NCBI RefSeq assembly: GCF_026586665.1
Contig: NZ_JAODIY010000010.1
Location: 62,001-126,000 of the forward strand
Length of the DNA: 64,000 nucleotides
Source of the DNA: Halovenus rubra
GTDB lineage: Archaea; Halobacteriota; Halobacteria; Halobacteriales; Haloarculaceae
Direction: 5' to 3'
Shown here: in pieces, positions 1 to 64,000 of the stretch
How the letters are laid out: every line of letters begins with the position of its first letter
Numbering within the stretch: position 1 is the first letter of the stretch
Notes under the pieces: generated by a model
What the model saw: only the letters and a program-made list of their open reading frames with translations
Databases searched by the model: none
Told to the model about the DNA's origin: nothing
Position numbers and translations under genes: made by a program

Positions 1-8
1 TGTAGACA

Positions 9-1229
9 ATGGCCTCATCGCTGTGGCGACCACACCCCAGTAACGAGTCAATCGAGCTTTCTGCGTCGAAACAAACACGGTGTATGCTCGATTCGCTCGC
101 ACAACACGAAAAATCACTCGGACAACCTGTTCCCGAGTACAGCACCTCCGAGTTGCGAGAGCGTGCCCAGTCGTTTATTACACAGTGTTACACGGAACTG
201 GACAGGGAGTGGGCAATCGAATCACGGCTCGCCGATATCGACCGCGAGATATCGCTAACAGGGACGTACACCCACACAGAAAAAGAGTTGACACATGGGG
301 CACGGATGGCGTGGCGTAACAGCAACCGCTGTATCGGGCGACTGTTCTGGCAGTCCCTAGAGGTACGCGACGAGCGCAGCCTCAACACTCCCGAAGCGAT
401 ACATGAGGCCTGCTGTCGTCACATTGAACACGCCAGGAATGGCGGCGATATCCGTCCGATGATTACCGTCTTCAGGCCTGAGACACCACAGACCGGACGC
501 GTTCGTATCTGGAACTACCAACTATTGGGATACGCTGGCTATGAGACAGAGACGGGGGTTGTTGGCGACCCATCGGAGTGTGCGTTTACCAGCTACTGCC
601 AGTCACGAGGATGGGAGGGCGCTGGTGAGTCTTTCGACCCCCTGCCCCACGTCATTCAGGTCGGTGACAGCGAGCCAGCCCTGTTCGCGGTCCCCGATGA
701 GTTGTTCGACGAAATCGAGATAACACACCCGGAGTACGATTGGTTTGCCGAACTTGGACTCCGGTGGTATGACGTGCCAATCGTCTCGAACATGCGTCTC
801 GAAATTGGCGGTATCAGTTATACAGCTGCGCCGTTCAACGGGTGGTACATGGGTTCTGAACTTGGAGCCAGGAATTTCGCTGACGAGGACAGGTACGACA
901 AACTCCCAGAGGTTGGAGAGCGATTGGGATACGATACCACGAAGACACGCTCGCTCTGGAAAGACGAGGCATTGGTTGAACTTAACCGGGCCGTGTTACA
1001 CTCCTTCGAAAGCGCAGGGGTGAGAATCGTCGACCACCACACCGCAACCGAACAGTTTGCACAGTTCGAGCGAAACGAGGCAGCCACAGATCGGACTGTA
1101 ACTGGTGACCGAAGTTGGCTCCTACCACCCATGAGTTCCGCGACTACACATGTCTTCGACCAATCGTACGAGACAACGGTAGAGACGCCAAACTTCTTTT
1201 ATATGCCCGACTCACTCTCAGCGGAGTAG
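9..1229 (+). CDS. nos: Nitric oxide synthase oxygenase (bacterial-type NOS)
   Basis: Stand-alone haem oxygenase that would convert L-arginine to citrulline and NO with tetrahydropterin and an external reductase. The 406-residue product carries the NOS haem-ligand segment WRNSNRCIGR with the proximal Cys at 108, the substrate-binding segment APFNGWYMGSELGARN around 274-289 (Glu284 is the expected arginine-guanidinium ligand), and the pterin-side segment SWLLPPMSSATTHVF near 369-383. There is no reductase domain. It is somewhat longer than typical bacterial NOS (about 360), mainly at the N terminus. An in-frame stop lies just upstream (bases 3-5), so the start is bounded. Its electron donor is not adjacent; the 2Fe-2S ferredoxin at 30.7 kb is one unproven candidate. 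Family assignment is very secure; physiological role is inference. Confidence 0.95.
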   Translation: MASSLWRPHPSNESIELSASKQTRCMLDSLAQHEKSLGQPVPEYSTSELRERAQSFITQCYTELDREWAIESRLADIDREISLTGTYTHTEKELTHGARMAWRNSNRCIGRLFWQSLEVRDERSLNTPEAIHEACCRHIEHARNGGDIRPMITVFRPETPQTGRVRIWNYQLLGYAGYETETGVVGDPSECAFTSYCQSRGWEGAGESFDPLPHVIQVGDSEPALFAVPDELFDEIEITHPEYDWFAELGLRWYDVPIVSNMRLEIGGISYTAAPFNGWYMGSELGARNFADEDRYDKLPEVGERLGYDTTKTRSLWKDEALVELNRAVLHSFESAGVRIVDHHTATEQFAQFERNEAATDRTVTGDRSWLLPPMSSATTHVFDQSYETTVETPNFFYMPDSLSAE

Positions 1230-1370
1230 GTTGTTTGATGCGTATTGAGACGACGGGCGTGAAGTTATCCTCTGATTGAAAAAGATAGCCCTCACAATCA
1301 TAGTTTCAGCAGTCGTGAATCCCGACATCAGCTACTCGAAACGAAGAGAGGAGTGAACAACCGTACTGGG

Positions 1371-1619
1371 CTACATACCGGTGATGAGGAAGGCAAGCCA
1401 TGAGGGAAACCCGACTGCACCCGTGACGGCAATTATCGCAGCACCCATGGTCTTTGTTTCGTCGTCATATAGCCGGTACCCGGCATACACGGCGACCAAC
1501 CCAAAGAGCGGAATGAGCACCCATGAGATAATTGCTGACGCGACGCCACCCCAGAAGTAAAGCGTACCATCCTCATTCAACGCTTCCAGTATCGGTCCTA
1601 CGCCCGATGGTTCATCCAT
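1371..1619 (-). CDS. Small two-helix membrane protein, unknown function
   Basis: An 82-residue protein with two hydrophobic segments, roughly residues 23-45 and 56-78, separated by a short charged loop (YDDETKT). No family recognised. The ATG at 1619 is preferred over an upstream in-frame start because a TATA-like CATAAATG lies about 33 nt upstream of it on the minus strand, which suits a leaderless transcript. It is convergent with the NOS gene and divergent from the next gene. Nothing in the context gives a function. Confidence 0.6.
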   Translation of the reverse strand: MDEPSGVGPILEALNEDGTLYFWGGVASAIISWVLIPLFGLVAVYAGYRLYDDETKTMGAAIIAVTGAVGFPSWLAFLITGM

Positions 1620-1725
1620 TAGTTCACTCAGTACTCTCTTGGAGTATGGACATTTATGCGTTGGCACGTGCCATCTAAGGCGCAGTATTTAACCGCCCTT
1701 GTCTGATACGTACAGGTAGTCTTGG

Positions 1726-2493
1726 ATGAAGCTTCTGTCGTGTAACGCTGGCTATCTGCTCGATTACGAAGGGTCGTATCACGAGTATGTGTTACGACCC
1801 CATCGCGGTCTCATCGGCAGCAAGCGGGCTGAGGAGAACGCACTCTCACAGTTAGTTGATGTCATCAACGACGAACAGCCTGATGTGGTCGGACTGGTCG
1901 AGGTCGATCAGGGGTCACTTCGAACCCGAACTGACGGGCAGGTGGCAGACATTGCACGTCGTCTTCGAGAGCGAGGGCTAACATACCACCCACAGGCCGC
2001 GACGAAGTACGGCAGCGGCGGCGTTATCCCGTCGCTACCAATGTTACAGCACCTTGCAAACGGCGTTCTCTCGACTGCCGATCACGAAACAGTGGTTCAC
2101 TACCTCGAAACAGGACCAAAGCGGTTGGTTATCGAAGTATCGACACCTGAGGTCGATATCTTTAGCACGCACCTGGCGATGAGTGGTCGCGCGCGGCGTA
2201 GCCAACTCCAAGAGCTAGCAGAGCTGGTGACAGCCCGTGAGAATCCGGTTGTTGCTGGCGATTTCAACACGTACAATGGACTCGACGAAGTCGAGGCCGT
2301 ATTCGACGGAACCGAGTTGACGGTCTATGAGCCGGGTGAGACGGTTCCGCCGCGACCGTTGGATACTGTCGTCACAGACACCAGAACACTTGATTTCTTT
2401 ATTGCGCCCGAATCAATGGCTGTCTCACGATGTGATGTGCTGGACGTGCAGGTGTCAGACCACCGGCCAATTGTCATGGAGTTCGAGCCCTGA
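1726..2493 (+). CDS. Endonuclease/exonuclease/phosphatase (EEP) family protein
   Basis: A 255-residue metal-dependent hydrolase of the EEP (DNase I-like) fold. Visible motifs in order: the N-terminal beta strand with SCNAGY (Asn7), the metal-binding Glu in GLVEVD near 59, STHLAMSG near 145 with the active-site His, AGDFNTY near 178-184 with the catalytic Asp and Asn, and the terminal SDHRPIVMEF with the Asp-His pair. Substrate cannot be told from sequence: the superfamily includes AP endonucleases, sphingomyelinases and phosphatases. Length is typical for stand-alone haloarchaeal members. It is monocistronic and no secretion signal is seen, so a cytoplasmic role is likely. Confidence 0.85.
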   Translation: MKLLSCNAGYLLDYEGSYHEYVLRPHRGLIGSKRAEENALSQLVDVINDEQPDVVGLVEVDQGSLRTRTDGQVADIARRLRERGLTYHPQAATKYGSGGVIPSLPMLQHLANGVLSTADHETVVHYLETGPKRLVIEVSTPEVDIFSTHLAMSGRARRSQLQELAELVTARENPVVAGDFNTYNGLDEVEAVFDGTELTVYEPGETVPPRPLDTVVTDTRTLDFFIAPESMAVSRCDVLDVQVSDHRPIVMEFEP

Positions 2494-2612
2494 CTGTATG
2501 AGAGAGCGTCTCAGCGGAACGATTGTGAGAAGACAGTGCGATGTTGACACGAGCAGGTCCTATCACCAGAAGTAACGACCAGTCGTAGAGACCACTGCCA
2601 AGCAGCGTCCTC

Positions 2613-3377
2613 TTAGTAGGAAACGTGCTCGGTAAACCGCTCGTCGTAGCCTGAGCTGTATGGATTGGTTGGTTCCTGGTCTTTGAGTACCACGCGAGCA
2701 AACTTATCCCAAGTATTTTCTTTGAACAGGTGGACGAATTCGGCGCGGCGGTTGAGGAGATTTTTGAAACTCTCGTTACGGTAGCACCGCGGGTTAGCGT
2801 CAGATTCGATAGCTGCCGTGAGGTCGTCAGCGCTCTCGATAGGTCGGTCGTACTCGACGTATGCCTCTCCGATGGTCGTGTGGAGGTGACTGTACGAAGA
2901 AACGTACGTGGACACGTCAAGGCCACTGGCAATCGACTCCATCCTGCTGGTGTGGAACCACCAGTTTTTCGGGCAGAATACCTCGACGGCATCGAAGAGA
3001 TGGCTGTATTCCCGCAGGTCGTCTCCGGAGAGACTCATCGTGAGAAACTCGGGATGGGGTGCAAGTAGCGTCTCGTCTCGACGGTCAAGTTCGGCCATTG
3101 TCGCCTCGAACGTGAGGAAGTCCGGAATCGGTTCGGCGGGGTCGATGGCGAGGACGTGTCGACGCCTGTTCCAGCGATCGGCAAAGCACTCACGAGCAGG
3201 GACAACGAGTAACTCGTCGTCAGAGTACTCCTGAGCGCGCTTTCGGATATCGGAGAGATGCGTGAAGTGTGGCGCGTAGACGAGCGCGTCAAGCCCTGCC
3301 TCCTTGGCCCGCCGGACGACCTCGTCGTCAAGTATCTTTACGTGTAGGTCGACACGTGTCGGCTCATCGGCTGCCAT
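2613..3377 (-). CDS. PHP-domain metal-dependent hydrolase
   Basis: A 254-residue protein that reads as a PHP (polymerase and histidinol phosphatase) domain. It has DLHVK at 9-13, YAPHFTHLSDI near 34-44, an ARECFADR segment with the metal-type Glu, RRHVLAI, and LLAPHPEF with a further His. The first motif is DLHVK where many PHP proteins have DxHxH, so one metal ligand may be altered. Members act as phosphoesterases; the substrate is unknown. The gene ends close to the convergent EEP gene and is transcribed in the same direction as the PAN gene upstream, with a 145-nt spacer. Confidence 0.75.
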   Translation of the reverse strand: MAADEPTRVDLHVKILDDEVVRRAKEAGLDALVYAPHFTHLSDIRKRAQEYSDDELLVVPARECFADRWNRRRHVLAIDPAEPIPDFLTFEATMAELDRRDETLLAPHPEFLTMSLSGDDLREYSHLFDAVEVFCPKNWWFHTSRMESIASGLDVSTYVSSYSHLHTTIGEAYVEYDRPIESADDLTAAIESDANPRCYRNESFKNLLNRRAEFVHLFKENTWDKFARVVLKDQEPTNPYSSGYDERFTEHVSY

Positions 3378-3522
3378 TGTGTCTCTTTTCGACAGCCCAG
3401 CAATAGTGTATTTCGAAATATACGCAGCAAAAGAGAGACGACAGGCTGTGCGGCCGGAAGTTGATAGAATAGAGTCACGAAAACAAACGTTTCAGCTGGA
3501 AGTAGAACGTGGATTACAGTCG

Positions 3523-4734
3523 TCAGGCGAACGTCCGCGAAACGTCGTCTTCGTCAGTTTCCTGCTGAATCTTGTCGTATGCGTTCTCAAAGTCACTCAT
3601 CTGAACTTCTGTCCGGTCGTCACGGATGGCGAACATACCCGCTTCAGTACAGACAGCCTTGATATCAGCTCCTGACGCGTCCTCGACCATTCCGCCAAGC
3701 TTCCCGAAGTCAACGTCGTCGGCGACGTTCATCGAGCGGGTATGAATCTGGAATATCTGTCCGCGGCCGGGCTCGTCGGGTTTTGGCACCTCGATGAGAC
3801 GGTCGAACCGACCGGGCCGGAGAATAGCACGGTCAAGCATGTCGAAGCGGTTGGTTGCGGCGATAATCCGGATATCACCACGGTCTTCGAAGCCGTCCAT
3901 CTCGGCGAGAAGTTGCATCATCGTCCGCTGGACTTCCGCGTCGCCCGAAGTTTTCGAATCGGTCCGTTTGGCGGCAATAGCATCGATTTCGTCGATAAAG
4001 ATGACCGCCGGCTGGTGCTGGCGGGCAAGCTCAAAGAGGTCACGAACAAGTTTGGCACCCTCGCCGATGAACTTGTGAACGAGCTCGGAGCCAGCCATCT
4101 TGATGAATGTTGCGTCGGTCTGGTTGGCGACAGCCTTGGCAAGCATCGTCTTTCCCGTCCCGGGCGGCCCATAGAGGAGAACACCGGCGGGCGGGTCGAT
4201 TCCAACATCGCCAAAGCGCTCAGGACTTTGCAGCGGCATCTCGACAGTTTCCCGAACTTCCTCGATCTGGTCCGTGATACCGCCGATATCCGAGTAGGTA
4301 ACAGATGGACTCCTATCGACTTGCATGACACGGGCACGCACATCTGTCTCGTCATCCAACGTCTGGACAATAGACAGGGAGTTGTTCACCGCGACGCGGG
4401 CATCCGGTTCGAGTTCCTCCCGCATCTCTTCGGTCACTTCGGTGAGTGCCTCCTGGTTGTTGCCGTGCTGTTTGATGATGACGCCGTCATCGGTAACTTC
4501 CTGTACCGTGGCGACAAACAGCGGTGACTGCTTGAGTTTCTTGTTCTCGTGGGTCAGCCGCTCCAGTTTCTGCTGGTACTTGTTGTTCTCGGCGTTTGCA
4601 TCGAGCAGCTTGTCCCGCATCTCCTCGTTTTGTGACTCCAACACGTTCACCCGCTCCTCCAGCGATTCGATCTTCTCCTGTTTGGACGTGTCTTTGTCGT
4701 ACGGCAGGTCGACATCGTCCACGGTGTCGGTCAT
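3523..4734 (-). CDS. pan: Proteasome-activating nucleotidase (PAN), AAA+ ATPase
   Basis: Hexameric ATPase that unfolds substrates for the 20S proteasome in the cytoplasm. The 403 residues show an N-terminal coiled coil (about 18-70), an OB-fold domain (about 75-145), then the AAA+ module: GPPGTGKT Walker A at 189-196, VIFIDEID Walker B around 244-251, the ATNRFD sensor-1 region near 293-298 and arginine finger RPGRFDR at 306-312. The last three residues are TFA, so a strict C-terminal hydrophobic-Tyr-X docking motif is absent, with Phe in the Tyr place. A CTTATTAG box about 27 nt upstream supports the start. Haloarchaea often carry two PAN paralogues; which one this is cannot be decided. Confidence 0.95.
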   Translation of the reverse strand: MTDTVDDVDLPYDKDTSKQEKIESLEERVNVLESQNEEMRDKLLDANAENNKYQQKLERLTHENKKLKQSPLFVATVQEVTDDGVIIKQHGNNQEALTEVTEEMREELEPDARVAVNNSLSIVQTLDDETDVRARVMQVDRSPSVTYSDIGGITDQIEEVRETVEMPLQSPERFGDVGIDPPAGVLLYGPPGTGKTMLAKAVANQTDATFIKMAGSELVHKFIGEGAKLVRDLFELARQHQPAVIFIDEIDAIAAKRTDSKTSGDAEVQRTMMQLLAEMDGFEDRGDIRIIAATNRFDMLDRAILRPGRFDRLIEVPKPDEPGRGQIFQIHTRSMNVADDVDFGKLGGMVEDASGADIKAVCTEAGMFAIRDDRTEVQMSDFENAYDKIQQETDEDDVSRTFA

Positions 4735-4845
4735 TGTACGCCTTTTACGTTTTCTCTAATAAGAGGCTTCGGGTCAACGGCAACTTCTGACAGGGTGCCT
4801 CAACGCCTAATAGATGTTCCATGGTAATTTTTCTATGTAGTAAAT

Positions 4846-4857
4846 ATTATTAACCTG
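4846..4857 (+). promoter_or_regulatory. TATA-like promoter element for the first wHTH gene
   Basis: An AT-rich stretch (taaatattatta) lies about 25-33 nt upstream of the ATG at 4879. No ribosome binding site precedes that ATG, which is the expected layout of a leaderless haloarchaeal transcript. Confidence 0.5.
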
Positions 4858-4878
4858 CATCGCACAGAACAGTATACG

Positions 4879-5136
4879 ATGAGCACATCAGAGACGGTCC
4901 AGACACAAGCAGAGTCCGACACAGAATCCCTCACCGAGCTTCCGCCAAGTGCAAAGCTCGTTGCGAAGGTACTGGAGTACAACGACACACTGACACAGAG
5001 TCAACTCGCAGAGGAGACACTGCTGCCGGCACGGACAGTCAGGTACGCTTTGACGCGGCTGGAAGACGCCGATGTCATCGAGTCTCGATTCTCCTTCGTT
5101 GACGCCCGCAAGCGCGTCTACACGCTGGCGAAATAA
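4879..5136 (+). CDS. Small winged helix-turn-helix protein (paralogue of the gene at 13987)
   Basis: An 85-residue acidic protein whose core is a single wHTH domain: LPPSAKLVAKVLEYNDTL, then a recognition-helix region ARTVRYALTRLEDADVIE and a wing ending DARKRVYTL. It shares this core almost motif for motif with the 87-residue protein at 13987-14250. It probably acts as a DNA-binding regulator of MarR/TrmB-like fold, as inferred from fold only; no target is known. It is divergent from the PAN gene across a 144-nt shared upstream region, so it may regulate itself or PAN, but no operator repeat was recognised. Confidence 0.8.
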   Translation: MSTSETVQTQAESDTESLTELPPSAKLVAKVLEYNDTLTQSQLAEETLLPARTVRYALTRLEDADVIESRFSFVDARKRVYTLAK

Positions 5137-5181
5137 CGAGAGACCACCACCCTTATACTACGTCTTGCCGACTCATTACGC

Positions 5182-5592
5182 ATGATTCGGCGGATCCTAG
5201 CCGGATGCACCCTCGTTGCAGTCGTCGCGACGACGGGTAGCCTCTATTTTAGTGAAGTGGCGAATTACCTCCCCTGCGAACTGTGCTGGTACCAGCGCAT
5301 CCTCATGTACCCTCTTGTCGTCGTGCTTGGTGTCGCTACTCTCGAAGAGACCAAGAGCGTCTGGAAAACAGGGCTCCCGCTATCGGCTCTCGGTACTGTC
5401 GTTGCAGCCTATCACACGTTCATCCAGTTTGCACCCGAAGCAGTTTCGGCGACATGTACTGTTGGCGGCTGTACCAGGACTGACTGGACGGGATTGGGTG
5501 TCCTCACGATTCCGCGGCTCTCGCTGGTCGCGTTCGCACTTGTGACTGCTGGTTTATTCGCTGTCGCACACGTCGATTATCACACGCAGTAG
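5182..5592 (+). CDS. dsbB: Disulfide bond formation protein DsbB-like
   Basis: A membrane quinone-dependent thiol oxidase that would recharge a DsbA-type oxidant for extracytoplasmic disulfides. The 136 residues contain four hydrophobic segments, the first-loop CxxC (CELCWYQR, Cys32 and Cys35) and the second-loop pair Cys92 and Cys97 (TCTVGGC), the usual DsbB redox set with close spacing in the second pair. Length is slightly under bacterial DsbB (about 170), as is common in archaeal versions. A DsbA partner is not in the window. The gene follows the wHTH gene by 45 nt and precedes mre11 on the same strand. Confidence 0.85.
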   Translation: MIRRILAGCTLVAVVATTGSLYFSEVANYLPCELCWYQRILMYPLVVVLGVATLEETKSVWKTGLPLSALGTVVAAYHTFIQFAPEAVSATCTVGGCTRTDWTGLGVLTIPRLSLVAFALVTAGLFAVAHVDYHTQ

Positions 5593-5677
5593 TGCAAGGA
5601 GAGAGAACAGCAACCGGTGTGTTACGTTCAGGGTGCTCACGGAATCCATTTAGGGCGGCCACTCCTACCGGCGAGCA

Positions 5678-6889
5678 ATGACGAGGATACTCCATACGGG
5701 TGACACACATCTGGGTTATCAGCAGTATCATCGCCCCACCCGGCGGGAGGATTTCCAGGCCGCCTTCACGCAGGTCGCCGAGGATGCCGTCGCCGATGAC
5801 GTGGCTGCTGTCATCCACGCTGGTGACCTCTTTCACGACCGGACGCCGACACTCTCAGACATTATGGGAGCGATGTCGGTGCTCCGGATTCTCGACGACG
5901 CTGACGTGCCGTTTTTAGCTATCGTCGGCAACCACGAGTCGAAACGCAACCAGCAGTGGCTCGACCTCTTCGAGTCGATGGGGCTGGCAACACGCCTTGG
6001 CTCTGAACCGGTATCCGTTGGAAACACCGCCTTCTATGGACTGGATTTCGTCCCACGGTCACAGCGCGAGTCCTACGACTACGAGTTTGCGTCCCACGAC
6101 GCCGAGTACGCCGCAGTTGTCACACACGGGCTTTTCGAGCCATTCGAGCACGGAGACTGGGACGCGAGGACAGTGCTTGCCGAATCTCCTGTCAGCTTCG
6201 ATGCCATGTTGCTCGGAGATGACCATACGCCACAGACGAGACACATCGAGGAACCGACCGAAACGTGGCTTACCTACTGTGGGTCAACCGAGCGTGCGAG
6301 CGCGAGCGAGCGCGATGAGCGTGGCTACAATCTTGTCACGTTTGAAGATGGCGTCGACATCCGCCGACGAGGTATCGACACCCGTGATTTTGTCTTCGTC
6401 GATGTGGAACTCAACGACACAGAGGGAAGTTCTGTCGTGCGCGAACGCATCGAACAGTACGATATTGACGACGCCGTCGTTATCGTCACCATCACCGGCG
6501 AAGGCGAGGAAGTGATGCCAGCGGGCATCGAGGAGTTCGCCGAGGAGCGGGGCTCGCTTGTCACTCGCGTCAACGACCAACGCGAGATAAGCGAGGAGGC
6601 CGATGTCGACGTTACCTTCGCAGACCCTGATGAAGCAGTTAGAGAGCGCATTCAAGAACTCGGATTGAGTCCCGTTGCCCGTGAAGTCGACGAGACAGTG
6701 CGTGCAAGCAAGGTAGCAGATTCAAACGTTGCTGACGCTATCGAGCGCCGCGTTAGTGAGGTAGTCGAAGAGGCTGATGACGGTGCGTTCGACGATGCTA
6801 GAGCACGTGAGAAAAGCGGTGATGAGACACCCAGCGAAAGCGGGACAGACGACGAAAAAAGCCAAGAGACAATGGAGGATTATCTATGA
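5678..6889 (+). CDS. mre11: DNA double-strand break repair nuclease Mre11
   Basis: Nuclease subunit of the Mre11-Rad50 complex, processing DNA ends. The 403 residues begin with the calcineurin-like phosphoesterase motifs: GDTHLG (Asp9, His11), HAGDLFHDR (Asp50, His53), GNHE (Asn85, His86) and VTHG (His150). The final metal motif reads GDDHTP at 180-185, whereas many Mre11 proteins have GHxH, so Asp stands where the first His is common. A capping region follows, then an acidic low-complexity tail from about residue 360. The stop overlaps the rad50 start by 4 nt, so the two are translationally coupled. Confidence 0.95.
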
Positions 6890-9585
6890 GATTCGAGCAG
6901 GTTCAGCTACAGAATTTTAAGTGTTACGAGGATGCGAACCTTCGTCTTGACAGTGGTGTGACGGTTATCCACGGGCTAAACGGCGGCGGGAAATCATCGT
7001 TGCTCGAAGCATGTTTCTTCGCACTCTATGGCTCCAAGGCACTCGACAAGACACTCGACGAAATCGTGACTATCGGCGCCGAGGAGACTATCGTCGAACT
7101 CCAGTTTACACACGGCGGGGATGACTACGATATTAGACGGCGGATTCGGGTCAACAATGGAAACGCACGGACCGCCGAGTGTGTAATGAACGGACCCGGC
7201 GGGACCACCGAGGGTGCAACGGACGTACGCAACCGCGTTGTCTCAATGCTCCGGATGGATACCGAGGCATTCGTCAACTGCGCCTATGTCCGGCAGGGAG
7301 AGGTCAACAAGCTCATCAACGCTTCACCAGCAGTCCGGCAGGATATGCTCGACGACCTCCTCCAACTTGGCAAGCTCGAAACGTACCGTGATAGGGCAAG
7401 CGACGCCCGTGTGGGCATTGGTCGTGTCCGTGACGACAAGCAGGGCGCACTCAGCGAGGTCGAGGAACAACTGGCCGAGAAAAAAGACAAAAACCTCCAC
7501 GGACAGCGCAACGAAATAGAGACAGAGCTCTCCGATATCGCGGAGCAAATCCAGCGGTACGAAAAGAACCAGGCCGACGCGAAAGAAAGCCAGGATAAAG
7601 CGGTCGAAGTCATCGAGAAATACGAACAGAAACGCGAGGAGTTGGCCGAGGTCGAAGACAGTATCGAACAGCTCCGCGAGCGAATCCAAGAGACCGAACG
7701 CAAACGCGAGGCCCTTGCTGACCGCACTGGGGAGTGTCAAGAAACGCTTCGTGACCGGCGTCAAAAGCGTGATGAGCTGCTCGAATCCGTTAATATCGAG
7801 GCTGATGATGATGACCTCGACACTCGTATCGAGGCACGTGTTGAGAGCCTCCGTGAGGAGATTGACGAAGTGACCACAGAGATTCGTGAGTTAAGCGTCA
7901 GCAAGACAGAATACGATAACGAGGCAGAACGGCTGGCTGCGGAGGCCGACGACCTCGAATCAACGGCAGAAGAAAACCGTAAGCAGGCCGATGAGTTGGC
8001 AAAAGAACTGACAGACGCTCGGGAGCGGCTGTCAGAGCGGCGCGAGAAAATCGATGAGATGGCCGCTGATATCGAGACAAAACGGGCGGCGTTCGCGGAC
8101 GCACCGGTTGCGGTCGGCGCGGCAAGTGAACACCGTGAGGAAGTTGCCAAAGAGCTTGCAGAGATCGGCAAGCGCCGAACAGAGCTGTCAGCAGACCTCG
8201 ACAACGAGCGTGAGCGCCTCAGCGAGGCCGAGTCGTTGCTAGAAGCGGGGAAGTGTCCAGAGTGTGGCCAGTCCGTCGAGGGGTCGCCTCACGTCTCGGA
8301 TATCGACGAGCGACGGGCACGTATCGAGGACCTCGAAGCCGAACTCGCCGACATCGAGACACGGGAGCGCGACCGTGAAGATGACCTTGACCGGATAAAA
8401 GAACTCGAATCACTGGAATCTGAGATTGAGAGTCTCGAATCTGACCGTGAGAATCTCGCCCAGATACTCGATGAGCGCGAAGCAAACATCGCCGAAAAGG
8501 AGCGCCGTATCGAAGAACTCCGTCAAGAGGCAAGCGAGGCCGAGAGCGATGTCGAGACGCGCCGCGAGGAGGCAACAGAGGCACGGAAACAGGCGAAGAC
8601 GTATAAAAAACAGATTGCGGAGTATAACCAGCGTCAGGCAGACCTGAAAGACCGTCTCGATTCACTCGAAACGGTAACCGATGTGCTCGATGAGATAACA
8701 TCACTGACAGAGGAACAAGAGCGCCTGCGCGACCAACGCGAGGACAAAGGCCAGATGAACGACGAGCGCCGTGACCGATTAGGAGAGTTGCGCGAGCGTC
8801 GGAGCGACCTGCAAGCAGAGTTCGACGAGGAGCGTATCAAAGAGGCACGGGATCAAAAACAAAAAGCGACAGAATATCTCGAACAGGTCGTCGAGACGCT
8901 TGCAGACCTCGAAGAAAAGCAGGCGAACCTGCAGGGGAAACTCGGCGGTATCGAAGCCGAGATAGACGTAATGGCTGAGTTACGCGAGCGACAGGATGAG
9001 CTGAGCGCAACCGTTTCACGGCTTGGCTCACTTTATGCCGAGGCCGAGCAACTCGAAGAGATGTACCGCACGCTCCGGTCAGAGCTGCGTCAACAGAATA
9101 TCGAGAGTCTCGAACGGATGTTGAACGAAACGTTTGACCTTATTTACGAGAACGATACCTACTCACGTCTCGAAATCGACGGGGAGTACCGGTTGACGGT
9201 CTATCAGAAAGACGGCGCAGAGCTCGACCCTGAACAGCTCTCGGGTGGAGAGCGTGCGCTGTTCAACCTCAGTCTCAGGTGTGCAATCTACCAACTCCTC
9301 GCGGAGGGTATCGAAGGGACCGCACCGATGCCGCCGCTCATTCTTGATGAGCCGACGGTCTTTCTTGACTCAGGACATGTCTCACAGCTCGTCGAACTTA
9401 TAAACGAGATGTATAGTCTGGGTGTCGAGCAGATTTTGGTCGTCAGCCACGACGAGGAATTAGTGTCGGCCGCTGACGCACTCGTGACCGTCAAAAAAGA
9501 CCCAACGACAAACCGCTCGACCGTCGAGCGTCTCAAAAACGTAGACGGAATCGACGAGGAGTTGCTCGCCACGGCCGGAGACTGA
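6886..9585 (+). CDS. rad50: DNA double-strand break repair ATPase Rad50
   Basis: SMC-like ATPase that bridges and clamps DNA for Mre11. The 899 residues show an N-terminal Walker A (GLNGGGKSS, 30-38), a Q-loop region, a long coiled coil, the zinc-hook CPECGQ with Cys456 and Cys459 at its middle, the returning coil, the ABC signature LSGGE at 785-789 and Walker [12 protein letters not shown] from about 818. The coiled coil is very rich in Glu, Arg and Asp, giving the region a purine-biased coding strand. The start ATG sits in the mre11 stop overlap. Its stop codon directly abuts the stop of the convergent gene at 9586 with no intervening base. Confidence 0.97.
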
Positions 9586-10014
9586 CTACGTTCGGAGGGC
9601 ATCGAGGGCGTCGGTCGCAACCTCGGTTGTTTCGTATCCACGTTGGCCAAGGACAGTTGTTTCGGCAACGAAGCCTCCAGCCCGGAGCTCAGTCAACAGT
9701 CCGTGCAAATCGCTCTCACAGAAGTCGTACTCTGAGAGGAGTGTCCGGACGCTCAGTGGCCCTTCCTCGTCCAGTTCGAGGAGAAGTGCAAGCGAACGTT
9801 CGTCGTGGACCGAAGTAACGAGCGAGACCACAGGCTCAGGCAGTGCGCGAAGAACAGTGTCGGCTGCTGTCGCATCGTCGACGGTATCGAGGTCGTCATT
9901 TGGGATGTGCTGGCGCTCACCAGTCTCCGGGTGCCGGACGAGACTGGCATCAGCAGAACGTTTGAGAAGCAGGTAACGGGTGCCCTCGGTATCTCTAACG
10001 GTGCGTCGCGTCAT
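9586..10014 (-). CDS. Haloarchaeal conserved protein, possible wHTH (DUF7346-like)
   Basis: A 142-residue protein starting MTRRTVRD. The N-terminal part (RYLLLKRSADASLVRHPETGERQHIPNDDL) looks like a small beta domain. The C-terminal part (SLALLLELDEEGPLSVRTLLSEYDFCESDLHGLLTELRAGGFV, positions about 75-118) has the helical pattern of a winged helix. The family resembles an uncharacterised haloarchaeal family found beside rad50; the name is from memory. The ATG at 10014 is chosen because the conserved-looking sequence begins there. It lies 31 nt downstream of the membrane gene at 10046, probably in one transcript, and is tail to tail with rad50. Confidence 0.7.
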   Translation of the reverse strand: MTRRTVRDTEGTRYLLLKRSADASLVRHPETGERQHIPNDDLDTVDDATAADTVLRALPEPVVSLVTSVHDERSLALLLELDEEGPLSVRTLLSEYDFCESDLHGLLTELRAGGFVAETTVLGQRGYETTEVATDALDALRT

Positions 10015-10045
10015 CGTGTGTGTCTCCAGTTGGATTTCATCGTAC

Positions 10046-10450
10046 TCAGTTCTCGGTTTCGAGGTCGAATTCGCCGGCATCAAGTCGGGCCTTTCCCCGG
10101 CGTGTAAGCTCTATAGCATACAAAAAGAGGAGAACACCGCCGACGGTGAGCGCTGGCCCTCGCGTGGGATGGGAGTCAAATACCCAGAGTAGTATCCCGA
10201 GTGTTAGGCCAAGTACGGCAATCTTATACAGGAAAACGAGTTTCCAAAACAGCGTCTTGAACGCAGGGTCGACATCGCTTGCCTGTGTACGGAGTTCTTC
10301 TGTCCGGGTCGATGGCGGGTCCGGGACATCCGCACTGGGACGCTCGGCGTGTGGCCGTTCGGCGGTCGGTACAGCGACACCCGACTCTTCAGACTGTCGG
10401 TCTTCAGCGAGTGGCTCGTCAAGCTCCTGAAGGGGGTCGCTGTCAGTCAC
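10046..10450 (-). CDS. Haloarchaeal membrane protein with acidic N-terminal tail
   Basis: A 134-residue protein. Residues 1-62 are hydrophilic and disordered in character. Residues about 66-90 (KLVFLYKIAVLGLTLGILLWVF) and 96-112 (LTVGGVLLFLYAIELT) are two transmembrane helices, followed by a short charged end. No catalytic motif is visible. It resembles uncharacterised haloarchaeal membrane families and seems to be co-transcribed with the downstream gene at 9586-10014, but neither has a known role. Confidence 0.7.
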   Translation of the reverse strand: MTDSDPLQELDEPLAEDRQSEESGVAVPTAERPHAERPSADVPDPPSTRTEELRTQASDVDPAFKTLFWKLVFLYKIAVLGLTLGILLWVFDSHPTRGPALTVGGVLLFLYAIELTRRGKARLDAGEFDLETEN

Positions 10451-10498
10451 ACCTCACGTTAGACGGTCAATAGCAAAATCCGTTCGGGTCTCGGCTGG

Positions 10499-10681
10499 TT
10501 AGACTACCTCGTCAAGTCGGACTGCATTGTCGGACTGAATCCATGCGAGTGGCTTTTCTGTGTCGTAGAGGACAATTCCCGAGGCTGTCTCGTAGACGCC
10601 CGTCGCATCAAGCGAGCCATCTCCCGTTTTCTCAGTCACAGCACGATTCGTCTCGGTCGACGAATCCATCGAATCAACCAT
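10499..10681 (-). CDS. Small haloarchaeal protein (DUF7331-like)
   Basis: A 60-residue acidic protein with the conserved-looking core VYETASGIVLYDTEKPLAWIQSD near its middle. It matches in style a family of small haloarchaeal proteins of unknown function. The ATG at 10681 is preferred over a GTG five codons upstream because an ATATATAT box lies 29-36 nt before it on the minus strand. The next gene on that strand begins 48 nt beyond its stop. Confidence 0.65.
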   Translation of the reverse strand: MVDSMDSSTETNRAVTEKTGDGSLDATGVYETASGIVLYDTEKPLAWIQSDNAVRLDEVV

Positions 10682-10708
10682 ACTTCGTGCTACCACATGA
10701 CATGGTTG

Positions 10709-10718
10709 AATATATATG
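10709..10718 (-). promoter_or_regulatory. TATA box for the small gene at 10499-10681
   Basis: The minus strand reads ACATATATATTC here, centred about 32 nt upstream of the ATG at 10681. Its position fits a leaderless start and decides the start choice for that gene. Confidence 0.5.
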
Positions 10719-10750
10719 TTCGGGAGACGGCGAGATTGGCAGGAGTCACC

Positions 10751-10906
10751 CTACGGCTCGTGGCCCATAGTGAGGTCACCAAGGATTGTGTGACAGTCAG
10801 AACAACGGTAGAGCTTGACAAGTCCATCCGGTTTCTCATCAACGTAGTCACAGCCACAAGAACACGACCGTAGCTGTGACGGCGGCGTCACGCGTTTCCA
10901 CTCCAT
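10751..10906 (-). CDS. 51-aa putative zinc-finger protein
   Basis: A short gene encoding 51 residues. It has a cysteine knuckle CSCGC at 15-19 and a second one, CSDCH, at 35-39, with Tyr and Asp-Gly between, so it looks like a compact zinc ribbon. Haloarchaea encode many such micro-zinc-fingers, some tied to motility or biofilm, but no role can be assigned here. Support comes from the Cys pattern, an intact frame from ATG to TAG, and a T8 tract 23-30 nt upstream of the ATG that could be its TATA element. It lies downstream of rli1 on the same strand. Confidence 0.6.
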   Translation of the reverse strand: MEWKRVTPPSQLRSCSCGCDYVDEKPDGLVKLYRCSDCHTILGDLTMGHEP

Positions 10907-10928
10907 TGATTAGGGTCGAGGCCTGAAC

Positions 10929-10936
10929 AAAAAAAA
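10929..10936 (-). terminator. T8 tract downstream of rli1 (terminator and/or promoter element)
   Basis: On the minus strand eight consecutive T residues follow the rli1 stop by about 160 nt. Archaeal RNA polymerase terminates at such U-runs. The same tract is also at the right distance to be the TATA-like element of the 51-aa zinc protein, so either or both roles are possible. Partial flanking complementarity (aggc and gcct) adds a weak stem. Confidence 0.45.
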
Positions 10937-11097
10937 GCCTGACTCTACCTATCAGCCATTCTGTTCAAATAGAAAGAACATACTGGCAAGTAAAGTAACC
11001 GACCGGCTTGACGCGCTCGCACAGCGGCTGATGTTTGGGCGGTCCAGCGAGTAATCGACAGTGTCGTATGCGGTATTTGCAAAGGTCTGCGCTGTAA

Positions 11098-12927
11098 TCA
11101 GGGCGAGTAGTAGTATTCGCCAGCGTTTTTCTGTTCGCGGTCAAGCTGGCTTCCGGGTTTGTTGATGCGTGGACGACCAGTCCGCTCGTCACGTCGGAAC
11201 GTAATGTCCAGATTCGAGAGGAACTCATTCATTCCTTCGCGCATCCCCTGTGGTGGAGTCGCGTGGCCTTCGACAGCCGGCTCGCCGTCGAACACGAGCA
11301 AGCGGTCCGAAAGCAGGTCGACCATATAAATATCGTGGTCGATGACCATCGCCGTCGCGTCGTTGTGTTCAGCGTATCGCCGGATTGCCGTGGTGGCGCG
11401 GACACGTTGCTCGACGTCGAGATGTGCCGAGGGTTCATCAAGCAAGTAGAGATCGGCATCCTCCGAAAGGCAGGCAGCGATAGCCACACGCTGGCGTTCC
11501 CCGCCCGAAAGGTCCGTAAGGTTTTGCTCCATAATAGGGTCGAGCTGGAGGGGCTGGGCAATCTCAGTGTTCCAATATGAGGAGCCGAACTCGTTGGTAA
11601 TCGAGGAGAGGAACGCATCGACGCGCATTGGCTGGTCAATCTCGACATACTGCGGTTTGTATGCGATATCGAGGCGTGCGTTGACTTCACCTACGTCGGG
11701 TTCAAGTCGACCCGCGAGTAGCTTGGCGAACGTCGACTTGCCGATGCCGTTCGGGCCGACAACGCCTAATACCTCGTTTTCGCGGATTTTCCCGCCTTCG
11801 ACCGACAGCGAGAACTCGCCGTCGCCGTAGCTTTTCTCCAGCGATGGGTACTCGACGACTGTCTCACCAGTTGAGTTCGAAGCGGGCGCGTGTTCCTCGA
11901 ACTCGATATCGGTTTCCCGGATACGCATGTTCTCGTTTTCGAGGTAGCCCGAGAGGTACTCGTTGATGCCATTTTTCACGGATTTTGGCGGCGTGATGAT
12001 ACCGAATGCACCAGATTGCCCGTAGCCAATATGAATCGCGTCCGCCAGCAAGTCAAGAATAGCCAAGTCGTGCTCGACAACAAGCATCGACCGGTTCTCG
12101 TCCTCAGCGAGTTCACGGATCAGTCGGGCGGCAGTCATCCGCTGGCTGATATCAAGATACGGCGTAATCTCGTCAAGAAAGTAGAAGTCAGCCTCACGAG
12201 CTAGCGTCGCAGCGAGTGCAACACGCTGGAGTTCCCCGCCCGAGAGCGTGTCGATGTTCTGGTCGATAACCGGCGCGATGTTCAGGCGCTCGACTAACTC
12301 ATCCAACACGTCGCGTTCGTCGGTCCGTTCAAGCAGCGCGCGAGTCGACCCGTCAAATTGGTCCGGAATCTGGTCGACGTACTGTGGTTTTCGAGCCACA
12401 GTTACGTTCCCCTCGCGCATCGCTTCGAGGTATCCCTGCAGTTCCGTTCCGCGGTACGCGTCAAGAATCTCGTCCCAGTTTGGTTCAGTCCCGACCTGCC
12501 CGAGATTCGGTGCGAGTTCGTCAGCCAAGATATGCACAGCCGTCGTCTTTCCAATTCCGTTTGGGCCGAGAATGCCGGTTACTCGGCCTTCTTGGGGTGC
12601 GGGAAGGCCATAGAGCGCAAAGCTGTTTTCGCCGTATCGATGGACTGGTTCCTGGTCGAGTTCCTGTGGCAGGTTGAGAATCTGAATTGCGTCAAACGGA
12701 CACTTCTCGACACAGATGCCACAGGACTCGCCGAGACAGAGTTCCTCGGAAATCCAGATTTGGTCGTCGGTTCCCTGGTAAACATCGTTTTCTTCGTAAC
12801 GCTCGTCACGAGTGGTGATACACTCTTTTCCCGTCCGGTTGGGTGGACAGAAGTTAGCACACTCGTAGTTACATCTATCCGGTTGACACTGCTCTAGGTC
12901 GACGACTGCGATACTGTCATCTGCCAT
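11098..12927 (-). CDS. rli1: Ribosome recycling ATPase ABCE1/Rli1
   Basis: Soluble twin-ABC ATPase that splits 70S ribosomes after termination in Archaea. The 609 residues have an N-terminal Fe-S domain with Cys at 14, 19, 23, 27 and 36 and the second ferredoxin-like set CLGESCGICVEKCPFD (Cys64, 69, 72, 76), supporting two 4Fe-4S clusters. The first Walker A GPNGIGKTT is at 121-129, with the LSGGELQRVALA signature after it. A second GPNGIGKST and LSGGERQRVAIA follow in the C-terminal half. The ATG at 12927 is chosen because an earlier in-frame start would lie inside the upstream gene. It follows the EMC6-like gene by 2 nt. Confidence 0.97.
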   Translation of the reverse strand: MADDSIAVVDLEQCQPDRCNYECANFCPPNRTGKECITTRDERYEENDVYQGTDDQIWISEELCLGESCGICVEKCPFDAIQILNLPQELDQEPVHRYGENSFALYGLPAPQEGRVTGILGPNGIGKTTAVHILADELAPNLGQVGTEPNWDEILDAYRGTELQGYLEAMREGNVTVARKPQYVDQIPDQFDGSTRALLERTDERDVLDELVERLNIAPVIDQNIDTLSGGELQRVALAATLAREADFYFLDEITPYLDISQRMTAARLIRELAEDENRSMLVVEHDLAILDLLADAIHIGYGQSGAFGIITPPKSVKNGINEYLSGYLENENMRIRETDIEFEEHAPASNSTGETVVEYPSLEKSYGDGEFSLSVEGGKIRENEVLGVVGPNGIGKSTFAKLLAGRLEPDVGEVNARLDIAYKPQYVEIDQPMRVDAFLSSITNEFGSSYWNTEIAQPLQLDPIMEQNLTDLSGGERQRVAIAACLSEDADLYLLDEPSAHLDVEQRVRATTAIRRYAEHNDATAMVIDHDIYMVDLLSDRLLVFDGEPAVEGHATPPQGMREGMNEFLSNLDITFRRDERTGRPRINKPGSQLDREQKNAGEYYYSP

Positions 12928-12929
12928 GG

Positions 12930-13289
12930 TTAGAATGCGTCCGTCGTCAGGATGATTCCCCACGAGAGGAACCAGAGGATGAACGTCATCAGCGTGATGT
13001 AGAGGTTCCCTTTGATACCGAAGTCGTCAACCTCAAGCCCGATTACCCGGTACAAAATAAGTTGTACGAAAATCGCCACTGCGACGAATGCCAGCGCTGT
13101 ATTGTTCTGTGGGTCGCTTATGTAGAGCGCGGAGACGATGGCCGCGGCGATACCCGAGAGCGTCGAGCCCATCGTGACGATGGCGCTTCGCTCGTAATCG
13201 CTGAAGCCGCTCTCATCGTCGGTATCGACAGCGGAGCCTTGGCTCCCGGATACGTCGTCGGCCGCACCCTCACCCGTCTCTGTCGCCAT
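12930..13289 (-). CDS. EMC6-like small membrane protein
   Basis: A 119-residue protein with a hydrophilic acidic N-terminal part (1-35) and three hydrophobic helices (about 38-60, 66-85 and 94-117). The pattern, including YERSAIVTMGSTLSGIAAAI and a closing LWFLSWGIIL, resembles archaeal EMC6-like proteins related to a subunit of the eukaryotic ER membrane insertase. That label is a family resemblance, not proof of insertase activity. The start is at one of two nearby ATG codons (13289 or 13295), preceded by a weak purine stretch. The stop is 2 nt before rli1, so the two genes are in one transcript. Confidence 0.7.
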   Translation of the reverse strand: MATETGEGAADDVSGSQGSAVDTDDESGFSDYERSAIVTMGSTLSGIAAAIVSALYISDPQNNTALAFVAVAIFVQLILYRVIGLEVDDFGIKGNLYITLMTFILWFLSWGIILTTDAF

Positions 13290-13401
13290 ACACATTTCTC
13301 TGCCACCCGGCGTAAAAAGCCGTTCGTTCCGCGTTCGACCGCAAGGCGACAAATAGCCCCGTCGACCAATTTATCTGCATGGGGTGTGCACAACGAGAGC
13401 G

Positions 13402-13875
13402 ATGAGTGAGAGTGACGCGTCACCGTGGCTATTCCTGTTCGGGCTGGTGGTCTTTCTCGGGTCCGGCACCCTGTTTGTCGTCGATTTGGTGCGTGGTGTC
13501 GACCCATGGTGGTCGATAGTGGCCAACGCCACGGGTGCGGTTGTTCTTATCGGCTGGGCCGCGCTTGATACGATACGGGACCCCGACTCGGCAGTCGCTA
13601 CAGTCGGCGGCGCGACCGGGACGGCACTCTTGCTCTATGGATTGTATCTCAGCGGGGCGGGCGTCGTCATCACAGTCACCGGCCTACTCCGCCACGACCA
13701 CCTCGATATCGGCGTGTTGTACCTCGGTGTCGCGGTGACGGCCGTCATCCTTGGCTATCTTGTCTTCCCAAGCGGGACTGTTCTTGGAGAAGATGACGAG
13801 CGCGAAACGACCACAGCTAGCGGAGAGGTGCCATCGGCACCGTCATCGTCATCCGAGAGCGACACAGAGGAATGA
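13402..13875 (+). CDS. Multi-pass membrane protein, unknown
   Basis: A 157-residue protein with about four transmembrane helices (near 9-28, 38-54, 64-88 and 100-122) and a Ser/Glu-rich cytoplasmic tail from about 128. No catalytic motif is recognised. The ATG at 13402 is preferred over one at 13384 because the protein begins with a typical polar N terminus (MSESDASPW) directly before the first helix. It is divergent from the EMC6-like gene with a gap of about 110 nt. Confidence 0.65.
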   Translation: MSESDASPWLFLFGLVVFLGSGTLFVVDLVRGVDPWWSIVANATGAVVLIGWAALDTIRDPDSAVATVGGATGTALLLYGLYLSGAGVVITVTGLLRHDHLDIGVLYLGVAVTAVILGYLVFPSGTVLGEDDERETTTASGEVPSAPSSSSESDTEE

Positions 13876-13951
13876 CCGGCGAGTACCCGGAGAAGGCAAT
13901 CTAAAACGCCTGCTATACTGTTATCTCGAACACTCACTGAGACAATCCCTC

Positions 13952-13959
13952 AATCTTTA
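13952..13959 (+). promoter_or_regulatory. TATA-like element for the second wHTH gene
   Basis: A tttatac box lies about 28-34 nt before the ATG at 13987, with no clear ribosome binding site, again pointing to a leaderless message. Confidence 0.45.
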
Positions 13960-13986
13960 TACAGCGCGCGACAGTAGAGAGAGGCG

Positions 13987-14250
13987 ATGACAGAATCCGA
14001 CGAGGAGGATATCGCAGACCTGCCTCCGAGTGCGAAGCTCGTCTACAAGGTGCTCGAATATAACGGGCCACTAACACAGAAAGGAATCGTACAAGAGTCG
14101 ATGCTCTCGGCCCGGACTGTCCGGTACGCGCTCGAACGACTGGATGAAATCGGCGTCATCGAAGAAGACGTCTACTTCGCAGACGCCCGACAGAACCTCT
14201 ACGAGCTGACAGAGGGGGTCGTCGAGCCAGAAGCTGCCGTCTCCGACTGA
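13987..14250 (+). CDS. Small winged helix-turn-helix protein (paralogue of the gene at 4879)
   Basis: An 87-residue acidic protein with the same core as the 85-residue protein at 4879: LPPSAKLVYKVLEYNGPLTQ, then SARTVRYALERLDEIGVIEE and a wing ending DARQNLYEL. A single wHTH domain fills almost the whole chain, so it probably binds DNA as a dimer. It lies convergent with the PIN-ATPase gene and downstream of the membrane gene, from which it has its own promoter. Its target is unknown. Confidence 0.8.
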   Translation: MTESDEEDIADLPPSAKLVYKVLEYNGPLTQKGIVQESMLSARTVRYALERLDEIGVIEEDVYFADARQNLYELTEGVVEPEAAVSD

Positions 14251-14276
14251 ATAGGGCGGTTTTTACGGGGGGACGT

Positions 14277-16124
14277 TCAAGAGGGGACGACGGTAATTGT
14301 CCTGCCGAAATCTATTGCCTTCTCTAGCTCTTCAGCTATTGCGCTGCCTCGCGAGACCTGTATTTCGCCACCCCGCGAGACCGTAGCGGTAAACAGGTAC
14401 TCGCTGTCGGCCCGTACTTCAACAGTCTCGCCGGCGTGTCCCTCTAACGGAATGACGACGTGCCGAGACGTGACTTCCGGCGTGACAGCCATGCCGCCCG
14501 TGTTTTGTTGCCCACTTTTCTCGTCTGATGGACCGTCTCCGTCGGGCCGGTCTTCGAGCGTGCGGACATCGATATCGATGCCGAGGCGATTCTCGATGTC
14601 GGAGATACGACCACCGCCTTTTCCGATGACTGCTGAAATGTCGTCGTCCTCGACCCAGACGACGGTTGTATTCGGTCCACGAAGCTCAACCTCGACGTGG
14701 CCGCGGGCGACCGAGCGAATCTCACGTTCAATCTCCTGTTTGGCGATGCGGTCAACGCTTGAATCGTCACTTTCCTCACCACCCACCGGAACGGTAACGA
14801 CCTGACGGTTGAACGTATAGATTTCGTACTCCGTCTGTCCAGTCTCGAAATCACGAATCATGATGACTGGCCGGGCAAGGTCTTCTTCCATCAGCCCTTC
14901 GGGAACCTTGACCTCGGTCTGGACGTCGTAGACTTTGCTCACGCTGCCAGCCTCGATGTAGACAACGGTGTCGGCGACCTGTGGGATGAGTCCGAGTTCG
15001 ACCCGCCCGATGAGTCGCTGGAGTGCATCGATAGCTCTTGTCGCGTGAACGACGCCAACCATACCGACCCCAGCGAGGCGCATATCTGCAAACACCTCGA
15101 AGTCGTCGGTCTTGCGCACCTCGTCGTAGATTGTGTAGTCAGGTCGGACCATCAACAGTGAATCTGCTGTCTGTGACATCTGACCCCCAAGTTCCGTGTA
15201 CTGTGTGATTTCGGGGCCGACCTGCAGGTCGCGCGGTTTCTCCATCGTCTTGACAGCAAATCCGGAGTCGTTCAAGAACTCTGCGACAGCCTGTGCAAAC
15301 GTTGATTTCCCCGCTCCAGGTGAGCCAGAGATGAGTACACCCCGCTGTTTTTCGAGCAGGCGCTCGCGAAGGTCGTCAGCGTACTCGTAGTCGTCGAGAG
15401 TCGTCTTGACGATAGGCCGGACTGCAGTAATCTCTAATCCATCGCTAAACGGAGGTCGGGCAACAGCGATACGATAATCCTTGAACTGAACGATAGTCAT
15501 CCCCGGCTCGTCAAGTTCGATAAAGCCGTCCGGCGAGATGCGTGCACCATCTTCGATGTCGGCAGCATACTCATGGAGGTCAGCCTCTGTCAGCGCCCCG
15601 TCATCGATTGTCTGATAAGCCATATCGCCGATTGCACCGCGTTTTCCCATCGGCTTGACTCCGACTTTAAGATGAACACTCATCGTTTCGTCGTCGAAAA
15701 ACTCCTCGATAGCGAGCGTCTCGAACTCGCGTACGTCTGGTTCGATGTACTCAACCTCGAACCCCTTGGCGCGGGCGACCTCAGCCTGTACATCGTCGCT
15801 GGTGACAAGTGTTGCGTCCCTGTCGGCGGCGATATCACGGATGAGTGCATCGATATCGCCCTCGTCAGCGTCGCGTTTCTCGGACTGTGCGGCCCGGCGG
15901 CCAACGTACTCGACAGTTATGGTGCCGTCGTCATCGAAACCGACCAGTCGCTGGAGTTCTTCGAGTCCCTCCCAGCCGGTTTCCCGGCCGTCATTCGCCT
16001 GCGATTCGAGTTCTCCCACGACCGCCTCGGGAATGATGACGGTCGCACCCGTGAACTCGCCGTCTTCGACGCGCTCCGAGACGCGGCCGTCGATAACGAC
16101 GCTTGTATCCGGGACAATTTCCAT
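14277..16124 (-). CDS. PIN domain / secretion-type ATPase / KH domain protein
   Basis: A 615-residue archaeal three-part protein. The N-terminal PIN nuclease-like domain begins PDTSVVIDGRV (Asp6, Ser8) and continues with conserved acidic residues to about 140. A VirB11/PilT-type ATPase follows, with Walker A GSPGAGKST near 264-272 and a downstream GVVHATRAIDAL region. A KH RNA-binding domain near 500-545 has AVIGKGGGRISDIE, and the C-terminal region may bind nucleic acid. The combination suggests an RNA-directed ATPase/nuclease; substrates are not established to my knowledge. The ATG at 16124 is used because upstream in-frame sequence has no haloarchaeal character. Confidence 0.9.
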   Translation of the reverse strand: MEIVPDTSVVIDGRVSERVEDGEFTGATVIIPEAVVGELESQANDGRETGWEGLEELQRLVGFDDDGTITVEYVGRRAAQSEKRDADEGDIDALIRDIAADRDATLVTSDDVQAEVARAKGFEVEYIEPDVREFETLAIEEFFDDETMSVHLKVGVKPMGKRGAIGDMAYQTIDDGALTEADLHEYAADIEDGARISPDGFIELDEPGMTIVQFKDYRIAVARPPFSDGLEITAVRPIVKTTLDDYEYADDLRERLLEKQRGVLISGSPGAGKSTFAQAVAEFLNDSGFAVKTMEKPRDLQVGPEITQYTELGGQMSQTADSLLMVRPDYTIYDEVRKTDDFEVFADMRLAGVGMVGVVHATRAIDALQRLIGRVELGLIPQVADTVVYIEAGSVSKVYDVQTEVKVPEGLMEEDLARPVIMIRDFETGQTEYEIYTFNRQVVTVPVGGEESDDSSVDRIAKQEIEREIRSVARGHVEVELRGPNTTVVWVEDDDISAVIGKGGGRISDIENRLGIDIDVRTLEDRPDGDGPSDEKSGQQNTGGMAVTPEVTSRHVVIPLEGHAGETVEVRADSEYLFTATVSRGGEIQVSRGSAIAEELEKAIDFGRTITVVPS

Positions 16125-16304
16125 ACACTGTCTTGCTCGCGGCCATTGATAAGCCTCCGGATAAAGCCAGAGCGGTATGTCGAGTGTTAGATTTGTCGAC
16201 CCACGCGATGGGGCACTGTCACAGATGGTGGATGAGGAGGTGACTCCACGGCGAGGTAGACACATAGTCGATAAGCATTTTCACCCCCTCTTCGTAGGTA
16301 GTGT

Positions 16305-17249
16305 ATGGAAATCCTCGTTCTTCGACAGAAGATACACGGCATGGATGCAAGCGGGTACGCAGAGATTCTACGCGAAACATTCCCCGAGCAGACGGTCCGA
16401 GAAGCGACGACGCCGGCTCAAGAGCAAGAGTCCCTACAGAGTGCTGATATAGTGACGGGGTTTGAACTTTCTCCTGAGGATTTAGAACATGCCGAGAACC
16501 TGGAGCTGTTTGGCTGTGTGTTCGCGGGAACAGGGCACCTCGAACTCGATGCCTTCAAGCAACGGGATATCGCGGTGACCAATGCTTCGGGCGTCCATGG
16601 CCCGAACATCTCCGAGTACGTCATCGGCGCGATGATTCACCACGCCAAACGGTTCGGCCGTGCACACCGCCAGCAGGAACGCCGCGAGTGGCGCAGCTAC
16701 AAAACGGATGACCTGCACAACTCAACGGTCACCATCGTCGGACTCGGGGCAATCGGAACAGCAGTTGCCGAGCGCCTCGATGGGTTTGGAATGGAGACGG
16801 TCGGTGTCAGATACACACCAGAGAAAGGCGGGCCGACCGATGACGTCTATGGCTTCGACAAGATTCACGAGGCTGTCAACGACGCCGAGTACGTCGTGCT
16901 GGCGTGCCCACTGACAGATGCAACTGCCGGACTTATCGACGAAGACGTATTCAAGACAATGCACCCCGACGGAGTACTCGTCAATATCGGCCGTGGGCCG
17001 GTTGTCGACACCGACGCACTGGTGTCGGCCATCCGCTGGAACCGCATCGGTGGGGCGACACTGGACGTAAGCGACCCCGAACCCCTACCTACGGACCATC
17101 CGTTATGGAGCATGGATAACGTCATGCTCACCCCACACAACTCTGGATACTCCCCAGAGTACTTCGAGCGCCGGAGTGCTATCCTCGAACGAAATATCGA
17201 GCGAATCCGCGGGGGCGAGCACGAGGAGTTGGAAAACCAAGTCGTCTGA
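16305..17249 (+). CDS. D-2-hydroxyacid dehydrogenase
   Basis: NAD(P)-dependent dehydrogenase of 314 residues. It has the Rossmann motif GLGAIG at 146-151 and the family catalytic triad: Arg229 in NIGRGPVVD, Glu258 in DPEPLP and His277 in LTPHNSG. Family members reduce 2-keto acids to D-2-hydroxyacids or the reverse. Substrate is uncertain: glyoxylate/hydroxypyruvate and D-lactate are both consistent with the neighbouring lactate/glycolate and glycerate genes. GC here is ordinary (31/60 at 17101), unlike the block that follows. The end of a permease gene lies immediately downstream. Confidence 0.92.
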   Translation: MEILVLRQKIHGMDASGYAEILRETFPEQTVREATTPAQEQESLQSADIVTGFELSPEDLEHAENLELFGCVFAGTGHLELDAFKQRDIAVTNASGVHGPNISEYVIGAMIHHAKRFGRAHRQQERREWRSYKTDDLHNSTVTIVGLGAIGTAVAERLDGFGMETVGVRYTPEKGGPTDDVYGFDKIHEAVNDAEYVVLACPLTDATAGLIDEDVFKTMHPDGVLVNIGRGPVVDTDALVSAIRWNRIGGATLDVSDPEPLPTDHPLWSMDNVMLTPHNSGYSPEYFERRSAILERNIERIRGGEHEELENQVV

Positions 17250-17258
17250 CCGGATAGA

Positions 17259-17521
17259 ACGCCCCTGTTCTCGCAGTTCCAGTTCACCGCCGCCCAATCG
17301 GCGTGCCGACACAGCTTGTCGTCGGTGCACAGGCCGTCGGCGGCGCGATGGGGACACTGGTGGCAACTGACAACATCGTCGCGGCGCTGGCGACTATCGG
17401 TCTCGTCGGGGAAGGGAGGCGAATCGTGCGGTTGAACCTTATTTTGCTGCTGTACTACGCCTCCTTCGTGGGTGTCCTGACAATGGTATTCTCTTTTGTC
17501 CTCTTCACGGGGGTGTTCTGA
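17259..17521 (+). pseudogene. C-terminal remnant of an L-lactate permease (LctP family)
   Basis: Only the last 80-90 residues of an LctP-type permease remain. One frame reads TPLFSQFQFTAAQ, then the neighbouring frame continues GVPTQLVVGAQAVGGAMG and ATDNIVAALATIGLVG, followed by a final transmembrane helix and stop. The frame change near 17298 implies a one-base indel. The rest of the gene (several hundred codons) is missing, and the remnant begins within about 10 nt of the dehydrogenase stop, so a deletion joined the two. The family call rests on the GA/VGGxxG and IVAAxATxGLVG segments typical of the LctP C terminus. A GTG-started 72-residue peptide could still be made but would lack a transporter core. 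Confidence 0.65.
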
Positions 17522-17592
17522 CGGGGGCGGTTCACCCGGCCGTTTACGTATGACGGGACCAAATTTCGACCGACCAGCGGGCGAACGTATCC

Positions 17593-18105
17593 ATGACACA
17601 GGACACCCCGACAACCACGTACGAGCAGTTCGCGTCCGTCGCCAGCGAGTACGGCATCGAGCCGCGACGTGTCGAGCCGAACGGCGTCGCCGAAGCTGTC
17701 ACCGAGATGCTCGACCCACCAGCTGTCGGAACCCAGCTCCCGTGGGAGGACGCGACACTGCCCGACGGCGTGACGACGGAGCCGACGCCTGCGGATCTCC
17801 GGGCAGCGACGACGGGCGTCACAGCCGCGTCGCTTGCTATCGCCGAGTACGGGAGCATCGTTCTCGACGCCGACGAAGACGGCAGCGACTCGGTCAGCCT
17901 GTTCAACGACTTGCACGTGGCGGTCCTCCACGAGGACGACATCGTGCCGGATATGGCGACCGCATTCGAGCAGTTCGGTGAGCGACTGCGCGAAACGCGC
18001 GAATCGGCGATTATCGCCACGGGCCCCTCGGCGACCGCCGACATGGGCGCACTGGTAAACGGGGCACACGGCCCGAAACAGGTGGAGGTGATCGTGGTCT
18101 CATGA
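17593..18105 (+). CDS. lutC: LUD domain protein (LutC/LldG-type)
   Basis: A 170-residue LUD-domain protein, the smallest subunit of the non-flavin lactate utilisation system LutABC/LldEFG. Typical features are GVTAASLAIAEYGSIVL, a DLHVAVLHEDDIV segment and the C-terminal TGPSATADMGALVNGAHGP, with the Gly-Pro-Ser-x-Thr-Ala-Asp stretch that is highly conserved in LUD proteins. It overlaps the next gene by 4 nt (stop within ATGA), showing translational coupling. GC is about 70% (42/60 at 17641), well above the genes on its left. It follows the permease remnant, consistent with a former lactate uptake-oxidation operon. Confidence 0.9.
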   Translation: MTQDTPTTTYEQFASVASEYGIEPRRVEPNGVAEAVTEMLDPPAVGTQLPWEDATLPDGVTTEPTPADLRAATTGVTAASLAIAEYGSIVLDADEDGSDSVSLFNDLHVAVLHEDDIVPDMATAFEQFGERLRETRESAIIATGPSATADMGALVNGAHGPKQVEVIVVS

Positions 18106-20312
18106 GCTCCCGCGAGTCGAAGGCCGAGCACATCCGGCGGATTATGGCGACAGAGGGAGCCGCCGTCGGCGAGAACACCCGCGGGTTCAACCAGGGCCGC
18201 TACGAGTCGGTGGCGAAACTAGAGGACTACGAGGAACTGAAAGACGAGGCCCGCGCCATCAAAGAGGATGCCATCGAACGCCTCCCCGAACTCGTCGAGG
18301 AGGTTCGGGCGGTCGTCGAGGAAAACGGCGGCACCGTCTACCTCGCCGAGGACGCCGCCGACGCGAACCGCTACATCCGGGAGGTCTGTGACGCCCAGGA
18401 TGCAACGCGGCTGGTCAAAAGCAAGTCGATGACCAGCGAGGAACTCGAAGTCAACGAGGCACTGGAATCGGGTGGCATCGAGGTGATCGAGACCGACCTC
18501 GGCGAGTGGGTCCTCCAGGTCGCCGAGGAGGCTCCGAGTCACATCGTCGCGCCGGCAATCCACAAGTCACGCGAGGAGATTGCCCGCCTGTTCAACGAGT
18601 ACTTCGACCCCGAGGAGGAGCTCGAAACCGCCCAGGAACTCACCGAGTTCGCCCGTGAACATCTGGGCGAACTCATCGAGGGTGCCGACGTGGGGATGAC
18701 CGGCGCGAACTTCGTCACCGCGGATTCGGGAACCATCGCGCTCGTGACCAGCGAGGGTAACGCCCGCAAGTGCGTGACAGTCCCGGAGACACAGATTGCC
18801 GTCGCCGGCGTCGAGAAAATCGTCCCCAGCGTCGAGGAACTCCGGCCATTCATCGAACTCATCGGCCGCTCCGGGACGGGACAGGATATCACGAGCTACA
18901 TCTCACTGTTCACTCCGCCAGTCGACTCGCCGACGGTCGACTTCGACCGGCCGGAGGAGCCGATTGCGGGGGGCGACACCGCCGGCGACCGGGAGTTTCA
19001 CCTCGTACTCATCGACAACGGTCGGATGGCGATGCGCGAGGACGACGACCTCCGGGAAACGCTGTACTGCATCAGGTGTTCGGCGTGTGCGAACACCTGC
19101 GCGAACTTCCAGTCGGTCGGGGGCCACGCCTTCGGCGGCGAGACCTACTCCGGGGGCATCGCCACCGGCTGGGAGGCCGGCGTCCACGGCCTCGATTCGG
19201 CGGGTGAGTTCAACGACCTCTGTACCGGCTGCTCGCGGTGTGTCCCGGCCTGCCCGGTACAAATCGACATCCCGTGGATAAACACGGTCGTCCGTGACCG
19301 TCTCAACAGCGGCGAGGACGTCCCACTGGAGGTGCTCGTCGAGGGACTCACGCCCGACGCCGAGACGGAGGGGCCGGGACTCCAGAAGCGGCTGTTCGGC
19401 AACGTCGAGACACTGGCGAAACTCGGCAGCGCGTTCGCCCCGCTCTCGAACTGGGCGGCGAACTCGCGGCCCGCGTCGGCGGTCCTCGAACGGGTCGCGG
19501 GCGTGGCAGGCGAGCGAAACCTGCCTGCCTTCCAGCGGACGACGCTCCGGGACTGGATGGACCAGCGCGAAGCGGTGCCGGCGCTCGACCCCGACCGGAA
19601 GGTGGTGCTGTACCCGGACCTCTACACGAACTACATGTTCGTCGACCGCGGGAAGGCGGCCGTCCGGACGCTGGAAGCCCTCGGGGTTGAGGTGCTCGTT
19701 CCCGCCGCGCCGGGGTCGGGGCGGGCACCGCTCTCCCAGGGGATGATTTCGACCGCCCGACGGCAGGCCGAGGGTGTTGCCGACGCGCTCGACCCCTACC
19801 TGGAGGAAGGCTACGATGTGGTGGTTATCGAACCGAGCGACCTGGCGATGTTCCGGGACGATTACAGCAGGCTTCTCCCCGAGCGGGAGGCTGAATTGTT
19901 CGCCGAACACAGCTACGAGCTACTGGAGTACGTCTACGGGTTGCTCTCGAACGGGGCCAACGTGGAGGTGCTCGATACGACATCTGGCGAAGAGACTGTC
20001 GCCTATCACAGCCACTGCCAGCAGCGCACGCTGGGGCTGGAACCGTACAGCGTCGAGGTGCTGACGGAGTGTGGATACACGGTGACGACCAGTGACGTGG
20101 AGTGCTGTGGGATGGCCGGTTCGTTTGGCTACAAGGAGCAGTACTACGACCTCGCGATGGACGTTGGCTCGCGGCTCGAAGCGCAACTCCGTGAGGCAGA
20201 CGCCGACCACGTCGTCGCCAGCGGCACCTCCTGTACGGACCAGATTGGCGACCTGCTCGGCCAGGAACCCCGCCACGTCGTCGAACTCGTCGCACCGCCA
20301 GAAGAGACCTGA
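18102..20312 (+). CDS. Lactate utilisation Fe-S protein, LldF/LutB fused to an LldE-like CCG module
   Basis: A 736-residue fusion. Residues 1 to about 300 form a LUD domain (NTRGFNQGRYE, VTADSGTIALVTSEGN). Two 4Fe-4S sets follow: CIRCSACANTC near 326-336 and CTGCSRCVPACPV near 375-387. The last 300 residues are a cysteine-rich CCG domain with HSHCQQRTLG and ECCGMAGSFGY, normally a separate LutA/LldE subunit. The protein thus covers two of the three Lut subunits. It would oxidise lactate (L- or D-) and pass electrons to the membrane. Its C-terminal module is clearly homologous to the end of the next gene. GC reaches 46/60 at 19441. Confidence 0.9.
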   Translation: MSSRESKAEHIRRIMATEGAAVGENTRGFNQGRYESVAKLEDYEELKDEARAIKEDAIERLPELVEEVRAVVEENGGTVYLAEDAADANRYIREVCDAQDATRLVKSKSMTSEELEVNEALESGGIEVIETDLGEWVLQVAEEAPSHIVAPAIHKSREEIARLFNEYFDPEEELETAQELTEFAREHLGELIEGADVGMTGANFVTADSGTIALVTSEGNARKCVTVPETQIAVAGVEKIVPSVEELRPFIELIGRSGTGQDITSYISLFTPPVDSPTVDFDRPEEPIAGGDTAGDREFHLVLIDNGRMAMREDDDLRETLYCIRCSACANTCANFQSVGGHAFGGETYSGGIATGWEAGVHGLDSAGEFNDLCTGCSRCVPACPVQIDIPWINTVVRDRLNSGEDVPLEVLVEGLTPDAETEGPGLQKRLFGNVETLAKLGSAFAPLSNWAANSRPASAVLERVAGVAGERNLPAFQRTTLRDWMDQREAVPALDPDRKVVLYPDLYTNYMFVDRGKAAVRTLEALGVEVLVPAAPGSGRAPLSQGMISTARRQAEGVADALDPYLEEGYDVVVIEPSDLAMFRDDYSRLLPEREAELFAEHSYELLEYVYGLLSNGANVEVLDTTSGEETVAYHSHCQQRTLGLEPYSVEVLTECGYTVTTSDVECCGMAGSFGYKEQYYDLAMDVGSRLEAQLREADADHVVASGTSCTDQIGDLLGQEPRHVVELVAPPEET

Positions 20313-20397
20313 GAAAGAAGTATGTCAGCAACGACAACGTATACGCGCCGACGAATCCAAGTGGACGCCGAACCGCACGACACAGCAAGGAGATACG

Positions 20398-23300
20398 ATG
20401 AGTGATACACAGACCGAGGACCCGATAGCGGAATCGCGCGGCGACCCGGAGGTCGAGCGGGGCGAAGAGTCGGTCGCGCCCCCGCCACACGACCCCGCGA
20501 GCGAGTCACGGAGCAACTACGACTACGAGAGCCGGGACGTCGAGAACCCCGAGTTGCTCGCCGCACTCGACGCCCGGGTCGACGGCGAAGTCCGCTTCGA
20601 CACCTACACGCGGAGCCTCTATGCCACGGACGCGAGCGCCTACCAGCAGTTGCCCATCGGCGTCGTCGCACCAACATCGACCGCGGACGTGCAGGCGGTC
20701 ATGTCATACTGTTCCACAAAGGGGGTTCCGGTGTTGCCCCGCGGCGGCGGGACGAGTCTCGCAGGGCAGGCCGTCAACGAAGCCGTCGTGCTCGATTTCA
20801 AAAAGGAGATGGACGCGGTCCTCGACGTCGACCCGGAGAACCGGACCGTCCGGGCCGAGCCAGGGGTGACGCTCGCCCGCCTGAACGACCGACTGGAAGA
20901 GCACGACCTGAAGTACGCACCAGACCCCGCATGGGGAGACAAAAGCGTCCTCGGGGGATGTATCGGCAACAACTCGACGGGCGCACACTCCCTGAAATAC
21001 CACAAGGCCGACGGCTACCTCGAATCCGTCGAGGCGGTGCTGGCCGACGGGACTGTGACTGAACTCGGCTGGGTCGACCTCGACGACCTCCACGAGCGGG
21101 CGGAGGCAGTTGGAGACGGTGAGGACGCCGATATCGAGGAGCGCATCTACGCCGAAGTGTCGCGGATTCTCCGGGAGGACAGGGAAGAAATCGAGGCGCG
21201 CTACCCAGACCTGACGCGGAACGTCTCGGGGTACAACCTCGACAAACTCGTCGAGGACGCCGGCGAGCACGGGGCAGTGAACCTCGGCAGGCTACTCGCC
21301 GGTAGCGAGGGGACACTCGCCATCGTCACGGCGGCGACCGTCTCGCTGGAGCCGATTCCCGAGTCGAAAGCCGCCGTCCTCCTGACCTACGACCACGTCC
21401 TCGACGCGGTGGCGGATGTCGCGCCAATTCTCGAACACGACCCCGCCGCTGTGGAGGTGATGGACGACGTGTTCCTCGATTTGGCGGCCGAGCGGCCCGA
21501 GTTCGAGTCCGTCGTCGGCCTCCTCCCCGACGGGACGGACTCGACGCTACTGGTGGAGTTCTACGCGGACTCGCCCGCTGATGGGAAACAGAAGGTTGCG
21601 GACCTGCTCGCCGACAGGCTTCCCGGCCACGAAACGCCGGTCACCCCCGCGGAGGGGGCGGCTGACCGAAGCGATGCGCCGCGACGTGCCGTCGACGCGC
21701 TCGAAGCCTACGACCCCGACCGGCAAGCGAAATTCTGGAAGATGCGCAAGGCCGGGCTTCCCATTTTGCTCTCACGGACCGGCGACGAGAAACACTGGGC
21801 ATTCGTCGAGGACACCGCGATTCCAGCCCAACACCTCGATGACTACGTTGCGGACTTACAGGAGCTGTTCGAGAAGCACGATTCCTTCTCATCGTACTAT
21901 GCCCACGCAGGCCCCGGCGTACTCCACATCCGCCCGCTGTTGAACCTCAAAGCTGAGGACGGTGTCGAGACGATGACGACAATCTCCGACGCTGTGACTG
22001 ACCTCGTCATCGAGTACGACGGGTCAGTCTCGGGCGAACACGGCGACGGTCGGGCACGGACGCGGTACAACAGGAAACTGTACGGAGACCGGCTCTGGGA
22101 GACATTTCGTGACCTGAAAACCGCGTTTGACCCCGATTGGCTGTTGAACCCAGGCAGTGTCTGTGGCGAATTCGACCCCGCCGAGCAGCTCCGCTTTGAC
22201 TCGGAGTACCAGTTCGATGCGACATTCGAGCCGTCGATGAACTGGGACAACGAGAACGGCTTTCAGGGGATGGTAGAGCTCTGTCATGGCTGTGGCGGCT
22301 GTACCGGCCATCAGGAAACGACCGGTGGTGTGATGTGTCCGACCTACCGGGCAGCCGATGAGGAAATGCTCTCGACGCGAGGTCGAGCGAACGCACTCCG
22401 GCAGGCAATGAGTGGCGACCTGCCTGAGGACCCGACAAACAACGAGTTTACTCAAGAGGTACTCGACCTCTGTATCGGCTGTAAGGGCTGTCGCAAGGAT
22501 TGCCCCAGCGGTGTCGACATGGCAAAGCTCAAAGCGGAGGTAAAACACGAACATCATCAAGAGGCAGGTATCCCGCTGCGAGACCGCTTTTTTGCAAACG
22601 TAGAGACACTGTACTCGCTTGGCAGCGCGTTTGCACCGCTGTCGAACTGGGTAACGAGCATGCCCGGGAGCGGGGTCCTCGCCGAGAAGATACTGGGCAT
22701 CGCCCGCGAGCGTGACCTGCCGACATTCAAGCGCGAAACGCTTCAAAAGTGGGCAGATGGGCGCACTCCGGTGGTGCCAGCACAGAGCACTGAGAAACAT
22801 GTCCTTCTCGTCGCCGACCCATACACGAACTACACCCAGCCCGAAGTCGGAAAGGCCGCCGTCCGTGCTCTCGAAGCCACAGGAGTACATGTCCAAGTGC
22901 CCGACGACGTGGGCGACAGCGGTCGCCCCGCCCATTCGAAAAGCATGCTGGACAAGGCGCGGGCAACTGCACGTAAAAACGTCAACACACTCACACCGCG
23001 AGTCAATGAAGGGTGGGATATCGTGACCGTCGAACCCTCCGATGCCGTAATGTACCAACTTGACTACTGTGACCTCCTCAGCGGCGAAGACGTGGAGACG
23101 GTGGCGGCAAACACCTACGGTGTCATGGAGTACATCGACACCTACAAGCTCTACGAGCAGTTGCCCGGCGCTGATGGGGAGATGCTAACTTATCACGGCC
23201 ACTGCCAGCAAAAGGCGACCACAAAAGACCATCACGCAGTGAACGCACTGGAACAGGTCGGCTTCGAGGTGGACGAACTCGACTCGACGTGCTGTGGGAT

Positions 23301-23505
23301 GGCCGGCTCCTTTGGCTACGAGGCCGAACACTACTCGATGAGTACGGCCATCGCTAGCCTGCTCTTTGACCAGGTGGCGGACTCGCCCGGTGACCGAGTG
23401 GTTGCGCCTGGAACCTCCTGCCGGACGCAGTTACTCGACTGCGACGACGTGGAGGGCAAGCCGCCACACCCCATCGAGGCGTTCGAATCAGCTATCGAGC
23501 AGTGA
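20398..23505 (+). CDS. FAD-linked oxidase / Fe-S fusion (GlcD-GlcF or D-lactate dehydrogenase type)
   Basis: A 1035-residue fusion. After an acidic leader, residues about 60-560 form the FAD-binding PCMH and FAD-oxidase C domains (LPRGGGTSLAGQAVN, GNNSTGAHSLKYHKADGY, SVSGEHGDGRARTRYNR). Then come two ferredoxin sets, CHGCGGCTGHQ and CIGCKGCRKDCPSG, and CCG-type modules HGHCQQKATT and STCCGMAGSFGYE. It would oxidise glycolate or D-lactate. The ATG at 20398 follows an AGGAG-type site; longer in-frame readings run into the previous gene. Base composition changes inside the gene: 45/60 GC at 21481 and 43/60 at 21661, but 29/60 at 21841 and 30/60 at 22441. Confidence 0.9.
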   Translation: MSDTQTEDPIAESRGDPEVERGEESVAPPPHDPASESRSNYDYESRDVENPELLAALDARVDGEVRFDTYTRSLYATDASAYQQLPIGVVAPTSTADVQAVMSYCSTKGVPVLPRGGGTSLAGQAVNEAVVLDFKKEMDAVLDVDPENRTVRAEPGVTLARLNDRLEEHDLKYAPDPAWGDKSVLGGCIGNNSTGAHSLKYHKADGYLESVEAVLADGTVTELGWVDLDDLHERAEAVGDGEDADIEERIYAEVSRILREDREEIEARYPDLTRNVSGYNLDKLVEDAGEHGAVNLGRLLAGSEGTLAIVTAATVSLEPIPESKAAVLLTYDHVLDAVADVAPILEHDPAAVEVMDDVFLDLAAERPEFESVVGLLPDGTDSTLLVEFYADSPADGKQKVADLLADRLPGHETPVTPAEGAADRSDAPRRAVDALEAYDPDRQAKFWKMRKAGLPILLSRTGDEKHWAFVEDTAIPAQHLDDYVADLQELFEKHDSFSSYYAHAGPGVLHIRPLLNLKAEDGVETMTTISDAVTDLVIEYDGSVSGEHGDGRARTRYNRKLYGDRLWETFRDLKTAFDPDWLLNPGSVCGEFDPAEQLRFDSEYQFDATFEPSMNWDNENGFQGMVELCHGCGGCTGHQETTGGVMCPTYRAADEEMLSTRGRANALRQAMSGDLPEDPTNNEFTQEVLDLCIGCKGCRKDCPSGVDMAKLKAEVKHEHHQEAGIPLRDRFFANVETLYSLGSAFAPLSNWVTSMPGSGVLAEKILGIARERDLPTFKRETLQKWADGRTPVVPAQSTEKHVLLVADPYTNYTQPEVGKAAVRALEATGVHVQVPDDVGDSGRPAHSKSMLDKARATARKNVNTLTPRVNEGWDIVTVEPSDAVMYQLDYCDLLSGEDVETVAANTYGVMEYIDTYKLYEQLPGADGEMLTYHGHCQQKATTKDHHAVNALEQVGFEVDELDSTCCGMAGSFGYEAEHYSMSTAIASLLFDQVADSPGDRVVAPGTSCRTQLLDCDDVEGKPPHPIEAFESAIEQ

Positions 23506-23561
23506 TACCGCGCCTGAAATAGTGCAGAAGACTTTATCGACCAGTGGGAGACGGCGACTAT

Positions 23562-23714
23562 ATGCCAACGGGAGAGACAGGTGAGACAGAGGAGCCGACA
23601 TCCCGGCGAGCGATACTCGCGAGTATCTGCGGGACGACGGCGGGCTACGCCGAGGCAGATACCGACCACTGGCCGCGAGTGCTGGAAACCTTCGAGACGC
23701 TCCGAAACGAGTAG
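23562..23714 (+). CDS. 50-aa hypothetical protein
   Basis: An intact short frame encoding 50 residues (begins MPTGETGETEEPTSRRA, ends LETFETLRNE). The composition is acidic and haloarchaeal-like, with one Cys and a central stretch AILASICGTTAGYAEADTDHW. A tttat box lies about 28 nt upstream of its ATG, which suits a leaderless message. No family recognised. It sits between the GlcD-GlcF fusion and glycerate kinase in the GC-rich block. Confidence 0.45.
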   Translation: MPTGETGETEEPTSRRAILASICGTTAGYAEADTDHWPRVLETFETLRNE

Positions 23715-23763
23715 CACAGCCCAACATCTTTTTTCGGACTCTTGGAACGTACACTGACAAGTC

Positions 23764-25122
23764 GTGATTCGAAACGAGCCAGACCTCGCCCGGACGCCAA
23801 CACACGAGCACGCTCTCCGCGCGATAGCGGCGGGTATCGACGCCGCCCATCCTGAGACGGTCATAGCAGAAACCGTCTCACTCGACGGTGACACGCTCTC
23901 CATCGCTGACGACGGGTACGACCTCAACAAATACGACCGCCTCGTCGTGCTCGGTGGCGGGAAACCTGCCGGTGCTGTTGCCCGGGCGCTGGAGGCGGTG
24001 CTAGGGAACCGAATCGACGACGGAGCCGTGGTCACCAAGACGCCGGAACCGACAGACGAGATAGCGGTCTACAAGGGAAACCATCCGTTACCCACGAAGG
24101 AAAACGTACACGGAGCGACGGCTGTACTCGACCTCGCGGCGACAGCAGGCCCTGACGACCTCGTGCTGGTCGTCGCCAGCGGTGGCGCGAGCGCACTGCT
24201 GTCCGCACCGGTCGATGGCGTCTCTGTCGAGGCCTACCGCGACCTAACTGAGGAACTGCTCGAAAGTGGCGCGACGATAGACGAACTCAACGCGGTCAGG
24301 AAACACCTCTCCCGACTCAAAGGCGGCCGACTCGCCTGCGAACTCGCGCCAGCGACGACGGTCGGCGTGGTGTTCAGCGACGTGGTCGGGAACCCGCTGG
24401 ACGTGATTGCGAGCGGACCGACCGCGCCGGATAGCTCGACGTATGACGATGCGCTTACCGTACTGAAACGGTACGATATCGACGCTCCACCGGAAGTGAC
24501 GGACGTGCTCGACGCCGGCATAGCAGGGGACCGACCGGAAACACCCGGTCCAAACACCGCGGTGTTCGAACATGTGAGCAACCACGTCCTCGCAGACAAC
24601 CGGACAGCACTCGACGGCACGGCGCGGGTCTGTGAGCAAGCCGGGTACGAGACAGTCGTCCTCTCGACGCGAATCGAAGGGGAGGCTCAGGAGACAGGCC
24701 AGCGACACGCCGCCGTCGCCTTAGAGTGTCTCAACAGCGGCGACCCCGCCGAGCCGCCGGTCGCCCTGCTGTCGGGCGGTGAGACGACGGTTACAGTGAC
24801 AGGAAACGGTCGAGGCGGACCAAATCAGGAGTTTGCGCTGGCCGCCGCACTCGAACTAAGAGGCGAGGAAGTCTGCTCCGTGGACAGCAATATCGTCCTC
24901 GCGAGCGTCGACACCGACGGACTCGATGGCTCGACCGACGCTGCCGGTGCGCTCGTGGACTACGGGACGGTCACGACCAACAGCGCGGACGACGCACGGA
25001 ACGCGCGTGATGATAACGACGCCTACGGCTATCTCCACGCTCGCGGGAGCCTCATCGAGACAGGGCCGACCGGAACGAACGTAAACGACCTGCGTCTTGT
25101 GCTCGTCGGAACGCCACGGTGA
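23764..25122 (+). CDS. Glycerate 2-kinase (MOFRL family)
   Basis: A 452-residue kinase that phosphorylates D-glycerate to 2-phosphoglycerate, feeding glyoxylate/glycerate carbon into glycolysis. Landmarks are VVLGGGKPAGAVARALE near 60-76, KGNHPLPTKENVHGA near 103-117, VVASGGASALLSAP near 139-152, a KHLSRLKGGRLA segment, and the C-terminal MOFRL part (LLSGGETTVTVTGNGRGGPNQEFAL; DTDGLDGSTDAAG). The start is GTG, 27-33 nt after a cttttttc TATA-like box, so leaderless. GC is about 65-67%. Location after the glycolate/lactate oxidation genes fits a hydroxyacid-use locus. Confidence 0.92.
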   Translation: MIRNEPDLARTPTHEHALRAIAAGIDAAHPETVIAETVSLDGDTLSIADDGYDLNKYDRLVVLGGGKPAGAVARALEAVLGNRIDDGAVVTKTPEPTDEIAVYKGNHPLPTKENVHGATAVLDLAATAGPDDLVLVVASGGASALLSAPVDGVSVEAYRDLTEELLESGATIDELNAVRKHLSRLKGGRLACELAPATTVGVVFSDVVGNPLDVIASGPTAPDSSTYDDALTVLKRYDIDAPPEVTDVLDAGIAGDRPETPGPNTAVFEHVSNHVLADNRTALDGTARVCEQAGYETVVLSTRIEGEAQETGQRHAAVALECLNSGDPAEPPVALLSGGETTVTVTGNGRGGPNQEFALAAALELRGEEVCSVDSNIVLASVDTDGLDGSTDAAGALVDYGTVTTNSADDARNARDDNDAYGYLHARGSLIETGPTGTNVNDLRLVLVGTPR

Positions 25123-25160
25123 CGAACCTTTTTGTGACGAGGGGTCCCGTTTGAGAAACG

Positions 25161-26243
25161 ATGGACTCCGCGGCACTCACAAAAGAACTGGTCGAGATAC
25201 CGAGCCACGAGGACGAGACCGAGGCCGGGGACCGCATCGAGCAGTGGCTCCGAACCGAAACGGATGCCACGGTCGAACGCGACACACATGGGAACGTCAT
25301 CGCCCGACGAGGAGACGGTGACACCTCACTCGCGTTCGTCGGTCACCACGACGTCGTCCCGCCGGACCCCTCACAGGAACGTGACGGTGGCTACGTTGTC
25401 GAAGAGCATGACGGACGCATCTACGGGCGCGGGGCTGCCGACATGAAGGGGGCAGTCGCAGCTGCGATGTGTGCATTCCGGGATGCCGAAGTTTCGGGAT
25501 ACGAACTCGTCTTCGCCTCGTTCGTCGGTGAAGAGGTCGGCGGGACAGGAGCACGCGGTGCACTCGAAGACGGATTCGCACCTGACTACGCTGTCGTCGG
25601 AGAAGGGTCGACAAACTACTCGAAGCAAGGAGTAACCGACGTGGTAGTTGCCCACCGAGGCCGTCGCGGGAGCACCGTACACGTCGAGGGAAAAGCAGCC
25701 CACGCAAGCGAACCCGAAGCCGGGGAGAATGCAATTTACCGGGCGTCGGATGCAATCGATGTTGTCCGAGACCTGCCGTTCCCCGAGACGACCGTACTGG
25801 GTCACGAAATGCGTGGCTCTATCGCAGTTACTGAAATTGACGGCGGAACTGCATGGAACGTCATTCCCGAGGGTTGCTCGGTGACTATCGACGAGCGAAC
25901 CGTTCCGAACGAACGGACACCACTCAGTCACGTTGAGGAGGTGCCCGGTGTCAGGGTCGAGGTTGACCAAGACCTGCCACCGATGGCGTGTGACGATGCG
26001 GAGTTTGCCGATCTCGTTCTCGACGCGGCAACCGCCATGCAGGACAAAACGCCAGAACACGTTCTCAAACCGCATGCAACTGATGCCGGATGGCTGGCCG
26101 AAGCAGGGACAACCTGCGTTGTCTGTGGCGCATCCGAGCCCGAAGAAGCCCACACCGCAGACGAGAGTGTCTCGGTCGACGTGCTTGACCGCTGTTATGA
26201 CATCTATCGGCAGTGTGGAGAACAGTTCGAGACGCTGCTGTAG
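25161..26243 (+). CDS. M20 family metallopeptidase (ArgE/DapE-like deacylase)
   Basis: A 360-residue zinc amidohydrolase. It has the first metal motif GHHDVVP (His62, Asp64), the second GRGAADMKG (Asp94), catalytic and metal Glu in FVGEEVGG (124-125), and the usual dimerisation lid followed by the C-terminal metal His region (ESVSVDVLDRCY near the end). Substrate is not resolvable between acyl-amino acids and dipeptides; it is not in the arginine cluster and need not be ArgE. A cctttttgt box 27-33 nt upstream supports a leaderless start. GC falls from 41/60 near 25321 to 34/60 near 26041, marking the end of the GC-rich block. Confidence 0.85.
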   Translation: MDSAALTKELVEIPSHEDETEAGDRIEQWLRTETDATVERDTHGNVIARRGDGDTSLAFVGHHDVVPPDPSQERDGGYVVEEHDGRIYGRGAADMKGAVAAAMCAFRDAEVSGYELVFASFVGEEVGGTGARGALEDGFAPDYAVVGEGSTNYSKQGVTDVVVAHRGRRGSTVHVEGKAAHASEPEAGENAIYRASDAIDVVRDLPFPETTVLGHEMRGSIAVTEIDGGTAWNVIPEGCSVTIDERTVPNERTPLSHVEEVPGVRVEVDQDLPPMACDDAEFADLVLDAATAMQDKTPEHVLKPHATDAGWLAEAGTTCVVCGASEPEEAHTADESVSVDVLDRCYDIYRQCGEQFETLL

Positions 26244-26404
26244 GCTGTCTCGACTCGTGGCAAGCAGAGAGATAGCAACGAGTCGATAGTCTATTTCCTT
26301 CGAAAGAAACAGTCAACATCTCAAACAGTTACTCACAATAATCTACACGAATGTTCGTAAAGGAGAGCGATGAGTTGATGGGGCTGGTTGTACTACAGGG
26401 AGGT

Positions 26405-27904
26405 ATGTCATCGGAGGCACAGCAGTCCGAAGAAGTCTACGAAGCATTTCTTGAGCATGTACGCAAGTATAACTACGTCGGCGATGCGTCCGGCGTGCTG
26501 AGTTGGGACCAGCAGGTAATGATGCCAGAGGGCGGGACACCAGCCCGTTCGAAGCAGAGTTCAACGCTATCGACAGTACACCACGAGTTGCTGACAGACG
26601 ACAAGCTGTCTGAGTGGCTGGACGAACTCGACGGCACGGTCGACGACGAACAGCAAGCCGTCGTCCGAGAAGTCAGACGGTCCCACGAGCGCGCAAATGC
26701 CATTCCGGAGGACCTCGTCAAGCGTCTTTCTGAGGCTAGTTCTAACGCACTCCCGGTCTGGGAGGAGGCGAAAGCAAAATCGGATTTCTCGCTGTTCGAG
26801 GAGACACTCGAAGAACTGGTCGAACTCCGACGAGAGTACGCTGCGGCAATCGACCCCGACCGAGACCCGTACGAGGTCTTGTTCGAAGATTACGAGCCGT
26901 ATATCGATATCGACACCGCTGAAGCAATTCTAACAGAACTCCGCGAAGAGCTTCCGGCTCTTATCGATGCTATCGCCGAGAGCGATGTCGAGCCTGCCGA
27001 CCCATTCGAAGGCGAGTACGACGCGGAAACACAGGAATCACTCGTCACAGAGGCACTCGATACGCTTGGCTATGACTGGGACCGCGGCCGCCTCGATACA
27101 GCACCGCACCCATTCTCGACGGGGACACAGTTCGATGCCCGCGTTACGACACGGTTTGCCCCTGATGACCCGATGGGTGCCATCGGGTCGACCATCCACG
27201 AGTTCGGGCACGCAAGTTATACACTTGGTCTGTCCGACGACGATTACGGGACACCGCTGGGTGACAGCCGTGATATGACCGTTCACGAGTCTCAGTCCAG
27301 ACTCTGGGAGAACCACGTCGGACGGTCCAAGCCCTTCTGGCGACTATTCGCCTCGGAAGTCGAAGAACAGTTCGGTATCACTGCCTCACCGCAGGCGTTC
27401 TACGAGCACGCAAACGAAGTCTACGACGATAATATGATTCGCGTCGAAGCCGACGAGTTGACCTATCATATGCACATCGTCGTTCGGTTCGAAATCGAGC
27501 GTGACCTGATTCGTGGCGATCTCGACGTGAGCGAGGTCCCACAGGTCTGGAATGACAAGGTCGAAGAGTATCTCGGCGTGCGACCGGACAATGATGCAGA
27601 GGGCTGTCTACAAGATATCCACTGGACGCATGGCAACTTTGGCTATTTCCCGACGTACTCTCTTGGGTCGGTTCTCGCCTCCCAGCTGTTTGGGGCTGCC
27701 GAGCGCGAGCTAGGCGACCTCGACGATGATATCGAATCCGGAAACTTCGACCGTCTTTACGGCTGGCTCAACGAAAACGTCCACGAGCATGGCTGTCGGT
27801 ACACCACAACGGACCTGATCGAGGAAGCCACTGGCGAAGCGTTCACCGCTGAGTACTTCCTTGACTACGCAAACAAGAAGTACGGCAATCTCTACAACCT
27901 CTAA
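26405..27904 (+). CDS. M32 family carboxypeptidase (carboxypeptidase Taq type)
   Basis: A 499-residue cytoplasmic zinc carboxypeptidase with broad specificity. It shows the HEFGH zinc motif (near 265-269, within STIHEFGHASYTLGL), the downstream MTVHESQSRLWENHVGRS segment with the third ligand Glu, and the C-terminal DIHWTHGNFGYFPTYSLGS signature. The length matches the family (about 500). The ATG at 26405 is preceded by GGGAGG and is preferred over an upstream in-frame ATG. It has its own promoter region after the M20 gene. Confidence 0.93.
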   Translation: MSSEAQQSEEVYEAFLEHVRKYNYVGDASGVLSWDQQVMMPEGGTPARSKQSSTLSTVHHELLTDDKLSEWLDELDGTVDDEQQAVVREVRRSHERANAIPEDLVKRLSEASSNALPVWEEAKAKSDFSLFEETLEELVELRREYAAAIDPDRDPYEVLFEDYEPYIDIDTAEAILTELREELPALIDAIAESDVEPADPFEGEYDAETQESLVTEALDTLGYDWDRGRLDTAPHPFSTGTQFDARVTTRFAPDDPMGAIGSTIHEFGHASYTLGLSDDDYGTPLGDSRDMTVHESQSRLWENHVGRSKPFWRLFASEVEEQFGITASPQAFYEHANEVYDDNMIRVEADELTYHMHIVVRFEIERDLIRGDLDVSEVPQVWNDKVEEYLGVRPDNDAEGCLQDIHWTHGNFGYFPTYSLGSVLASQLFGAAERELGDLDDDIESGNFDRLYGWLNENVHEHGCRYTTTDLIEEATGEAFTAEYFLDYANKKYGNLYNL

Positions 27905-27985
27905 GAGTCGCTAGCGTCCCGAACGGAGACGGCAAAAAGGTGGATAATCGATGAGTGTTTTTATCCCCCCGTACTCCTCTCAGGT

Positions 27986-28483
27986 ATGAGCGAGGAGGAA
28001 TCTACTGTCCATTTGAGCGAATCACACACTGAGATGACCGAGATGCTTCTGCCTGACGACACAAACGCGCTTGGGCGAGCACTGGGTGGCGTCGTGTTAC
28101 ACTGGATGGACATTTGTGGGGCTATTTCGGCGATGCGGTTTGCGAACAAGCAGTGCGTGACGGCATCGATGGACCACGTCGATTTCATCGCGCCAATTGA
28201 CGTTGGTGAGATTGCCGTTATTAATGCCTACGCGTTCAACACAGGCGAGACGAGCGTTGATGTGAAAGTCGACGTGCACTCCGAAGACCCGCGTACTGGC
28301 GAGAAACAGGAGACAACGACTTCATTTCTGACCTTTGTCGCAATCGATGACGACGGCAATCCGGCGACAGTTCCCGAGGTGGCCTGCAAAACTGAGGCCG
28401 AAAAGGAACTGCGCAAAGAAGCAGTCGAGAAGCGTCAGGCGGAACTCGAATCTATCATCGAACGGATGACAAACGACTACTGA
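27986..28483 (+). CDS. Acyl-CoA thioesterase, hotdog fold
   Basis: A 165-residue hotdog-fold enzyme that hydrolyses acyl-CoA. Features include the N-terminal beta strand MTEMLLPDDTNALGRALGGVVLHWMD, where Asn and Asp are the usual active-site residues, and the helix DICGAISAMRFANKQCVTASMDHVDF with conserved pattern HVDFIAPIDVGEIAVI. A C-terminal charged helix (EKELRKEAVEKRQAELE) follows. A TTTTTAT box 23-28 nt upstream of the ATG suggests a leaderless transcript. It is a single gene; likely substrates are medium- or long-chain acyl-CoA, not determined. Confidence 0.88.
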   Translation: MSEEESTVHLSESHTEMTEMLLPDDTNALGRALGGVVLHWMDICGAISAMRFANKQCVTASMDHVDFIAPIDVGEIAVINAYAFNTGETSVDVKVDVHSEDPRTGEKQETTTSFLTFVAIDDDGNPATVPEVACKTEAEKELRKEAVEKRQAELESIIERMTNDY

Positions 28484-28521
28484 GAGTCTCAACCGCCAGT
28501 GAAAGTTGTCCAGTGGGTCTG

Positions 28522-28686
28522 TTATTTCTTGTTTGGAGGCTTTTCATCGAACGGAAGCGTTACCGTTCGGTCGACGGCAAAGAGAGCAAACAGCGCGAAC
28601 AGAGCGTACAGCGCAGGTTCGTTTATCCAGATGCCGAGGATGCCAAGAACGCCGAGTCCGCCAAAACGGCTGACCTGAACCGCCAT
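28522..28686 (-). CDS. 54-aa small membrane protein
   Basis: A 54-residue protein with two short hydrophobic segments (about 8-22, GGLGVLGILGIWI, and 27-40, LYALFALFALFAV) and a basic end EKPPNKK. The repeated LFALFALFAV stretch is unusual. The ATG at 28686 is chosen because a gatttactc element lies about 30 nt upstream on the minus strand and the hydrophobic part starts soon after. No function is known. It sits just downstream of the cupin gene. Confidence 0.5.
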   Translation of the reverse strand: MAVQVSRFGGLGVLGILGIWINEPALYALFALFALFAVDRTVTLPFDEKPPNKK

Positions 28687-28732
28687 ATTCGGTCTGTACT
28701 GGTTCCCCGAGTAAATCTCTGGGGACCTGTCA

Positions 28733-29206
28733 TTACTCCCAATACTCTGTGTCGGCGTCAAGCGGAAAGTAGCCTTCAAACGTCCGCTCTTCGCGACCGC
28801 CGGGGGGAGAGCCGACGTAGACGCCGAACTTCTCCATCTCGGGGTAGACAGTTACATCTGGTTCTTCCATCGTCGAGACGACGAGATATCTGAGCGACCC
28901 ACTACTGTCATTGACAACTTGGTGGCCGCCGTCTTCTGTTGCGGGAAAGGCGACGAAATCACCGGACTCAAGCGGGCGCTCATCACCATTAAGACGGACT
29001 ATCCCTGTCCCATCAAGGACAAACAGCGCTTCCTCGTTGGCAGTATGATAGTGGTACGGCCACGAGCGATTCCCCGAAGGGAGTTCATAGAGGCTACAGC
29101 CGAGTTGTTCTGCCGCAACTGCGTTAGTGAGTTCCTTACGCCGGAACTCGTGGCCTTCCTGTTCGTACGCTTTCCAGTCGATATCACCCTCATTGATGTG
29201 TCTCAT
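28733..29206 (-). CDS. Cupin domain protein
   Basis: A 157-residue single-domain cupin. The first motif reads YHYHTANEEALFVLDGTG, giving two His and a Glu as metal ligands, and the second motif GDFVAFPATEDGGHQVVND gives the fourth ligand His. Such proteins are mannose-6-phosphate isomerase-like or dioxygenase-like; the activity here is unknown. The ATG at 29206 lies 25-34 nt after a gtttttattat TATA element on the minus strand, so it is preferred over a TTG two codons upstream. Confidence 0.85.
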   Translation of the reverse strand: MRHINEGDIDWKAYEQEGHEFRRKELTNAVAAEQLGCSLYELPSGNRSWPYHYHTANEEALFVLDGTGIVRLNGDERPLESGDFVAFPATEDGGHQVVNDSSGSLRYLVVSTMEEPDVTVYPEMEKFGVYVGSPPGGREERTFEGYFPLDADTEYWE

Positions 29207-29255
29207 CAGCAACTCTGTTCAGGTGGCGATAATAAAAACCTGCGCCAAGGCTCAG

Positions 29256-29360
29256 TCACCGACCATCGTCACGGACGTATTTGAGTGCCTCTGCTAGCTC
29301 GTGGCGGTCGATACGGTCTTCGGACTCTTCGAGACGCTCGCGGAACTTTCTCGGTGTCAT
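29256..29360 (-). CDS. 34-aa charged small protein
   Basis: A very short intact frame encoding 34 residues, MTPRKFRERLEESEDR followed by IDRHELAEALKYVRDDGR. It would form one highly charged amphipathic helix. A cttatacac element at the correct distance (27-35 nt upstream of the ATG) supports real transcription. No family recognised; it may be a small regulator or partner protein. It is divergent from the 3-hydroxyacyl-CoA dehydrogenase gene. Confidence 0.45.
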   Translation of the reverse strand: MTPRKFRERLEESEDRIDRHELAEALKYVRDDGR

Positions 29361-29386
29361 GGTTATTGATAACATACAACGAGATT

Positions 29387-29395
29387 GTGTATAAG
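29387..29395 (-). promoter_or_regulatory. TATA element for the 34-aa gene
   Basis: The minus strand reads CTTATACAC, 27-35 nt before the ATG at 29360. Together with the intact frame it is the main support for that small gene. Confidence 0.4.
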
Positions 29396-29440
29396 ACCTT
29401 CGCTACGAATGATAATAAAGCTCAATCTTCGGTGTGGTCG

Positions 29441-29446
29441 TTTTTT
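29441..29446 (+). promoter_or_regulatory. T6 TATA-like element before 3-hydroxyacyl-CoA dehydrogenase
   Basis: Six T residues lie 25-30 nt before the ATG at 29471. This favours that ATG over longer in-frame starts and indicates a leaderless transcript. Confidence 0.4.
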
Positions 29447-29470
29447 CACTCATCGCTGAGAACGGTCGGT

Positions 29471-30670
29471 ATGGTCGTTACAACTGACGATATCGAGACT
29501 GTTGCGGTCATCGGCGCAGGAGAGATGGGCCGTGGAATCGGTGCGGTTGCCGCGCTCGCCGGCTATGACGTTGTCATCAACGACATCGACAAAGACCAGT
29601 TGGCAGAGGCACACGACCAGATTGAGTGGTCCTATGGAAAAAGCGTCGAAAGCGACGCTATTACACAGACAGCGGCTGACGACGCTCTCAACAGAGTTTC
29701 ATTTACGACCGAGTTTGAGACGGCTGTCGGGAACGCTGATTTCATCACCGAGGCCGCAGTCGAGCAACAGTCGGTCAAAGAAGACATTTTCGCTGACCTC
29801 GATGAGGCTGCCCCCTCAACAGCAATTCTTGCGACGAATACGTCAGGGCTGAATATTACCCGACTCGCCGAGGTGACCGACCGGCCCGGGCAGGTACTCG
29901 GGACTCACTGGTTCAACCCACCAATGCTGATGGACCTCGTCGAGGTGGTAATGACCGAACACACGCCCGACAGAGTCGTGGATACGGCGGAAGCACTAGT
30001 CGAAGACTTCGGGAAAACACCGATTCGGTGTCAAAAAGACGTGCCCTCGTTCATCGTCAATCGGCTGATGCGTCCCTACGGCGAGGAGCCGGCGTGGATG
30101 GTCTACCGTGGCGAGCATTCAATGGAAGCAATCGACTCGGCGATGAAGTTCAGTGAAGGGTTCCCGATGGGACCGTTCGAACTCGCTGATTACACGGGAG
30201 CGATTCAACTCCGCGTCGAAGGAGCTGAAGACCATCTCGAAGATGAGCGGCCACTCTCCTACGAGACAGATGTGTGCCCGCTGCTGTACCAGCTGTATGA
30301 TAAGGGACGATACGGTCGGAAGACTGACGCGGGCTACTACGACTACAGCGACCGCGATGAACCCGAGATTTCCGTCGACACTGGTCAGGCGTTCGACCCA
30401 CTCCTCGTCTGGGCACCAATTGTCAACGAAGCTGCGAAGATGGTCCAACATGACGTGGCGAGCGTCGAAGACGTAGATACCGGCGCAAAACTCGGGGGGA
30501 ACTGGCCACAGGGTCCCTTCGAGAAGGCCGACGAGGTCGGCGCGGATGCGATTCTCTCACGGTTAACCGACGTTGCCAGTCGTCATGAGTCGACGAATAA
30601 AGTTGCTGAAACGCTTCCTTGTGAGTTGCTCGTCCAGAAGGCAAAACACAACGAGTTGTTTTACGAGTAG
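29471..30670 (+). CDS. 3-hydroxyacyl-CoA dehydrogenase family protein
   Basis: A 399-residue NAD-dependent dehydrogenase of fatty-acid or related acyl-CoA oxidation. It has the Rossmann motif VIGAGEMGRGIG near 13-24, the acid D in VVINDID, the catalytic motif LGTHWFNPPMLMDLVEVV near 138-155 (His is the catalytic base), and PSFIVNRLMRPY in the linker to the C-terminal helical domain. The C-terminal domain is repeated in part, giving the longer form. No enoyl-CoA hydratase is adjacent. It has its own promoter. Confidence 0.9.
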   Translation: MVVTTDDIETVAVIGAGEMGRGIGAVAALAGYDVVINDIDKDQLAEAHDQIEWSYGKSVESDAITQTAADDALNRVSFTTEFETAVGNADFITEAAVEQQSVKEDIFADLDEAAPSTAILATNTSGLNITRLAEVTDRPGQVLGTHWFNPPMLMDLVEVVMTEHTPDRVVDTAEALVEDFGKTPIRCQKDVPSFIVNRLMRPYGEEPAWMVYRGEHSMEAIDSAMKFSEGFPMGPFELADYTGAIQLRVEGAEDHLEDERPLSYETDVCPLLYQLYDKGRYGRKTDAGYYDYSDRDEPEISVDTGQAFDPLLVWAPIVNEAAKMVQHDVASVEDVDTGAKLGGNWPQGPFEKADEVGADAILSRLTDVASRHESTNKVAETLPCELLVQKAKHNELFYE

Positions 30671-30731
30671 CCCGTCGCTACCGCTCTTTTGGGCCACCCT
30701 CCCAGTTTCGGGCAGTCCCAGTTACGAGCAG

Positions 30732-31067
30732 TCACTCGGACCGTCGGGGGACAACCTGTCCCCAGACGTGCTTGTCGAGAAGACGCACCCGCATCGGCTC
30801 CTTGACCGTGAGACAACAAGAGAGACGCGGGTAGCCAAACCGGACCGCAGCTTTGTCGTGCCAGTGTGTTGGCTCGGGTGCGGAGTCAACCTCGACGGTA
30901 CAAGTCGCACAGAGCCCGCGGCCACCACAGTTAGCGTACCGGGATACCGTGCCATAAACTGGAAAGTCGCGTTCGAGCAGCGCGTCTCGGAGCGTCCGCC
31001 CCCGCTCTATTTCAATAGTTGTCTCTGAGTCACCGTCGCTGACGGTGACCGGTACGGTCTCGCTCAT
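30732..31067 (-). CDS. [2Fe-2S] ferredoxin, plant type
   Basis: A 111-residue soluble electron carrier. The cluster motif ANCGGRGLCATC gives Cys-x5-Cys-x2-Cys, and the fourth Cys is in RLSCCLTV near residue 86, the standard arrangement. A beta-grasp core precedes it (TTIEIERGRTLRDALLE). The redox partner is not adjacent. As a guess, it could serve oxygenases such as the NOS at the window start, but nothing in the sequence ties them. The ATG at 31067 is chosen at the first polar residues (MSETVPVTV); an upstream in-frame start is weaker. Confidence 0.88.
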   Translation of the reverse strand: MSETVPVTVSDGDSETTIEIERGRTLRDALLERDFPVYGTVSRYANCGGRGLCATCTVEVDSAPEPTHWHDKAAVRFGYPRLSCCLTVKEPMRVRLLDKHVWGQVVPRRSE

Positions 31068-31147
31068 ACTCAGCCATACAAGCTGGACGCGTATCAATCC
31101 GGCTGCGCAGTAGAAGGTATATCACATCTGCCCCACACAGCAGTTAC

Positions 31148-31666
31148 ATGGCTGACTCCGACGATATCGAGCAACGCCTTGATTACCTCCGTAGCACGTA
31201 CGGCGAGTTTCCGGTCGAATCCGATACCTACTATCACGCAGACAAGGATTTCGAGCGCGTTCTGAGAAACCACAAACGCGGTGTCCCGGGTGCCTCGCGC
31301 GTCTGGGTTGAACGAAAAGACGAGACGTTGCTAGTTCGCACGCACGGCGGTCCCGACGGTTGGGGAGTTCCTGGCGGCTTCATCGAGCCGACAGAACGCA
31401 GTGACCACGCCGGCGAACGTGAAGTCCATGAGGAGACAGGCATCGACTGTGAAGTGTTTGATGTCGCGTACGTCCACATCGCCGAAAACCGGCTCGAAGA
31501 CGGCGACTGCAAGCCAATCGAGGAGCTGGGAGTAGCGTTTCTCGCCAGTGCCGTCGGCGGCAAGGTAGACCCACAGGAAGACGAGATAGCAGCAGCTAAA
31601 TGGTGGAGTGCGTTGCCAGACAGTAGCTATCCACCAGCCTCGCGTCTCGGACCAGAACGCCTGTAG
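31148..31666 (+). CDS. NUDIX hydrolase
   Basis: A 172-residue pyrophosphohydrolase acting on nucleoside diphosphates linked to another group. The Nudix box is complete: GGFIEPTE, then GEREVHEETGI, matching Gx5Ex7REUxEExGU, near residues 77-99. The C-terminal part is short. A ggtatatc TATA element lies about 30 nt upstream of the ATG. The gene ends 7 nt before the stop of the convergent transporter gene. Its substrate is unknown. Confidence 0.9.
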   Translation: MADSDDIEQRLDYLRSTYGEFPVESDTYYHADKDFERVLRNHKRGVPGASRVWVERKDETLLVRTHGGPDGWGVPGGFIEPTERSDHAGEREVHEETGIDCEVFDVAYVHIAENRLEDGDCKPIEELGVAFLASAVGGKVDPQEDEIAAAKWWSALPDSSYPPASRLGPERL

Positions 31667-31673
31667 ACCCAAC

Positions 31674-32849
31674 TCAGAGCAATCGACGACGCACAGCCGC
31701 CCCAATCAATGCAACGGCGACACTCCCAAGAATACCCGAAAGCGTGAGAAAGGTAACAGCCCAGTTAAACGAGTCGGCGAGCAAACCAACACCGAACGAC
31801 CCCGACGCACCGAACACCATATACGTCGTACGGATGAGACCGAATCCAACTCCCTCTTCTTCTGGCTCCATATTATCGATGAACTTCGGAAGCATCGTTG
31901 CCCCCCAGCTCATCGCAATTCCGACAAGGACAGTTGCAGCCATAACACTGGCCAGCCCAGGACCGCGGACGTACAGCGCATAGCCGCCAACACCAGCGAG
32001 CGAACAGACCACCATCGCGGCATCACGCCCAATGCGGTCCGAGAGCCACCCCATCCCCGGCTGGCCGACACCCTGTACCACGAAATACCCAGAAAAGATA
32101 GCGCCAGCCACAGGCTCGGAGTAGCCCCGGTGTTCGACCAGAAACGTGGGGAGAAACGAGGCAGTACCCTGCCAGACAAACGCAGCAAGCACGGAGACAA
32201 CCATCGTCCCCGCAATCGGTGGCCGCGTCAGCAACTCGCCGAAGGCGGCAATATCGAGACGGTCACGTATTCGCTCGTTGGGCCGTCGTGGCTCGACCGG
32301 GGCGATACCATGGGCAACGAGTGCTGTGGCCGGAACAGCCGCGACAGCTCCGAGCGAAACTGCGTGGCGCCAGCTGACATGTGACCCGAGATACGCCGCA
32401 ACAACGGGTGCGAGCAGCCCGGCAATCGGTGCGCCAGCGCTGTGGACACCGATTGCAGTCCCGGTATTCGAAAACAACCGGGAAAGAAGCGTCGTCGCAA
32501 CGCTATAGTGCAAGCCAGCGACACCACCGAGGACGACTGTCAGGAGCATAAACACACCAAACGTCGGGGAGAGTGCGAGCGCAAAGCTTGCGAGTGCAGT
32601 CCCGCCAACAGCGACGAGAATGACGACTCGTTCGCCGTACCGGTCGCCAAGCAAGCCACTCGGGAACTGTGAGAGCGCGTAAGAAAGCCACATCCCTGAA
32701 AGTGCCAGCCCGATATCAGCGTTCGAGACGTCGAGATTGTCCGCAATCGCCGGTACCACGGGGCTGATGACTAGCCGCGCGACCATCGTGGCAAAGAAGG
32801 CAAGGGTACAGGCGACGAGGACTGTTCTGTTGGCCGACCAGCGTGCCAT
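31674..32849 (-). CDS. Major facilitator superfamily transporter
   Basis: A 391-residue integral membrane protein with about 12 hydrophobic segments and the MFS loop motifs GLLGDRYGERVVI (after helix 2) and GWLSDRIGRDAAM (in the second half). The N-terminal half has the typical helix 1 FFATMVARLVISPVVPAIADNL and a GHVSW/GSHVSWRHAV loop. Substrate cannot be deduced; the closest style is the permease/multidrug or oxalate-formate antiporter type. It is monocistronic and faces the NUDIX gene. Confidence 0.88.
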   Translation of the reverse strand: MARWSANRTVLVACTLAFFATMVARLVISPVVPAIADNLDVSNADIGLALSGMWLSYALSQFPSGLLGDRYGERVVILVAVGGTALASFALALSPTFGVFMLLTVVLGGVAGLHYSVATTLLSRLFSNTGTAIGVHSAGAPIAGLLAPVVAAYLGSHVSWRHAVSLGAVAAVPATALVAHGIAPVEPRRPNERIRDRLDIAAFGELLTRPPIAGTMVVSVLAAFVWQGTASFLPTFLVEHRGYSEPVAGAIFSGYFVVQGVGQPGMGWLSDRIGRDAAMVVCSLAGVGGYALYVRGPGLASVMAATVLVGIAMSWGATMLPKFIDNMEPEEEGVGFGLIRTTYMVFGASGSFGVGLLADSFNWAVTFLTLSGILGSVAVALIGAAVRRRLL

Positions 32850-32950
32850 CTACTGTGTTGCCGGCTTGAGCCCTAAAGTGTCTCTCGGTTTCCGTGGGCA
32901 CACCGTTTCTTACTCTCCAAGAGACGACACAGCGAAATAGCGAACGCTAT

Positions 32951-32958
32951 TTTATATA
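32951..32958 (+). promoter_or_regulatory. TATA box for the zinc-ribbon membrane protein
   Basis: TTTATATA lies 23-30 nt before the ATG at 32981. It fixes that ATG as the start in preference to a longer in-frame reading. Confidence 0.5.
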
Positions 32959-32980
32959 CCGGGCCGCCATCGCTGGGAAT

Positions 32981-33511
32981 ATGGCACAGCAGTATTGTCG
33001 GGGTTGTGGGTCGAGCGTCGCATTTGGCGACCGCTACTGTCCGGAGTGTGGGCAACGCCTCGATACGAGTGACAGCCAATCGGACCACGCCGGAACCCAG
33101 ACAAATACTTCCCATAGCTCACAGGGACAATGGGGAGCCAACAAGAGCCAGAGGGACACCAACACGGCTGGGACGAGAGGGGGACACGGGTACGGGCGTC
33201 GAAATCAGTCGGAGACAACCATAGCCGCCCTCACACATGTACTCGCTCTACTTACATGGGTCATTGGCCCTCTTATTGTGTATGTCGTAGTCGATGACCC
33301 ATTTGTCAGGGCGAACGCGGCGAACGCCACAAACTGGCAGGTTATGTTGACATTCTATATATTCATCTCAGCCATGTTCATGGTTGGCTATGTTGGAATT
33401 TACTTCGCGTTTATGCTCGTGATGCTCGGGACAGTGTTTGTTGTCATCGCGGCTATCAAGGCGAGTAAGGGTGAATGCTGGTCGTATCCACTTACACCAC
33501 CAATTCTGTGA
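32981..33511 (+). CDS. Zinc-ribbon plus DUF4870-like membrane protein
   Basis: A 176-residue protein. It begins with a zinc ribbon, CRGCGSSVAFGDRYCPECG, giving two CxxC pairs at 6-9 and 20-23. A polar Ser/Gln/Gly linker (about 30-85) follows, then three to four hydrophobic helices of the DUF4870 or Tic20-like type (TIAALTHVLALLTWVIGPLIVY; NATNWQVMLTFYIFISAMFM; a last helix near 155). The role is unknown. The zinc ribbon is likely cytoplasmic. It has its own TATA box. Confidence 0.75.
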   Translation: MAQQYCRGCGSSVAFGDRYCPECGQRLDTSDSQSDHAGTQTNTSHSSQGQWGANKSQRDTNTAGTRGGHGYGRRNQSETTIAALTHVLALLTWVIGPLIVYVVVDDPFVRANAANATNWQVMLTFYIFISAMFMVGYVGIYFAFMLVMLGTVFVVIAAIKASKGECWSYPLTPPIL

Positions 33512-33548
33512 CCCCTGAGACTAAGGCACGCCGGTCCGCCCTCAACAC

Positions 33549-34445
33549 ATGGATACAGTTGTCGTTACCGGTGCGCTCGGGACACTGGGTCGGTGGACAG
33601 TCGAGAAGTTGGCCAGCGACTACGAGATTCTTGCCGTCGACCTGCAGGAACCACACAGTTCGCCCTACGAGACCGTCGAATATCTCGCCGCCGACCTGAC
33701 CGACCAGGGACCGGTTTGGGAGATACTGTGTGACGTACAGCCCGACGCCGTGGTCCACCTGGGTGCCGTGCCGGGTGCGGGCCACCGAGCCGGCACCGAG
33801 ACGTTCGTCAACAACGTCACAAGCACATACAACGTCTTCACCGCAGCAGGCGAGGTGGGTGCCGATATTGTCTGGAGTTCGAGTGAGGCGACCTACGGTG
33901 TTACTTACCGCGACGAGGCACGCCCACTTGCGTCGCTGCCTGTCGACGAAACACACCCACAGCGACCGGAGGATGCTTACGGCACATCGAAAGTCGTCAG
34001 CGAGATTGTCGCCGAGCGAACAGCTAGACGATACGGCGTGTCCGTTGCCTCGCTCCAACCCTCGTGGATTCAGGTTCCCGGTGCGTACGAGACCCCCACA
34101 GCCAGGGAATCGTTCGACCCTGACAACCCAACACCGTCGGGAAGTCTCTGGTCGTACATCGATGTCAGAGACGTGGCACGGCTGGTCCGTTGTGCACTCG
34201 AAACCCAGCGGACGGGCCACGACAGGTATATTGCTGTCGCCAAAGACAACTATATCGACACATCGACCGCTACGGCAATCGACAGGGCATGGGGTGACCT
34301 CGCCCCCGAGTGGAACCCAAAAGGCGACAATGCAGCCTTTCTGAGTGCCAAGGCACAGCGTGACCTCGACTGGGAGCCAGCTCACTCCTGGCGAACCGCC
34401 GAGGGCGAGACTGTCGACGGTCCCCGGCTCAAGGGAAGCTCATGA
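33549..34445 (+). CDS. NAD-dependent epimerase/dehydratase (extended SDR)
   Basis: A 298-residue extended short-chain dehydrogenase. It has a Rossmann start VTGALGTLGRWTVEKL (GxxGxxG variant) and a catalytic triad region with WSSSEATYG (Ser) and AYGTSKVVSE (Tyr-x3-Lys). Acting on nucleotide-sugars or small sugars is the usual role, but the substrate is unknown. It overlaps the next SDR gene by 4 nt (ATGA), so the two are in one operon with coupled translation. Confidence 0.88.
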   Translation: MDTVVVTGALGTLGRWTVEKLASDYEILAVDLQEPHSSPYETVEYLAADLTDQGPVWEILCDVQPDAVVHLGAVPGAGHRAGTETFVNNVTSTYNVFTAAGEVGADIVWSSSEATYGVTYRDEARPLASLPVDETHPQRPEDAYGTSKVVSEIVAERTARRYGVSVASLQPSWIQVPGAYETPTARESFDPDNPTPSGSLWSYIDVRDVARLVRCALETQRTGHDRYIAVAKDNYIDTSTATAIDRAWGDLAPEWNPKGDNAAFLSAKAQRDLDWEPAHSWRTAEGETVDGPRLKGSS

Positions 34446-35206
34446 AACTTGACGATAGAACGGCCATCGTCACCGGTGCAAGCAGTGGTATCGGACGGGC
34501 AATCGCGACCGAGTTTGCTCGTGAAGGCGCAAACGTTGTCCTCGCCGATATCCGCGAGGAGTCACGGGCATCTGGCGACACCCGGACAACAGGTGAGGTC
34601 ATCGAAAGCGAGGGAGGAAACGCCGTTTTCACGCAGACAGATATCACAGACGAATTAGCTGTCAAACAACTGGTCGAGCGCGCTATCGAAACCTACGGCG
34701 GTATCGATATTCTGGTCAACAGCGCAGGCGTGACAAGCAACAACTCTGTTCAGGATGTAACCGACGAGGAGTGGGACCACGTCCACGACGTAAACGTCAA
34801 AGGCGTGGTCCGCTGTTCGAAACAGGCACTCCCGCATATTCGTGAGAGTGACCACGGCCGTATCATCAATATCGCCTCACAGCGAGGGCTTCGTGGAGGC
34901 GACGACACTGAAAAAGCAGCCTACGTCGCCTCGAAAGGCGCAGTCACGGGACTTACCCGGCAGATGGCACTAGATTACGGTCCGGACGGAATACCGGTGA
35001 ACGCTATCTGTCCCGGCCCCGTCGAGTCAGGCATGACGCCAATCGAAACCGACGAAGACGAACAGGAGCTACTCGATGGAATTTTGACGCCTTTCGTCGG
35101 TCAGCCCGAAGACATCGCTCCAGCAGCGGTGTTGCTCGCAAGCGATGGCGGCCGGTTTATTCACGGTCATACCCTCGTCGTCGACGGCGGCTACCTGGTG
35201 AAGTAA
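34442..35206 (+). CDS. Short-chain dehydrogenase/reductase (FabG-like)
   Basis: A 254-residue classical SDR. It shows TGASSGIGRAIA (TGxxxGxG) near 11-22, NSAGVTSNNS for the NAG motif, Ser in IINIASQRGL and the AYVASKGA active-site Tyr-x3-Lys, plus a PGPVESGM C-terminal segment. It resembles 3-oxoacyl-ACP reductase and sugar/alcohol dehydrogenases; since haloarchaea make little fatty acid, a sugar or polyol dehydrogenase role is likelier. It is translationally coupled to the upstream epimerase. Confidence 0.9.
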   Translation: MKLDDRTAIVTGASSGIGRAIATEFAREGANVVLADIREESRASGDTRTTGEVIESEGGNAVFTQTDITDELAVKQLVERAIETYGGIDILVNSAGVTSNNSVQDVTDEEWDHVHDVNVKGVVRCSKQALPHIRESDHGRIINIASQRGLRGGDDTEKAAYVASKGAVTGLTRQMALDYGPDGIPVNAICPGPVESGMTPIETDEDEQELLDGILTPFVGQPEDIAPAAVLLASDGGRFIHGHTLVVDGGYLVK

Positions 35207-35248
35207 CCCGAAGTGAGGTTTATGCCTGTCGGGGCCAAGTGCGAGACG

Positions 35249-36286
35249 ATGACAGAAATCGGCATTGTCGGCGCTGGTGTGGCAGCCGCCGCGGCGACGT
35301 TCGTCCTCGACAGCGCCCATCATGACACGACGGTGACCGTCCTCGAAAAGTCCGGCGGCGTCTGTGGGCGTGCCGCGACTCGCCGGCACGAGGAGTTGAC
35401 CTATGACTACGGCGCGAACTACGTGAAAGACGACGACGAACGTGTTGTCGACCTGCTGACCGACACGCTCGACACAGAGGGGCTATCCGACATTCCCGAG
35501 CCGATTTACACGTTCGATGCCGATGGGACCGTCTCGGAAGGACGCGACTCGGACAGTCGGAAATGGACCTATCGGCAGGGTCTCACACAGATTGCGAAAC
35601 GGCTTTTCGACCAAACGGATGCGACAGTCCACCGACGAACCCGCGTCGAGGAGCTCCGGCACAGAGACGACAAATGGACTGCCATCGACACTGACGGCGC
35701 CGAATGGGGACCGTTCGATATCCTCCTGATGAGTCCCCCAGCACCACAGACGGCGGCGTTGTTGCAGAACACTATGTGGGACTCACCAGTCCGTGAAACA
35801 CTTATCGAGGCCGTCGAAGGGGTGGAGTACCGCACCATCTGGTCGGCGGTCCTCCGCTATGAGTTCGAAGTTGACGTACCGTACTACGGACTGGTCAACC
35901 CCGGAAAAGACCACGAAATCGGCTGGATTTCACGCGAAGAGTGCAAGCCCGGCCACGTCCCTGACGGGGAGACGCTGTTCGTCGTTCAACCCAATCAAGA
36001 GTGGTCAGTTACTCACTACGATGACGACCCGGAGGCGAACGTGGCTGCCCTCGCGGAGTACGCCGCCGAAATTATCGGAGACGACCGCCTGCAGACGCCT
36101 GTCTGGAGTGACCACCAAGGCTGGCGATACGCACTGCCCGAGTCAGGTGTCGATACAGGCCCCCTCGATTCAGCAGAACGCGAAGGGCTATACTGTCTCG
36201 GCGACTGGGTAACCGGCGAGGCCCGTGTCCACGCTGCCCTGTCAAACGGACTCAACGTCGGCGAGGGAATCGTCAACGCACAGTAG
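35249..36286 (+). CDS. FAD-dependent amine oxidase/renalase-like oxidoreductase
   Basis: A 345-residue flavoprotein beginning with the dinucleotide-binding fold TEIGIVGAGVAAAAATFVL and an FAD-contact segment LEKSGGVCGRAATRRHE. A C-terminal FAD site is seen in YCLGDWVTGEARVHAALSNGLNVGE. The structure is renalase-like; the substrate is unknown. A gtttatgc box lies 25-31 nt upstream of the ATG at 35249, which decides this start. Its stop codon directly abuts the stop of the convergent UspA gene, with no gap. Confidence 0.82.
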   Translation: MTEIGIVGAGVAAAAATFVLDSAHHDTTVTVLEKSGGVCGRAATRRHEELTYDYGANYVKDDDERVVDLLTDTLDTEGLSDIPEPIYTFDADGTVSEGRDSDSRKWTYRQGLTQIAKRLFDQTDATVHRRTRVEELRHRDDKWTAIDTDGAEWGPFDILLMSPPAPQTAALLQNTMWDSPVRETLIEAVEGVEYRTIWSAVLRYEFEVDVPYYGLVNPGKDHEIGWISREECKPGHVPDGETLFVVQPNQEWSVTHYDDDPEANVAALAEYAAEIIGDDRLQTPVWSDHQGWRYALPESGVDTGPLDSAEREGLYCLGDWVTGEARVHAALSNGLNVGEGIVNAQ

Positions 36287-36712
36287 CTACTCCTCGTCGC
36301 GAACAACAGTGACGGTGACAGGAGACCGTCGAACGACTGATTCGGCGACGTTCCCGAGGAAAATACGAGAGGCTCCCTGTCGGCCGTGATTGCCGACAAC
36401 GATGTGGTCGATAGCGTGTTCTTCAGCGTACTCGATAACTTCATGGGCCGGGTCCCCGACTGTCACTTCTGTCGTGTACTCGACGTCCTCATCGGCGAGG
36501 AGGTCGGTCACTTCATCGACAAAGTCTTCCTCAACCGCTTTGCGCTGGTCTTTGAGCGCTTTTTGAATCATGTTGACCGTCGCATCAATCGAACCGCTTG
36601 CGGCCTCGACAGTGTGCAAGAGCACCAACTGTTCGTCGGGATGTTCCCGAATAGCGTGTTCGACCGCTGCCTGTGCCGGGTCGGAACCGTCGTATGCGAT
36701 GAGGACAGTCAT
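36287..36712 (-). CDS. Universal stress protein, UspA family
   Basis: A 141-residue single-domain Usp. It has the N-terminal strand VLIAYDGSDPAQAAVEHAI and the ATP-binding GxxGx9GS/T-like motif VVGNHGRQGASRIFLGNVAESVV, so it is of the nucleotide-binding class. Haloarchaea carry many copies with unknown individual roles. It lies downstream of the DUF123 gene on the same strand with a 38-nt spacer. Confidence 0.9.
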   Translation of the reverse strand: MTVLIAYDGSDPAQAAVEHAIREHPDEQLVLLHTVEAASGSIDATVNMIQKALKDQRKAVEEDFVDEVTDLLADEDVEYTTEVTVGDPAHEVIEYAEEHAIDHIVVGNHGRQGASRIFLGNVAESVVRRSPVTVTVVRDEE

Positions 36713-36750
36713 AGCTGGTGCTTCGAAAAGCAGTGTAATAAAGAAGGCGA

Positions 36751-37167
36751 CTACGCTGTTTCAGTAGTCTGGTGGGCAGTTTCGACAGTCGAGCAGAGTG
36801 CGCTACGGTCCGAGCGATAGAACAGATGTGAGTCACAGCCACAGTCTGAACAGCCAAACGCTGGAATTGAACTGGCCTCAATGGTATCGGCTATGGCGCA
36901 TTCGGCGTCGACCCCAGCAGAGCGAATAACTGTTTCGAGAGTTGATGCTTTGTGACCGAGCAGATAGTCGATATGCCAGTGTCGCACGTCACGCTCTCCA
37001 TTGGCAATTTCTTGATGGCGCTCAACGCGACTGAACCCGCCCGTCCCGAGCGCGCTCCCGACGTAGGCATACCAACCTGACTCGAAAAAGTACTCACCGA
37101 GTGCCCCCACCTCAATGTCGGCGCACTCTGGAAGTTCGACGAGCAACGTGTAGGTCCCACCAGCCAT
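36751..37167 (-). CDS. DUF123 / GIY-YIG-like protein
   Basis: A 138-residue protein of the DUF123 family, distantly related to GIY-YIG nucleases. It has YTLLVELPECADIEVGALG, FESGWYAYVGSALG (the GIY-YIG-like strand pair), HWHIDYLL and a C-terminal cysteine patch FGCSDCGCDSHLF. The GIY residues are altered as usual for this family. It has no known substrate. The C-terminal Cys cluster may bind metal. Confidence 0.8.
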   Translation of the reverse strand: MAGGTYTLLVELPECADIEVGALGEYFFESGWYAYVGSALGTGGFSRVERHQEIANGERDVRHWHIDYLLGHKASTLETVIRSAGVDAECAIADTIEASSIPAFGCSDCGCDSHLFYRSDRSALCSTVETAHQTTETA

Positions 37168-37320
37168 GTGTCGACGTTGCCCCGACAGCTATTCAGGTCA
37201 TCGTTCCCCACCAGTGACGACAACGAAGACCACCTCGTGTCCGTGGTCTATCAGTAGCCGACCGACTGTCCGTGCCATCGTGTGCTGGCAGTGCATTGTC
37301 ACTGCTGAGAATGTGGCCGC

Positions 37321-37331
37321 AGTATTAATAC
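37321..37331 (+). promoter_or_regulatory. TATA-like element before the large surface protein
   Basis: A gtattaatac palindromic AT-rich box lies about 46-56 nt upstream of the ATG at 37377. It would place transcription start about 20 nt before the ATG, so this gene would have a short leader, unlike many neighbours. Confidence 0.35.
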
Positions 37332-37376
37332 ACGTAACAGTCGAACACTCCGCAACAACTGCAACTGTAACGCCAT

Positions 37377-40300
37377 ATGAAAGACAGTATTCGGTCGCTC
37401 GCGCTTGCTGTCGTCACCGTCACAGCAATTATTGTTGTTGTTTCTGCCGGAATGAGTGGTGTCAACGCCGATAGCGAGACGAATTTTACCGTCACAATGG
37501 ATACGAGCGATGCAGTCGATGGAAACGACAATCTTGCTGTCGATGTGACCGTTACAAACAAGGGAAACGTCAGCGGTGAGCAACAGATTAATTTGACCGA
37601 CGGCAGCGGGATCGTTCAGGATTCGACGAACGTCTCACTCGATGCTGGACAGTCGAAGTCGGTGACGCTGACGTGGCGTTCTGTCCCTGTCCCGGAAGCT
37701 AACCCTGCTCCAGATTACGGGCGGACAATTACCCCGAAAGTACAGAGTGGAGACGACGCCGACTCAACAGTCGTCACGGTGCGCTGGGAGTATTTTTCGG
37801 TCGATAACATCACCCCACCAACGAAGACAATCGTCGAAGGGAACGCATTCGATATCGAGACAACAATACAAAACGTTGGGACGCTCGACGGCACACAGGA
37901 TGTCAAACTGCTCGTAAACGGGACACAACAGGCCGTCAAACCCGACACCAGTATCGGTGCTGAGGGGTCAACAGAGCTTACTTTCAGCAGTATCAACCCC
38001 GGCCTGGATCCGGGCACTTACAACTACACTGTCGAGACAGCCCAAGAGAAAACGAACGGGACGCTGACAGTACTAGAAGCGGCCCAGTTCACTGTCATCT
38101 CGCTCGATGCGGTCTATAAAAACGATCAAGTCACCGTCGATGCGGAAATAAAGAATGAGGAATCGATTGCCGCCGAACAGCCTGTGGCGTTAGATGTTGA
38201 CGGACGAGAAATTAAGACACAAAATATCTCTCTCGCTGCGGGGGCACAGACCGACGTGACGTTTACCTACGACCCTGAATCGGTCCCACTCAATGCGACC
38301 GTAGAGACAGCACTCGATACTGCTTCAATCCAAGTCGGCACGGTCGAGATAACGTCGATGGGCGGCACACACGAAGACGGCACGATTACTGTAGAGACAG
38401 TCATCGAAAACAAGGACCCAGCCGGTACCGAGCAAACTGTCGTCTTCGAGGCGGACGGCCAGACAATCGAGGAGCAGTCAATCTTTCTCCAGCCGGGAGA
38501 GCAACGCACACTTACAGTCACACACGAGACCACTGCACTGCCAGTCAACGTAACAGCACTAACTGCCATCGATGCAGCGTCGACCAGTGTCCCCACCGCA
38601 AATATCGAGAATGGACCGACTGTGGAGGCTGTAACCCCAGAGCGGCTCGACGTGGGTAGTGCCGTTACAGTCACGTACACCGCTTCCGGAGTGAACCTTG
38701 ACCAAGCCCGACTGCGTGTCGAGGCCCCGGATGGGTCACGCGTTCTCGACAAGCCAGTCGACCCGGGCGTGTCGGCTGAGTATACCCTCTCACAGGCAGC
38801 GCTTCCGGCCTACATAGAAGGTGAATATGACGTGACACTCTGGGTCAAAGACGAGTTCGGCGGGACAGAAAGCCACACGCTTGACGACGCCTTCGAGGCC
38901 ACTGCCGTCATCGAGAACAGCCCGAAAGTTGAGCGTGTCACACCGGACACCGTACAGGTCGACGAAACGGTGTCTATCGAGTACTCCGCCACTGGCATCA
39001 ACATGCAGAACGTGACAGTCAAGATTGACGGGCCGGATGGAAACGTTGTTTTCGAGCAGACAGTCAAACAGGGCGTAGGCGAGCAGATAGAGATTAATCC
39101 ACGCGATATCGAGGGTATCGAAGATGGTCCACACGATGTGACAGTCGCGATGACGGACGTGTTCGGTAACGTTGAGTCCGATACCATCGAAGGAGCCTTC
39201 GATATGAAGCCGGTGTACAACCCGGACAACGCAGATTTTGGAACGACAGCGAGTTCGCCAGACGTTGCCGGTGCATATGAGGGGACAGCAGGTGATTTCG
39301 TCACAGTCAGTGTCGCGCTCAACGAGATTGAACAGGCGTACATCATTGTTGGCGGCGACCGAGCAGCCGATGAGTCACAGTCCGGCGCGCCACTCGACAT
39401 TCTTCACGTCAGCGGCTCGGCGACGTTCGTTATCAACACACGGCTGGTCGGGACGGACCGACCATCCGAGGAAGTGTACATCCCAGTCGAGGGCGACGTG
39501 ACGAGCTACGCACAGGAACTCGGTCCCGACGCCAAGCCAACGGGCGTCTTCGAGGGACTGCAGTTCCAGAATCAAAAGTACGAACAGATTGCTGAGACCC
39601 TGACTGGCTACCGGAAAGCAGCCAACTCAGGCGTTCAGGCACGGCCGCTACAGCCGGGAAGCGACGTGAGTATGGTCATCGGCGGCGGAGACTCGGTCAT
39701 CGTAAACGAGGATGGAGTGCCGGATGCACGGTTCCCGCTTGACCGGGCAACTATTGCGTTGACTGAGCCTGAACTTACGAACGTGACAACTTACCGGTTG
39801 CCAACCGGAACCGCCGACGAGCGGTCGTTCCAGCTTCCTCCCGATGACAGTGAAGAGCTCACTCCGGGTGCCGTCGAAGGGCTGCTCGATTCGGCACAAC
39901 CAGCTGGGACAATCGCACGCAACGATCGGCTACTTATCGAAGTCAACGCGACTGGGTTCTACGGGTCACTACTCGACAGCACTAGAGGAAGCACCCGAAT
40001 CGGCTCGGGCGAGCCAACTTTAGTCTCCCCAAGCGAATTCAAGACGTTGCTCGACCGCCCGGAAGGAATAGAGCTGTCTCTTTCTCACCTGAATGCAGGC
40101 CGAAACGTTCCCCCGACGACCGTGGACCTCTTCGAGGCAGAGAGTGACGACGTGAGTATCCTCCTCAATCCGGGCTTTGCTGAAGACCCGACAGCGATGG
40201 AGCAGTTCTATGTCCTTGTTGACACCCGAGGACCGGAGCCGTTCTCACCAACGCCAGCAGACGGTGCGAGATTCGAGGTCAACATGAGCTACACTCCGCC

Positions 40301-41828
40301 ACAAGAGGAACGGTACCGGTTCTCTACTGTCTCAAGAGGTGTCCTTCCAGACCCATTCAACCCCGAAGACCGCGGCCTCAACCCGCCACCGTTCCCGTAC
40401 CTCTCCCCGGAGAGCGAGAAGCCAATCGAAAGTTCAACGTTCACCATCACAAACAGAACTGTGGAGTACGACCGGACGAACGACGATGGAGAGCCAATCG
40501 TCGCGAACGGGTTGGGGGCAACTCTCTCCGGAACAACAACCCTCGCACCGGGAACCGACTTGCCGGTGAACATCGTCATCGACGTAATAGACGAGTCAAC
40601 CAAAGTCGAAATCAACAACGTCGCTATCGACGAAAGCGGGAACTTTAGCGTCAACACAGACCTGTCAATGCTTGAGCCTGACGAAGAGGTCACCATCGAG
40701 TTCTGGGCCTACCAAGAGAAACTGGACGAGCGGTCGCTGGCAGTCGTCGAAAAAGATAATGTCAGCGGCGAGTACGAGGTGACGGACCTGACTGCCGACT
40801 CCGTTGTCACTACGAACGGAACACTCGTCGAGATGTCGGGCGTTGTTACCAATACCGGGCTCCTCTCGGATAACAAGACCGTCGACCTGATTCTGGACGC
40901 TGAGGTTGTTGCTAATAAGACGGTCGAGCTTGCACCAGGCGAGTCTCGGACGATGCATTTCGAGGACGCACTGGACGACCTCGAACCCGGACAGTATCCG
41001 TTGGAGCTTCGGACGCCAGACGACTTCGAGGGAGTCTTGCTCGTTGTCGATGAGTCTGACGGGGTTTTCGAAGTGGCTGATATCAATGCAACCTCGACTG
41101 TCACGGACGGCGAGGCTGGACTTGCCTTCGAGACGACGGTCCGCAACACCGGAACGATCAACGAGACAGGGACAGTTGAGCTGTTGCGTGACGGTGAAGT
41201 GGTCGCTGAACGGACAGCGGACCTACTCGTTGGACAGGACGTGTCTTACTCGTTTACTGATGAGCTTACCGAACTCGGCCCCGGAAACTATACCCTGACA
41301 GTCCGGACGCCGGACGAACAGGAAACGGTCGATGTGAGTATCAAAGAGCCTGTGGCAGTCCTCGAACTCGACGGCGTCGATGTCCCGAGCTCAATCCAGC
41401 AGGGTACACAAATCGCTCCCAAAGCTGTCGTCAACAACACGGGGACAGCAACGGCTGACGGACCAGTGACCATCGCTCTCGGTGGGGAGTCACTGGGTGA
41501 GAGAACAGTTGAGCTATCGGCTGGCGAGAACACAACTGTTGCCTTCGACGAGGTGGCAATCGGCCGAGAACCCGGAACATACACCCTCCGCGTCGAGACA
41601 CCAGACGACGAGATAACAGTTGAACTTGTCGTCGAAGGCGGAGACGACACCGAGAGCAATGGGACAGAAGGCCAAGGTGAAGACAGCGACGGGAACGATG
41701 CTGGCGGAGCCGATGGTGACGGGACATCAGGAGTAATCAGTGTCTTTGGCGTTGGTGTCGGCCGGGGTGCGCTTATCGGTGGGAGCGCACTTGTCGGCGG
41801 TATCCACGTGCTTGGCTACTGGATATAA
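37377..41828 (+). CDS. Large secreted surface protein with CARDB-type repeats
   Basis: A 1483-residue exported protein. Residues 1-33 form a Sec-type signal sequence (hydrophobic ALAVVTVTAIIVVVSAG). Several CARDB-like beta domains follow (about 45-420), then two Ig-like units beginning VEAVTPERL and VERVTPDTV, a long middle region (about 600-1120) of haloarchaeal surface-glycoprotein type with GTTTLAPGTDLPVNIVI as in BGTF-like domains, and three more CARDB-like domains (about 1140-1400). An acidic Gly/Asp/Glu linker leads to a C-terminal transmembrane helix (SGVISVFGVGVGRGALIGG onward). No PGF-CTERM tripeptide is seen. Many N-glycosylation sequons are present. The role in cell surface structure is inferred. 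Confidence 0.85.
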   Translation: MKDSIRSLALAVVTVTAIIVVVSAGMSGVNADSETNFTVTMDTSDAVDGNDNLAVDVTVTNKGNVSGEQQINLTDGSGIVQDSTNVSLDAGQSKSVTLTWRSVPVPEANPAPDYGRTITPKVQSGDDADSTVVTVRWEYFSVDNITPPTKTIVEGNAFDIETTIQNVGTLDGTQDVKLLVNGTQQAVKPDTSIGAEGSTELTFSSINPGLDPGTYNYTVETAQEKTNGTLTVLEAAQFTVISLDAVYKNDQVTVDAEIKNEESIAAEQPVALDVDGREIKTQNISLAAGAQTDVTFTYDPESVPLNATVETALDTASIQVGTVEITSMGGTHEDGTITVETVIENKDPAGTEQTVVFEADGQTIEEQSIFLQPGEQRTLTVTHETTALPVNVTALTAIDAASTSVPTANIENGPTVEAVTPERLDVGSAVTVTYTASGVNLDQARLRVEAPDGSRVLDKPVDPGVSAEYTLSQAALPAYIEGEYDVTLWVKDEFGGTESHTLDDAFEATAVIENSPKVERVTPDTVQVDETVSIEYSATGINMQNVTVKIDGPDGNVVFEQTVKQGVGEQIEINPRDIEGIEDGPHDVTVAMTDVFGNVESDTIEGAFDMKPVYNPDNADFGTTASSPDVAGAYEGTAGDFVTVSVALNEIEQAYIIVGGDRAADESQSGAPLDILHVSGSATFVINTRLVGTDRPSEEVYIPVEGDVTSYAQELGPDAKPTGVFEGLQFQNQKYEQIAETLTGYRKAANSGVQARPLQPGSDVSMVIGGGDSVIVNEDGVPDARFPLDRATIALTEPELTNVTTYRLPTGTADERSFQLPPDDSEELTPGAVEGLLDSAQPAGTIARNDRLLIEVNATGFYGSLLDSTRGSTRIGSGEPTLVSPSEFKTLLDRPEGIELSLSHLNAGRNVPPTTVDLFEAESDDVSILLNPGFAEDPTAMEQFYVLVDTRGPEPFSPTPADGARFEVNMSYTPPQEERYRFSTVSRGVLPDPFNPEDRGLNPPPFPYLSPESEKPIESSTFTITNRTVEYDRTNDDGEPIVANGLGATLSGTTTLAPGTDLPVNIVIDVIDESTKVEINNVAIDESGNFSVNTDLSMLEPDEEVTIEFWAYQEKLDERSLAVVEKDNVSGEYEVTDLTADSVVTTNGTLVEMSGVVTNTGLLSDNKTVDLILDAEVVANKTVELAPGESRTMHFEDALDDLEPGQYPLELRTPDDFEGVLLVVDESDGVFEVADINATSTVTDGEAGLAFETTVRNTGTINETGTVELLRDGEVVAERTADLLVGQDVSYSFTDELTELGPGNYTLTVRTPDEQETVDVSIKEPVAVLELDGVDVPSSIQQGTQIAPKAVVNNTGTATADGPVTIALGGESLGERTVELSAGENTTVAFDEVAIGREPGTYTLRVETPDDEITVELVVEGGDDTESNGTEGQGEDSDGNDAGGADGDGTSGVISVFGVGVGRGALIGGSALVGGIHVLGYWI

Positions 41829-41987
41829 CCAGAATCGGTCTGGACGTAGCCGGCCATAGTTGTGATGATATCGGCAAACACAGCTTCGCTTTCGAGAGTT
41901 GCGTTGCTGTTCGTGGTATCTGTCAACGAAAGACAGACTGCCGTTACATTGATTACAACCAACACCGAAGAATGGGTGTGTGAAACA

Positions 41988-42161
41988 ATGTCGATGGGAG
42001 CCTACGATAACGATGAGCACGAACGTCGCGAGCGCATGAGTAGTGAAGTTGACACAAGTTTCGACGACGAGCGCAACGAGTACCGTGGAAGCGTCGAATA
42101 CGAGAGCGGAGAGTCCGCAGAACAACTCCTCGACCAGTTCAAGCAGATGCAGTCAGAGTGA
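41988..42161 (+). CDS. DUF5786-type small acidic protein
   Basis: A 57-residue protein beginning MSMGAYDNDEHERRE and ending AEQLLDQFKQMQSE, the layout of the haloarchaeal DUF5786 family. It is soluble and strongly acidic with no known function. It overlaps the convergent membrane protein gene by 9 nt at the stop codons. The start is the ATG at 41988, directly before the conserved N terminus. Confidence 0.8.
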   Translation: MSMGAYDNDEHERRERMSSEVDTSFDDERNEYRGSVEYESGESAEQLLDQFKQMQSE

Positions 42162-42857
42162 CGCTGTTGGGTGCCGTTCTGGTGGTCTACAGAGAACAAT
42201 AGCGAGTGCTGTGACGATGAGTACCGCACAGACGTGTCCAACGAGAAGCCCAAGTAGCAGTGGCTCGTCAAGCAAGAACGGGACAAAGGCCAGTTGCACG
42301 AGGCCGAATGCCGCCGTTTCCATATCTGCCCGTCGGAGATTCTGTCGGGTTTCTCCATCAAACCGATGCTGGACTGAGCGCCAGAGCCCTGCAACGCTAC
42401 TCCACCACGCCGCTCCAATGCGGTAACACACATCCCAGATAATAATCAAGAAGAGATAAACTGCCGGAGCTGGCTGGTCTGTCCCGAGCAGTGATTCGAT
42501 GAGTGACCTATCAAAGGCGAACAGATAGGTAATGAGTGCACTGAATGCAAAGACAGTGAGCACAACTTCGATATTCGAGGCGAACAGAAACTTGCGGTAG
42601 GAAACAGGGATACGCTCGCCACGGATACGGCGCGCGATACGGACCATCTGTGCACTCCCAACGGTTGTCACGATGACGGCGACAGTTCCCGCGACGACCG
42701 CCGACCAGCGATTATAATACCATCCAAGTAACAAGACGGCACTCTCGAACAACAAGAACTGCAGTACCAATGCGACTCGCTGGGTGAGGTCGATGCCGGG
42801 AACTGCGCCGACAATACCCTCATACACCCACGTCTCACCGTACTCGGGTTGGCTCAC
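42153..42857 (-). CDS. Six-helix membrane protein, unknown
   Basis: A 234-residue protein with about six hydrophobic helices, including VALVLQFLLFESAVLLLGWYY, AVVAGTVAVIVTTVG and a C-terminal pair. Charged loops (RIARRIRGERIPVSYRKF; VQHRFDGETRQNLRR) are cytoplasmic candidates. No catalytic motif. It starts within the stop codon of the upstream oxidoreductase gene (4-nt overlap), so the two form an operon. Confidence 0.75.
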   Translation of the reverse strand: MSQPEYGETWVYEGIVGAVPGIDLTQRVALVLQFLLFESAVLLLGWYYNRWSAVVAGTVAVIVTTVGSAQMVRIARRIRGERIPVSYRKFLFASNIEVVLTVFAFSALITYLFAFDRSLIESLLGTDQPAPAVYLFLIIIWDVCYRIGAAWWSSVAGLWRSVQHRFDGETRQNLRRADMETAAFGLVQLAFVPFLLDEPLLLGLLVGHVCAVLIVTALAIVLCRPPERHPTASL

Positions 42858-43789
42858 CGCTCACCAGCCCCCGTGGCCCGTGGCGGCGCAGTTCCCTGAG
42901 CCTCGACACCACCGAGCGCCTGAGCGACGGAGTCATCAAACTGTGTCAGGTTGACCGAGACGTGGTCGGTAATGCTGTCATCGGTGACCACAACAGGATT
43001 TCGCAGTCCCTCGATAAGTGGGCGGGCAACCCAGCGGTCGATGTCGGTAACGAGTCCAATCCAGTACGAAGACAGGCGCGGCGACAACACCGGAACAGGA
43101 ACAATCAGCGGGACCCGGCGGCCGGCGACCGAGGCCGTTCGCTCGATGACTTCACGGTAGGTCAACACGTCCGGCCCGCCGATTTCGTATGTCGTCCCAG
43201 CTGTCTCAGGGGTGTCGAGAACACCGACGAGGTACGCGATAACGTCGTCGATAGCAATGGGTTGACACTCGTTGGCTACCCAGCGGGGTGTAACCATGAC
43301 CGGAAGCCGGCACGCGAGGTCGTAAACCATCTCGAAACTCGCGCTGCCGTCGCCAATGATGATGGCCGCTCGCAACGTCGTCAAGTCGTAGCTTCCCTCA
43401 CCGAGGACTGCCTCAACCTCTCGGCGAGAGCGGAGGTGTCGAGAAAGTTGTTCCCCTTCTTCACCGAGTCCGCCAAGATAGACAACCCGGTCCAGCCCTG
43501 CCTCGCTGGCCGCGTCCGCGAAGTTACGGGCCGCAGTCCTGTCCCGTTCCTCAAAGTCTGAGCCGGTTCGCATCGAGTGGACAAGATAGTACGCAGCGTC
43601 GACGCCATCGAGACACGCGTCGAAGCTTCCCGGCTCAAGCAGGTCCCCCTCGAAGACTTCGACCCCATCTGGCGAATCGTAGCCACCGGCATCCCTGACT
43701 AGAACCTGAACGTGGTGATCCGCCGCACGCAATGCGGGCACAAGGCGACTCCCGACGAAACCGGTCGCCCCAGTGACGAGCACAGTCAT
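42854..43789 (-). CDS. NAD(P)-binding NmrA/NDUFA9-like protein
   Basis: A 311-residue atypical SDR. It has the start TVLVTGATGFVGSRLVPAL with TGxTGFxG, an NAD(P)-binding pattern, and EVFEGDLLEPGSFDACLDGVDAAYYLVHSM. Catalytic Tyr-x3-Lys is not obvious, as in NmrA-type and complex I-associated members, so it may be a redox sensor or a reductase with an unknown substrate. It is translationally coupled to the downstream membrane protein gene. Confidence 0.85.
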   Translation of the reverse strand: MTVLVTGATGFVGSRLVPALRAADHHVQVLVRDAGGYDSPDGVEVFEGDLLEPGSFDACLDGVDAAYYLVHSMRTGSDFEERDRTAARNFADAASEAGLDRVVYLGGLGEEGEQLSRHLRSRREVEAVLGEGSYDLTTLRAAIIIGDGSASFEMVYDLACRLPVMVTPRWVANECQPIAIDDVIAYLVGVLDTPETAGTTYEIGGPDVLTYREVIERTASVAGRRVPLIVPVPVLSPRLSSYWIGLVTDIDRWVARPLIEGLRNPVVVTDDSITDHVSVNLTQFDDSVAQALGGVEAQGTAPPRATGAGER

Positions 43790-43988
43790 ACAACAACGTG
43801 GGACCAGAGCCGTTTAATTCCCCACGCAACAACGGAGGTCGAAATTACCGTCTGACGCTGAGATGGGACTGGCGTAGACGGTGCTGGTTTTGTTGTTCGG
43901 AGGCCAACCTACAACAGCAGTTACGACACCAAACATCGTCACAACTAGCGACCGAAACGGTAAGGAGGAGGGGGACGAACTGAGAGAT

Positions 43989-44642
43989 ATGGACGACGTG
44001 GACAGCAAGGAGATGCTCGGGACTGTCGTTGAGGAGTATCTTGAACAGGAGCGTGGCACACGCGCCTTGCTCGACGAGCTGGAGAAGCTGTCCATCGAAG
44101 GAAAACACGAGAAGCTGCGTGAGCGGGTGCGGTCGTTTGCCGAGCACAATCAAGAAGTATTCTATACGGTGGCATTGGCGCTGACGAACTCGGCACATTT
44201 CTTTGGCGACGTGGAGGCCCAACTCGGTGTCGGCCCGGCCGACAAACTGCGTGATCTCGCCGAAACCTACCCCTCGCTGGCCGAGCCGTTCTATCTTGTC
44301 CGGGTCGAAGTCACACAGGAACGGCTCAACCCCATCACTGAACTCGATGTAACGACGAGCTACCACCACGAAGAGGAGGTGCCGTTAGTCTCTTACTCTG
44401 CAGCCTCCGGCGGTGTGAACCTGTATGACTACAAGGGCACTCCACACGAAGTGCTCCAGACAGCCATCTTCCTCGCGGAGGCGACAAACGACTCGCTTGA
44501 GGCCGCACTCGCCAAAGACCACTCAGTCAACACCGACGAGTTGAGCGAACTCATCGAACGCCACGAACAACTCGAATCCGAGCTGAACGCCTTGCAGGAC
44601 AACATCGACGCCCTCCGGCGGAAACCGGTCGGCGACGAGTAG
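43989..44642 (+). CDS. Unknown 217-aa protein with terminal helices
   Basis: A 217-residue protein of unrecognised family. The N-terminal third is helical and charged (EEYLEQERGTRALLDELEKL); the centre has ALALTNSAHFFGDVEAQLG and EPFYLVRVEVTQERLNP; the end is a coiled coil (ELIERHEQLESELNALQDNIDALRR). It begins 12 nt after an AGGAGGAGG-like ribosome binding site, unusual here where most genes lack one. No signal or membrane segment. Composition is normal for the genome. Confidence 0.7.
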   Translation: MDDVDSKEMLGTVVEEYLEQERGTRALLDELEKLSIEGKHEKLRERVRSFAEHNQEVFYTVALALTNSAHFFGDVEAQLGVGPADKLRDLAETYPSLAEPFYLVRVEVTQERLNPITELDVTTSYHHEEEVPLVSYSAASGGVNLYDYKGTPHEVLQTAIFLAEATNDSLEAALAKDHSVNTDELSELIERHEQLESELNALQDNIDALRRKPVGDE

Positions 44643-44725
44643 ACACACAGTTTCTTGCGTTCGTTCCTCTAGCCGTCGAGACGGACGACTAGCCACCGGC
44701 GTCGAAAATCGGTGGTTTGAGCTTG

Positions 44726-44745
44726 GTTAATTAACGTTAACTAAC
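44726..44745 (+). promoter_or_regulatory. 20-bp palindromic operator at the tetR start
   Basis: GTTAATTAACGTTAACTAAC is self-complementary except for one mismatched pair (positions 5 and 16). It ends one base before the tetR ATG at 44747, so a bound repressor would cover the region between promoter and start. This is the expected layout for autorepression by the TetR protein next to it. Confidence 0.6.
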
Positions 44746-44746
44746 T

Positions 44747-45334
44747 ATGAGCGAAGAAATCCTCGAAACAGCAGTGAGCATTCTCGTGACTGAGGGGTAC
44801 GAGTCACTGACGATACAGCGTCTCGCGGAGGAACTCGACATGACAGGGGCCGGCGTGTACTATCATTTCGAGTCGAAAGACGAGCTATTAGTTGCAATAG
44901 TCGATTACTTGAAAGAGGAACTAACCACGGAACTCTCGTCGGTAGAGGGCCCGCCGGACGAACGTCTCGCGACGATGGTACAGGAAATGTTTGCTGCCGC
45001 CGAGGCAGTACAACAGATGGAGATGCTGCCCCCGAGCAGCCAGTTGTTGTTGTCGACGACAGATAGCAACGAGATGTTGCGCCAGTCGCTGTTGGAACTG
45101 ACTGAGGCGTGTGTCGGGCAGTTCACGGAGACGATTCGAGAGGGTGTGGAGAGCGGTGTCTTCGAGACGGAGCATCCAGAACAGACTGCCAGACTGCTCC
45201 TTGCAATAATCGATGGCGCCGAACGGCGTGCAGTATTCGGAAAGTCGAGTGAACCACTGGTGCAGGGGACAGTGCGGTACATCCTCACGGACCTGTACGT
45301 CGACGGACCGCCGGAGCTTGAAATAGAACAATGA
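44747..45334 (+). CDS. TetR/AcrR family transcriptional regulator
   Basis: A 195-residue regulator. The N-terminal HTH domain reads ILVTEGYESLTIQRLAEELDMTGAGVYYHFESKDELL (about 12-48), matching the TetR consensus. The C-terminal ligand domain is helical with no recognisable pocket residues. It overlaps the next gene by 4 nt, so it is co-transcribed with a CPBP-type membrane protease. A near-perfect 20-bp palindrome sits directly before the ATG and suggests autoregulation. The inducer is unknown. Confidence 0.92.
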   Translation: MSEEILETAVSILVTEGYESLTIQRLAEELDMTGAGVYYHFESKDELLVAIVDYLKEELTTELSSVEGPPDERLATMVQEMFAAAEAVQQMEMLPPSSQLLLSTTDSNEMLRQSLLELTEACVGQFTETIREGVESGVFETEHPEQTARLLLAIIDGAERRAVFGKSSEPLVQGTVRYILTDLYVDGPPELEIEQ

Positions 45335-46053
45335 GTCTGGGCGTTACGATCGTCGCAGGTCTGGGACTACTGGTTGCACTGGCACTGGCCGGCGGGTCAG
45401 TTCACTTGGCCACACAGGGCGGCCTCAACTCGGTGAGCCTGTCGGCCAAGAAGGCGTCCATCCTTCTCGGAGTTCAGGGGTTAGGAATCACTGTCGTCGT
45501 CGGGAGTCCAGCCGTAGTCGGGATGGCGTTCTGGGAACTTGCGCCCGAGACGATTGGTCTCAATGAGTCAGTGATAGCGCTCCCACTCGGGATTGGTGTT
45601 GGCTGTGCCTCCTTTGGCGTGTTCGTGGGAGTGAAAACACCGTTCGAAGCCGCCGGGCTCTCGTTCTCGCAACCGTTCGAGGACGCGATGCCCAAGACCG
45701 GCTGGGAGATGGGATGTTACGCCGGAGGCATCGCTGTCGCGTCATCTGCCGAAGAGTTGCTCTTTCGGGGCTCATTGATCGGTGCGATGGCAGCGATACT
45801 TTCGGTTTCGCCGTGGCTCCTGATTGTTCCGTCGGCGATTCTGTTCGGATTTGCACATGCCGACAGAGGCAGTGGCCATATCGTCGTGTTGACGCTTCTC
45901 GGCATCGGGTGGGGTATTCTCTTCGTCTTCAGCGGGCTGGTCGCTGCTGCCATCGCTCACGTTGTGACCAACGGTCTGTACGTCTTCTATCTCGGCTTCG
46001 TTACGAACGACAAGTCGACGAATGACTCACACGAACAAGGGACTTCAGTATAG
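45331..46053 (+). CDS. CPBP family intramembrane protease (CAAX-type)
   Basis: A 240-residue integral membrane protein with about eight hydrophobic segments. It carries the three glutamic-type motifs: EELLFR (EExxxR), FGFAH (FxxxH) and HVVTN (HxxxN), near residues 135-140, 170-174 and 210-214. The family includes Rce1 prenyl-protein protease and bacteriocin self-immunity proteins. Here it is coupled to the TetR gene, suggesting that its expression is controlled by the regulator; the substrate is unknown. Confidence 0.9.
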   Translation: MSLGVTIVAGLGLLVALALAGGSVHLATQGGLNSVSLSAKKASILLGVQGLGITVVVGSPAVVGMAFWELAPETIGLNESVIALPLGIGVGCASFGVFVGVKTPFEAAGLSFSQPFEDAMPKTGWEMGCYAGGIAVASSAEELLFRGSLIGAMAAILSVSPWLLIVPSAILFGFAHADRGSGHIVVLTLLGIGWGILFVFSGLVAAAIAHVVTNGLYVFYLGFVTNDKSTNDSHEQGTSV

Positions 46054-46074
46054 GTTTCTGCCTGGTAGTCGTGG

Positions 46075-46431
46075 TCAAACAACCACGACACCGATCAAGG
46101 TACCAGCAACGACGGCCAACAGCGCGCCGACGAGGTTGATACCAGCATTCCACACCGCCAGCCGACGGTCGCCCGTCTCGAATAGCCGGACCGTCTCGAA
46201 CGCAAACGTCGAAAAGGTGGTGAACGCGCCACAGAACCCGACTGCGAAGACAAAAAAGACCGGGTGGGTCTCGGGGACTGCGAGCAAGGCCCCGAGCGTG
46301 AAACTCCCGAGGACGTTCACCGCGAGCGTGTCGCGCGTCCGGGTGTCGATACGTTCACCGAGCAGGTGGCGCATCCACGCACCGAGTATTCCACCGGTGC
46401 CGACGAGCAAGAACTCGATCACCGACTCCAC
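46075..46431 (-). CDS. crcB: Fluoride efflux channel subunit, CrcB/FluC
   Basis: A 118-residue four-helix protein of the FluC family, which forms dual-topology fluoride channels. It has the GTGGILGAWMRHLL opening, an NVLGSFTLGALLAV segment and the signature GFCGAFTTFSTFAFE with the conserved Phe and Thr residues. It overlaps the next crcB by 13 nt. Two adjacent genes usually mean a heterodimer with fixed opposite topologies. No fluoride riboswitch was recognised upstream. Confidence 0.93.
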   Translation of the reverse strand: MESVIEFLLVGTGGILGAWMRHLLGERIDTRTRDTLAVNVLGSFTLGALLAVPETHPVFFVFAVGFCGAFTTFSTFAFETVRLFETGDRRLAVWNAGINLVGALLAVVAGTLIGVVVV

Positions 46432-46787
46432 CTCACGGCGGCACGGCCAAGCAAAATAGCGGCGAATCCGAGCACGTAGTTTGCGACCACGTTTGCCGCG
46501 GCCAGTGCCGGAGACAGTGACACTGTTTCGGCCGCAAACGTGCTGTAGGTGGTAAACGACGAACAGAAGCCGGTGCCGACAAGCAACCGCGTCTCGGCGC
46601 TCAGTCGGTCAGCGAGGTGCTGGTCGTACAGCACCACACCGAGCAAGAACGTGCCGAAGACGTTTGCGGCGAGTGTACCCCACGGAAATGTCTCCGGAAG
46701 CCACACGGCCAGTGCGTAGCGTCCGCCCGCACCCACGAACCCGCCAACAGCAATCAGCGCAAACGCCGACGAGCGTGACGACGACAT
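46419..46787 (-). CDS. crcB: Fluoride efflux channel subunit, CrcB/FluC (second copy)
   Basis: A 122-residue CrcB homologue upstream of and overlapping the first. It has GGFVGAGGRYALAVWLPETFPWGTLAANVFGTF in its N-terminal half and GTGFCSSFTTYSTFAAE as the signature. The ATG at 46787 is preferred over one four codons upstream, being close to the hydrophobic start. The paired, overlapping arrangement indicates the two subunits assemble together to export fluoride. Confidence 0.93.
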   Translation of the reverse strand: MSSSRSSAFALIAVGGFVGAGGRYALAVWLPETFPWGTLAANVFGTFLLGVVLYDQHLADRLSAETRLLVGTGFCSSFTTYSTFAAETVSLSPALAAANVVANYVLGFAAILLGRAAVRWSR

Positions 46788-46932
46788 ACAGCGGGTCACG
46801 AGGGAGAGCTACTCCACACTTTCGAAAATCTGAGATTGTTTCAGTACTGGGGCGTCGGGGATAAAAACAGAAACTAAAGCTAGGTTGAAGTCAGCAACAG
46901 TTACATGACGGGATGGTGAACTAAGGGATAAC

Positions 46933-48006
46933 ATGCAAGTCGTCCTGATTGGTGTCGGCCAAGCCGGCGGAAAAGTAACGCAAGTGCTGGCTGAGTTTGA
47001 CCAGGAGATGGGATTTGATGCGGTGCAGGGCGCATTCGGTGTCAACACTGCGAAAGCAGACCTCCAGTCTCTCAGTATCGATACGATGCTCATCGGCCAA
47101 GACAGGGTGAAAGGTCATGGTGTCGGTGGTGATAACGAACTCGCCGCCGAGATTATGCAAGAAGAGTCAACGGAGGTGATGGACTCCCTCGACGGACGTA
47201 TCTCGACCGATGCCGAGGCGGTCGTCATCGTCGCTGGCCTCGGTGGCGGGACCGGCAGCGGCGGCGCACCTGCACTCGCGAAAGAACTCAACCGTGTCTA
47301 CGATGTTCCGATTTATGTGGTCGGTGTCCTCCCGGGTCGTGACGAAGGCTCGCTCTACCAGGCAAATGCAGGACGGTCGCTGAAGACAGTCGTCCGCGAA
47401 TCTGATGCTGCCTTGCTCATTGATAACGACGCTTGGCGGAGCAGTCAGGAAACCCTCGAAGAAGGGTTCGACCAGATTAACGACCAGATTGCCCAGCGTC
47501 TTGGCCTCCTGCTGGCCTCCGGCGAGGCCGTCGAGGGTGTCGGCGAGAGCGTCGTCGACTCCTCAGAGATTATGAACACGCTGCGTGGCGGTGGTATTGC
47601 CTCGCTTGGCTACGCCAGTGCCGAGGCGGCAGACGACCCCGGAGAGAACGTCAATACGATTACGAGCCTGACGCGAAAAGCGCTGCTAACGGGTATGAGC
47701 CTACCCAACGCAGTTGATGCTGAGGCTGCATTGCTTGTCGTCGCCGGCGACCCAGACTGCATCTCGCGGAAAGGCGTCGAACGCGCCCGCAAATGGCTCG
47801 AAGAGGAAACTGGCTCGTTGCAGGTCCGTGGCGGAGACTTCCCACTCGAAAGTGACCGTTTGGCAGCGCTGGTCGTCCTTGGTGGCGTTGAGCGGTCACA
47901 GCGCATCGAGGAGTTCATGGACCGCGCCCGTGAGGCACACGAGAACGCAGAAAGCCGCGACCCGGTCGAACAGTTCGAAAACGATGAACTCGACGACCTC
48001 TTTTAG
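46933..48006 (+). CDS. cetZ: CetZ tubulin/FtsZ-superfamily cytoskeletal protein
   Basis: A 357-residue tubulin-superfamily GTPase of the haloarchaeal CetZ group, which controls cell shape and motility in related species. The tubulin signature GGGTGSG is at 104-110, with GVGQAGGKV near 7-15 and the N-terminal N-terminal GTPase strands. The acidic C-terminal tail ends DPVEQFENDELDDLF. The stop codon overlaps that of the convergent phosphatase-superfamily gene by 4 nt. The paralogue class (CetZ1 or another) cannot be fixed without alignment. Confidence 0.92.
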   Translation: MQVVLIGVGQAGGKVTQVLAEFDQEMGFDAVQGAFGVNTAKADLQSLSIDTMLIGQDRVKGHGVGGDNELAAEIMQEESTEVMDSLDGRISTDAEAVVIVAGLGGGTGSGGAPALAKELNRVYDVPIYVVGVLPGRDEGSLYQANAGRSLKTVVRESDAALLIDNDAWRSSQETLEEGFDQINDQIAQRLGLLLASGEAVEGVGESVVDSSEIMNTLRGGGIASLGYASAEAADDPGENVNTITSLTRKALLTGMSLPNAVDAEAALLVVAGDPDCISRKGVERARKWLEEETGSLQVRGGDFPLESDRLAALVVLGGVERSQRIEEFMDRAREAHENAESRDPVEQFENDELDDLF

Positions 48007-49352
48007 GGCCTGACAAGAGTTGCTCCGTCGAACTCTCCCCGGTCGTAGTCAATATCGAGCAAGGTAAGCAGCGTTGGCGCAATATCGTAGAGGTCCGCGT
48101 CCTGAATCTGTGCGTCTGGGTGATCGATAAACAGCGACGCATCCTCGAACGTATGCATCCCGTTCCGTGCGGTCTTGGTAAACACGTCGTCCGGGCCGTT
48201 GAACGAAGCCTTGAGGTCAAATCCGTCATGGGGAATCGCGACGAGGTCCGGTGCAATTTCGTCGTGGTTCCCCCGGAACGCACTCTCTTTTGTCTCGACA
48301 CGTTTGATAACAGATGACCCATCAGGCCCAGTCATCTCCAGTAGGGCTTTTTTTAGTTCCGCTTGAGTCGCCTCGTACTCTGTTTCAGGAATCGTCCCGC
48401 GTGGCTCGCGCCCCGCAAGGTTGAGATAGAACCGGCCAGGGATAAGCGAGTACGCCCGAGTCTCGTCGCCGATATCGTCAAGTCCATCTGGCGTTTCGGT
48501 TCGGTAATCGAGCCAGCCCGTCTCTCGGAGCCACTCGTTACAGTTTACCTCGTGAGAAAGTGTGGTAAAGCCGTGGTCAGAAACGAGAATGAGCGTTACA
48601 TCGTCTGGTAGCTTCGCCCGCAACTTGCCAATGTAGCCGTCGAGTTTCCGATAAAAGTCCATGAACGCTTCGTGGCCCTCTCCGTTGTGTTCATACTCTT
48701 CAAACAGGAAGTGATTGACACGGTCTGGCGTCATGAAAACGCCAAAAAAGAGGTCCCAATCGTCGAGTTCGATGTAATGTTCGAACGCTTCGAATCGCTT
48801 ATCCATTGTCTCGTGAGCGTCGTCGAGAAACGCCGATTTATCATCGCGGTGGCCAAGCTTTGCGTCGACATCGATACGGTAGTCGATATCAGTGAGGTAC
48901 TCCCGAATCTCGTCTGGGTAGGCAGCCCTATCGACGCCGGGGGAGAGAAAGCCAGACACCATGCGCTGAATATCGCGGTCAGGTGGGAAGGTAACAGGGA
49001 CGTTCAGCACCGTCGCCTGCCGGCCAGCGTCATGGACACGAGTCCAGAGACGGGTCGCCTGTGTGTCTCGTCCCATCGGAATATACGTGTCGTAGGCGTC
49101 GATTTCACGATCTATCGCGCCGTAGACACCAGTTTCTCCCGGGTTAACGCCGGTCGTAAGCGCCGGCCAGCACGCGTTTGAATCCGGCGGAATGATACTA
49201 TCGATGGCTCCTGCCGTTCCCTCCTCAGCAATCGCCCCGAAGGTTTCAAACTCATCAGAATTCTGGGACAACAGACTGTAGGGTACCCCATCGATACCGA
49301 CAACAGCTACTCTGGGTTGGTCGTCGCCACGAAGCCGGTCGAACAGGCCCAT
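48003..49352 (-). CDS. Alkaline phosphatase superfamily phosphodiesterase
   Basis: A 449-residue type I phosphodiesterase/nucleotide pyrophosphatase-like enzyme. It has VAVVGIDGVP with the metal Asp at 21, IIPPDSNACWPALTTGVNPG where Ser58 takes the nucleophile position usually Thr/Ser, FGVFMTPDRVNHF and VSDHGFTTL with two metal ligands. Haloarchaeal members act on phosphate esters or diesters; none here is assigned. It lacks a signal peptide. It faces cetZ with overlapping stops. Confidence 0.85.
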   Translation of the reverse strand: MGLFDRLRGDDQPRVAVVGIDGVPYSLLSQNSDEFETFGAIAEEGTAGAIDSIIPPDSNACWPALTTGVNPGETGVYGAIDREIDAYDTYIPMGRDTQATRLWTRVHDAGRQATVLNVPVTFPPDRDIQRMVSGFLSPGVDRAAYPDEIREYLTDIDYRIDVDAKLGHRDDKSAFLDDAHETMDKRFEAFEHYIELDDWDLFFGVFMTPDRVNHFLFEEYEHNGEGHEAFMDFYRKLDGYIGKLRAKLPDDVTLILVSDHGFTTLSHEVNCNEWLRETGWLDYRTETPDGLDDIGDETRAYSLIPGRFYLNLAGREPRGTIPETEYEATQAELKKALLEMTGPDGSSVIKRVETKESAFRGNHDEIAPDLVAIPHDGFDLKASFNGPDDVFTKTARNGMHTFEDASLFIDHPDAQIQDADLYDIAPTLLTLLDIDYDRGEFDGATLVRP

Positions 49353-49717
49353 ATCCGGCTTTCAGGTGTCGACTACAAGAAACTTCTTGCCGCCGGCCGT
49401 GATTGTGGCCGGGTTAACACTCGCATGGGGACGAGTCACACTCCGGACAGCAGTGAGAATCAGGGTCGAAGTTCGACGGCACGACTGTTGGATGGTCGAC
49501 CGCGACTGGTGTTTCTGTGGCTGACATCACACATACTCATACTACGTCTACGTTAAAATAATTACCCATGCGCATAACTAATGCCGTCAGCACCCCTCAT
49601 GTTTGACAAGCATATTAGAACGAATTCATGTAGCTGGGGTGTATCGTGAAGACTGAGAGTATTTCGATAGACGGGAATAAGCGACAGAACTACTTTGGTA
49701 TAGTCCAAGGCCTCGAT
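49353..49717. other. 365-nt intergenic region before the ferrochelatase gene
   Basis: No convincing gene is present. A GC-rich imperfect hairpin, CCGGCC with GGCCGG, lies near 49395-49415. AT-rich promoter-like sequence (ttaaaataattac near 49552 and catattag near 49611) serves the ferrochelatase gene on the right or the phosphatase gene on the left. The GTG at 49646 is a possible alternative ferrochelatase start. Confidence 0.6.
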
Positions 49718-50767
49718 ATGAAAACCGGGATTGCTCTGTTAAACTTCGGCGAACCGGCCGAGCCGGAACGAGACCGCGTCGTCGCGTATCTCGAACGCAT
49801 TTTCTACGCAAACGCGGACCTCGAAGAGGCTGACACCAAGGAGGAAGCAAAAGAGCGGGCGAGACAGCTCGCAAAGCGCCGTGCTCCCGGCCTGATCGAG
49901 GAGTACAAGGAGATTGGGGGCTCTCCGCTCAACGAGCAAGCTGGGACACAGGGCGACCTGCTTGAGTCGTCCCTTGCAGACCGTGGCTACGATGTGACCG
50001 CTTATAACGGCATGCAGTACACTGAACCGTTCATCGAGGACGCTGTCGAGGCCGCGCGCGACGACGGTATCGAGAAGCTGATTGGACTCCCAGTCTATCC
50101 CTTGTGTGGGCCGTCGACAAACGTTCTCGCGCTGGATGAACTCGAAGAGGCAGCCGAGAACATCGACTTCGATGTCGAGATTCAAGGAATTACTGGCTGG
50201 CACAAACACCCGACGTATAACCGCGTCCGTGCCGACGCAATCCGGTCAGTCGTCGATGAACACGGCCTCGACCTGAGTGACCCTGAAACCGCGTTCGTCT
50301 TCTCGGCACACGGTACCCCCGCCCACTATCTCGATGAGGGGAGTCGCTACGACATCTACGTCGAGGAGTTCTGTGAGACAGTCGCCTCGATGCTTGGAAT
50401 TGAGGAGTATCATCTGGGGTATCAGAACCACGGAAACCGGGATATTCCGTGGACGGAACCCGAAACCGAGGACCTCGTCGCTGAACTCGACCACGACCGA
50501 GTCGTCGTCGACCCCGTCAGCTTCCTCCATGAACAAAGCGAGACGCTGTCGGAACTCGACATCGAACTCGACGAGGATGCAATCGACGAGAACCAAGAGT
50601 TCTATCGTGTCCCGATTCCACATGACGACGCACGCCTAGGTGAACTGTTTGCAGACCTTGTCGAACCGTTCCTCGCCGATTTCGAGCCTGAATACTACCA
50701 GTACCGGCAGTGTCAGTGCCGGGACGAGCCAGGGACGATGTGTCTGAATGCACCCCGAAGTGACTGA
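49718..50767 (+). CDS. hemH: Ferrochelatase (HemH/CpfC) with [2Fe-2S]-type cysteines
   Basis: A 349-residue ferrochelatase that inserts Fe2+ into protoporphyrin IX or coproporphyrin III. The start MKTGIALLNFGEP and FSAHGTP with His198 are standard; HEQSETLSEL holds the conserved Glu275. It has Cys130 in PVYPLCGPST, at the position of the first cluster Cys of [2Fe-2S] ferrochelatases, and a C-terminal set Cys332, Cys334 and Cys342 (CQCRDEPGTMC). Together they suggest a cluster as in animal and actinobacterial enzymes. A GTG at 49646 would add 24 residues. The next gene, the matching oxidase, starts 19 nt after its stop. Confidence 0.92.
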   Translation: MKTGIALLNFGEPAEPERDRVVAYLERIFYANADLEEADTKEEAKERARQLAKRRAPGLIEEYKEIGGSPLNEQAGTQGDLLESSLADRGYDVTAYNGMQYTEPFIEDAVEAARDDGIEKLIGLPVYPLCGPSTNVLALDELEEAAENIDFDVEIQGITGWHKHPTYNRVRADAIRSVVDEHGLDLSDPETAFVFSAHGTPAHYLDEGSRYDIYVEEFCETVASMLGIEEYHLGYQNHGNRDIPWTEPETEDLVAELDHDRVVVDPVSFLHEQSETLSELDIELDEDAIDENQEFYRVPIPHDDARLGELFADLVEPFLADFEPEYYQYRQCQCRDEPGTMCLNAPRSD

Positions 50768-50786
50768 AGCGGTACCAGAAACGCCA

Positions 50787-52139
50787 ATGACAGAAACACA
50801 CCACACTGTCGGCATCATCGGCGGAGGCATCACCGGGCTAGCGCTCACACATTATCTCGCAGAGCAGGGTGTCGATAGCATCGTGCTAGAGGCCGCTGAC
50901 GAGCCGGGCGGTGTCATCTCGACAAAACAGGTTGACGGCCATATACTTGAAGCGGGGCCACAGCGAATGCGTAAGACGCCGGGTGTCGCCGAACTCGCAG
51001 ACGCCGCAGGCGTTGCGGATAGGTTCGTCGAGGCCAAACAAGAGGACCTCTACGTCTATGCAGACGGCGAACTCGGGCAGGCCCCGCTTTCAGTGTCAGC
51101 GTTTTTCAAAACGGACCTACTGTCGTGGCGGGGCAAAGCACGGATGGTCGCCGAACCGCTCACCGACAATGGCAGCCCCGAAGAACGTGCCGGTGAGTTG
51201 TTCGTGCGGAAGTTCGGCCAAGAGGCCTACGAAAAGTTCATCGGGCCACTGTATGGCGGTATATATGGCTCTGACCCGATGGAAATGCCGGCGGCGTTTG
51301 CGCTCGAAGGCTTGCTGGCGCAGGAACAAAAAGCGGGTAGCTTGCTCCAAGCGTTCCGAAAGCGGGTTGGCGGCGGCCACTCGGCTCCGCCGGTCACCTT
51401 CGAAGGGGGGAACCAGACACTGCCGGCCGCCCTCTGTGACACATATAGCGACCGTGTCCATCTCGACACGCCAGTGACTAGCATTGAACCGGTCGATGAC
51501 GGCCGTGTCGAGGCGAAAGACGGTTCCGGGCCGTATTACCTCGAAACGGCCAATGAGAGCTACGAGGTCGACCAAGCTGTTGTGACAACACCAGCAGACA
51601 TCGCAGGAGAGTTGTTGTCCGACCTCGGAGACGGCACTGATGAACTCGACAATCTGCGGTACAACCCTCTCGCGATGGTCTTTTTGGAAGCTGACCACGA
51701 CTGGGTCGGCAAGGGATACCAAGTAGGCTACGGCGAGGAGTTGCACACGTTAGGTGTCTCTTGGAACAGCCAGATGTTTGGCCGGGACGGCGTCCAGACT
51801 GTCTTCCTCGGTGGGATGCACGAGCCGGAACTGCTCCAAGCATCTGATGAGCGTCTCGGCGAGATAGCAACTCGTGAGTTCAAAGAGGCAGTTGGAACTG
51901 CAGCGTCAGTTATTACGGTCGAACGACTCGATGTTGGGTTCCCAGCGTGGGACAGCTCGTGGTGGCTGCTGGACGATATCGACCTCCCAACCGACGTGCA
52001 TATGGCGACAAACTACACCGCCCGGATGGGTATTCCAAGCCGTGTCCGCGAGGCACGTCAGCTCGCAGATGAGCTCGCAACGCTAGAGTACGGGACAGCA
52101 TCGGCAGAGACGACCGTCTCAACACCGGCCGACGACTGA
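50787..52139 (+). CDS. hemG: Protoporphyrinogen/coproporphyrinogen oxidase (HemG/HemY-type, FAD)
   Basis: A 450-residue flavoprotein with the FAD-binding motif GIIGGGITGLAL near 9-20, GGVISTKQVDGHILEAGPQ typical of the HemY-type oxidase and a C-terminal FAD segment. It oxidises the porphyrinogen just before metal insertion by the neighbouring ferrochelatase. The ATG at 50787 is used; an in-frame ATG at 50748 would overlap hemH by 20 nt. The two genes form an operon for the last steps of haem synthesis. Whether it works on protoporphyrinogen or coproporphyrinogen III is unknown. Confidence 0.9.
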   Translation: MTETHHTVGIIGGGITGLALTHYLAEQGVDSIVLEAADEPGGVISTKQVDGHILEAGPQRMRKTPGVAELADAAGVADRFVEAKQEDLYVYADGELGQAPLSVSAFFKTDLLSWRGKARMVAEPLTDNGSPEERAGELFVRKFGQEAYEKFIGPLYGGIYGSDPMEMPAAFALEGLLAQEQKAGSLLQAFRKRVGGGHSAPPVTFEGGNQTLPAALCDTYSDRVHLDTPVTSIEPVDDGRVEAKDGSGPYYLETANESYEVDQAVVTTPADIAGELLSDLGDGTDELDNLRYNPLAMVFLEADHDWVGKGYQVGYGEELHTLGVSWNSQMFGRDGVQTVFLGGMHEPELLQASDERLGEIATREFKEAVGTAASVITVERLDVGFPAWDSSWWLLDDIDLPTDVHMATNYTARMGIPSRVREARQLADELATLEYGTASAETTVSTPADD

Positions 52140-52207
52140 CAATCACTGCGTTGCCAAGACACCTGCTGTGTTCTCGTTATCGATAGTGAAATTCGTGAGG
52201 TGGCCTA

Positions 52208-52214
52208 TTTATAC
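52208..52214 (+). promoter_or_regulatory. TATA box for the transducer gene
   Basis: TTTATAC lies 26-32 nt before the ATG at 52240. It indicates an independent, leaderless transcript for this gene rather than read-through from the haem genes. Confidence 0.5.
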
Positions 52215-52239
52215 CTCCGGCTGAAACAGAGTATACAGT

Positions 52240-53178
52240 ATGAGTGACCGTCAGCGGCATGGAGAGCTAGACACGAAAGAGGGCACTGCCGACACAGTCG
52301 ACGGTGAGGCAGACGAGATACAGGATTCGCTCGCCGACCTGGAAGGAGCTGCACGGGATATCGCCGACCGAATTAACGAGATTCGAGACGGCTCCCAACA
52401 ACAGTACAACGACATTCAACAGGTTTCAAAGGAGATATCCAACCTCTCGGCGTCGGTCGAAGAGATCGCCTCTTCTTCCGAAGAAGTATCCTCAGCCGCC
52501 AGCGAGGCCCGTGACCTCGCACAGGAGGGCCAAGAGACGGCAACAGAAGTAAGCGAGTCGATGGGTGACGTGAACGAGGCAGCTGACGAGGTCGCCGAAA
52601 ACGTCCGGACAATCCAAGAGCAAGTCAACGAAATCGACGAAATTGTCGATGTTATCAACGATATTGCCGAGCAGACGAATATGCTGGCCTTGAACGCGTC
52701 TATCGAAGCGGCACGCGCTGGCGAGGCTGGCGAGGGGTTCGCCGTCGTCGCCGAGGAGGTGAAGTCGCTCGCCGAAGAATCACAGGACCAAGCCGGCCGC
52801 ATCGAGTCGATGATATCACAAATTCAAGAAGATACGGCGGTCGCCGTCGAGAGTCTCGACCGAAACAACGAGCGCGTTGAAGACGGCATCGAGTCGGTTG
52901 AGGAATCTGTCGAGATTCTCGAAGAGATTCACAGCGTCGTCGAAGAGGTATCTGACGGTATTGCGGAGGTGGCAACGGCGACCGACGAACAAGCCGCTTC
53001 AACCGAAGAGGTTGCGAGTATGGTCGACGCCTCGGTGACAAAAGCCGAAGAGATTGCCGACGAAACCGGCGCTGTCGCGGACGACGTTGTCAGACAAAGC
53101 GAGCGGATTAATGACATTGACCACCAGATCGAGATGCTCATCGCAGATGTCAAATCAGCCGAAAGCGCTGACGACTGA
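52240..53178 (+). CDS. Soluble methyl-accepting transducer lacking a sensor domain
   Basis: A 312-residue protein made almost entirely of a chemotaxis signalling coiled coil. The conserved hairpin tip reads DIAEQTNMLALNASIEAARAG near 142-162, followed by GEGFAVVAEEVKSLAEES. There is no transmembrane helix, HAMP, PAS or globin domain; only about 25 acidic residues precede the coil. Glu/Gln pairs in the flanking helices are possible methylation sites. It would act in the cytoplasm with CheA/CheW or with another sensor protein. It lies directly after the haem genes but on its own promoter. Confidence 0.9.
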   Translation: MSDRQRHGELDTKEGTADTVDGEADEIQDSLADLEGAARDIADRINEIRDGSQQQYNDIQQVSKEISNLSASVEEIASSSEEVSSAASEARDLAQEGQETATEVSESMGDVNEAADEVAENVRTIQEQVNEIDEIVDVINDIAEQTNMLALNASIEAARAGEAGEGFAVVAEEVKSLAEESQDQAGRIESMISQIQEDTAVAVESLDRNNERVEDGIESVEESVEILEEIHSVVEEVSDGIAEVATATDEQAASTEEVASMVDASVTKAEEIADETGAVADDVVRQSERINDIDHQIEMLIADVKSAESADD

Positions 53179-53274
53179 GCGACAGAGCGAAAAACGAAAC
53201 AGTCCCACTGTCCGCTGACGAAAGAAGACAACGACGCGGCAATCAACACGTTTTCCCCTGCAGCTGCCACAGGA

Positions 53275-54003
53275 ATGAGTATGTTTTCCGAGTTCGAAAT
53301 AATTCCTGCAGTCGACGTACAGGACGGACAAGTCGTCCAGCTCGTCGGCGGAGAACGCGGTACTGGGCGGGCCTACGGCGAACCGGTCGAAGCAGCGACT
53401 CGGTGGGTCAAAGCAGGAGCTGAGACGCTTCATCTTGTCGACCTTGATGGTGCATTCGAGGGTGAGCGAGCGAACGCGCCGGCAATCGAGTCAATCCAGA
53501 ACGCATGCGATATTCCCATACAGCTTGGGGGCGGTATCCGAACCGTTTCGGACGCGACTAGTCTTCTTGAACGTGGTGTCGACCGTGTTATTCTCGGAAC
53601 GGCTGCCGTCGAAACCCCGGATATTGTTGGCGAAATCAGCGAGCGACACACGGACAGTGTTATCGTCAGCCTCGACGCAAAAGACGGGGAAGTCGTCGTT
53701 TCTGGCTGGACGGAAGGGACGGGGCTTGACCCTGCCGAGGCTGCAAAGCGTTACGAGGAACTCGGTGCTGCCGGCATTCTGTTCACAAACGTCGATGTTG
53801 AGGGACAACTCGGTGGTGTGCGAACTGAGCCAGTCACAGCGCTGGTTGAGAACGTCGATATCCCAGTCATTGCCAGCGGCGGGGTGGCAACTGTCGACGA
53901 TATTCTTTCCCTCCGAAAAGCCGGGGCTGACGCAGTTGTAGTCGGGAGCGCACTGTATGAGGGTCAGTTTACACTCGCCGAGGCACAGAACGCCCTCGAT
54001 TAG
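53275..54003 (+). CDS. hisA: HisA, phosphoribosylformimino-5-aminoimidazole carboxamide ribotide isomerase
   Basis: A 242-residue TIM-barrel isomerase of histidine biosynthesis. It has IIPAVDVQDG with the catalytic Asp14, the phosphate loop LGGGIR (84-89), VSLDAKDGE with Asp134 and the second phosphate loop ASGGVATVDDI plus VVGSALYEG. The length is typical. No other his gene is adjacent, as in many haloarchaea. An alternative ATG two codons later (53281) is possible. Confidence 0.95.
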   Translation: MSMFSEFEIIPAVDVQDGQVVQLVGGERGTGRAYGEPVEAATRWVKAGAETLHLVDLDGAFEGERANAPAIESIQNACDIPIQLGGGIRTVSDATSLLERGVDRVILGTAAVETPDIVGEISERHTDSVIVSLDAKDGEVVVSGWTEGTGLDPAEAAKRYEELGAAGILFTNVDVEGQLGGVRTEPVTALVENVDIPVIASGGVATVDDILSLRKAGADAVVVGSALYEGQFTLAEAQNALD

Positions 54004-54014
54004 CCACAGCCAAA

Positions 54015-54524
54015 TCAGGCCGGCAGTGAGACGGAGCTTACGGACTGATTGCGCTTGCTATCCCAGAAAATCAGCTCGTCGACCGTCCAGGTAACAGCCT
54101 CTATCTCGCGGGAGACAAGGTTCTTTGCACGTTCGAGTGACCCACCGCGGGCAATAGTAATGTGTGGGGAGTACCCCTTGCCTTCGATTTCATCAACAGG
54201 ATCAAAACGTGTCGTAAGGCGCTGGTGAAGCCTCTCTAGCTCTGCAGACTCTACATGAAAGTGGACGACTGGTGACGAGCCGGTCGGTGCATCCGCGAAG
54301 TATTCGATTGATGTGATTCGGGTTTCGAAGGCGGGCTGACCGGCCAGTAGCTCTCGGGTTTTGGCTTCTAGACGGCTGTAAGGCTCGTCAGCCTGGTTCA
54401 CCAACCGTTTGACTCCAAGTGTATGCGAGCCACGGGGGCGTGCGTGGGCGTTCGGAAGTTCCCGTGCGAGGTCGCAGGCGTGTCTGGCAATCTGGCCTGG
54501 AACCGGGATGTTCAGGCTGTACAC
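54015..54524 (-). CDS. 2'-5' RNA ligase family protein (2H phosphoesterase)
   Basis: A 169-residue protein with two His-containing motifs: HTLGVKRL near residue 34 and HITIARGG near 128. The second is a canonical HxTxxR-like motif; the first has Leu between Thr and Gly (HTLG). These form the active site of 2H phosphoesterases, which act on 2'-5' or cyclic RNA phosphates. The start is GTG. It is convergent with hisA. The target RNA is unknown. Confidence 0.85.
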   Translation of the reverse strand: MYSLNIPVPGQIARHACDLARELPNAHARPRGSHTLGVKRLVNQADEPYSRLEAKTRELLAGQPAFETRITSIEYFADAPTGSSPVVHFHVESAELERLHQRLTTRFDPVDEIEGKGYSPHITIARGGSLERAKNLVSREIEAVTWTVDELIFWDSKRNQSVSSVSLPA

Positions 54525-54626
54525 GTACCCGAAAAGGGAAACAATCCAAAAAAGTACGTCGATTCACCGAACACCTAGTCAGACAGGGAAGGCACCCGGC
54601 ATGCTCCGGCCACACACCACCAGCGT

Positions 54627-54812
54627 CTATATCCGGTCAAGCAGCCAGAGGACAATGAGGCCAGCGATAACGAGGCCAATGAGGTTCGGGAGCAGGCTGA
54701 GAACGCTGCCAAGCAGGTCGACCGTTGCCTCAAGCACGGCCAGAACGAGCCAGACAACCACCAGTACCAAGATTATTTCAAGAAGGGTGTCGGCGTCGAG
54801 TTTTGCTCGCAT
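54627..54812 (-). CDS. 61-aa small membrane protein
   Basis: A 61-residue protein with two adjacent hydrophobic helices, TLLEIILVLVVVWLVLAVLE and LIGLVIAGLIVLWLL, after a short charged start MRAKLDAD. The ATG at 54812 is used because the upstream in-frame part has a poor composition and no promoter of its own. It resembles a known haloarchaeal small membrane family. Function unknown. Confidence 0.65.
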   Translation of the reverse strand: MRAKLDADTLLEIILVLVVVWLVLAVLEATVDLLGSVLSLLPNLIGLVIAGLIVLWLLDRI

Positions 54813-54936
54813 GGGCGACAGTTTTTCCGCCAGGTTGAAGTCTTTTTTCCCGCTTTCTTCTTTCGATACGGGAAGGCAGGAAAACAGTCTACCGACACGG
54901 TCGGACACAACACAGTTTATACAGCCGCCAAAACAA

Positions 54937-55026
54937 GCCGATGGTGAGTCATATTGGCTGGGTTGTTCGCTAGCCACCACTGTCGTCGGGGCCGACTGGT
55001 TCTCTACTTACTACACGAAGAGTTAG
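54937..55026 (+). pseudogene. Possible N-terminal fragment of a membrane transporter
   Basis: One frame reads ADGESYWLGCSLATTVVG, then ADWFSTYYTKS, and then hits two consecutive TAG stops. A tttat element lies about 20-25 nt upstream of the first ATG-like position at 54941. The hydrophobic run and TVVGADWF pattern look like the first helix of a transporter, but the similarity is weak and from memory. It is too short to be a working gene. Confidence 0.25.
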
Positions 55027-55056
55027 TAGACTGCTGTGACATCGGACGAGGCCTAG

Positions 55057-55442
55057 ATACAAAAGGAGAGAACCAGTGCACTCACTGGCCACGAAGTGGC
55101 CGAGGTTGTTCGTGATATCGCTGACTCAGGTGCCGGGCAAACACCTGCCGGAGACGACGAGACAGGGCCGCTAGTGACCGAGACTTGCAGTCTTGCTCCG
55201 ACAAGACGCCTGAAAGAGGGCAGTGCAATCAGACTGGCGGCCCGGATGAGACGCCGGGTGACTCTCCGGAGGATAACATCGACGACGAGTCTCCTGAAAA
55301 CGACGACAGCACTGGTGACGATGAAGGAGTCACGGACGACACAGGTGAAGGATCGAATGCCGATAAAGCGGGCGATGACAGAGAGAACTGCCCTCTGGGG
55401 CGAGAGGATGCGGTCAAAGAGCAGACCAAAACACAACGATAA
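55057..55442 (+). pseudogene. Frameshifted acidic C-terminal-like fragment
   Basis: From 55057 one frame reads HEVAEVVRDIADSGAGQT and on to ETC with haloarchaeal composition. Near 55190 the coding character moves to another frame, CSDKTPERGQCNQTGG, which runs through an acidic repeat-like stretch (EDNIDDESPENDDSTGDD) to a stop at 55440-55442. No start codon precedes the first part. This looks like a decayed gene with a one-base indel; its parent is unknown. Confidence 0.35.
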
Positions 55443-55473
55443 TCGCCCCGGGGGTCATGGGTAGATATAGACG

Positions 55474-56601
55474 ATGAGTGGATTCATTTACGACCACAAG
55501 CCGATGGAGATAGCCAGTGGCGATGGCGTCTATCTCACCGACAGCGAGGGGACGGAGTACCTCGACTTCGGCGGGAATTACGCCTGCGTGCCGCTCGGCC
55601 ACGGCCACGATGCCGTCCAGTCTGCAATCCAAGACCAACTCGCAGATGTCACCTTCGTACAGGCAGTCTATCCGGTCGACACTCGACGACAGCTCCACGA
55701 AACGCTCGCCGAGGCAGCACCTGACGGGGTTGACAACGTCTGGTTGTGTAACTCCGGGACTGAGGCAAACGAAGCAGCCCTGAAGTTTGCTCGCTCAGCA
55801 ACAGGGAACACAAAGTTCGTCGCCACAACCGGCGCGTTTCACGGCCGAACGATGGGGTCGCTGTCACTGACCTGGAAGGACAAGTATCGGAGCCACTATG
55901 AGCCAATGCTCGACGATGTTGAGTTTGTCCCCTACAATGATAGCGAGGCGCTAGCCGACGCGGTTGACGACGATACCGCCGCAGTGATGATGGAACCGAT
56001 ACAGGGTGCAGGTGGCATCAACCCCGCCACCGAAGAGTTTCTCCAGACGGCACGAAAAGCAACCGAGGAAACGGGGTCGGCGTTGGTTTTCGATGAGATA
56101 CAAACCGGCCTCGGCCGAACTGGACGCCTTTGGGACCACGAACGAGCCGATGTTGTCCCCGACATGGTAACAAGCGCGAAAGGATTGGCCAACGGGTTGC
56201 CAATCGGCGCGACCCTGTGTCAGGATTGGCTTGCGGAGGATTACGGCTCTCATGCCTCGACGTTTGGCGGCAACCCCGTCGTTGCTGCTGCTGCCGAGGC
56301 GACCGTTTCGACCCTGCAAGCAGACGAGATACCTTCCCATGCCGCAGACGTGGGGCAAACGCTCCGACACCTCCTCGAACGCGAACTTGGCGATGCAGTG
56401 CAGGATATTCGGGGCGAGGGACTGATGGTCGGCATCGAAATCGAAGGGAGCGCCGCAGACGTTGTCGCCGACCTCGCTCACGAGGAACAGGTGCTTGCTC
56501 TGACTGCAGGGAAACACGTCGTCCGGTTCCTTCCGCCGCTGGTCGTCACGGAAAGACACGCCGAGCGCGCGGTGACGGCGCTCTCGAACGTCTTGGACTG
56601 A
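55474..56601 (+). CDS. Aminotransferase, ArgD/LysJ paralogue (class III)
   Basis: A 375-residue pyridoxal-phosphate aminotransferase of the acetylornithine/[LysW]-lysine type. It has NSGTEANEAALKFAR (PLP phosphate contact), AFHGRTMGSLSLT, VFDEIQTGLGRTG with the PLP Asp, and the Lys in TSAKGLANGLPIG that binds PLP. Its first 133 residues align closely with the argD copy that starts at 63602. Because a dedicated argD sits in the arg operon, this copy may use another substrate or be a spare. It has its own promoter region. Confidence 0.88.
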   Translation: MSGFIYDHKPMEIASGDGVYLTDSEGTEYLDFGGNYACVPLGHGHDAVQSAIQDQLADVTFVQAVYPVDTRRQLHETLAEAAPDGVDNVWLCNSGTEANEAALKFARSATGNTKFVATTGAFHGRTMGSLSLTWKDKYRSHYEPMLDDVEFVPYNDSEALADAVDDDTAAVMMEPIQGAGGINPATEEFLQTARKATEETGSALVFDEIQTGLGRTGRLWDHERADVVPDMVTSAKGLANGLPIGATLCQDWLAEDYGSHASTFGGNPVVAAAAEATVSTLQADEIPSHAADVGQTLRHLLERELGDAVQDIRGEGLMVGIEIEGSAADVVADLAHEEQVLALTAGKHVVRFLPPLVVTERHAERAVTALSNVLD

Positions 56602-56776
56602 GCCAACAGCAGTCGTTTCCGTCAAAAGAGTATGCACAGACTAACTATCAGTTTGCTTTCCTTGAGAGACACCGAAAAACAGGCCGAGTCATAACCGTAG
56701 GTTGATGGGCCACAGCCGTTGGCTGAGACAGATACAGGGTGCCACAGCGCCGGCCTCCAGAGTTTCTTCGAAGGTG

Positions 56777-56783
56777 TTTATAC
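56777..56783 (+). promoter_or_regulatory. TATA box for the gene at 56806
   Basis: TTTATAC lies 23-29 nt before the ATG at 56806, deciding this start over a longer in-frame reading. The message would be leaderless. Confidence 0.5.
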
Positions 56784-56805
56784 TACCGGCAAGCCACCGT
56801 TGCCC

Positions 56806-57306
56806 ATGTCGATTGCCGAGGAAACAAGGGAGGCAGTCAGAGAGCATCCGTTTCTGTACGAGGCGTTGCGTGCTGGCATCATCAACTACACTGCGGCGGC
56901 AGATTTTCTGGATGTGAATGATACAGATGCGGTCACGGTGGCACTCCGACGGTATGCCGACGAACTGGCTGTCACAGATACAACAGCTGGGGACAAGTCA
57001 GTGCGTGTCCGCATGAAGCGTGGAATCGGCGAGGCTGACGACGGACACGGACTGCTTGTGGTCGGCGACACTGGGTTTGCACCCGACACCGGAGAGTTAA
57101 CCGCAATTCTCGCGACCGGCGACCTGACAGTTACGACCGCACAGCGTGTTCTCGGTCGGTGTGCAATTGCTGATGTGACCGTCTCGGCCGCTGGGTTTAC
57201 TGCTGAGATGCTCATACTGGTTGTTGGCCGACACGACGGTCCCGACACGCTCCGCCTCGTCGAATCTGTCGTCGGTTCAAGCACAGAGTCGGCAACTGAT
57301 ATATGA
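56806..57306 (+). CDS. Haloarchaeal conserved protein with N-terminal HTH-like part (DUF7523-like)
   Basis: A 166-residue protein beginning MSIAEETREAVREHPFL. The first 60 residues look like a winged-helix or helical DNA-binding region (EALRAGIINYTAAADFLD). The second half has two beta-alpha repeats (LLVVGDTGFAPDTGELTAILATGDL; AEMLILVVGRHDGPDTLRLV) that resemble ACT-like ligand domains, so it could be an amino-acid-sensing regulator. That idea is inference. It lies between the ArgD paralogue and the arginine operon. Confidence 0.65.
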   Translation: MSIAEETREAVREHPFLYEALRAGIINYTAAADFLDVNDTDAVTVALRRYADELAVTDTTAGDKSVRVRMKRGIGEADDGHGLLVVGDTGFAPDTGELTAILATGDLTVTTAQRVLGRCAIADVTVSAAGFTAEMLILVVGRHDGPDTLRLVESVVGSSTESATDI

Positions 57307-57385
57307 CAATGTCAGCCATAGCCACACAAGAGACTGACCGGAAGGTATTAGTAGGACGATAGGCCAAGAAGAGAGTACATGAGTC

Positions 57386-57470
57386 GGACTCACCTCCTAG
57401 GCAGTCATTCGCCGGGCAGTGAGTCCACCGAGCGACCACTTCGACAGCGACGACCGGGCCGTTAGGCCCG
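57386..57470 (+). promoter_or_regulatory. Structured leader upstream of argG: two hairpins and a T-rich tract
   Basis: First, GGACTCAC (57386-57393) pairs with GTGAGTCC (57419-57426). Second, CGGGCC (57455-57460) pairs with GGCCCG (57465-57470) around a gtta loop, followed by tactcatttttctc. A possible promoter (ggtattag near 57345) would make a leader of about 180 nt. The second hairpin plus T-run could be an attenuator of the arginine genes or simply the terminator of the gene ending at 57306. Confidence 0.45.
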
Positions 57471-57557
57471 TACTCATTTTTCTCCCCACGACCGGTATCG
57501 GCTTGCAGTTTCCGTCCAGTAGCTTGGGCGGTCATCGCCATCACGTTTCCAATCCAT

Positions 57558-58796
57558 ATGACAGACACAAACCGTGTCGCGCTCGCCTTTTCAGGTGGGC
57601 TCGATACCACAGTATGCGTCCCGCTGCTCGAAGAAGAGTACGACTACGACGAAGTTATCGGCGTCACCGTTGACGTCGGCCAGCCAGAATCTGAGTTCGA
57701 GGAGGCAACCGAGACGGCCAAAGCTCTCGACTTGGAACATTACGTTGTCGACGCCCGCGAGGCGTTTGCCAACCTGTGCTTGCAGTCGGTAAAAGCAAAC
57801 GCAACCTACCAAAGTTACCCGCTCGGAACAGCGCTTGCCCGTCCAGTCATCGCCGAGGCAATTCTCGACGTGGCACTCGAACACGACTGTACAGCACTCG
57901 CCCACGGCTGTACCGGCAAGGGTAACGACCAGTTACGCTTTGAGGCGGTCTGGCGTGACTCCGGAATGGAGGTTATCGCACCGGTCCGCGAACTCGGGCT
58001 TACTCGCGAGTGGGAACAGGAGTACGCTGACGATCACGACCTGCCCGTCGAGGGTGGCTCGGAAGGAAAGTACAGTATCGATACGAACCTTTGGAGTCGC
58101 TCGGTCGAAGGCTCCGAACTCGAAGATCCGGCTACGATTCCTGAAGACGATATCTACGACTGGACAAGCAGCCCCGACGGAGACGACCCCGAGACCGTTG
58201 TCCTCACGTTCGAAAATGGGATGCCGGTCGCAGTTGATGGAGAATCGCTTGACGCAGTGACACTCATCGAGACACTGAACGAGCAGGCAGGCGCCTATGG
58301 CGTTGGCCGGACCGATATGATGGAAGACCGCATGCTCGGGCTCAAGGTGCGCGAGAACTACGAGCATCCGGCGGCGACAGTGTTACTGACAGCCCACGAA
58401 GCTCTCGAAGGACTAGTCTTGACCACCGAGGAGCGTCAGTTCAAAAACCATGTCGACCAGAAGTGGGCCGAGAAAGCATACGAGGGCCTCGTCGATGCGC
58501 CGCTCGTCGATGCCCTCGATGGGTTTGTTGAGACGACACAGAACCGTGTCACCGGGAGCGTCACGGTTAAAATCGAAGGTGGTCACTGTCGTGCGGTCTC
58601 CCGCGAGAGTCCACACGCAGTGTACAGCGAGAGCGCAGCCTCGTTCAACGAAGCAGACGTGACCGGCGGTATCGAACAGGCAGACGCAACGGGCGTCGCA
58701 AAATATCACGGCTTCCAGTCGCGTCTGGCAAACCGCGTCAGTGAGGACGGCACAGAAGAAGCTGAGGAGTCGCTTGAACTACCCCAAACGGACTGA
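57558..58796 (+). CDS. argG: Argininosuccinate synthase
   Basis: A 412-residue enzyme joining citrulline and aspartate with ATP. The PP-loop SGGLDT is at 12-17, and GCTGKGNDQLRFE, EGGSEGKYSIDTNLWSR and MVEDR-like (MMEDRMLGLKVREN) segments are as in other ArgG proteins. It is the first gene of the arginine cluster and has a structured leader. argH starts 2 nt after its stop. The NOS at the window start would consume the product of this pathway. Confidence 0.96.
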   Translation: MTDTNRVALAFSGGLDTTVCVPLLEEEYDYDEVIGVTVDVGQPESEFEEATETAKALDLEHYVVDAREAFANLCLQSVKANATYQSYPLGTALARPVIAEAILDVALEHDCTALAHGCTGKGNDQLRFEAVWRDSGMEVIAPVRELGLTREWEQEYADDHDLPVEGGSEGKYSIDTNLWSRSVEGSELEDPATIPEDDIYDWTSSPDGDDPETVVLTFENGMPVAVDGESLDAVTLIETLNEQAGAYGVGRTDMMEDRMLGLKVRENYEHPAATVLLTAHEALEGLVLTTEERQFKNHVDQKWAEKAYEGLVDAPLVDALDGFVETTQNRVTGSVTVKIEGGHCRAVSRESPHAVYSESAASFNEADVTGGIEQADATGVAKYHGFQSRLANRVSEDGTEEAEESLELPQTD

Positions 58797-58798
58797 CA

Positions 58799-60262
58799 AT
58801 GAACAAAGACCAGGAGGAAAGCGTCGTTCGCCGCGACCGGTTTAGTGGTGGCCCTGCGCGGGCATTTCTCTCCTCGCTGGCTGCTGACAAACGCATCTTC
58901 ACGGCAGACCTAGCCGTCGACCGCGCCCACGTTGTGATGCTCACCGAGCAAGCGATTATCGACGAAACCGACGCCAGCGAGATTCTTACCGCACTTGAAG
59001 CGATACAGACGGCGGGACACAGCGCACTTCCCGACGGCGAAGATGTACACGAAGCAATCGAGACAGCCGTCGTCGAGCGTGTCGGTCCCGCCGGGGGACG
59101 GATGCACACCGCCCGCTCGCGCAACGATGAGGTGGCGGCCTGTCTCCGCTATCGTCTCCGTGAAGATATCATCGAGACGCTCGAAACGGTCGTTGGCGCG
59201 CGTGCAACCCTACTTGATACCGCCAGCGAACAGACGAAGACGGTGATGCCGGGGTATACTCACCTCCAACCCGCTCAGCCGACGACAGTGGCTCATTGGC
59301 TGTGTTCCTACGAAGAGGCGCTGAGTCGGGACACAGAGCGGCTACTCGGGGCATACGAGCGGCTTAACCGTTCGCCACTGGGGGCTGCCGCGTTCGCCGG
59401 GACACCGTTCGACATCGACCGGAAACGCACAGCCGAGTTGCTCGGCTTCAATGGTCTCGTCGAGAACGCGATGGACGCCGCATCCGCCCGGGACTTCTTG
59501 GTCGAGACGACCGCCGCCATGGCAGGGCTGGGAACAACGCTCTCGGGACTCGCTGAGGATGGAATTTTGTTTGCTAACAAAGGCTATCTCGACCTCGCCG
59601 ACGAGTACGCCTCAACGTCGAGCATCATGCCCCAGAAGAAAAATCCCGACACGCTCGAACTTGTTCGTGGCCGTGTCGGTGACGCGACCGCAGGCCTCGA
59701 TGGTCTCTTGACAACGCTGAAAGGGCTACCCCGTGCGTACAACCGCGACCTCCAGCGCGCAAGTCATCATGCTTTCGACGCTCTTGACTCGGTGACAGAT
59801 GCGACTGCGGTTGCAGTCGGAGCCATCTCAACGGCCACGTGGCAAGAACAAACGCTTGAAACAGCAGCCGGCGACGGGTTCTCGGCAGCAACCGGCGTTG
59901 CTGACCTGCTCGCACAGGCAGGAGTTCCGTTCCGGACGGCGCATGAAATTGTCGCCCGCGCCGGCGAACAAGCCACAGGCGACACACCGGACATCGAGAC
60001 GCTCGAAACCGTGACCCAGACAGTACTCGACAGTCCGCTCACAGCGTATGTTGACACAGGCGAACTCAACCACGTTCTCGACCCGGCAGGGAGCGTCGCC
60101 AGCCGCGACTCGCGGGGTGGACCTGCACCCGAAACGGTGACGACTCATCTTGACCGCGCCATGGCGGTGCTCGACGAGCACCGTGACGCGGTTGTTACCG
60201 AGCACGAATCGCTCGAAAATGCTCACCAACAACGCCAGTCGGCGGTGACAACCTATGTCTGA
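58799..60262 (+). CDS. argH: Argininosuccinate lyase
   Basis: A 487-residue fumarase/aspartase-superfamily enzyme that splits argininosuccinate to arginine and fumarate. The signature SSIMPQKKNPD is at about 277-287, with HTARSRNDEVAACLR and TVMPGYTHLQPAQPTTVAHW before it. It follows argG by 2 nt. An odd small reading frame overlaps its stop by 8 nt. Confidence 0.96.
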   Translation: MNKDQEESVVRRDRFSGGPARAFLSSLAADKRIFTADLAVDRAHVVMLTEQAIIDETDASEILTALEAIQTAGHSALPDGEDVHEAIETAVVERVGPAGGRMHTARSRNDEVAACLRYRLREDIIETLETVVGARATLLDTASEQTKTVMPGYTHLQPAQPTTVAHWLCSYEEALSRDTERLLGAYERLNRSPLGAAAFAGTPFDIDRKRTAELLGFNGLVENAMDAASARDFLVETTAAMAGLGTTLSGLAEDGILFANKGYLDLADEYASTSSIMPQKKNPDTLELVRGRVGDATAGLDGLLTTLKGLPRAYNRDLQRASHHAFDALDSVTDATAVAVGAISTATWQEQTLETAAGDGFSAATGVADLLAQAGVPFRTAHEIVARAGEQATGDTPDIETLETVTQTVLDSPLTAYVDTGELNHVLDPAGSVASRDSRGGPAPETVTTHLDRAMAVLDEHRDAVVTEHESLENAHQQRQSAVTTYV

Positions 60263-60482
60263 GATACAGACCGACCACGCAACAGCGAGCACGCTGTTGG
60301 ACCAGTGCCTCGGTACGACCGAATTGGTCGATTCCATCTCGACGCCTGACCAATCGTGGCTCGACACACCAGTATCGGCCCGAGCGCGACGACCACCACG
60401 ACCATCCCTCTTCAGGGATGGTGACATTATTCTGACGTTGGAATCAGAAAGCGCGGTTTTTGATGGTTTTTGGCACACTTAG
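60255..60482 (+). CDS. 75-aa hypothetical ORF between argH and argW
   Basis: An intact frame encoding 75 residues that begins within the argH stop. The first half (MSEIQTDHATASTLLDQCLG, then STPDQSWLDTP) looks haloarchaeal and acidic. The second half (ARARRPPRPSLFRDGD onward) reads through a perfect hairpin at 60401-60422 and is basic and atypical. It could be a gene tail extended into an inserted element. In known haloarchaeal arginine clusters argW usually follows argH directly. Whether it is expressed is doubtful. Confidence 0.35.
   Translation: MSEIQTDHATASTLLDQCLGTTELVDSISTPDQSWLDTPVSARARRPPRPSLFRDGDIILTLESESAVFDGFWHT
60401..60422. repeat. Perfect 9-bp inverted repeat with 4-nt loop
   Basis: ACCATCCCT and AGGGATGGT flank the loop CTTC. 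A short tight hairpin with TTC in the loop is the kind found near the ends of IS200/IS605-type elements and their non-autonomous derivatives. A transposon remnant, a terminator of argH or an RNA hairpin are all possible. There is no T-run directly after it, so simple termination is less likely. Confidence 0.4.
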
Positions 60483-60518
60483 ACGGTACTGTGTTAATGT
60501 AATTCAGATTATATTTTC

Positions 60519-60530
60519 AAAAGTATTAAG
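60519..60530 (+). promoter_or_regulatory. TATA-like promoter for argW
   Basis: AAAAGTATTAAG lies 28-39 nt upstream of the argW ATG at 60558, inside a very AT-rich stretch of about 75 nt. It shows that argW onward can be transcribed separately from argGH. Confidence 0.5.
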
Positions 60531-60557
60531 TCATACACTCACCCAGTAGGTATCACA

Positions 60558-60722
60558 ATGGTAGATTGCATCGAGTGCGGGGCCGACGTGTCCCTGTACG
60601 ACGACATCGAAGCTGGAGAGATACTCGACTGTGGAACCTGCGGTGTTGAGTTAGAGGTCCTCAATGTGGACCCCACCGAGTTGGATACTGCACCCGAACT
60701 GCAACAGGACTGGGGTGAGTGA
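60558..60722 (+). CDS. argW: Amino-group carrier protein ArgW/LysW
   Basis: A 54-residue carrier protein that holds glutamate (or aminoadipate) on its C-terminal Glu during arginine (or lysine) synthesis. It has two CxxC pairs, CIECG at 4-8 and CGTCG near 28-32, forming a zinc ribbon, and the tail QQDWGE, matching the EDWGE-type end where the last Glu is modified. Its own promoter box precedes it. argX starts 36 nt after the stop. Confidence 0.95.
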   Translation: MVDCIECGADVSLYDDIEAGEILDCGTCGVELEVLNVDPTELDTAPELQQDWGE

Positions 60723-60758
60723 CATGCTCTCTGGTGACCGTTACGGGAGGTGGTGGCA

Positions 60759-61679
60759 GTGAACCTCGGGCTGTGTTACTCGCGTCTCCGCCACGACGAG
60801 AAACTGCTGCTCTCGGCGTTGCGCGAGCGCGACCACACAGTCGAAAAGATAGATGTTCGTGACCTGCAGTTCGATATCTCGGATCCACCGTCAGCGTTGA
60901 CCGATGTAGATATACTGTTGGACCGCTGTCTGGCGACCAGTCGGAGTACGTACCTCACAGAGTTCGCCGACGCCTACGGCATCCCAATCGTCAACAGCGC
61001 CGAAACGGCACAGACCTGCGCTGACAAAGTGGAGACGAGCCTTGCGCTGGAGGCAGCAGGTGTGCCGACTCCAGAGACCACGGTTGCGTTTACGACTGAT
61101 GTTGCACTCTCGGCAATCGAAGAGTTTGGCTATCCGTGTGTCCTAAAGCCGGTCGTCGGCTCGTGGGGCCGTCTCCTCGCAAAAGTCGAGTCACGGACGG
61201 CTGCCGAGGCGGTGCTCGAACATAAGGAAACACTCGGCCACTACGAACACAGCGTCTTCTACATTCAGGAGTTTGTCGAGAAACCTGGCCGTGATATCCG
61301 GGTCCTTGCTTGCGACGGCGAGCCACTCGCTGCGATGAGCCGGACAGGAGACCACTGGGTGACAAACGCCGCGAACGGTGCTGAAACGGATGCATTGGCC
61401 GTCAACAGCGAAATAAAATCCCTCGTTGAGCAGGCGAGTGATGCGGTCGGCGGCGGACTGCTTGGTATTGACTTGATGGAAGTCGGTGTTGGCGACGACG
61501 AGACTGCCGACGGCTACACCGTCCACGAAATCAACCACACAGTCGAGTTCAAGGCGCTGAACGATACGGTCGCGCTCGACGTTCCGGGTGCGGTCGTCGA
61601 CTGGCTGGAGTCAGTCACGACCGAAAGCACGCATAGCGACACGATGACAGGTAAAGCCGTACAGACGGAGGGGGACTAA
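60759..61679 (+). CDS. argX: ArgX/LysX, ATP-grasp ligase adding glutamate to ArgW
   Basis: A 306-residue RimK-type ATP-grasp enzyme that joins the alpha-amino group of glutamate to the carrier protein. Landmarks are LDRCLATSRSTYLTEF, SAETAQTCADKVETSLAL, FGYPCVLKPVVGSWGRLLAKV (ATP site) and VHEINHTVEFKAL (metal site). Starts are a row of GTG codons; GTG at 60759 is chosen since it lies 8 nt after a GGGAGG site. argC follows with a one-base gap. Confidence 0.92.
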   Translation: MNLGLCYSRLRHDEKLLLSALRERDHTVEKIDVRDLQFDISDPPSALTDVDILLDRCLATSRSTYLTEFADAYGIPIVNSAETAQTCADKVETSLALEAAGVPTPETTVAFTTDVALSAIEEFGYPCVLKPVVGSWGRLLAKVESRTAAEAVLEHKETLGHYEHSVFYIQEFVEKPGRDIRVLACDGEPLAAMSRTGDHWVTNAANGAETDALAVNSEIKSLVEQASDAVGGGLLGIDLMEVGVGDDETADGYTVHEINHTVEFKALNDTVALDVPGAVVDWLESVTTESTHSDTMTGKAVQTEGD

Positions 61680-61680
61680 C

Positions 61681-62718
61681 GTGACATACACTGCAACTGT
61701 CGTTGGAGCGAACGGGTTCACTGGAGGAGAACTCTGTCGTCTCCTTGTCGGCCACCCCAACTTCGACTTGGTGCAGGCAACCAGCCGGTCGAACGAAAAC
61801 CGGACGTTGGGCCATGCCCATCCGAACCTCCGCGATATTGACCTGCGGTTTTCGAGCCCGGATGACCTCAAGAGTGTGGATACGCTGTTTGCGGCGACCC
61901 CCCATGGGGTGTCGATGAGCGATATTGACCGCTTCCAAGACGCTGCCGACACGGTTGTCGACCTCTCAGCGGATTTCAGACTGCCTGCGGAATCGTTCTA
62001 CGACGACTACTACGACGGACATAGCTGTCCCGAACTGCTCGAATCCGCCGTCTACGCGTTACCCGAACTCAACCGTGAGAAACTCTCCGGTGCCGCGTTC
62101 ATCGCCGCGGGCGGCTGTAACGCGACGGCGACGATACTTGGGCTCTTGCCACTGGTCGAGAACGGGGTACTCGACGGCGACGAACAGGTCGTTGTGGACG
62201 TGAAAGTCGGGTCAAGTGAAGGCGGTGCGAGTGGAGGTGAAGCTGCCTCTCATCCTGAACGGTCGGGAGTCGTCCGTCCCTACGCGCCGGCAGGCCACCG
62301 TCACGAGGCCGAAATTTCGGCGTTCCTTGGGCTGGACGTTGCTTTTAGCGTCCATGCTGTCGATATGGTTCGTGGCGCATCGGCTACGTGTCACGTCTTT
62401 CCCGAGGAACCGGTATCGAAAGCCGACCTCTGGCAAGACTACCGCGGCACGTACGACGAGGAGCCGTTCGTCGATCTCGTTGCTGGCGGTGGCGGCGTCT
62501 ACCGTTACCCTGAGCCCAAGTCCGTGGCCGGAACAAACCGCGCCGAGATTGGGTTCGAACTCGACCCTGAAAGTGAGCGCATCGTCGTTCTCTCGGCTAT
62601 CGACAACATGATGAAAGGATCGGCAGGGCAGGCCGTCCATGCTGCGAATATCGCACTCGGCATCGACGAGAAGACAGGGCTGACACAGCGTGGACTTCAC
62701 CCGGTGGGTGCACCATGA
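61681..62718 (+). CDS. argC: ArgC/LysY, N-acyl-gamma-glutamyl phosphate reductase acting on ArgW-bound substrate
   Basis: A 345-residue NADPH-dependent reductase. It begins VVGANGFTGGELCRLL (GxxGxxG) and has the catalytic Cys146 in AAGGCNATATI, with GGASGGEAASHPER and the conserved His in the GHRHEAEI segment. Start is GTG. It overlaps argB by 4 nt (ATGA). In the LysW-type pathway it reduces the phosphorylated side chain on the carrier. Confidence 0.94.
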   Translation: MTYTATVVGANGFTGGELCRLLVGHPNFDLVQATSRSNENRTLGHAHPNLRDIDLRFSSPDDLKSVDTLFAATPHGVSMSDIDRFQDAADTVVDLSADFRLPAESFYDDYYDGHSCPELLESAVYALPELNREKLSGAAFIAAGGCNATATILGLLPLVENGVLDGDEQVVVDVKVGSSEGGASGGEAASHPERSGVVRPYAPAGHRHEAEISAFLGLDVAFSVHAVDMVRGASATCHVFPEEPVSKADLWQDYRGTYDEEPFVDLVAGGGGVYRYPEPKSVAGTNRAEIGFELDPESERIVVLSAIDNMMKGSAGQAVHAANIALGIDEKTGLTQRGLHPVGAP

Positions 62719-63605
62719 CTGCATCGACTATCGTCGTCAAAATCGGTGGTGCCCGGGCTGTGAACCCAACAGAAGTCCTTGATGACGTAGCCGAGCTTGT
62801 CGAGGCAGGAACGGAGGTTGTCGTCACCCACGGCGGCTCGACAACTGTCGACGACACGCTCGAACAGCTGGGACAGAGTCCGGAGTACGTCGAAACACCC
62901 AAAGGTGTCGTCGGGCGGTTCACTGATGAAAAGACGATGGAGGTCTTCGAGATGGTCCTCCCTGGCCTCTTGAACACGGAACTCGTCACGGACCTCCAGT
63001 CGGCAGGAGTCGATGCAGTTGGCCTCTCTGGGGTAGACGGCGGGCTCCTCACCGGACCGCGTACGTCAGCAGTACGCGTACTGGATGACGGAAAGAAGAA
63101 GATACGCCGCGGCGACCACTCCGGTCGACTAGAGTCGGTAGATGCCGACCTGCTAAGCTCGCTACTTTCGGACGGGTATACGCCGGTCGTCTGCCCACCG
63201 ATGGCTGGCCACGAACAGGACGGGCAGATAACAGCCGTAAACACCGACGCCGACGGTGTGGCGGCAGCGATTGCTGGAGCGCTCGATGCGACAGTCGTTT
63301 TCTTGACCGATGTCCCGGGAATCTGTACGGACCCCGACGACGCGACATCAGTCGTAGAGACAGTCGAAACGCCCACCGACTGGGAAATGCTTTCAGACGC
63401 TGCCGAAGGATTCATGAGTCGGAAAGTGATGGCAATCGAGAACGCGCTCTCGGACGGTGCACCAGAGGCAATCGTCGCCGACGGCGGGGCGACAAAGCCA
63501 GTAACGGGAGCCCTCACGGGTGACGGCACACATGTCCACCCCGAGGCACTGGACAAGGAGTGCTGTCTAACAAACACTGAAAGTATGGAGGTTGATACCG
63601 CATGA
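62715..63605 (+). CDS. argB: ArgB/LysZ, acetylglutamate/LysW-aminoadipate kinase
   Basis: A 296-residue amino acid kinase that phosphorylates the side-chain carboxylate of the carrier-bound substrate. It starts VVKIGGARAVNP with the ATP-site Lys, and has VTHGGSTTVDDTL, VNTDADGVAAAIAGAL and VFLTDVPGI as typical segments. It overlaps argC at its start and argD at its end by 4 nt each, so the three genes are tightly coupled. Confidence 0.94.
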   Translation: MTASTIVVKIGGARAVNPTEVLDDVAELVEAGTEVVVTHGGSTTVDDTLEQLGQSPEYVETPKGVVGRFTDEKTMEVFEMVLPGLLNTELVTDLQSAGVDAVGLSGVDGGLLTGPRTSAVRVLDDGKKKIRRGDHSGRLESVDADLLSSLLSDGYTPVVCPPMAGHEQDGQITAVNTDADGVAAAIAGALDATVVFLTDVPGICTDPDDATSVVETVETPTDWEMLSDAAEGFMSRKVMAIENALSDGAPEAIVADGGATKPVTGALTGDGTHVHPEALDKECCLTNTESMEVDTA

Positions 63606-64000
63606 GTGACTTCATCTACGCGACGAAGCCGATTCAAGTCGAGAGTGGCGACGGGTTGTTGCTCACCGATGACAATGGAAACGAGTATCTAGATTTTGGG
63701 GCAAGTTACGCCTGTGTCCCGCTCGGTCATAGCCACGAAGCAGTCGAGACAGCGGTCACCGAGCAGGTCTCAAAGCTTGCCTACGTACAGGCGTCGTATC
63801 CGGTCGGTGTCCGTACTCAACTCTACGAGACCCTCGGTGGGGCCGCACCGGACGGTATTGACAACGTCTGGCTCTGTAATTCCGGGGCAGAGGCCGTCGA
63901 GGCAGCGCTGAAGTTCGCCCGCTCGGCGACGGGTAATGCAAAGATTATCTCGACGATGCAGGCATTTCACGGGCGGACAATGGGCGCGCTGTCAGCGACC
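63602..64000 (+). CDS. argD: ArgD/LysJ aminotransferase, truncated by the window end
   Basis: The first 133 residues of a class III aminotransferase that passes an amino group from glutamate to the carrier-bound semialdehyde. Segments NSGAEAVEAALKFAR and AFHGRTMGALSAT bind PLP. It overlaps argB by 4 nt and is homologous to the separate gene at 55474-56601. The coding region continues beyond base 64000. argE and argF would be expected next. Confidence 0.93.
   Translation, partial: MSDFIYATKPIQVESGDGLLLTDDNGNEYLDFGASYACVPLGHSHEAVETAVTEQVSKLAYVQASYPVGVRTQLYETLGGAAPDGIDNVWLCNSGAEAVEAALKFARSATGNAKIISTMQAFHGRTMGALSAT

Follow-up and report, generated by a model that had tools for sequence, protein, structure and literature searches.

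Why should a run of lactate and glycerate genes in Halovenus rubra be richer in GC than the genome around it, and was it imported? The window, by which we mean the whole 64,000-nucleotide stretch of DNA that was analysed, spans positions 62001-126000 of contig C2. Within it, positions 17500-25450 contain 63.7% GC, compared with 57.1% in the remaining window; the figure for 0.71 Mb of this genome is 55.6%, with an sd of 3.7 points between 2-kb windows. The rise described in an earlier note on this DNA is therefore real, and it is also rare: when 1.58 Mb of the 3.57-Mb genome (98.7% complete) was sampled, only 13 of 788 2-kb windows reached at least 64% GC, so that such swings are unusual in H. 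rubra. The earlier note had found the pattern consistent with an island imported from a high-GC haloarchaeon and then recombined with a resident copy, and it had named two observations that would speak against this: swings of this kind being common across the genome, which was not found, and gene trees being congruent across the boundaries, which was.

The genes run in the order D-2-hydroxyacid dehydrogenase, lctP remnant, lutC, lutBA, glcDF, gckA, M20 peptidase and M32 peptidase (Table 1), and none of those identified encodes an integrase or transposase. The nearest relatives by shared genes are two Halovenus genomes, G003 and G001 (contig Halovenus salina CP112972). lutC and lutBA are adjacent with a 4-base overlap, and their products both carry LUD_dom, together with Fer4_8 in the LutB-like protein, which is the combination that characterises a LudBC/LutBC pair. 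Because the scores fall below the NCBIfam cut-offs (lutBA against LdhH, 7e-137 and 457.5 bits, cut-off 800; TIGR00273, 341 bits, equivalog cut-off 444.8) and haloarchaeal members are known to be distant (PMC8305020), we name these proteins LudBC-like rather than LutB equivalogs. GlcDF combines FAD_binding_4, FAD-oxidase_C, a dicluster Fe-S domain and CCG in a single chain, as proteins of the GlcD-GlcF type do. Judging from known families, the LutBC/LudBC-like enzymes probably still oxidise L-lactate to the ketoacid, GlcDF probably oxidises a D-2-hydroxyacid to the ketoacid, and the gckA product probably phosphorylates glycerate. The metabolic content of the cluster is ordinary.

Table 1. Features of the locus, in window coordinates
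Feature	Coordinates	Strand	Evidence
D-2-hydroxyacid dehydrogenase, left flank	16305..17249	+	Pfam 2-Hacid_dh_C 4e-54; host-like GC3 0.66; syntenic 80% orthologues in G001/G003
lctP decayed 3' remnant (L-lactate permease)	17268..17521	+	DNA alignment with G001/G003/G007
GC3-rich tract (0.83), putative replacement tract	17200..21660	+	Maximum-likelihood segmentation; change spectrum
lutC/ludC-like LUD-domain protein, 170 aa	17593..18105	+	Pfam LUD_dom 6e-16; tree
lutBA: lutB-like LUD protein, 4Fe-4S and one C-terminal cysteine-rich (CCG) domain, 736 aa	18102..20312	+	Pfam LUD_dom 7e-41, Fer4_8, CCG; tree
glcDF: fused FAD-linked oxidase / 4Fe-4S-CCG 2-hydroxyacid dehydrogenase (GlcD-GlcF type), 1037 aa	20392..23505	+	Pfam FAD_binding_4, FAD-oxidase_C, Fer4_8, CCG
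gckA: glycerate 2-kinase type protein (DUF4147/MOFRL), 452 aa	23764..25122	+	Pfam DUF4147 3e-75, MOFRL 6e-32
M20-family deacylase/peptidase, right flank	25161..26243	+	Pfam Peptidase_M20 3e-29; host-like GC3 0.63

Once composition is controlled, only the left part of the block is anomalous, from ~17.2 to ~21.66 kb, covering lutC, lutBA and the 5' 40% of glcDF. Maximum-likelihood segmentation of GC3 gave 0.635 up to ~17.2 kb, 0.832 at 17.2-21.66 kb, 0.71 up to 25.37 kb and 0.62 beyond; a three-segment model gains 83 in log-likelihood over no segmentation, and the fourth segment (21.66-25.37 kb) is a weakly supported, mild shoulder with a BIC gain of just 3.5. The left edge of the rich tract is sharp (bounded by 17150-17619), and the right edge lies inside glcDF (bounded by 21564-22287), with GC3 at 0.835 in the 5' part of that gene and 0.71 in its 3' part. 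Since GC3 in the 3' part of glcDF and in gckA is still slightly above background, the tract may fade out gradually or in patches on its right side. Of the sharp internal boundaries proposed in the earlier note, the left edge thus holds up, but the arrangement of two rich tracts flanking a poor one does not, as GC3 gives one strong tract and a weak shoulder. The supposedly GC-poor middle (21.8-23.5 kb) has ~60% GC, which is above the genome mean, and the second GC-rich tract (23.5-25.45 kb) needs no import because it mostly reflects codon positions 1 and 2 of gckA (GC1/2/3 = 0.73/0.49/0.72), whose orthologues are likewise GC-rich (69-71%). A second imported tract at gckA was rejected on these grounds, its synonymous-change spectrum being just marginal (P=0.03).

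Comparison with the two nearest relatives places the cluster at the same locus in all three genomes. Gene order is shared with G003 and G001 from an upstream PIN/KH ATPase through gckA; the M20-M32 pair (25161-27904) is found elsewhere in both, its members again adjacent to each other, which puts a synteny breakpoint directly after gckA. Between glcDF and gckA, a 50-codon open frame (23563-23715) occupies a position where G001 and G003 have a few bases, and it has no relative among the loci compared. The same topology, with the window sister to G001+G003, came from LutBA, LutC, the upstream ATPase and either end of GlcDF (its first 470 and its last 437 residues), and it has strong support for LutC, LutBA and GlcDF. 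Gene order and phylogeny mark the lctP-lutC-lutBA-glcDF-gckA cluster as native to this Halovenus sub-clade, and the shared locus and order do not fit a horizontally acquired island. The phylogeny of the tract shows no transfer, and no donor was found in 18 genomes of the genus, where the best nucleotide match (80-81%) is no closer than those of the flanking genes; both results are also what one would expect if the donor belonged to an unsampled sister lineage. The GC-conserving divergence of the tract from G001 and G003 is not lowered, which rules out a recent import from either of them; a haloarchaeal plasmid source was rejected with best matches of 71-73%, and relative-distance ratios per gene (1.2-3.5) were too scattered to place a donor.

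The spectrum of synonymous changes separates the tract from its surroundings where the trees do not. We considered 4-fold sites at which G001 and G003 agree on G or C, a set that is imperfectly polarised without an outgroup, and compared the tract (lutC, lutBA and the first 423 codons of glcDF) with a background of 33 window genes. Strong-to-weak changes were found at 50 of 371 tract sites (13%) against 985 of 3039 background sites (32%; Fisher P=3.7e-9), a low share that is partly expected because the tract was defined by GC3; the independent part of the result is the normal rate of strong-to-strong changes (68/371, 18%, against 421/3039, 14%). As strong-to-strong changes are no rarer than in the background, the tract is not slow-evolving; its changes have kept pace with those of the genome, but under GC-rich mutational conditions. 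The remaining 3' part of glcDF (27% strong-to-weak, 14% strong-to-strong) behaves like the background (P=0.50) and unlike the tract (P=0.0035). Polarising with three outgroups gave the same pattern in the few genes covered. This spectrum suggests that the tract most likely joined the H. rubra genome late. A bounded segment, a distinct synonymous-change spectrum, normal divergence and a conserved locus are what mark a homologous replacement tract, and each of them is present here.

The explanation that we consider probable is the homologous replacement of ~4.5 kb by DNA of an unsampled, close, high-GC Halovenus; we infer both the act of replacement and the donor from these patterns. H. rubra DNA has shifted towards AT after its lineage parted from those of H. 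salina (G001) and G003, and in this background homologous recombination would have exchanged everything from the lctP 3' end or the start of lutC through the 5' 40-60% of glcDF for the corresponding donor DNA. One junction would fall within glcDF (about codon 390-630), making this gene a recombinant, and the other at the scar left by the lctP deletion or next to it. The dedicated lactate permease is gone, and the enzymes are kept. Recombination with a resident copy, as put forward in the earlier note, is thereby retained, since replacement with a junction in glcDF best fits the change spectrum. The import of an island from a separate high-GC haloarchaeon is not, given the same site in the two nearest Halovenus and the same tree for every tract.

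An alternative that we regard as unlikely is that the tract kept an ancestral GC-rich state as AT content rose elsewhere in the genome, through local protection from the mutational shift or repeated gene conversion among polyploid genome copies. Polyploid haloarchaea could conceivably undergo GC-biased conversion, and the congruence of the trees in every tract and the failure to find a donor also agree with such retention. It does not account for the sharp step inside glcDF, however, and none of the 33 background genes shows so strong an escape from the AT shift over a similar length. Moreover, the lut genes of two other low-GC Halovenus (G010 and G012) have shifted normally: their lutBA has GC3 of 0.65/0.69, like their flanks, which means that lut genes are not intrinsically GC-rich, and an intrinsic explanation was rejected by this control.

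Selection on codon use, with highly expressed genes preferring C/G-ending codons, is very improbable. The host EF-2 (GC3 0.675), thermosome (0.686) and rpoA1 all lie within 0.67-0.69, so that strong expression does not yield a GC3 of 0.83, and the tract stops mid-gene, even if C-ending NNY codons reach 0.90 in lutBA. The sister placement of LutC, LutBA and GlcDF, together with the common locus and order, makes it extremely improbable that the whole island came from a distant high-GC haloarchaeon and then recombined with a resident copy; what favours such a transfer is that the tract is GC-rich and that the cluster moves among haloarchaea, as seen from the lutBA of Halobellus and Halorubellus, which nest among those of Halovenus. 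In fact lutC, lutBA and glcDF of Halobellus salinus and Halorubellus salinus all nest within the Halovenus trees, and this suggests transfer of the cluster between haloarchaeal families. That Ala/Gly/Val-rich proteins make the whole block GC-rich has next to no chance of being right: it is true for gckA but refuted for the left tract, where lutC, lutBA and the 5' part of glcDF are anomalous at third and 4-fold sites.

The left edge of the tract holds a further feature, absent from the earlier note, in the form of a decayed lactate permease gene. Both G001 and G003 have an intact permease of ~630 residues between the dehydrogenase and lutC. In H. rubra the last 76 codons alone align (79% identity over residues 550-625), with ~1.8 kb of 5' sequence gone, a 4-bp deletion ahead and conserved residues replaced; 16 of the 36 codons changed relative to G003 are nonsynonymous, compared with 5 of 25 between G001 and G003. 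No further lctP match was found in the H. rubra genome, and the LudBC/LutBC module here is without its associated permease. The tract edge coincides within error with the lctP scar, and the loss of the permease may be causally linked to the exchange. Possible, though doubtful, is that the incoming DNA already carried the truncated lctP; a single event would then have converted an operon for uptake and oxidation into one that handles only lactate and glycerate made inside the cell.

High GC3 tends to mark incoming DNA in the H. rubra genome. Values of at least 0.78 were found in 14 of 1140 sampled genes (1.58 Mb). Two of these belong to the window; the others are largely accessory and comprise several heavy-metal P-type ATPases, a mercury(II) reductase (merA), a three-gene patatin island and four small or uncertain calls. 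The patatin island (C1:152449-159801) is more strongly GC-rich (GC3 0.86-0.88) and looks acquired; it encodes two patatin-domain proteins, one with a weak Ntox5-like C-terminal match, and, as its largest gene, an 1180-aa protein without a Pfam match or relatives in 24 searched genomes. The GC-rich heavy-metal P-type ATPases and mercury(II) reductase lie on small contigs (L033:9983-12584, L246:3078-5360, L247:9091-11463 and L249:9659-16998), and these metal-resistance genes were probably acquired.

A literature search on Halovenus lactate biology returned nothing relevant. Among the closest described counterparts is the ludBC-lctP cluster of Haloferax volcanii (HVO_1692, HVO_1693, HVO_1696 and HVO_1697), which brings together the LUD-domain proteins LudB (~733 aa) and LudC, a lactate permease and a further oxidoreductase; cells deleted for ludBC grow less well on rhamnose, a source of lactate, and this links LudBC to lactate oxidation (PMC8305020). 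The window shows the same clustering of LUD-domain LudB and LudC, its 736-aa LutB-like protein resembling HVO_1692 LudB, but its lctP is a decayed remnant and a glycerate kinase lies downstream. The L-lactate oxidation systems LutABC of Bacillus subtilis and LldABC of Pseudomonas stutzeri share the LUD-domain LutB/LutC and a cysteine-rich Fe-S protein; here, in contrast, the LutB-like protein itself carries a fused cysteine-rich domain, and the sequences are distant, below the NCBIfam cut-offs. As for the exchange, haloarchaea are known to swap genes or gene parts between species at conserved loci (PMC4500145), and the replacement process itself is already well known in them. The locus would add a clean natural case of intragenic homologous replacement in an archaeon, legible without the donor because the base composition of the recipient has drifted, and the contrast between strong-to-strong and strong-to-weak synonymous changes can tell replacement from retention where gene trees are silent. 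Set beside the known haloarchaeal mosaics (PMC4500145), the window would represent the same kind of swap at a conserved locus, differing from them in that no donor was found in the 18 genomes of the genus and in that the shift of the recipient to low GC makes it visible by its composition.

Follow-up and report, generated by a model that had tools for sequence, protein, structure and literature searches.

The reason for the [2Fe-2S] cluster of certain ferrochelatases has been an open question since 1994. The hemH gene of Halovenus rubra, which lies in the 64,000 nucleotide stretch of DNA analysed here (the window), raises this question for the archaea, together with the questions of which porphyrin the enzyme uses and what a cluster would be good for. 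The main survey of ferrochelatase cluster motifs, as described in PMC8529089, excluded archaea. A search of the open-licence literature found no report on the cluster cysteines of archaeal ferrochelatases among the matches listed, most of which were judged by titles and the beginnings of abstracts. In the 59 archaeal genomes surveyed by Storbeck in 2010, hemE and hemH were recorded only for Picrophilus torridus and two Thermoplasma species (PMC3004389). A complete coproporphyrin route has since been stated for some Halobacteria (PMC11459464, citing Dailey 2017). This is the same route and the same class as considered below, but the passages of that paper on the route do not mention ferrochelatase cysteines or clusters.

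The hemH frame is uninterrupted over 349 codons. The mechanical open reading frame begins upstream at GTG 49646, but relatives begin at ATG 49718, according to an alignment (A1) of 30 of 31 loci, which omits L127 (match length not a multiple of three) and includes L120 as a partial sequence. The product matches the Pfam ferrochelatase family PF00762 with an E-value of 7.3e-62 and 209.6 bits (cut-off 27), and passes the NCBIfam hemH equivalog TIGR00109 with 159.8 bits (cut-off 124.6). The assignment as a ferrochelatase in the preliminary description of this DNA is thus borne out. The closest named relatives, from Halovenus aranensis and H. salina, are 84% identical. The cysteines of the protein are residues 130, 219, 332, 334 and 342. 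Four of them had been listed previously and are all present; Cys219 had gone unmentioned. The relevant features, with counts for the 94 haloarchaeal ferrochelatases introduced below, are as follows.

49718..50767, plus strand: hemH, probably cpfC, encoding a 349-aa ferrochelatase with a C-terminal extension (about 320-349) that contains three cysteines
50105..50107, plus strand: codon of Cys130 in the YPLCG loop, proposed fourth cluster ligand (Cys in 89/94, Ser in 5/94)
50309..50311, plus strand: codon of His198, which aligns to human His263 (His in 94/94)
50372..50374, plus strand: codon of Cys219, which is unlikely to be a ligand (Cys in just 47/94)
50540..50542, plus strand: codon of Glu275, which aligns to human Glu343 (Glu in 94/94)
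50711..50713, plus strand: codon of Cys332, proposed cluster ligand (Cys in 94/94)
50717..50719, plus strand: codon of Cys334, proposed cluster ligand (Cys in 94/94)
50741..50743, plus strand: codon of Cys342, proposed cluster ligand (Cys in 94/94)

With PF00762 at E <= 0.001, hemH is found in 93 of 391 Halobacteria genomes and in 34 of 86 genera. Matches are also present in 8 of 14 control genomes, among which Haloferax volcanii is not one. The earlier remark that most archaea make haem from sirohaem agrees with the literature consulted, but hemH is no rarity in this class. For the study of conservation, 94 ferrochelatases were used, which cover every one of the 93 hemH genomes (one genome has two). 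The tail motif C-x-C-x7-C (C332-x-C334-x7-C342) is kept in all 94 sequences. At residue 130, Cys (89 sequences) is replaced by Ser in the remaining five. Exactly four cysteines are present in 36 of the 94 proteins. This arrangement of cysteines is beyond chance, and four conserved cysteines so arranged point strongly to a metal site. Cys219 was considered as the fourth ligand and ruled out, because only 47 of the 94 sequences have a cysteine there. A quick tree was built from the 94 haloarchaeal sequences, as the only archaeal ones, and six bacterial ones, several of them long-branched. A supported branch in it separates all haloarchaeal sequences from the bacterial ones. The Ser130 rows fall in two separate places, one of them amid six congeneric sequences with Cys130. 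The second hemH copy of the genome with two (L073, genome G371) has diverged; of its seven cysteines, one lies beyond the tail motif.

An AlphaFold2 model of the hemH product, calculated from a 31-row alignment, has a mean pLDDT of 89.8. According to DSSP, residues 330-331 and 340-342 of the model form short strands. The top fold match is human ferrochelatase (PDB 1HRK), with Z 37.7-37.8 and 2.1-2.2 Å over 327 residues. The model can be aligned through human residue 419, and so the archaeal protein has a C-terminal extension. Human His263 and Glu343, which we take to have catalytic roles, align to the invariant His198 and Glu275. At the position of human His341, every one of the 94 haloarchaeal sequences has Gln (Gln273), and catalysis may therefore differ in detail. 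Identity to the human enzyme is 27% across aligned residues, and the archaeal substrate is, in a further difference, probably coproporphyrin.

Both enzymes have an internal cysteine in the YP loop and three cysteines in the C-terminal extension. The ligands of the human cluster are, as we assume, residues 196, 403, 406 and 411. In the human chain, Cys196 is the Cys of YPQYSC, with the numbering offset checked by the H341C variant. An alternative placement of human Cys196 40 residues later (against Val170) was dropped, because the human chain puts it in YPQYSC. In the alignment, Cys130 is paired with human Tyr194, and human Cys196 with Pro132 of the query, so that Cys130 lies two columns before its human counterpart. 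The tails also differ in spacing, which is presumably C-x2-C-x4-C in the human enzyme, compared with the archaeal C-x-C-x7-C. The archaeal tail nevertheless satisfies the published motif of C-terminal [2Fe-2S] ferrochelatases, CX(1,11)CX(1,11)C (PMC8529089).

The comparison with actinobacterial-type enzymes leads to a similar picture. In a Nonomuraea sequence (L129) and in PDB 28wn, a coproporphyrin III ferrochelatase, the internal cysteine lies within the same loop, but aligns to Asn135 of the query, five columns past Cys130 and three past human Cys196. The tail of the Nonomuraea protein is also rich in cysteines, but with the spacing C-x3-C-C. For Mycobacterium, C158, C332, C339 and C341 are given as the ligands (PMC3205055). 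According to PMC8529089, the coproporphyrin route is the one used by actinobacteria. The likeness to animal and actinobacterial enzymes that had been suggested for this protein thus holds for the tail motif and the shared loop, whereas the column of the fourth cysteine differs from that in each of the two groups.

Firmicute and yeast enzymes mark the limits of what the extension can tell. The coproporphyrin ferrochelatase (CpfC) of Listeria monocytogenes is the best sequence match of solved structure in a profile search (E 2e-35), but firmicute structures align with the model only up to residue 321-327. The chains of both the Listeria and the Bacillus subtilis enzymes end where the archaeal extension begins, and the Listeria sequence is without a cysteine tail. 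Yeast ferrochelatase aligns with the model up to residue 338-340, and is described as an enzyme without a cluster in PMC9133952. As a cluster-free enzyme reaches this far, a cluster does not follow from the extension alone.

The family match, the conserved cysteines, the aligned His and Glu residues, and the set of haem genes and their joint occurrence described below are direct observations. From these sequence features, we infer that a [2Fe-2S] cluster is likely to be present in the archaeal ferrochelatase. The cluster would link the C-terminal extension with the Cys130 loop. It would most probably serve to hold the fold and to make a stable enzyme depend on the iron-sulfur supply, rather than to sense nitric oxide. 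Alternatively, the four cysteines could form a structural zinc site, with four Cys or with three Cys and a Ser as ligands, or a thiol redox switch, and the protein would then have no iron-sulfur cluster. The occurrence of Ser130 in five relatives and the similar extension on the cluster-free yeast enzyme fit this possibility, and sequence alone cannot separate a zinc site from a [2Fe-2S] site. We nevertheless consider it unlikely, because the best fold match is the human enzyme, whose [2Fe-2S] cluster is held by one internal cysteine and three C-terminal ones (PMC9133952). It has been stated for bacteria that removal of the cluster does not abolish activity (PMC8529089).

A regulatory role of the cluster has to be considered in view of another gene in the window.

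9..1229, plus strand: nitric oxide synthase oxygenase (PF02898, E 2.3e-158), 48 kb from hemH

The presence of a nitric oxide synthase (NOS) in this genome had been pointed out before, and the PF02898 match confirms it. The cluster might then be a sensor of NO or iron, which stops haem synthesis while the cell's own NOS is active. The occurrence of both genes in the same 64-kb window would fit, and so would the inactivation of mammalian ferrochelatase by NO (PMC9133952). Moreover, hemH is present in 14 of the 23 NOS genomes, compared with 93 of the 391 Halobacteria genomes overall. The enrichment has p = 1e-4 when genomes are counted and 0.09 for genera, which were counted by hand, in both cases uncorrected for phylogeny. 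NOS is itself a haem protein, and a shared lifestyle or ancestry may account for the association. Several findings speak against a sensor. The two genes are 48 kb apart, and there is no evidence that the NOS oxygenase belongs with the haem genes. PMC8529089 describes microbial clusters as greatly exceeding the NO-sensitive clusters of mammals in stability. NOS is found in just 14 of the 93 hemH genomes, and the other 79 lack it, while the tail cysteines are kept in 94 of 94 sequences. The suggestion that the cluster ties haem synthesis to NO is therefore not upheld, and we regard an NO or iron sensor as very improbable.

With respect to the substrate, the genes around hemH and elsewhere in the genome are informative. 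Upstream of hemH lies a phosphodiesterase-type gene on the opposite strand, and further out a tubulin gene. The other neighbours are listed in order of position.

46075-46799, minus strand: two tandem small membrane proteins, which in our estimate resemble a CrcB/Fluc fluoride channel pair
46933-48006, plus strand: CetZ-type tubulin homologue
50748..52139, plus strand: hemY-type flavin oxidase, probably the coproporphyrinogen oxidase CgoX (TIGR00562, PF01593)
52240-53178, plus strand: 312-aa protein encoded immediately 3' of the oxidase gene; its principal Pfam match is a methyl-accepting chemotaxis signalling domain

The oxidase more likely starts at ATG 50787, 20 bases past the hemH stop. 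It matches PF01593, and also TIGR00562 with 150.6 bits (cut-off 97.85), a protoporphyrinogen oxidase model that does not tell CgoX and PgoX apart. A hemE gene is present on a different contig from hemH (TIGR01464, 353 bits, cut-off 303). A ChdC/PitA fusion is also encoded, with scores above cut-off for NF008913 (289 bits) and NF007124 (936 bits), including a model for peroxide-dependent haem synthases. HemE, a CgoX-type oxidase, the ferrochelatase and ChdC are thus all present in one genome, with four curated models above cut-off. AhbC (TIGR04546) and AhbD (TIGR04545) were not found at E <= 0.001 in this genome, which is 98.66% complete and consists of 48 contigs; at the same threshold, both models match 14 of 14 control genomes.

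The hemH product is, judged by its sequence and gene context, most likely a coproporphyrin ferrochelatase. With the oxidase adjoining, and with hemE and ChdC elsewhere in the genome, we infer that coproporphyrin is likely to be the substrate. HemE would make coproporphyrinogen III, which the product of the adjoining hemY/cgoX gene would oxidise. The ferrochelatase would then form coprohaem by insertion of Fe2+, and decarboxylation of coprohaem by ChdC (PitA) would yield haem b. The competing assignment is that of a protoporphyrin ferrochelatase (PpfC) of the classical haem route, with the adjoining oxidase as PgoX. The name of the best curated model of this oxidase, protoporphyrinogen oxidase, would agree with it, as would the annotation of relatives as hemG and ferrochelatase. 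What speaks against such an enzyme is the ChdC/PitA protein, which scores above cut-off, the aerobic use of ChdC by Haloferax volcanii (PMC8305020, citing PMC5746218), and the complete coproporphyrin route stated for some Halobacteria (PMC11459464). We therefore think that a PpfC is quite unlikely. Taken as a whole, it appears probable that the enzyme is a CpfC of the coproporphyrin route, with Cys130, Cys332, Cys334 and Cys342 very probably as the ligands of a [2Fe-2S] cluster.

The coupling of hemH to other haem genes can be followed across the class. The genomes that carry hemH (E <= 0.001) and those that carry hemE (E <= 1e-60) are the same 93 of 391, without exception, in 34 of 86 genera each. 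Both cut-offs were our own choice, and shared descent would inflate any probability calculated from this match. At E <= 0.001, the hemE model also picks up relatives of other function, for example in Haloferax volcanii. In 54 of 63 hemH loci with flanks of up to 5 kb (some of them shorter at contig ends), hemE is close to hemH. A hemY homologue, identified by BLAST, is near hemH in 44 of these 63 loci, and always on the hemH strand. In the other 19 (L043, L045, L052, L058, L061, L069, L083, L085, L095, L096 and nine more), no hemY homologue was found in flanks of up to 5 kb; hemE is nearby in 15 of these 19. The named examples are carried on plasmids and come from 15 haloarchaeal records. These include pHTUR01 of Haloterrigena turkmenica and a plasmid of Halorussus salilacus, and in both hemH, hemG and hemE are annotated as neighbours.

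Two enzymes of the sirohaem route, AhbD and AhbC, behave differently with respect to hemH. AhbD-grade matches (E < 1e-79, a limit of our own, as 0 of 391 genomes reached the 500-bit cut-off of the model) are present in 68 of 93 hemH genomes and in 194 of 298 others (p = 0.17). The idea that hemH carriers lack AhbD as a rule was rejected, since AhbD occurs in them at about the same frequency as in the other genomes. A stricter AhbD cut-off of 1e-100 was judged too strict, and its results were discarded. The overall count, 262 of 391 genomes, is in line with PMC8305020, where a share of two-thirds is stated. AhbC was sought in 39 of the 391 genomes, one per genus and picked by ourselves, 20 with hemH and 19 without. 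At a self-set threshold of at least 300 bits (0 of 39 reached the 650-bit cut-off of the model), it is present in 3 of the 20 hemH genomes and in 16 of the 19 others (p = 2e-5, uncorrected for phylogeny).

The scarcity of AhbC and the retention of AhbD in hemH carriers suggest, as a pattern of presence and absence, a hybrid haem pathway. If coprohaem is now made by CpfC, AhbC would be idle, and AhbD would stay as the oxygen-independent last step. On this basis, a wider scenario can be put forward, although only tentatively. About a quarter of the haloarchaea may have replaced much of the sirohaem route with a hemE-hemH coproporphyrin module, which some genera carry on megaplasmids; in most of these haloarchaea, AhbC would have disappeared and AhbD would have been retained. 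The coprohaem from a [2Fe-2S] ferrochelatase might then be converted by ChdC when oxygen is present, or by AhbD when it is absent, and the cluster might be indispensable to the enzyme. The coupling of hemE and hemH is also relevant, as is the rarity of AhbC, to a gap in Haloferax volcanii, which has ChdC without the enzymes to feed it: ChdC is present, but hemE, the oxidase and the ferrochelatase are reported as absent (PMC5746218).

The interest of this archaeal clade lies in its invariant cysteine tail, its shifted fourth cysteine, and a module that apparently takes the place of part of the sirohaem route. Among bacteria, the C-terminal motif has a scattered distribution, whereas the three tail cysteines are invariant across the 94 sequences of the clade. 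The natural Ser130 variants offer ready-made tests, and haloarchaea are genetically tractable. If the hybrid module exists as outlined, the cluster would be required in this archaeal clade, and not dispensable as it seems to be in bacteria.
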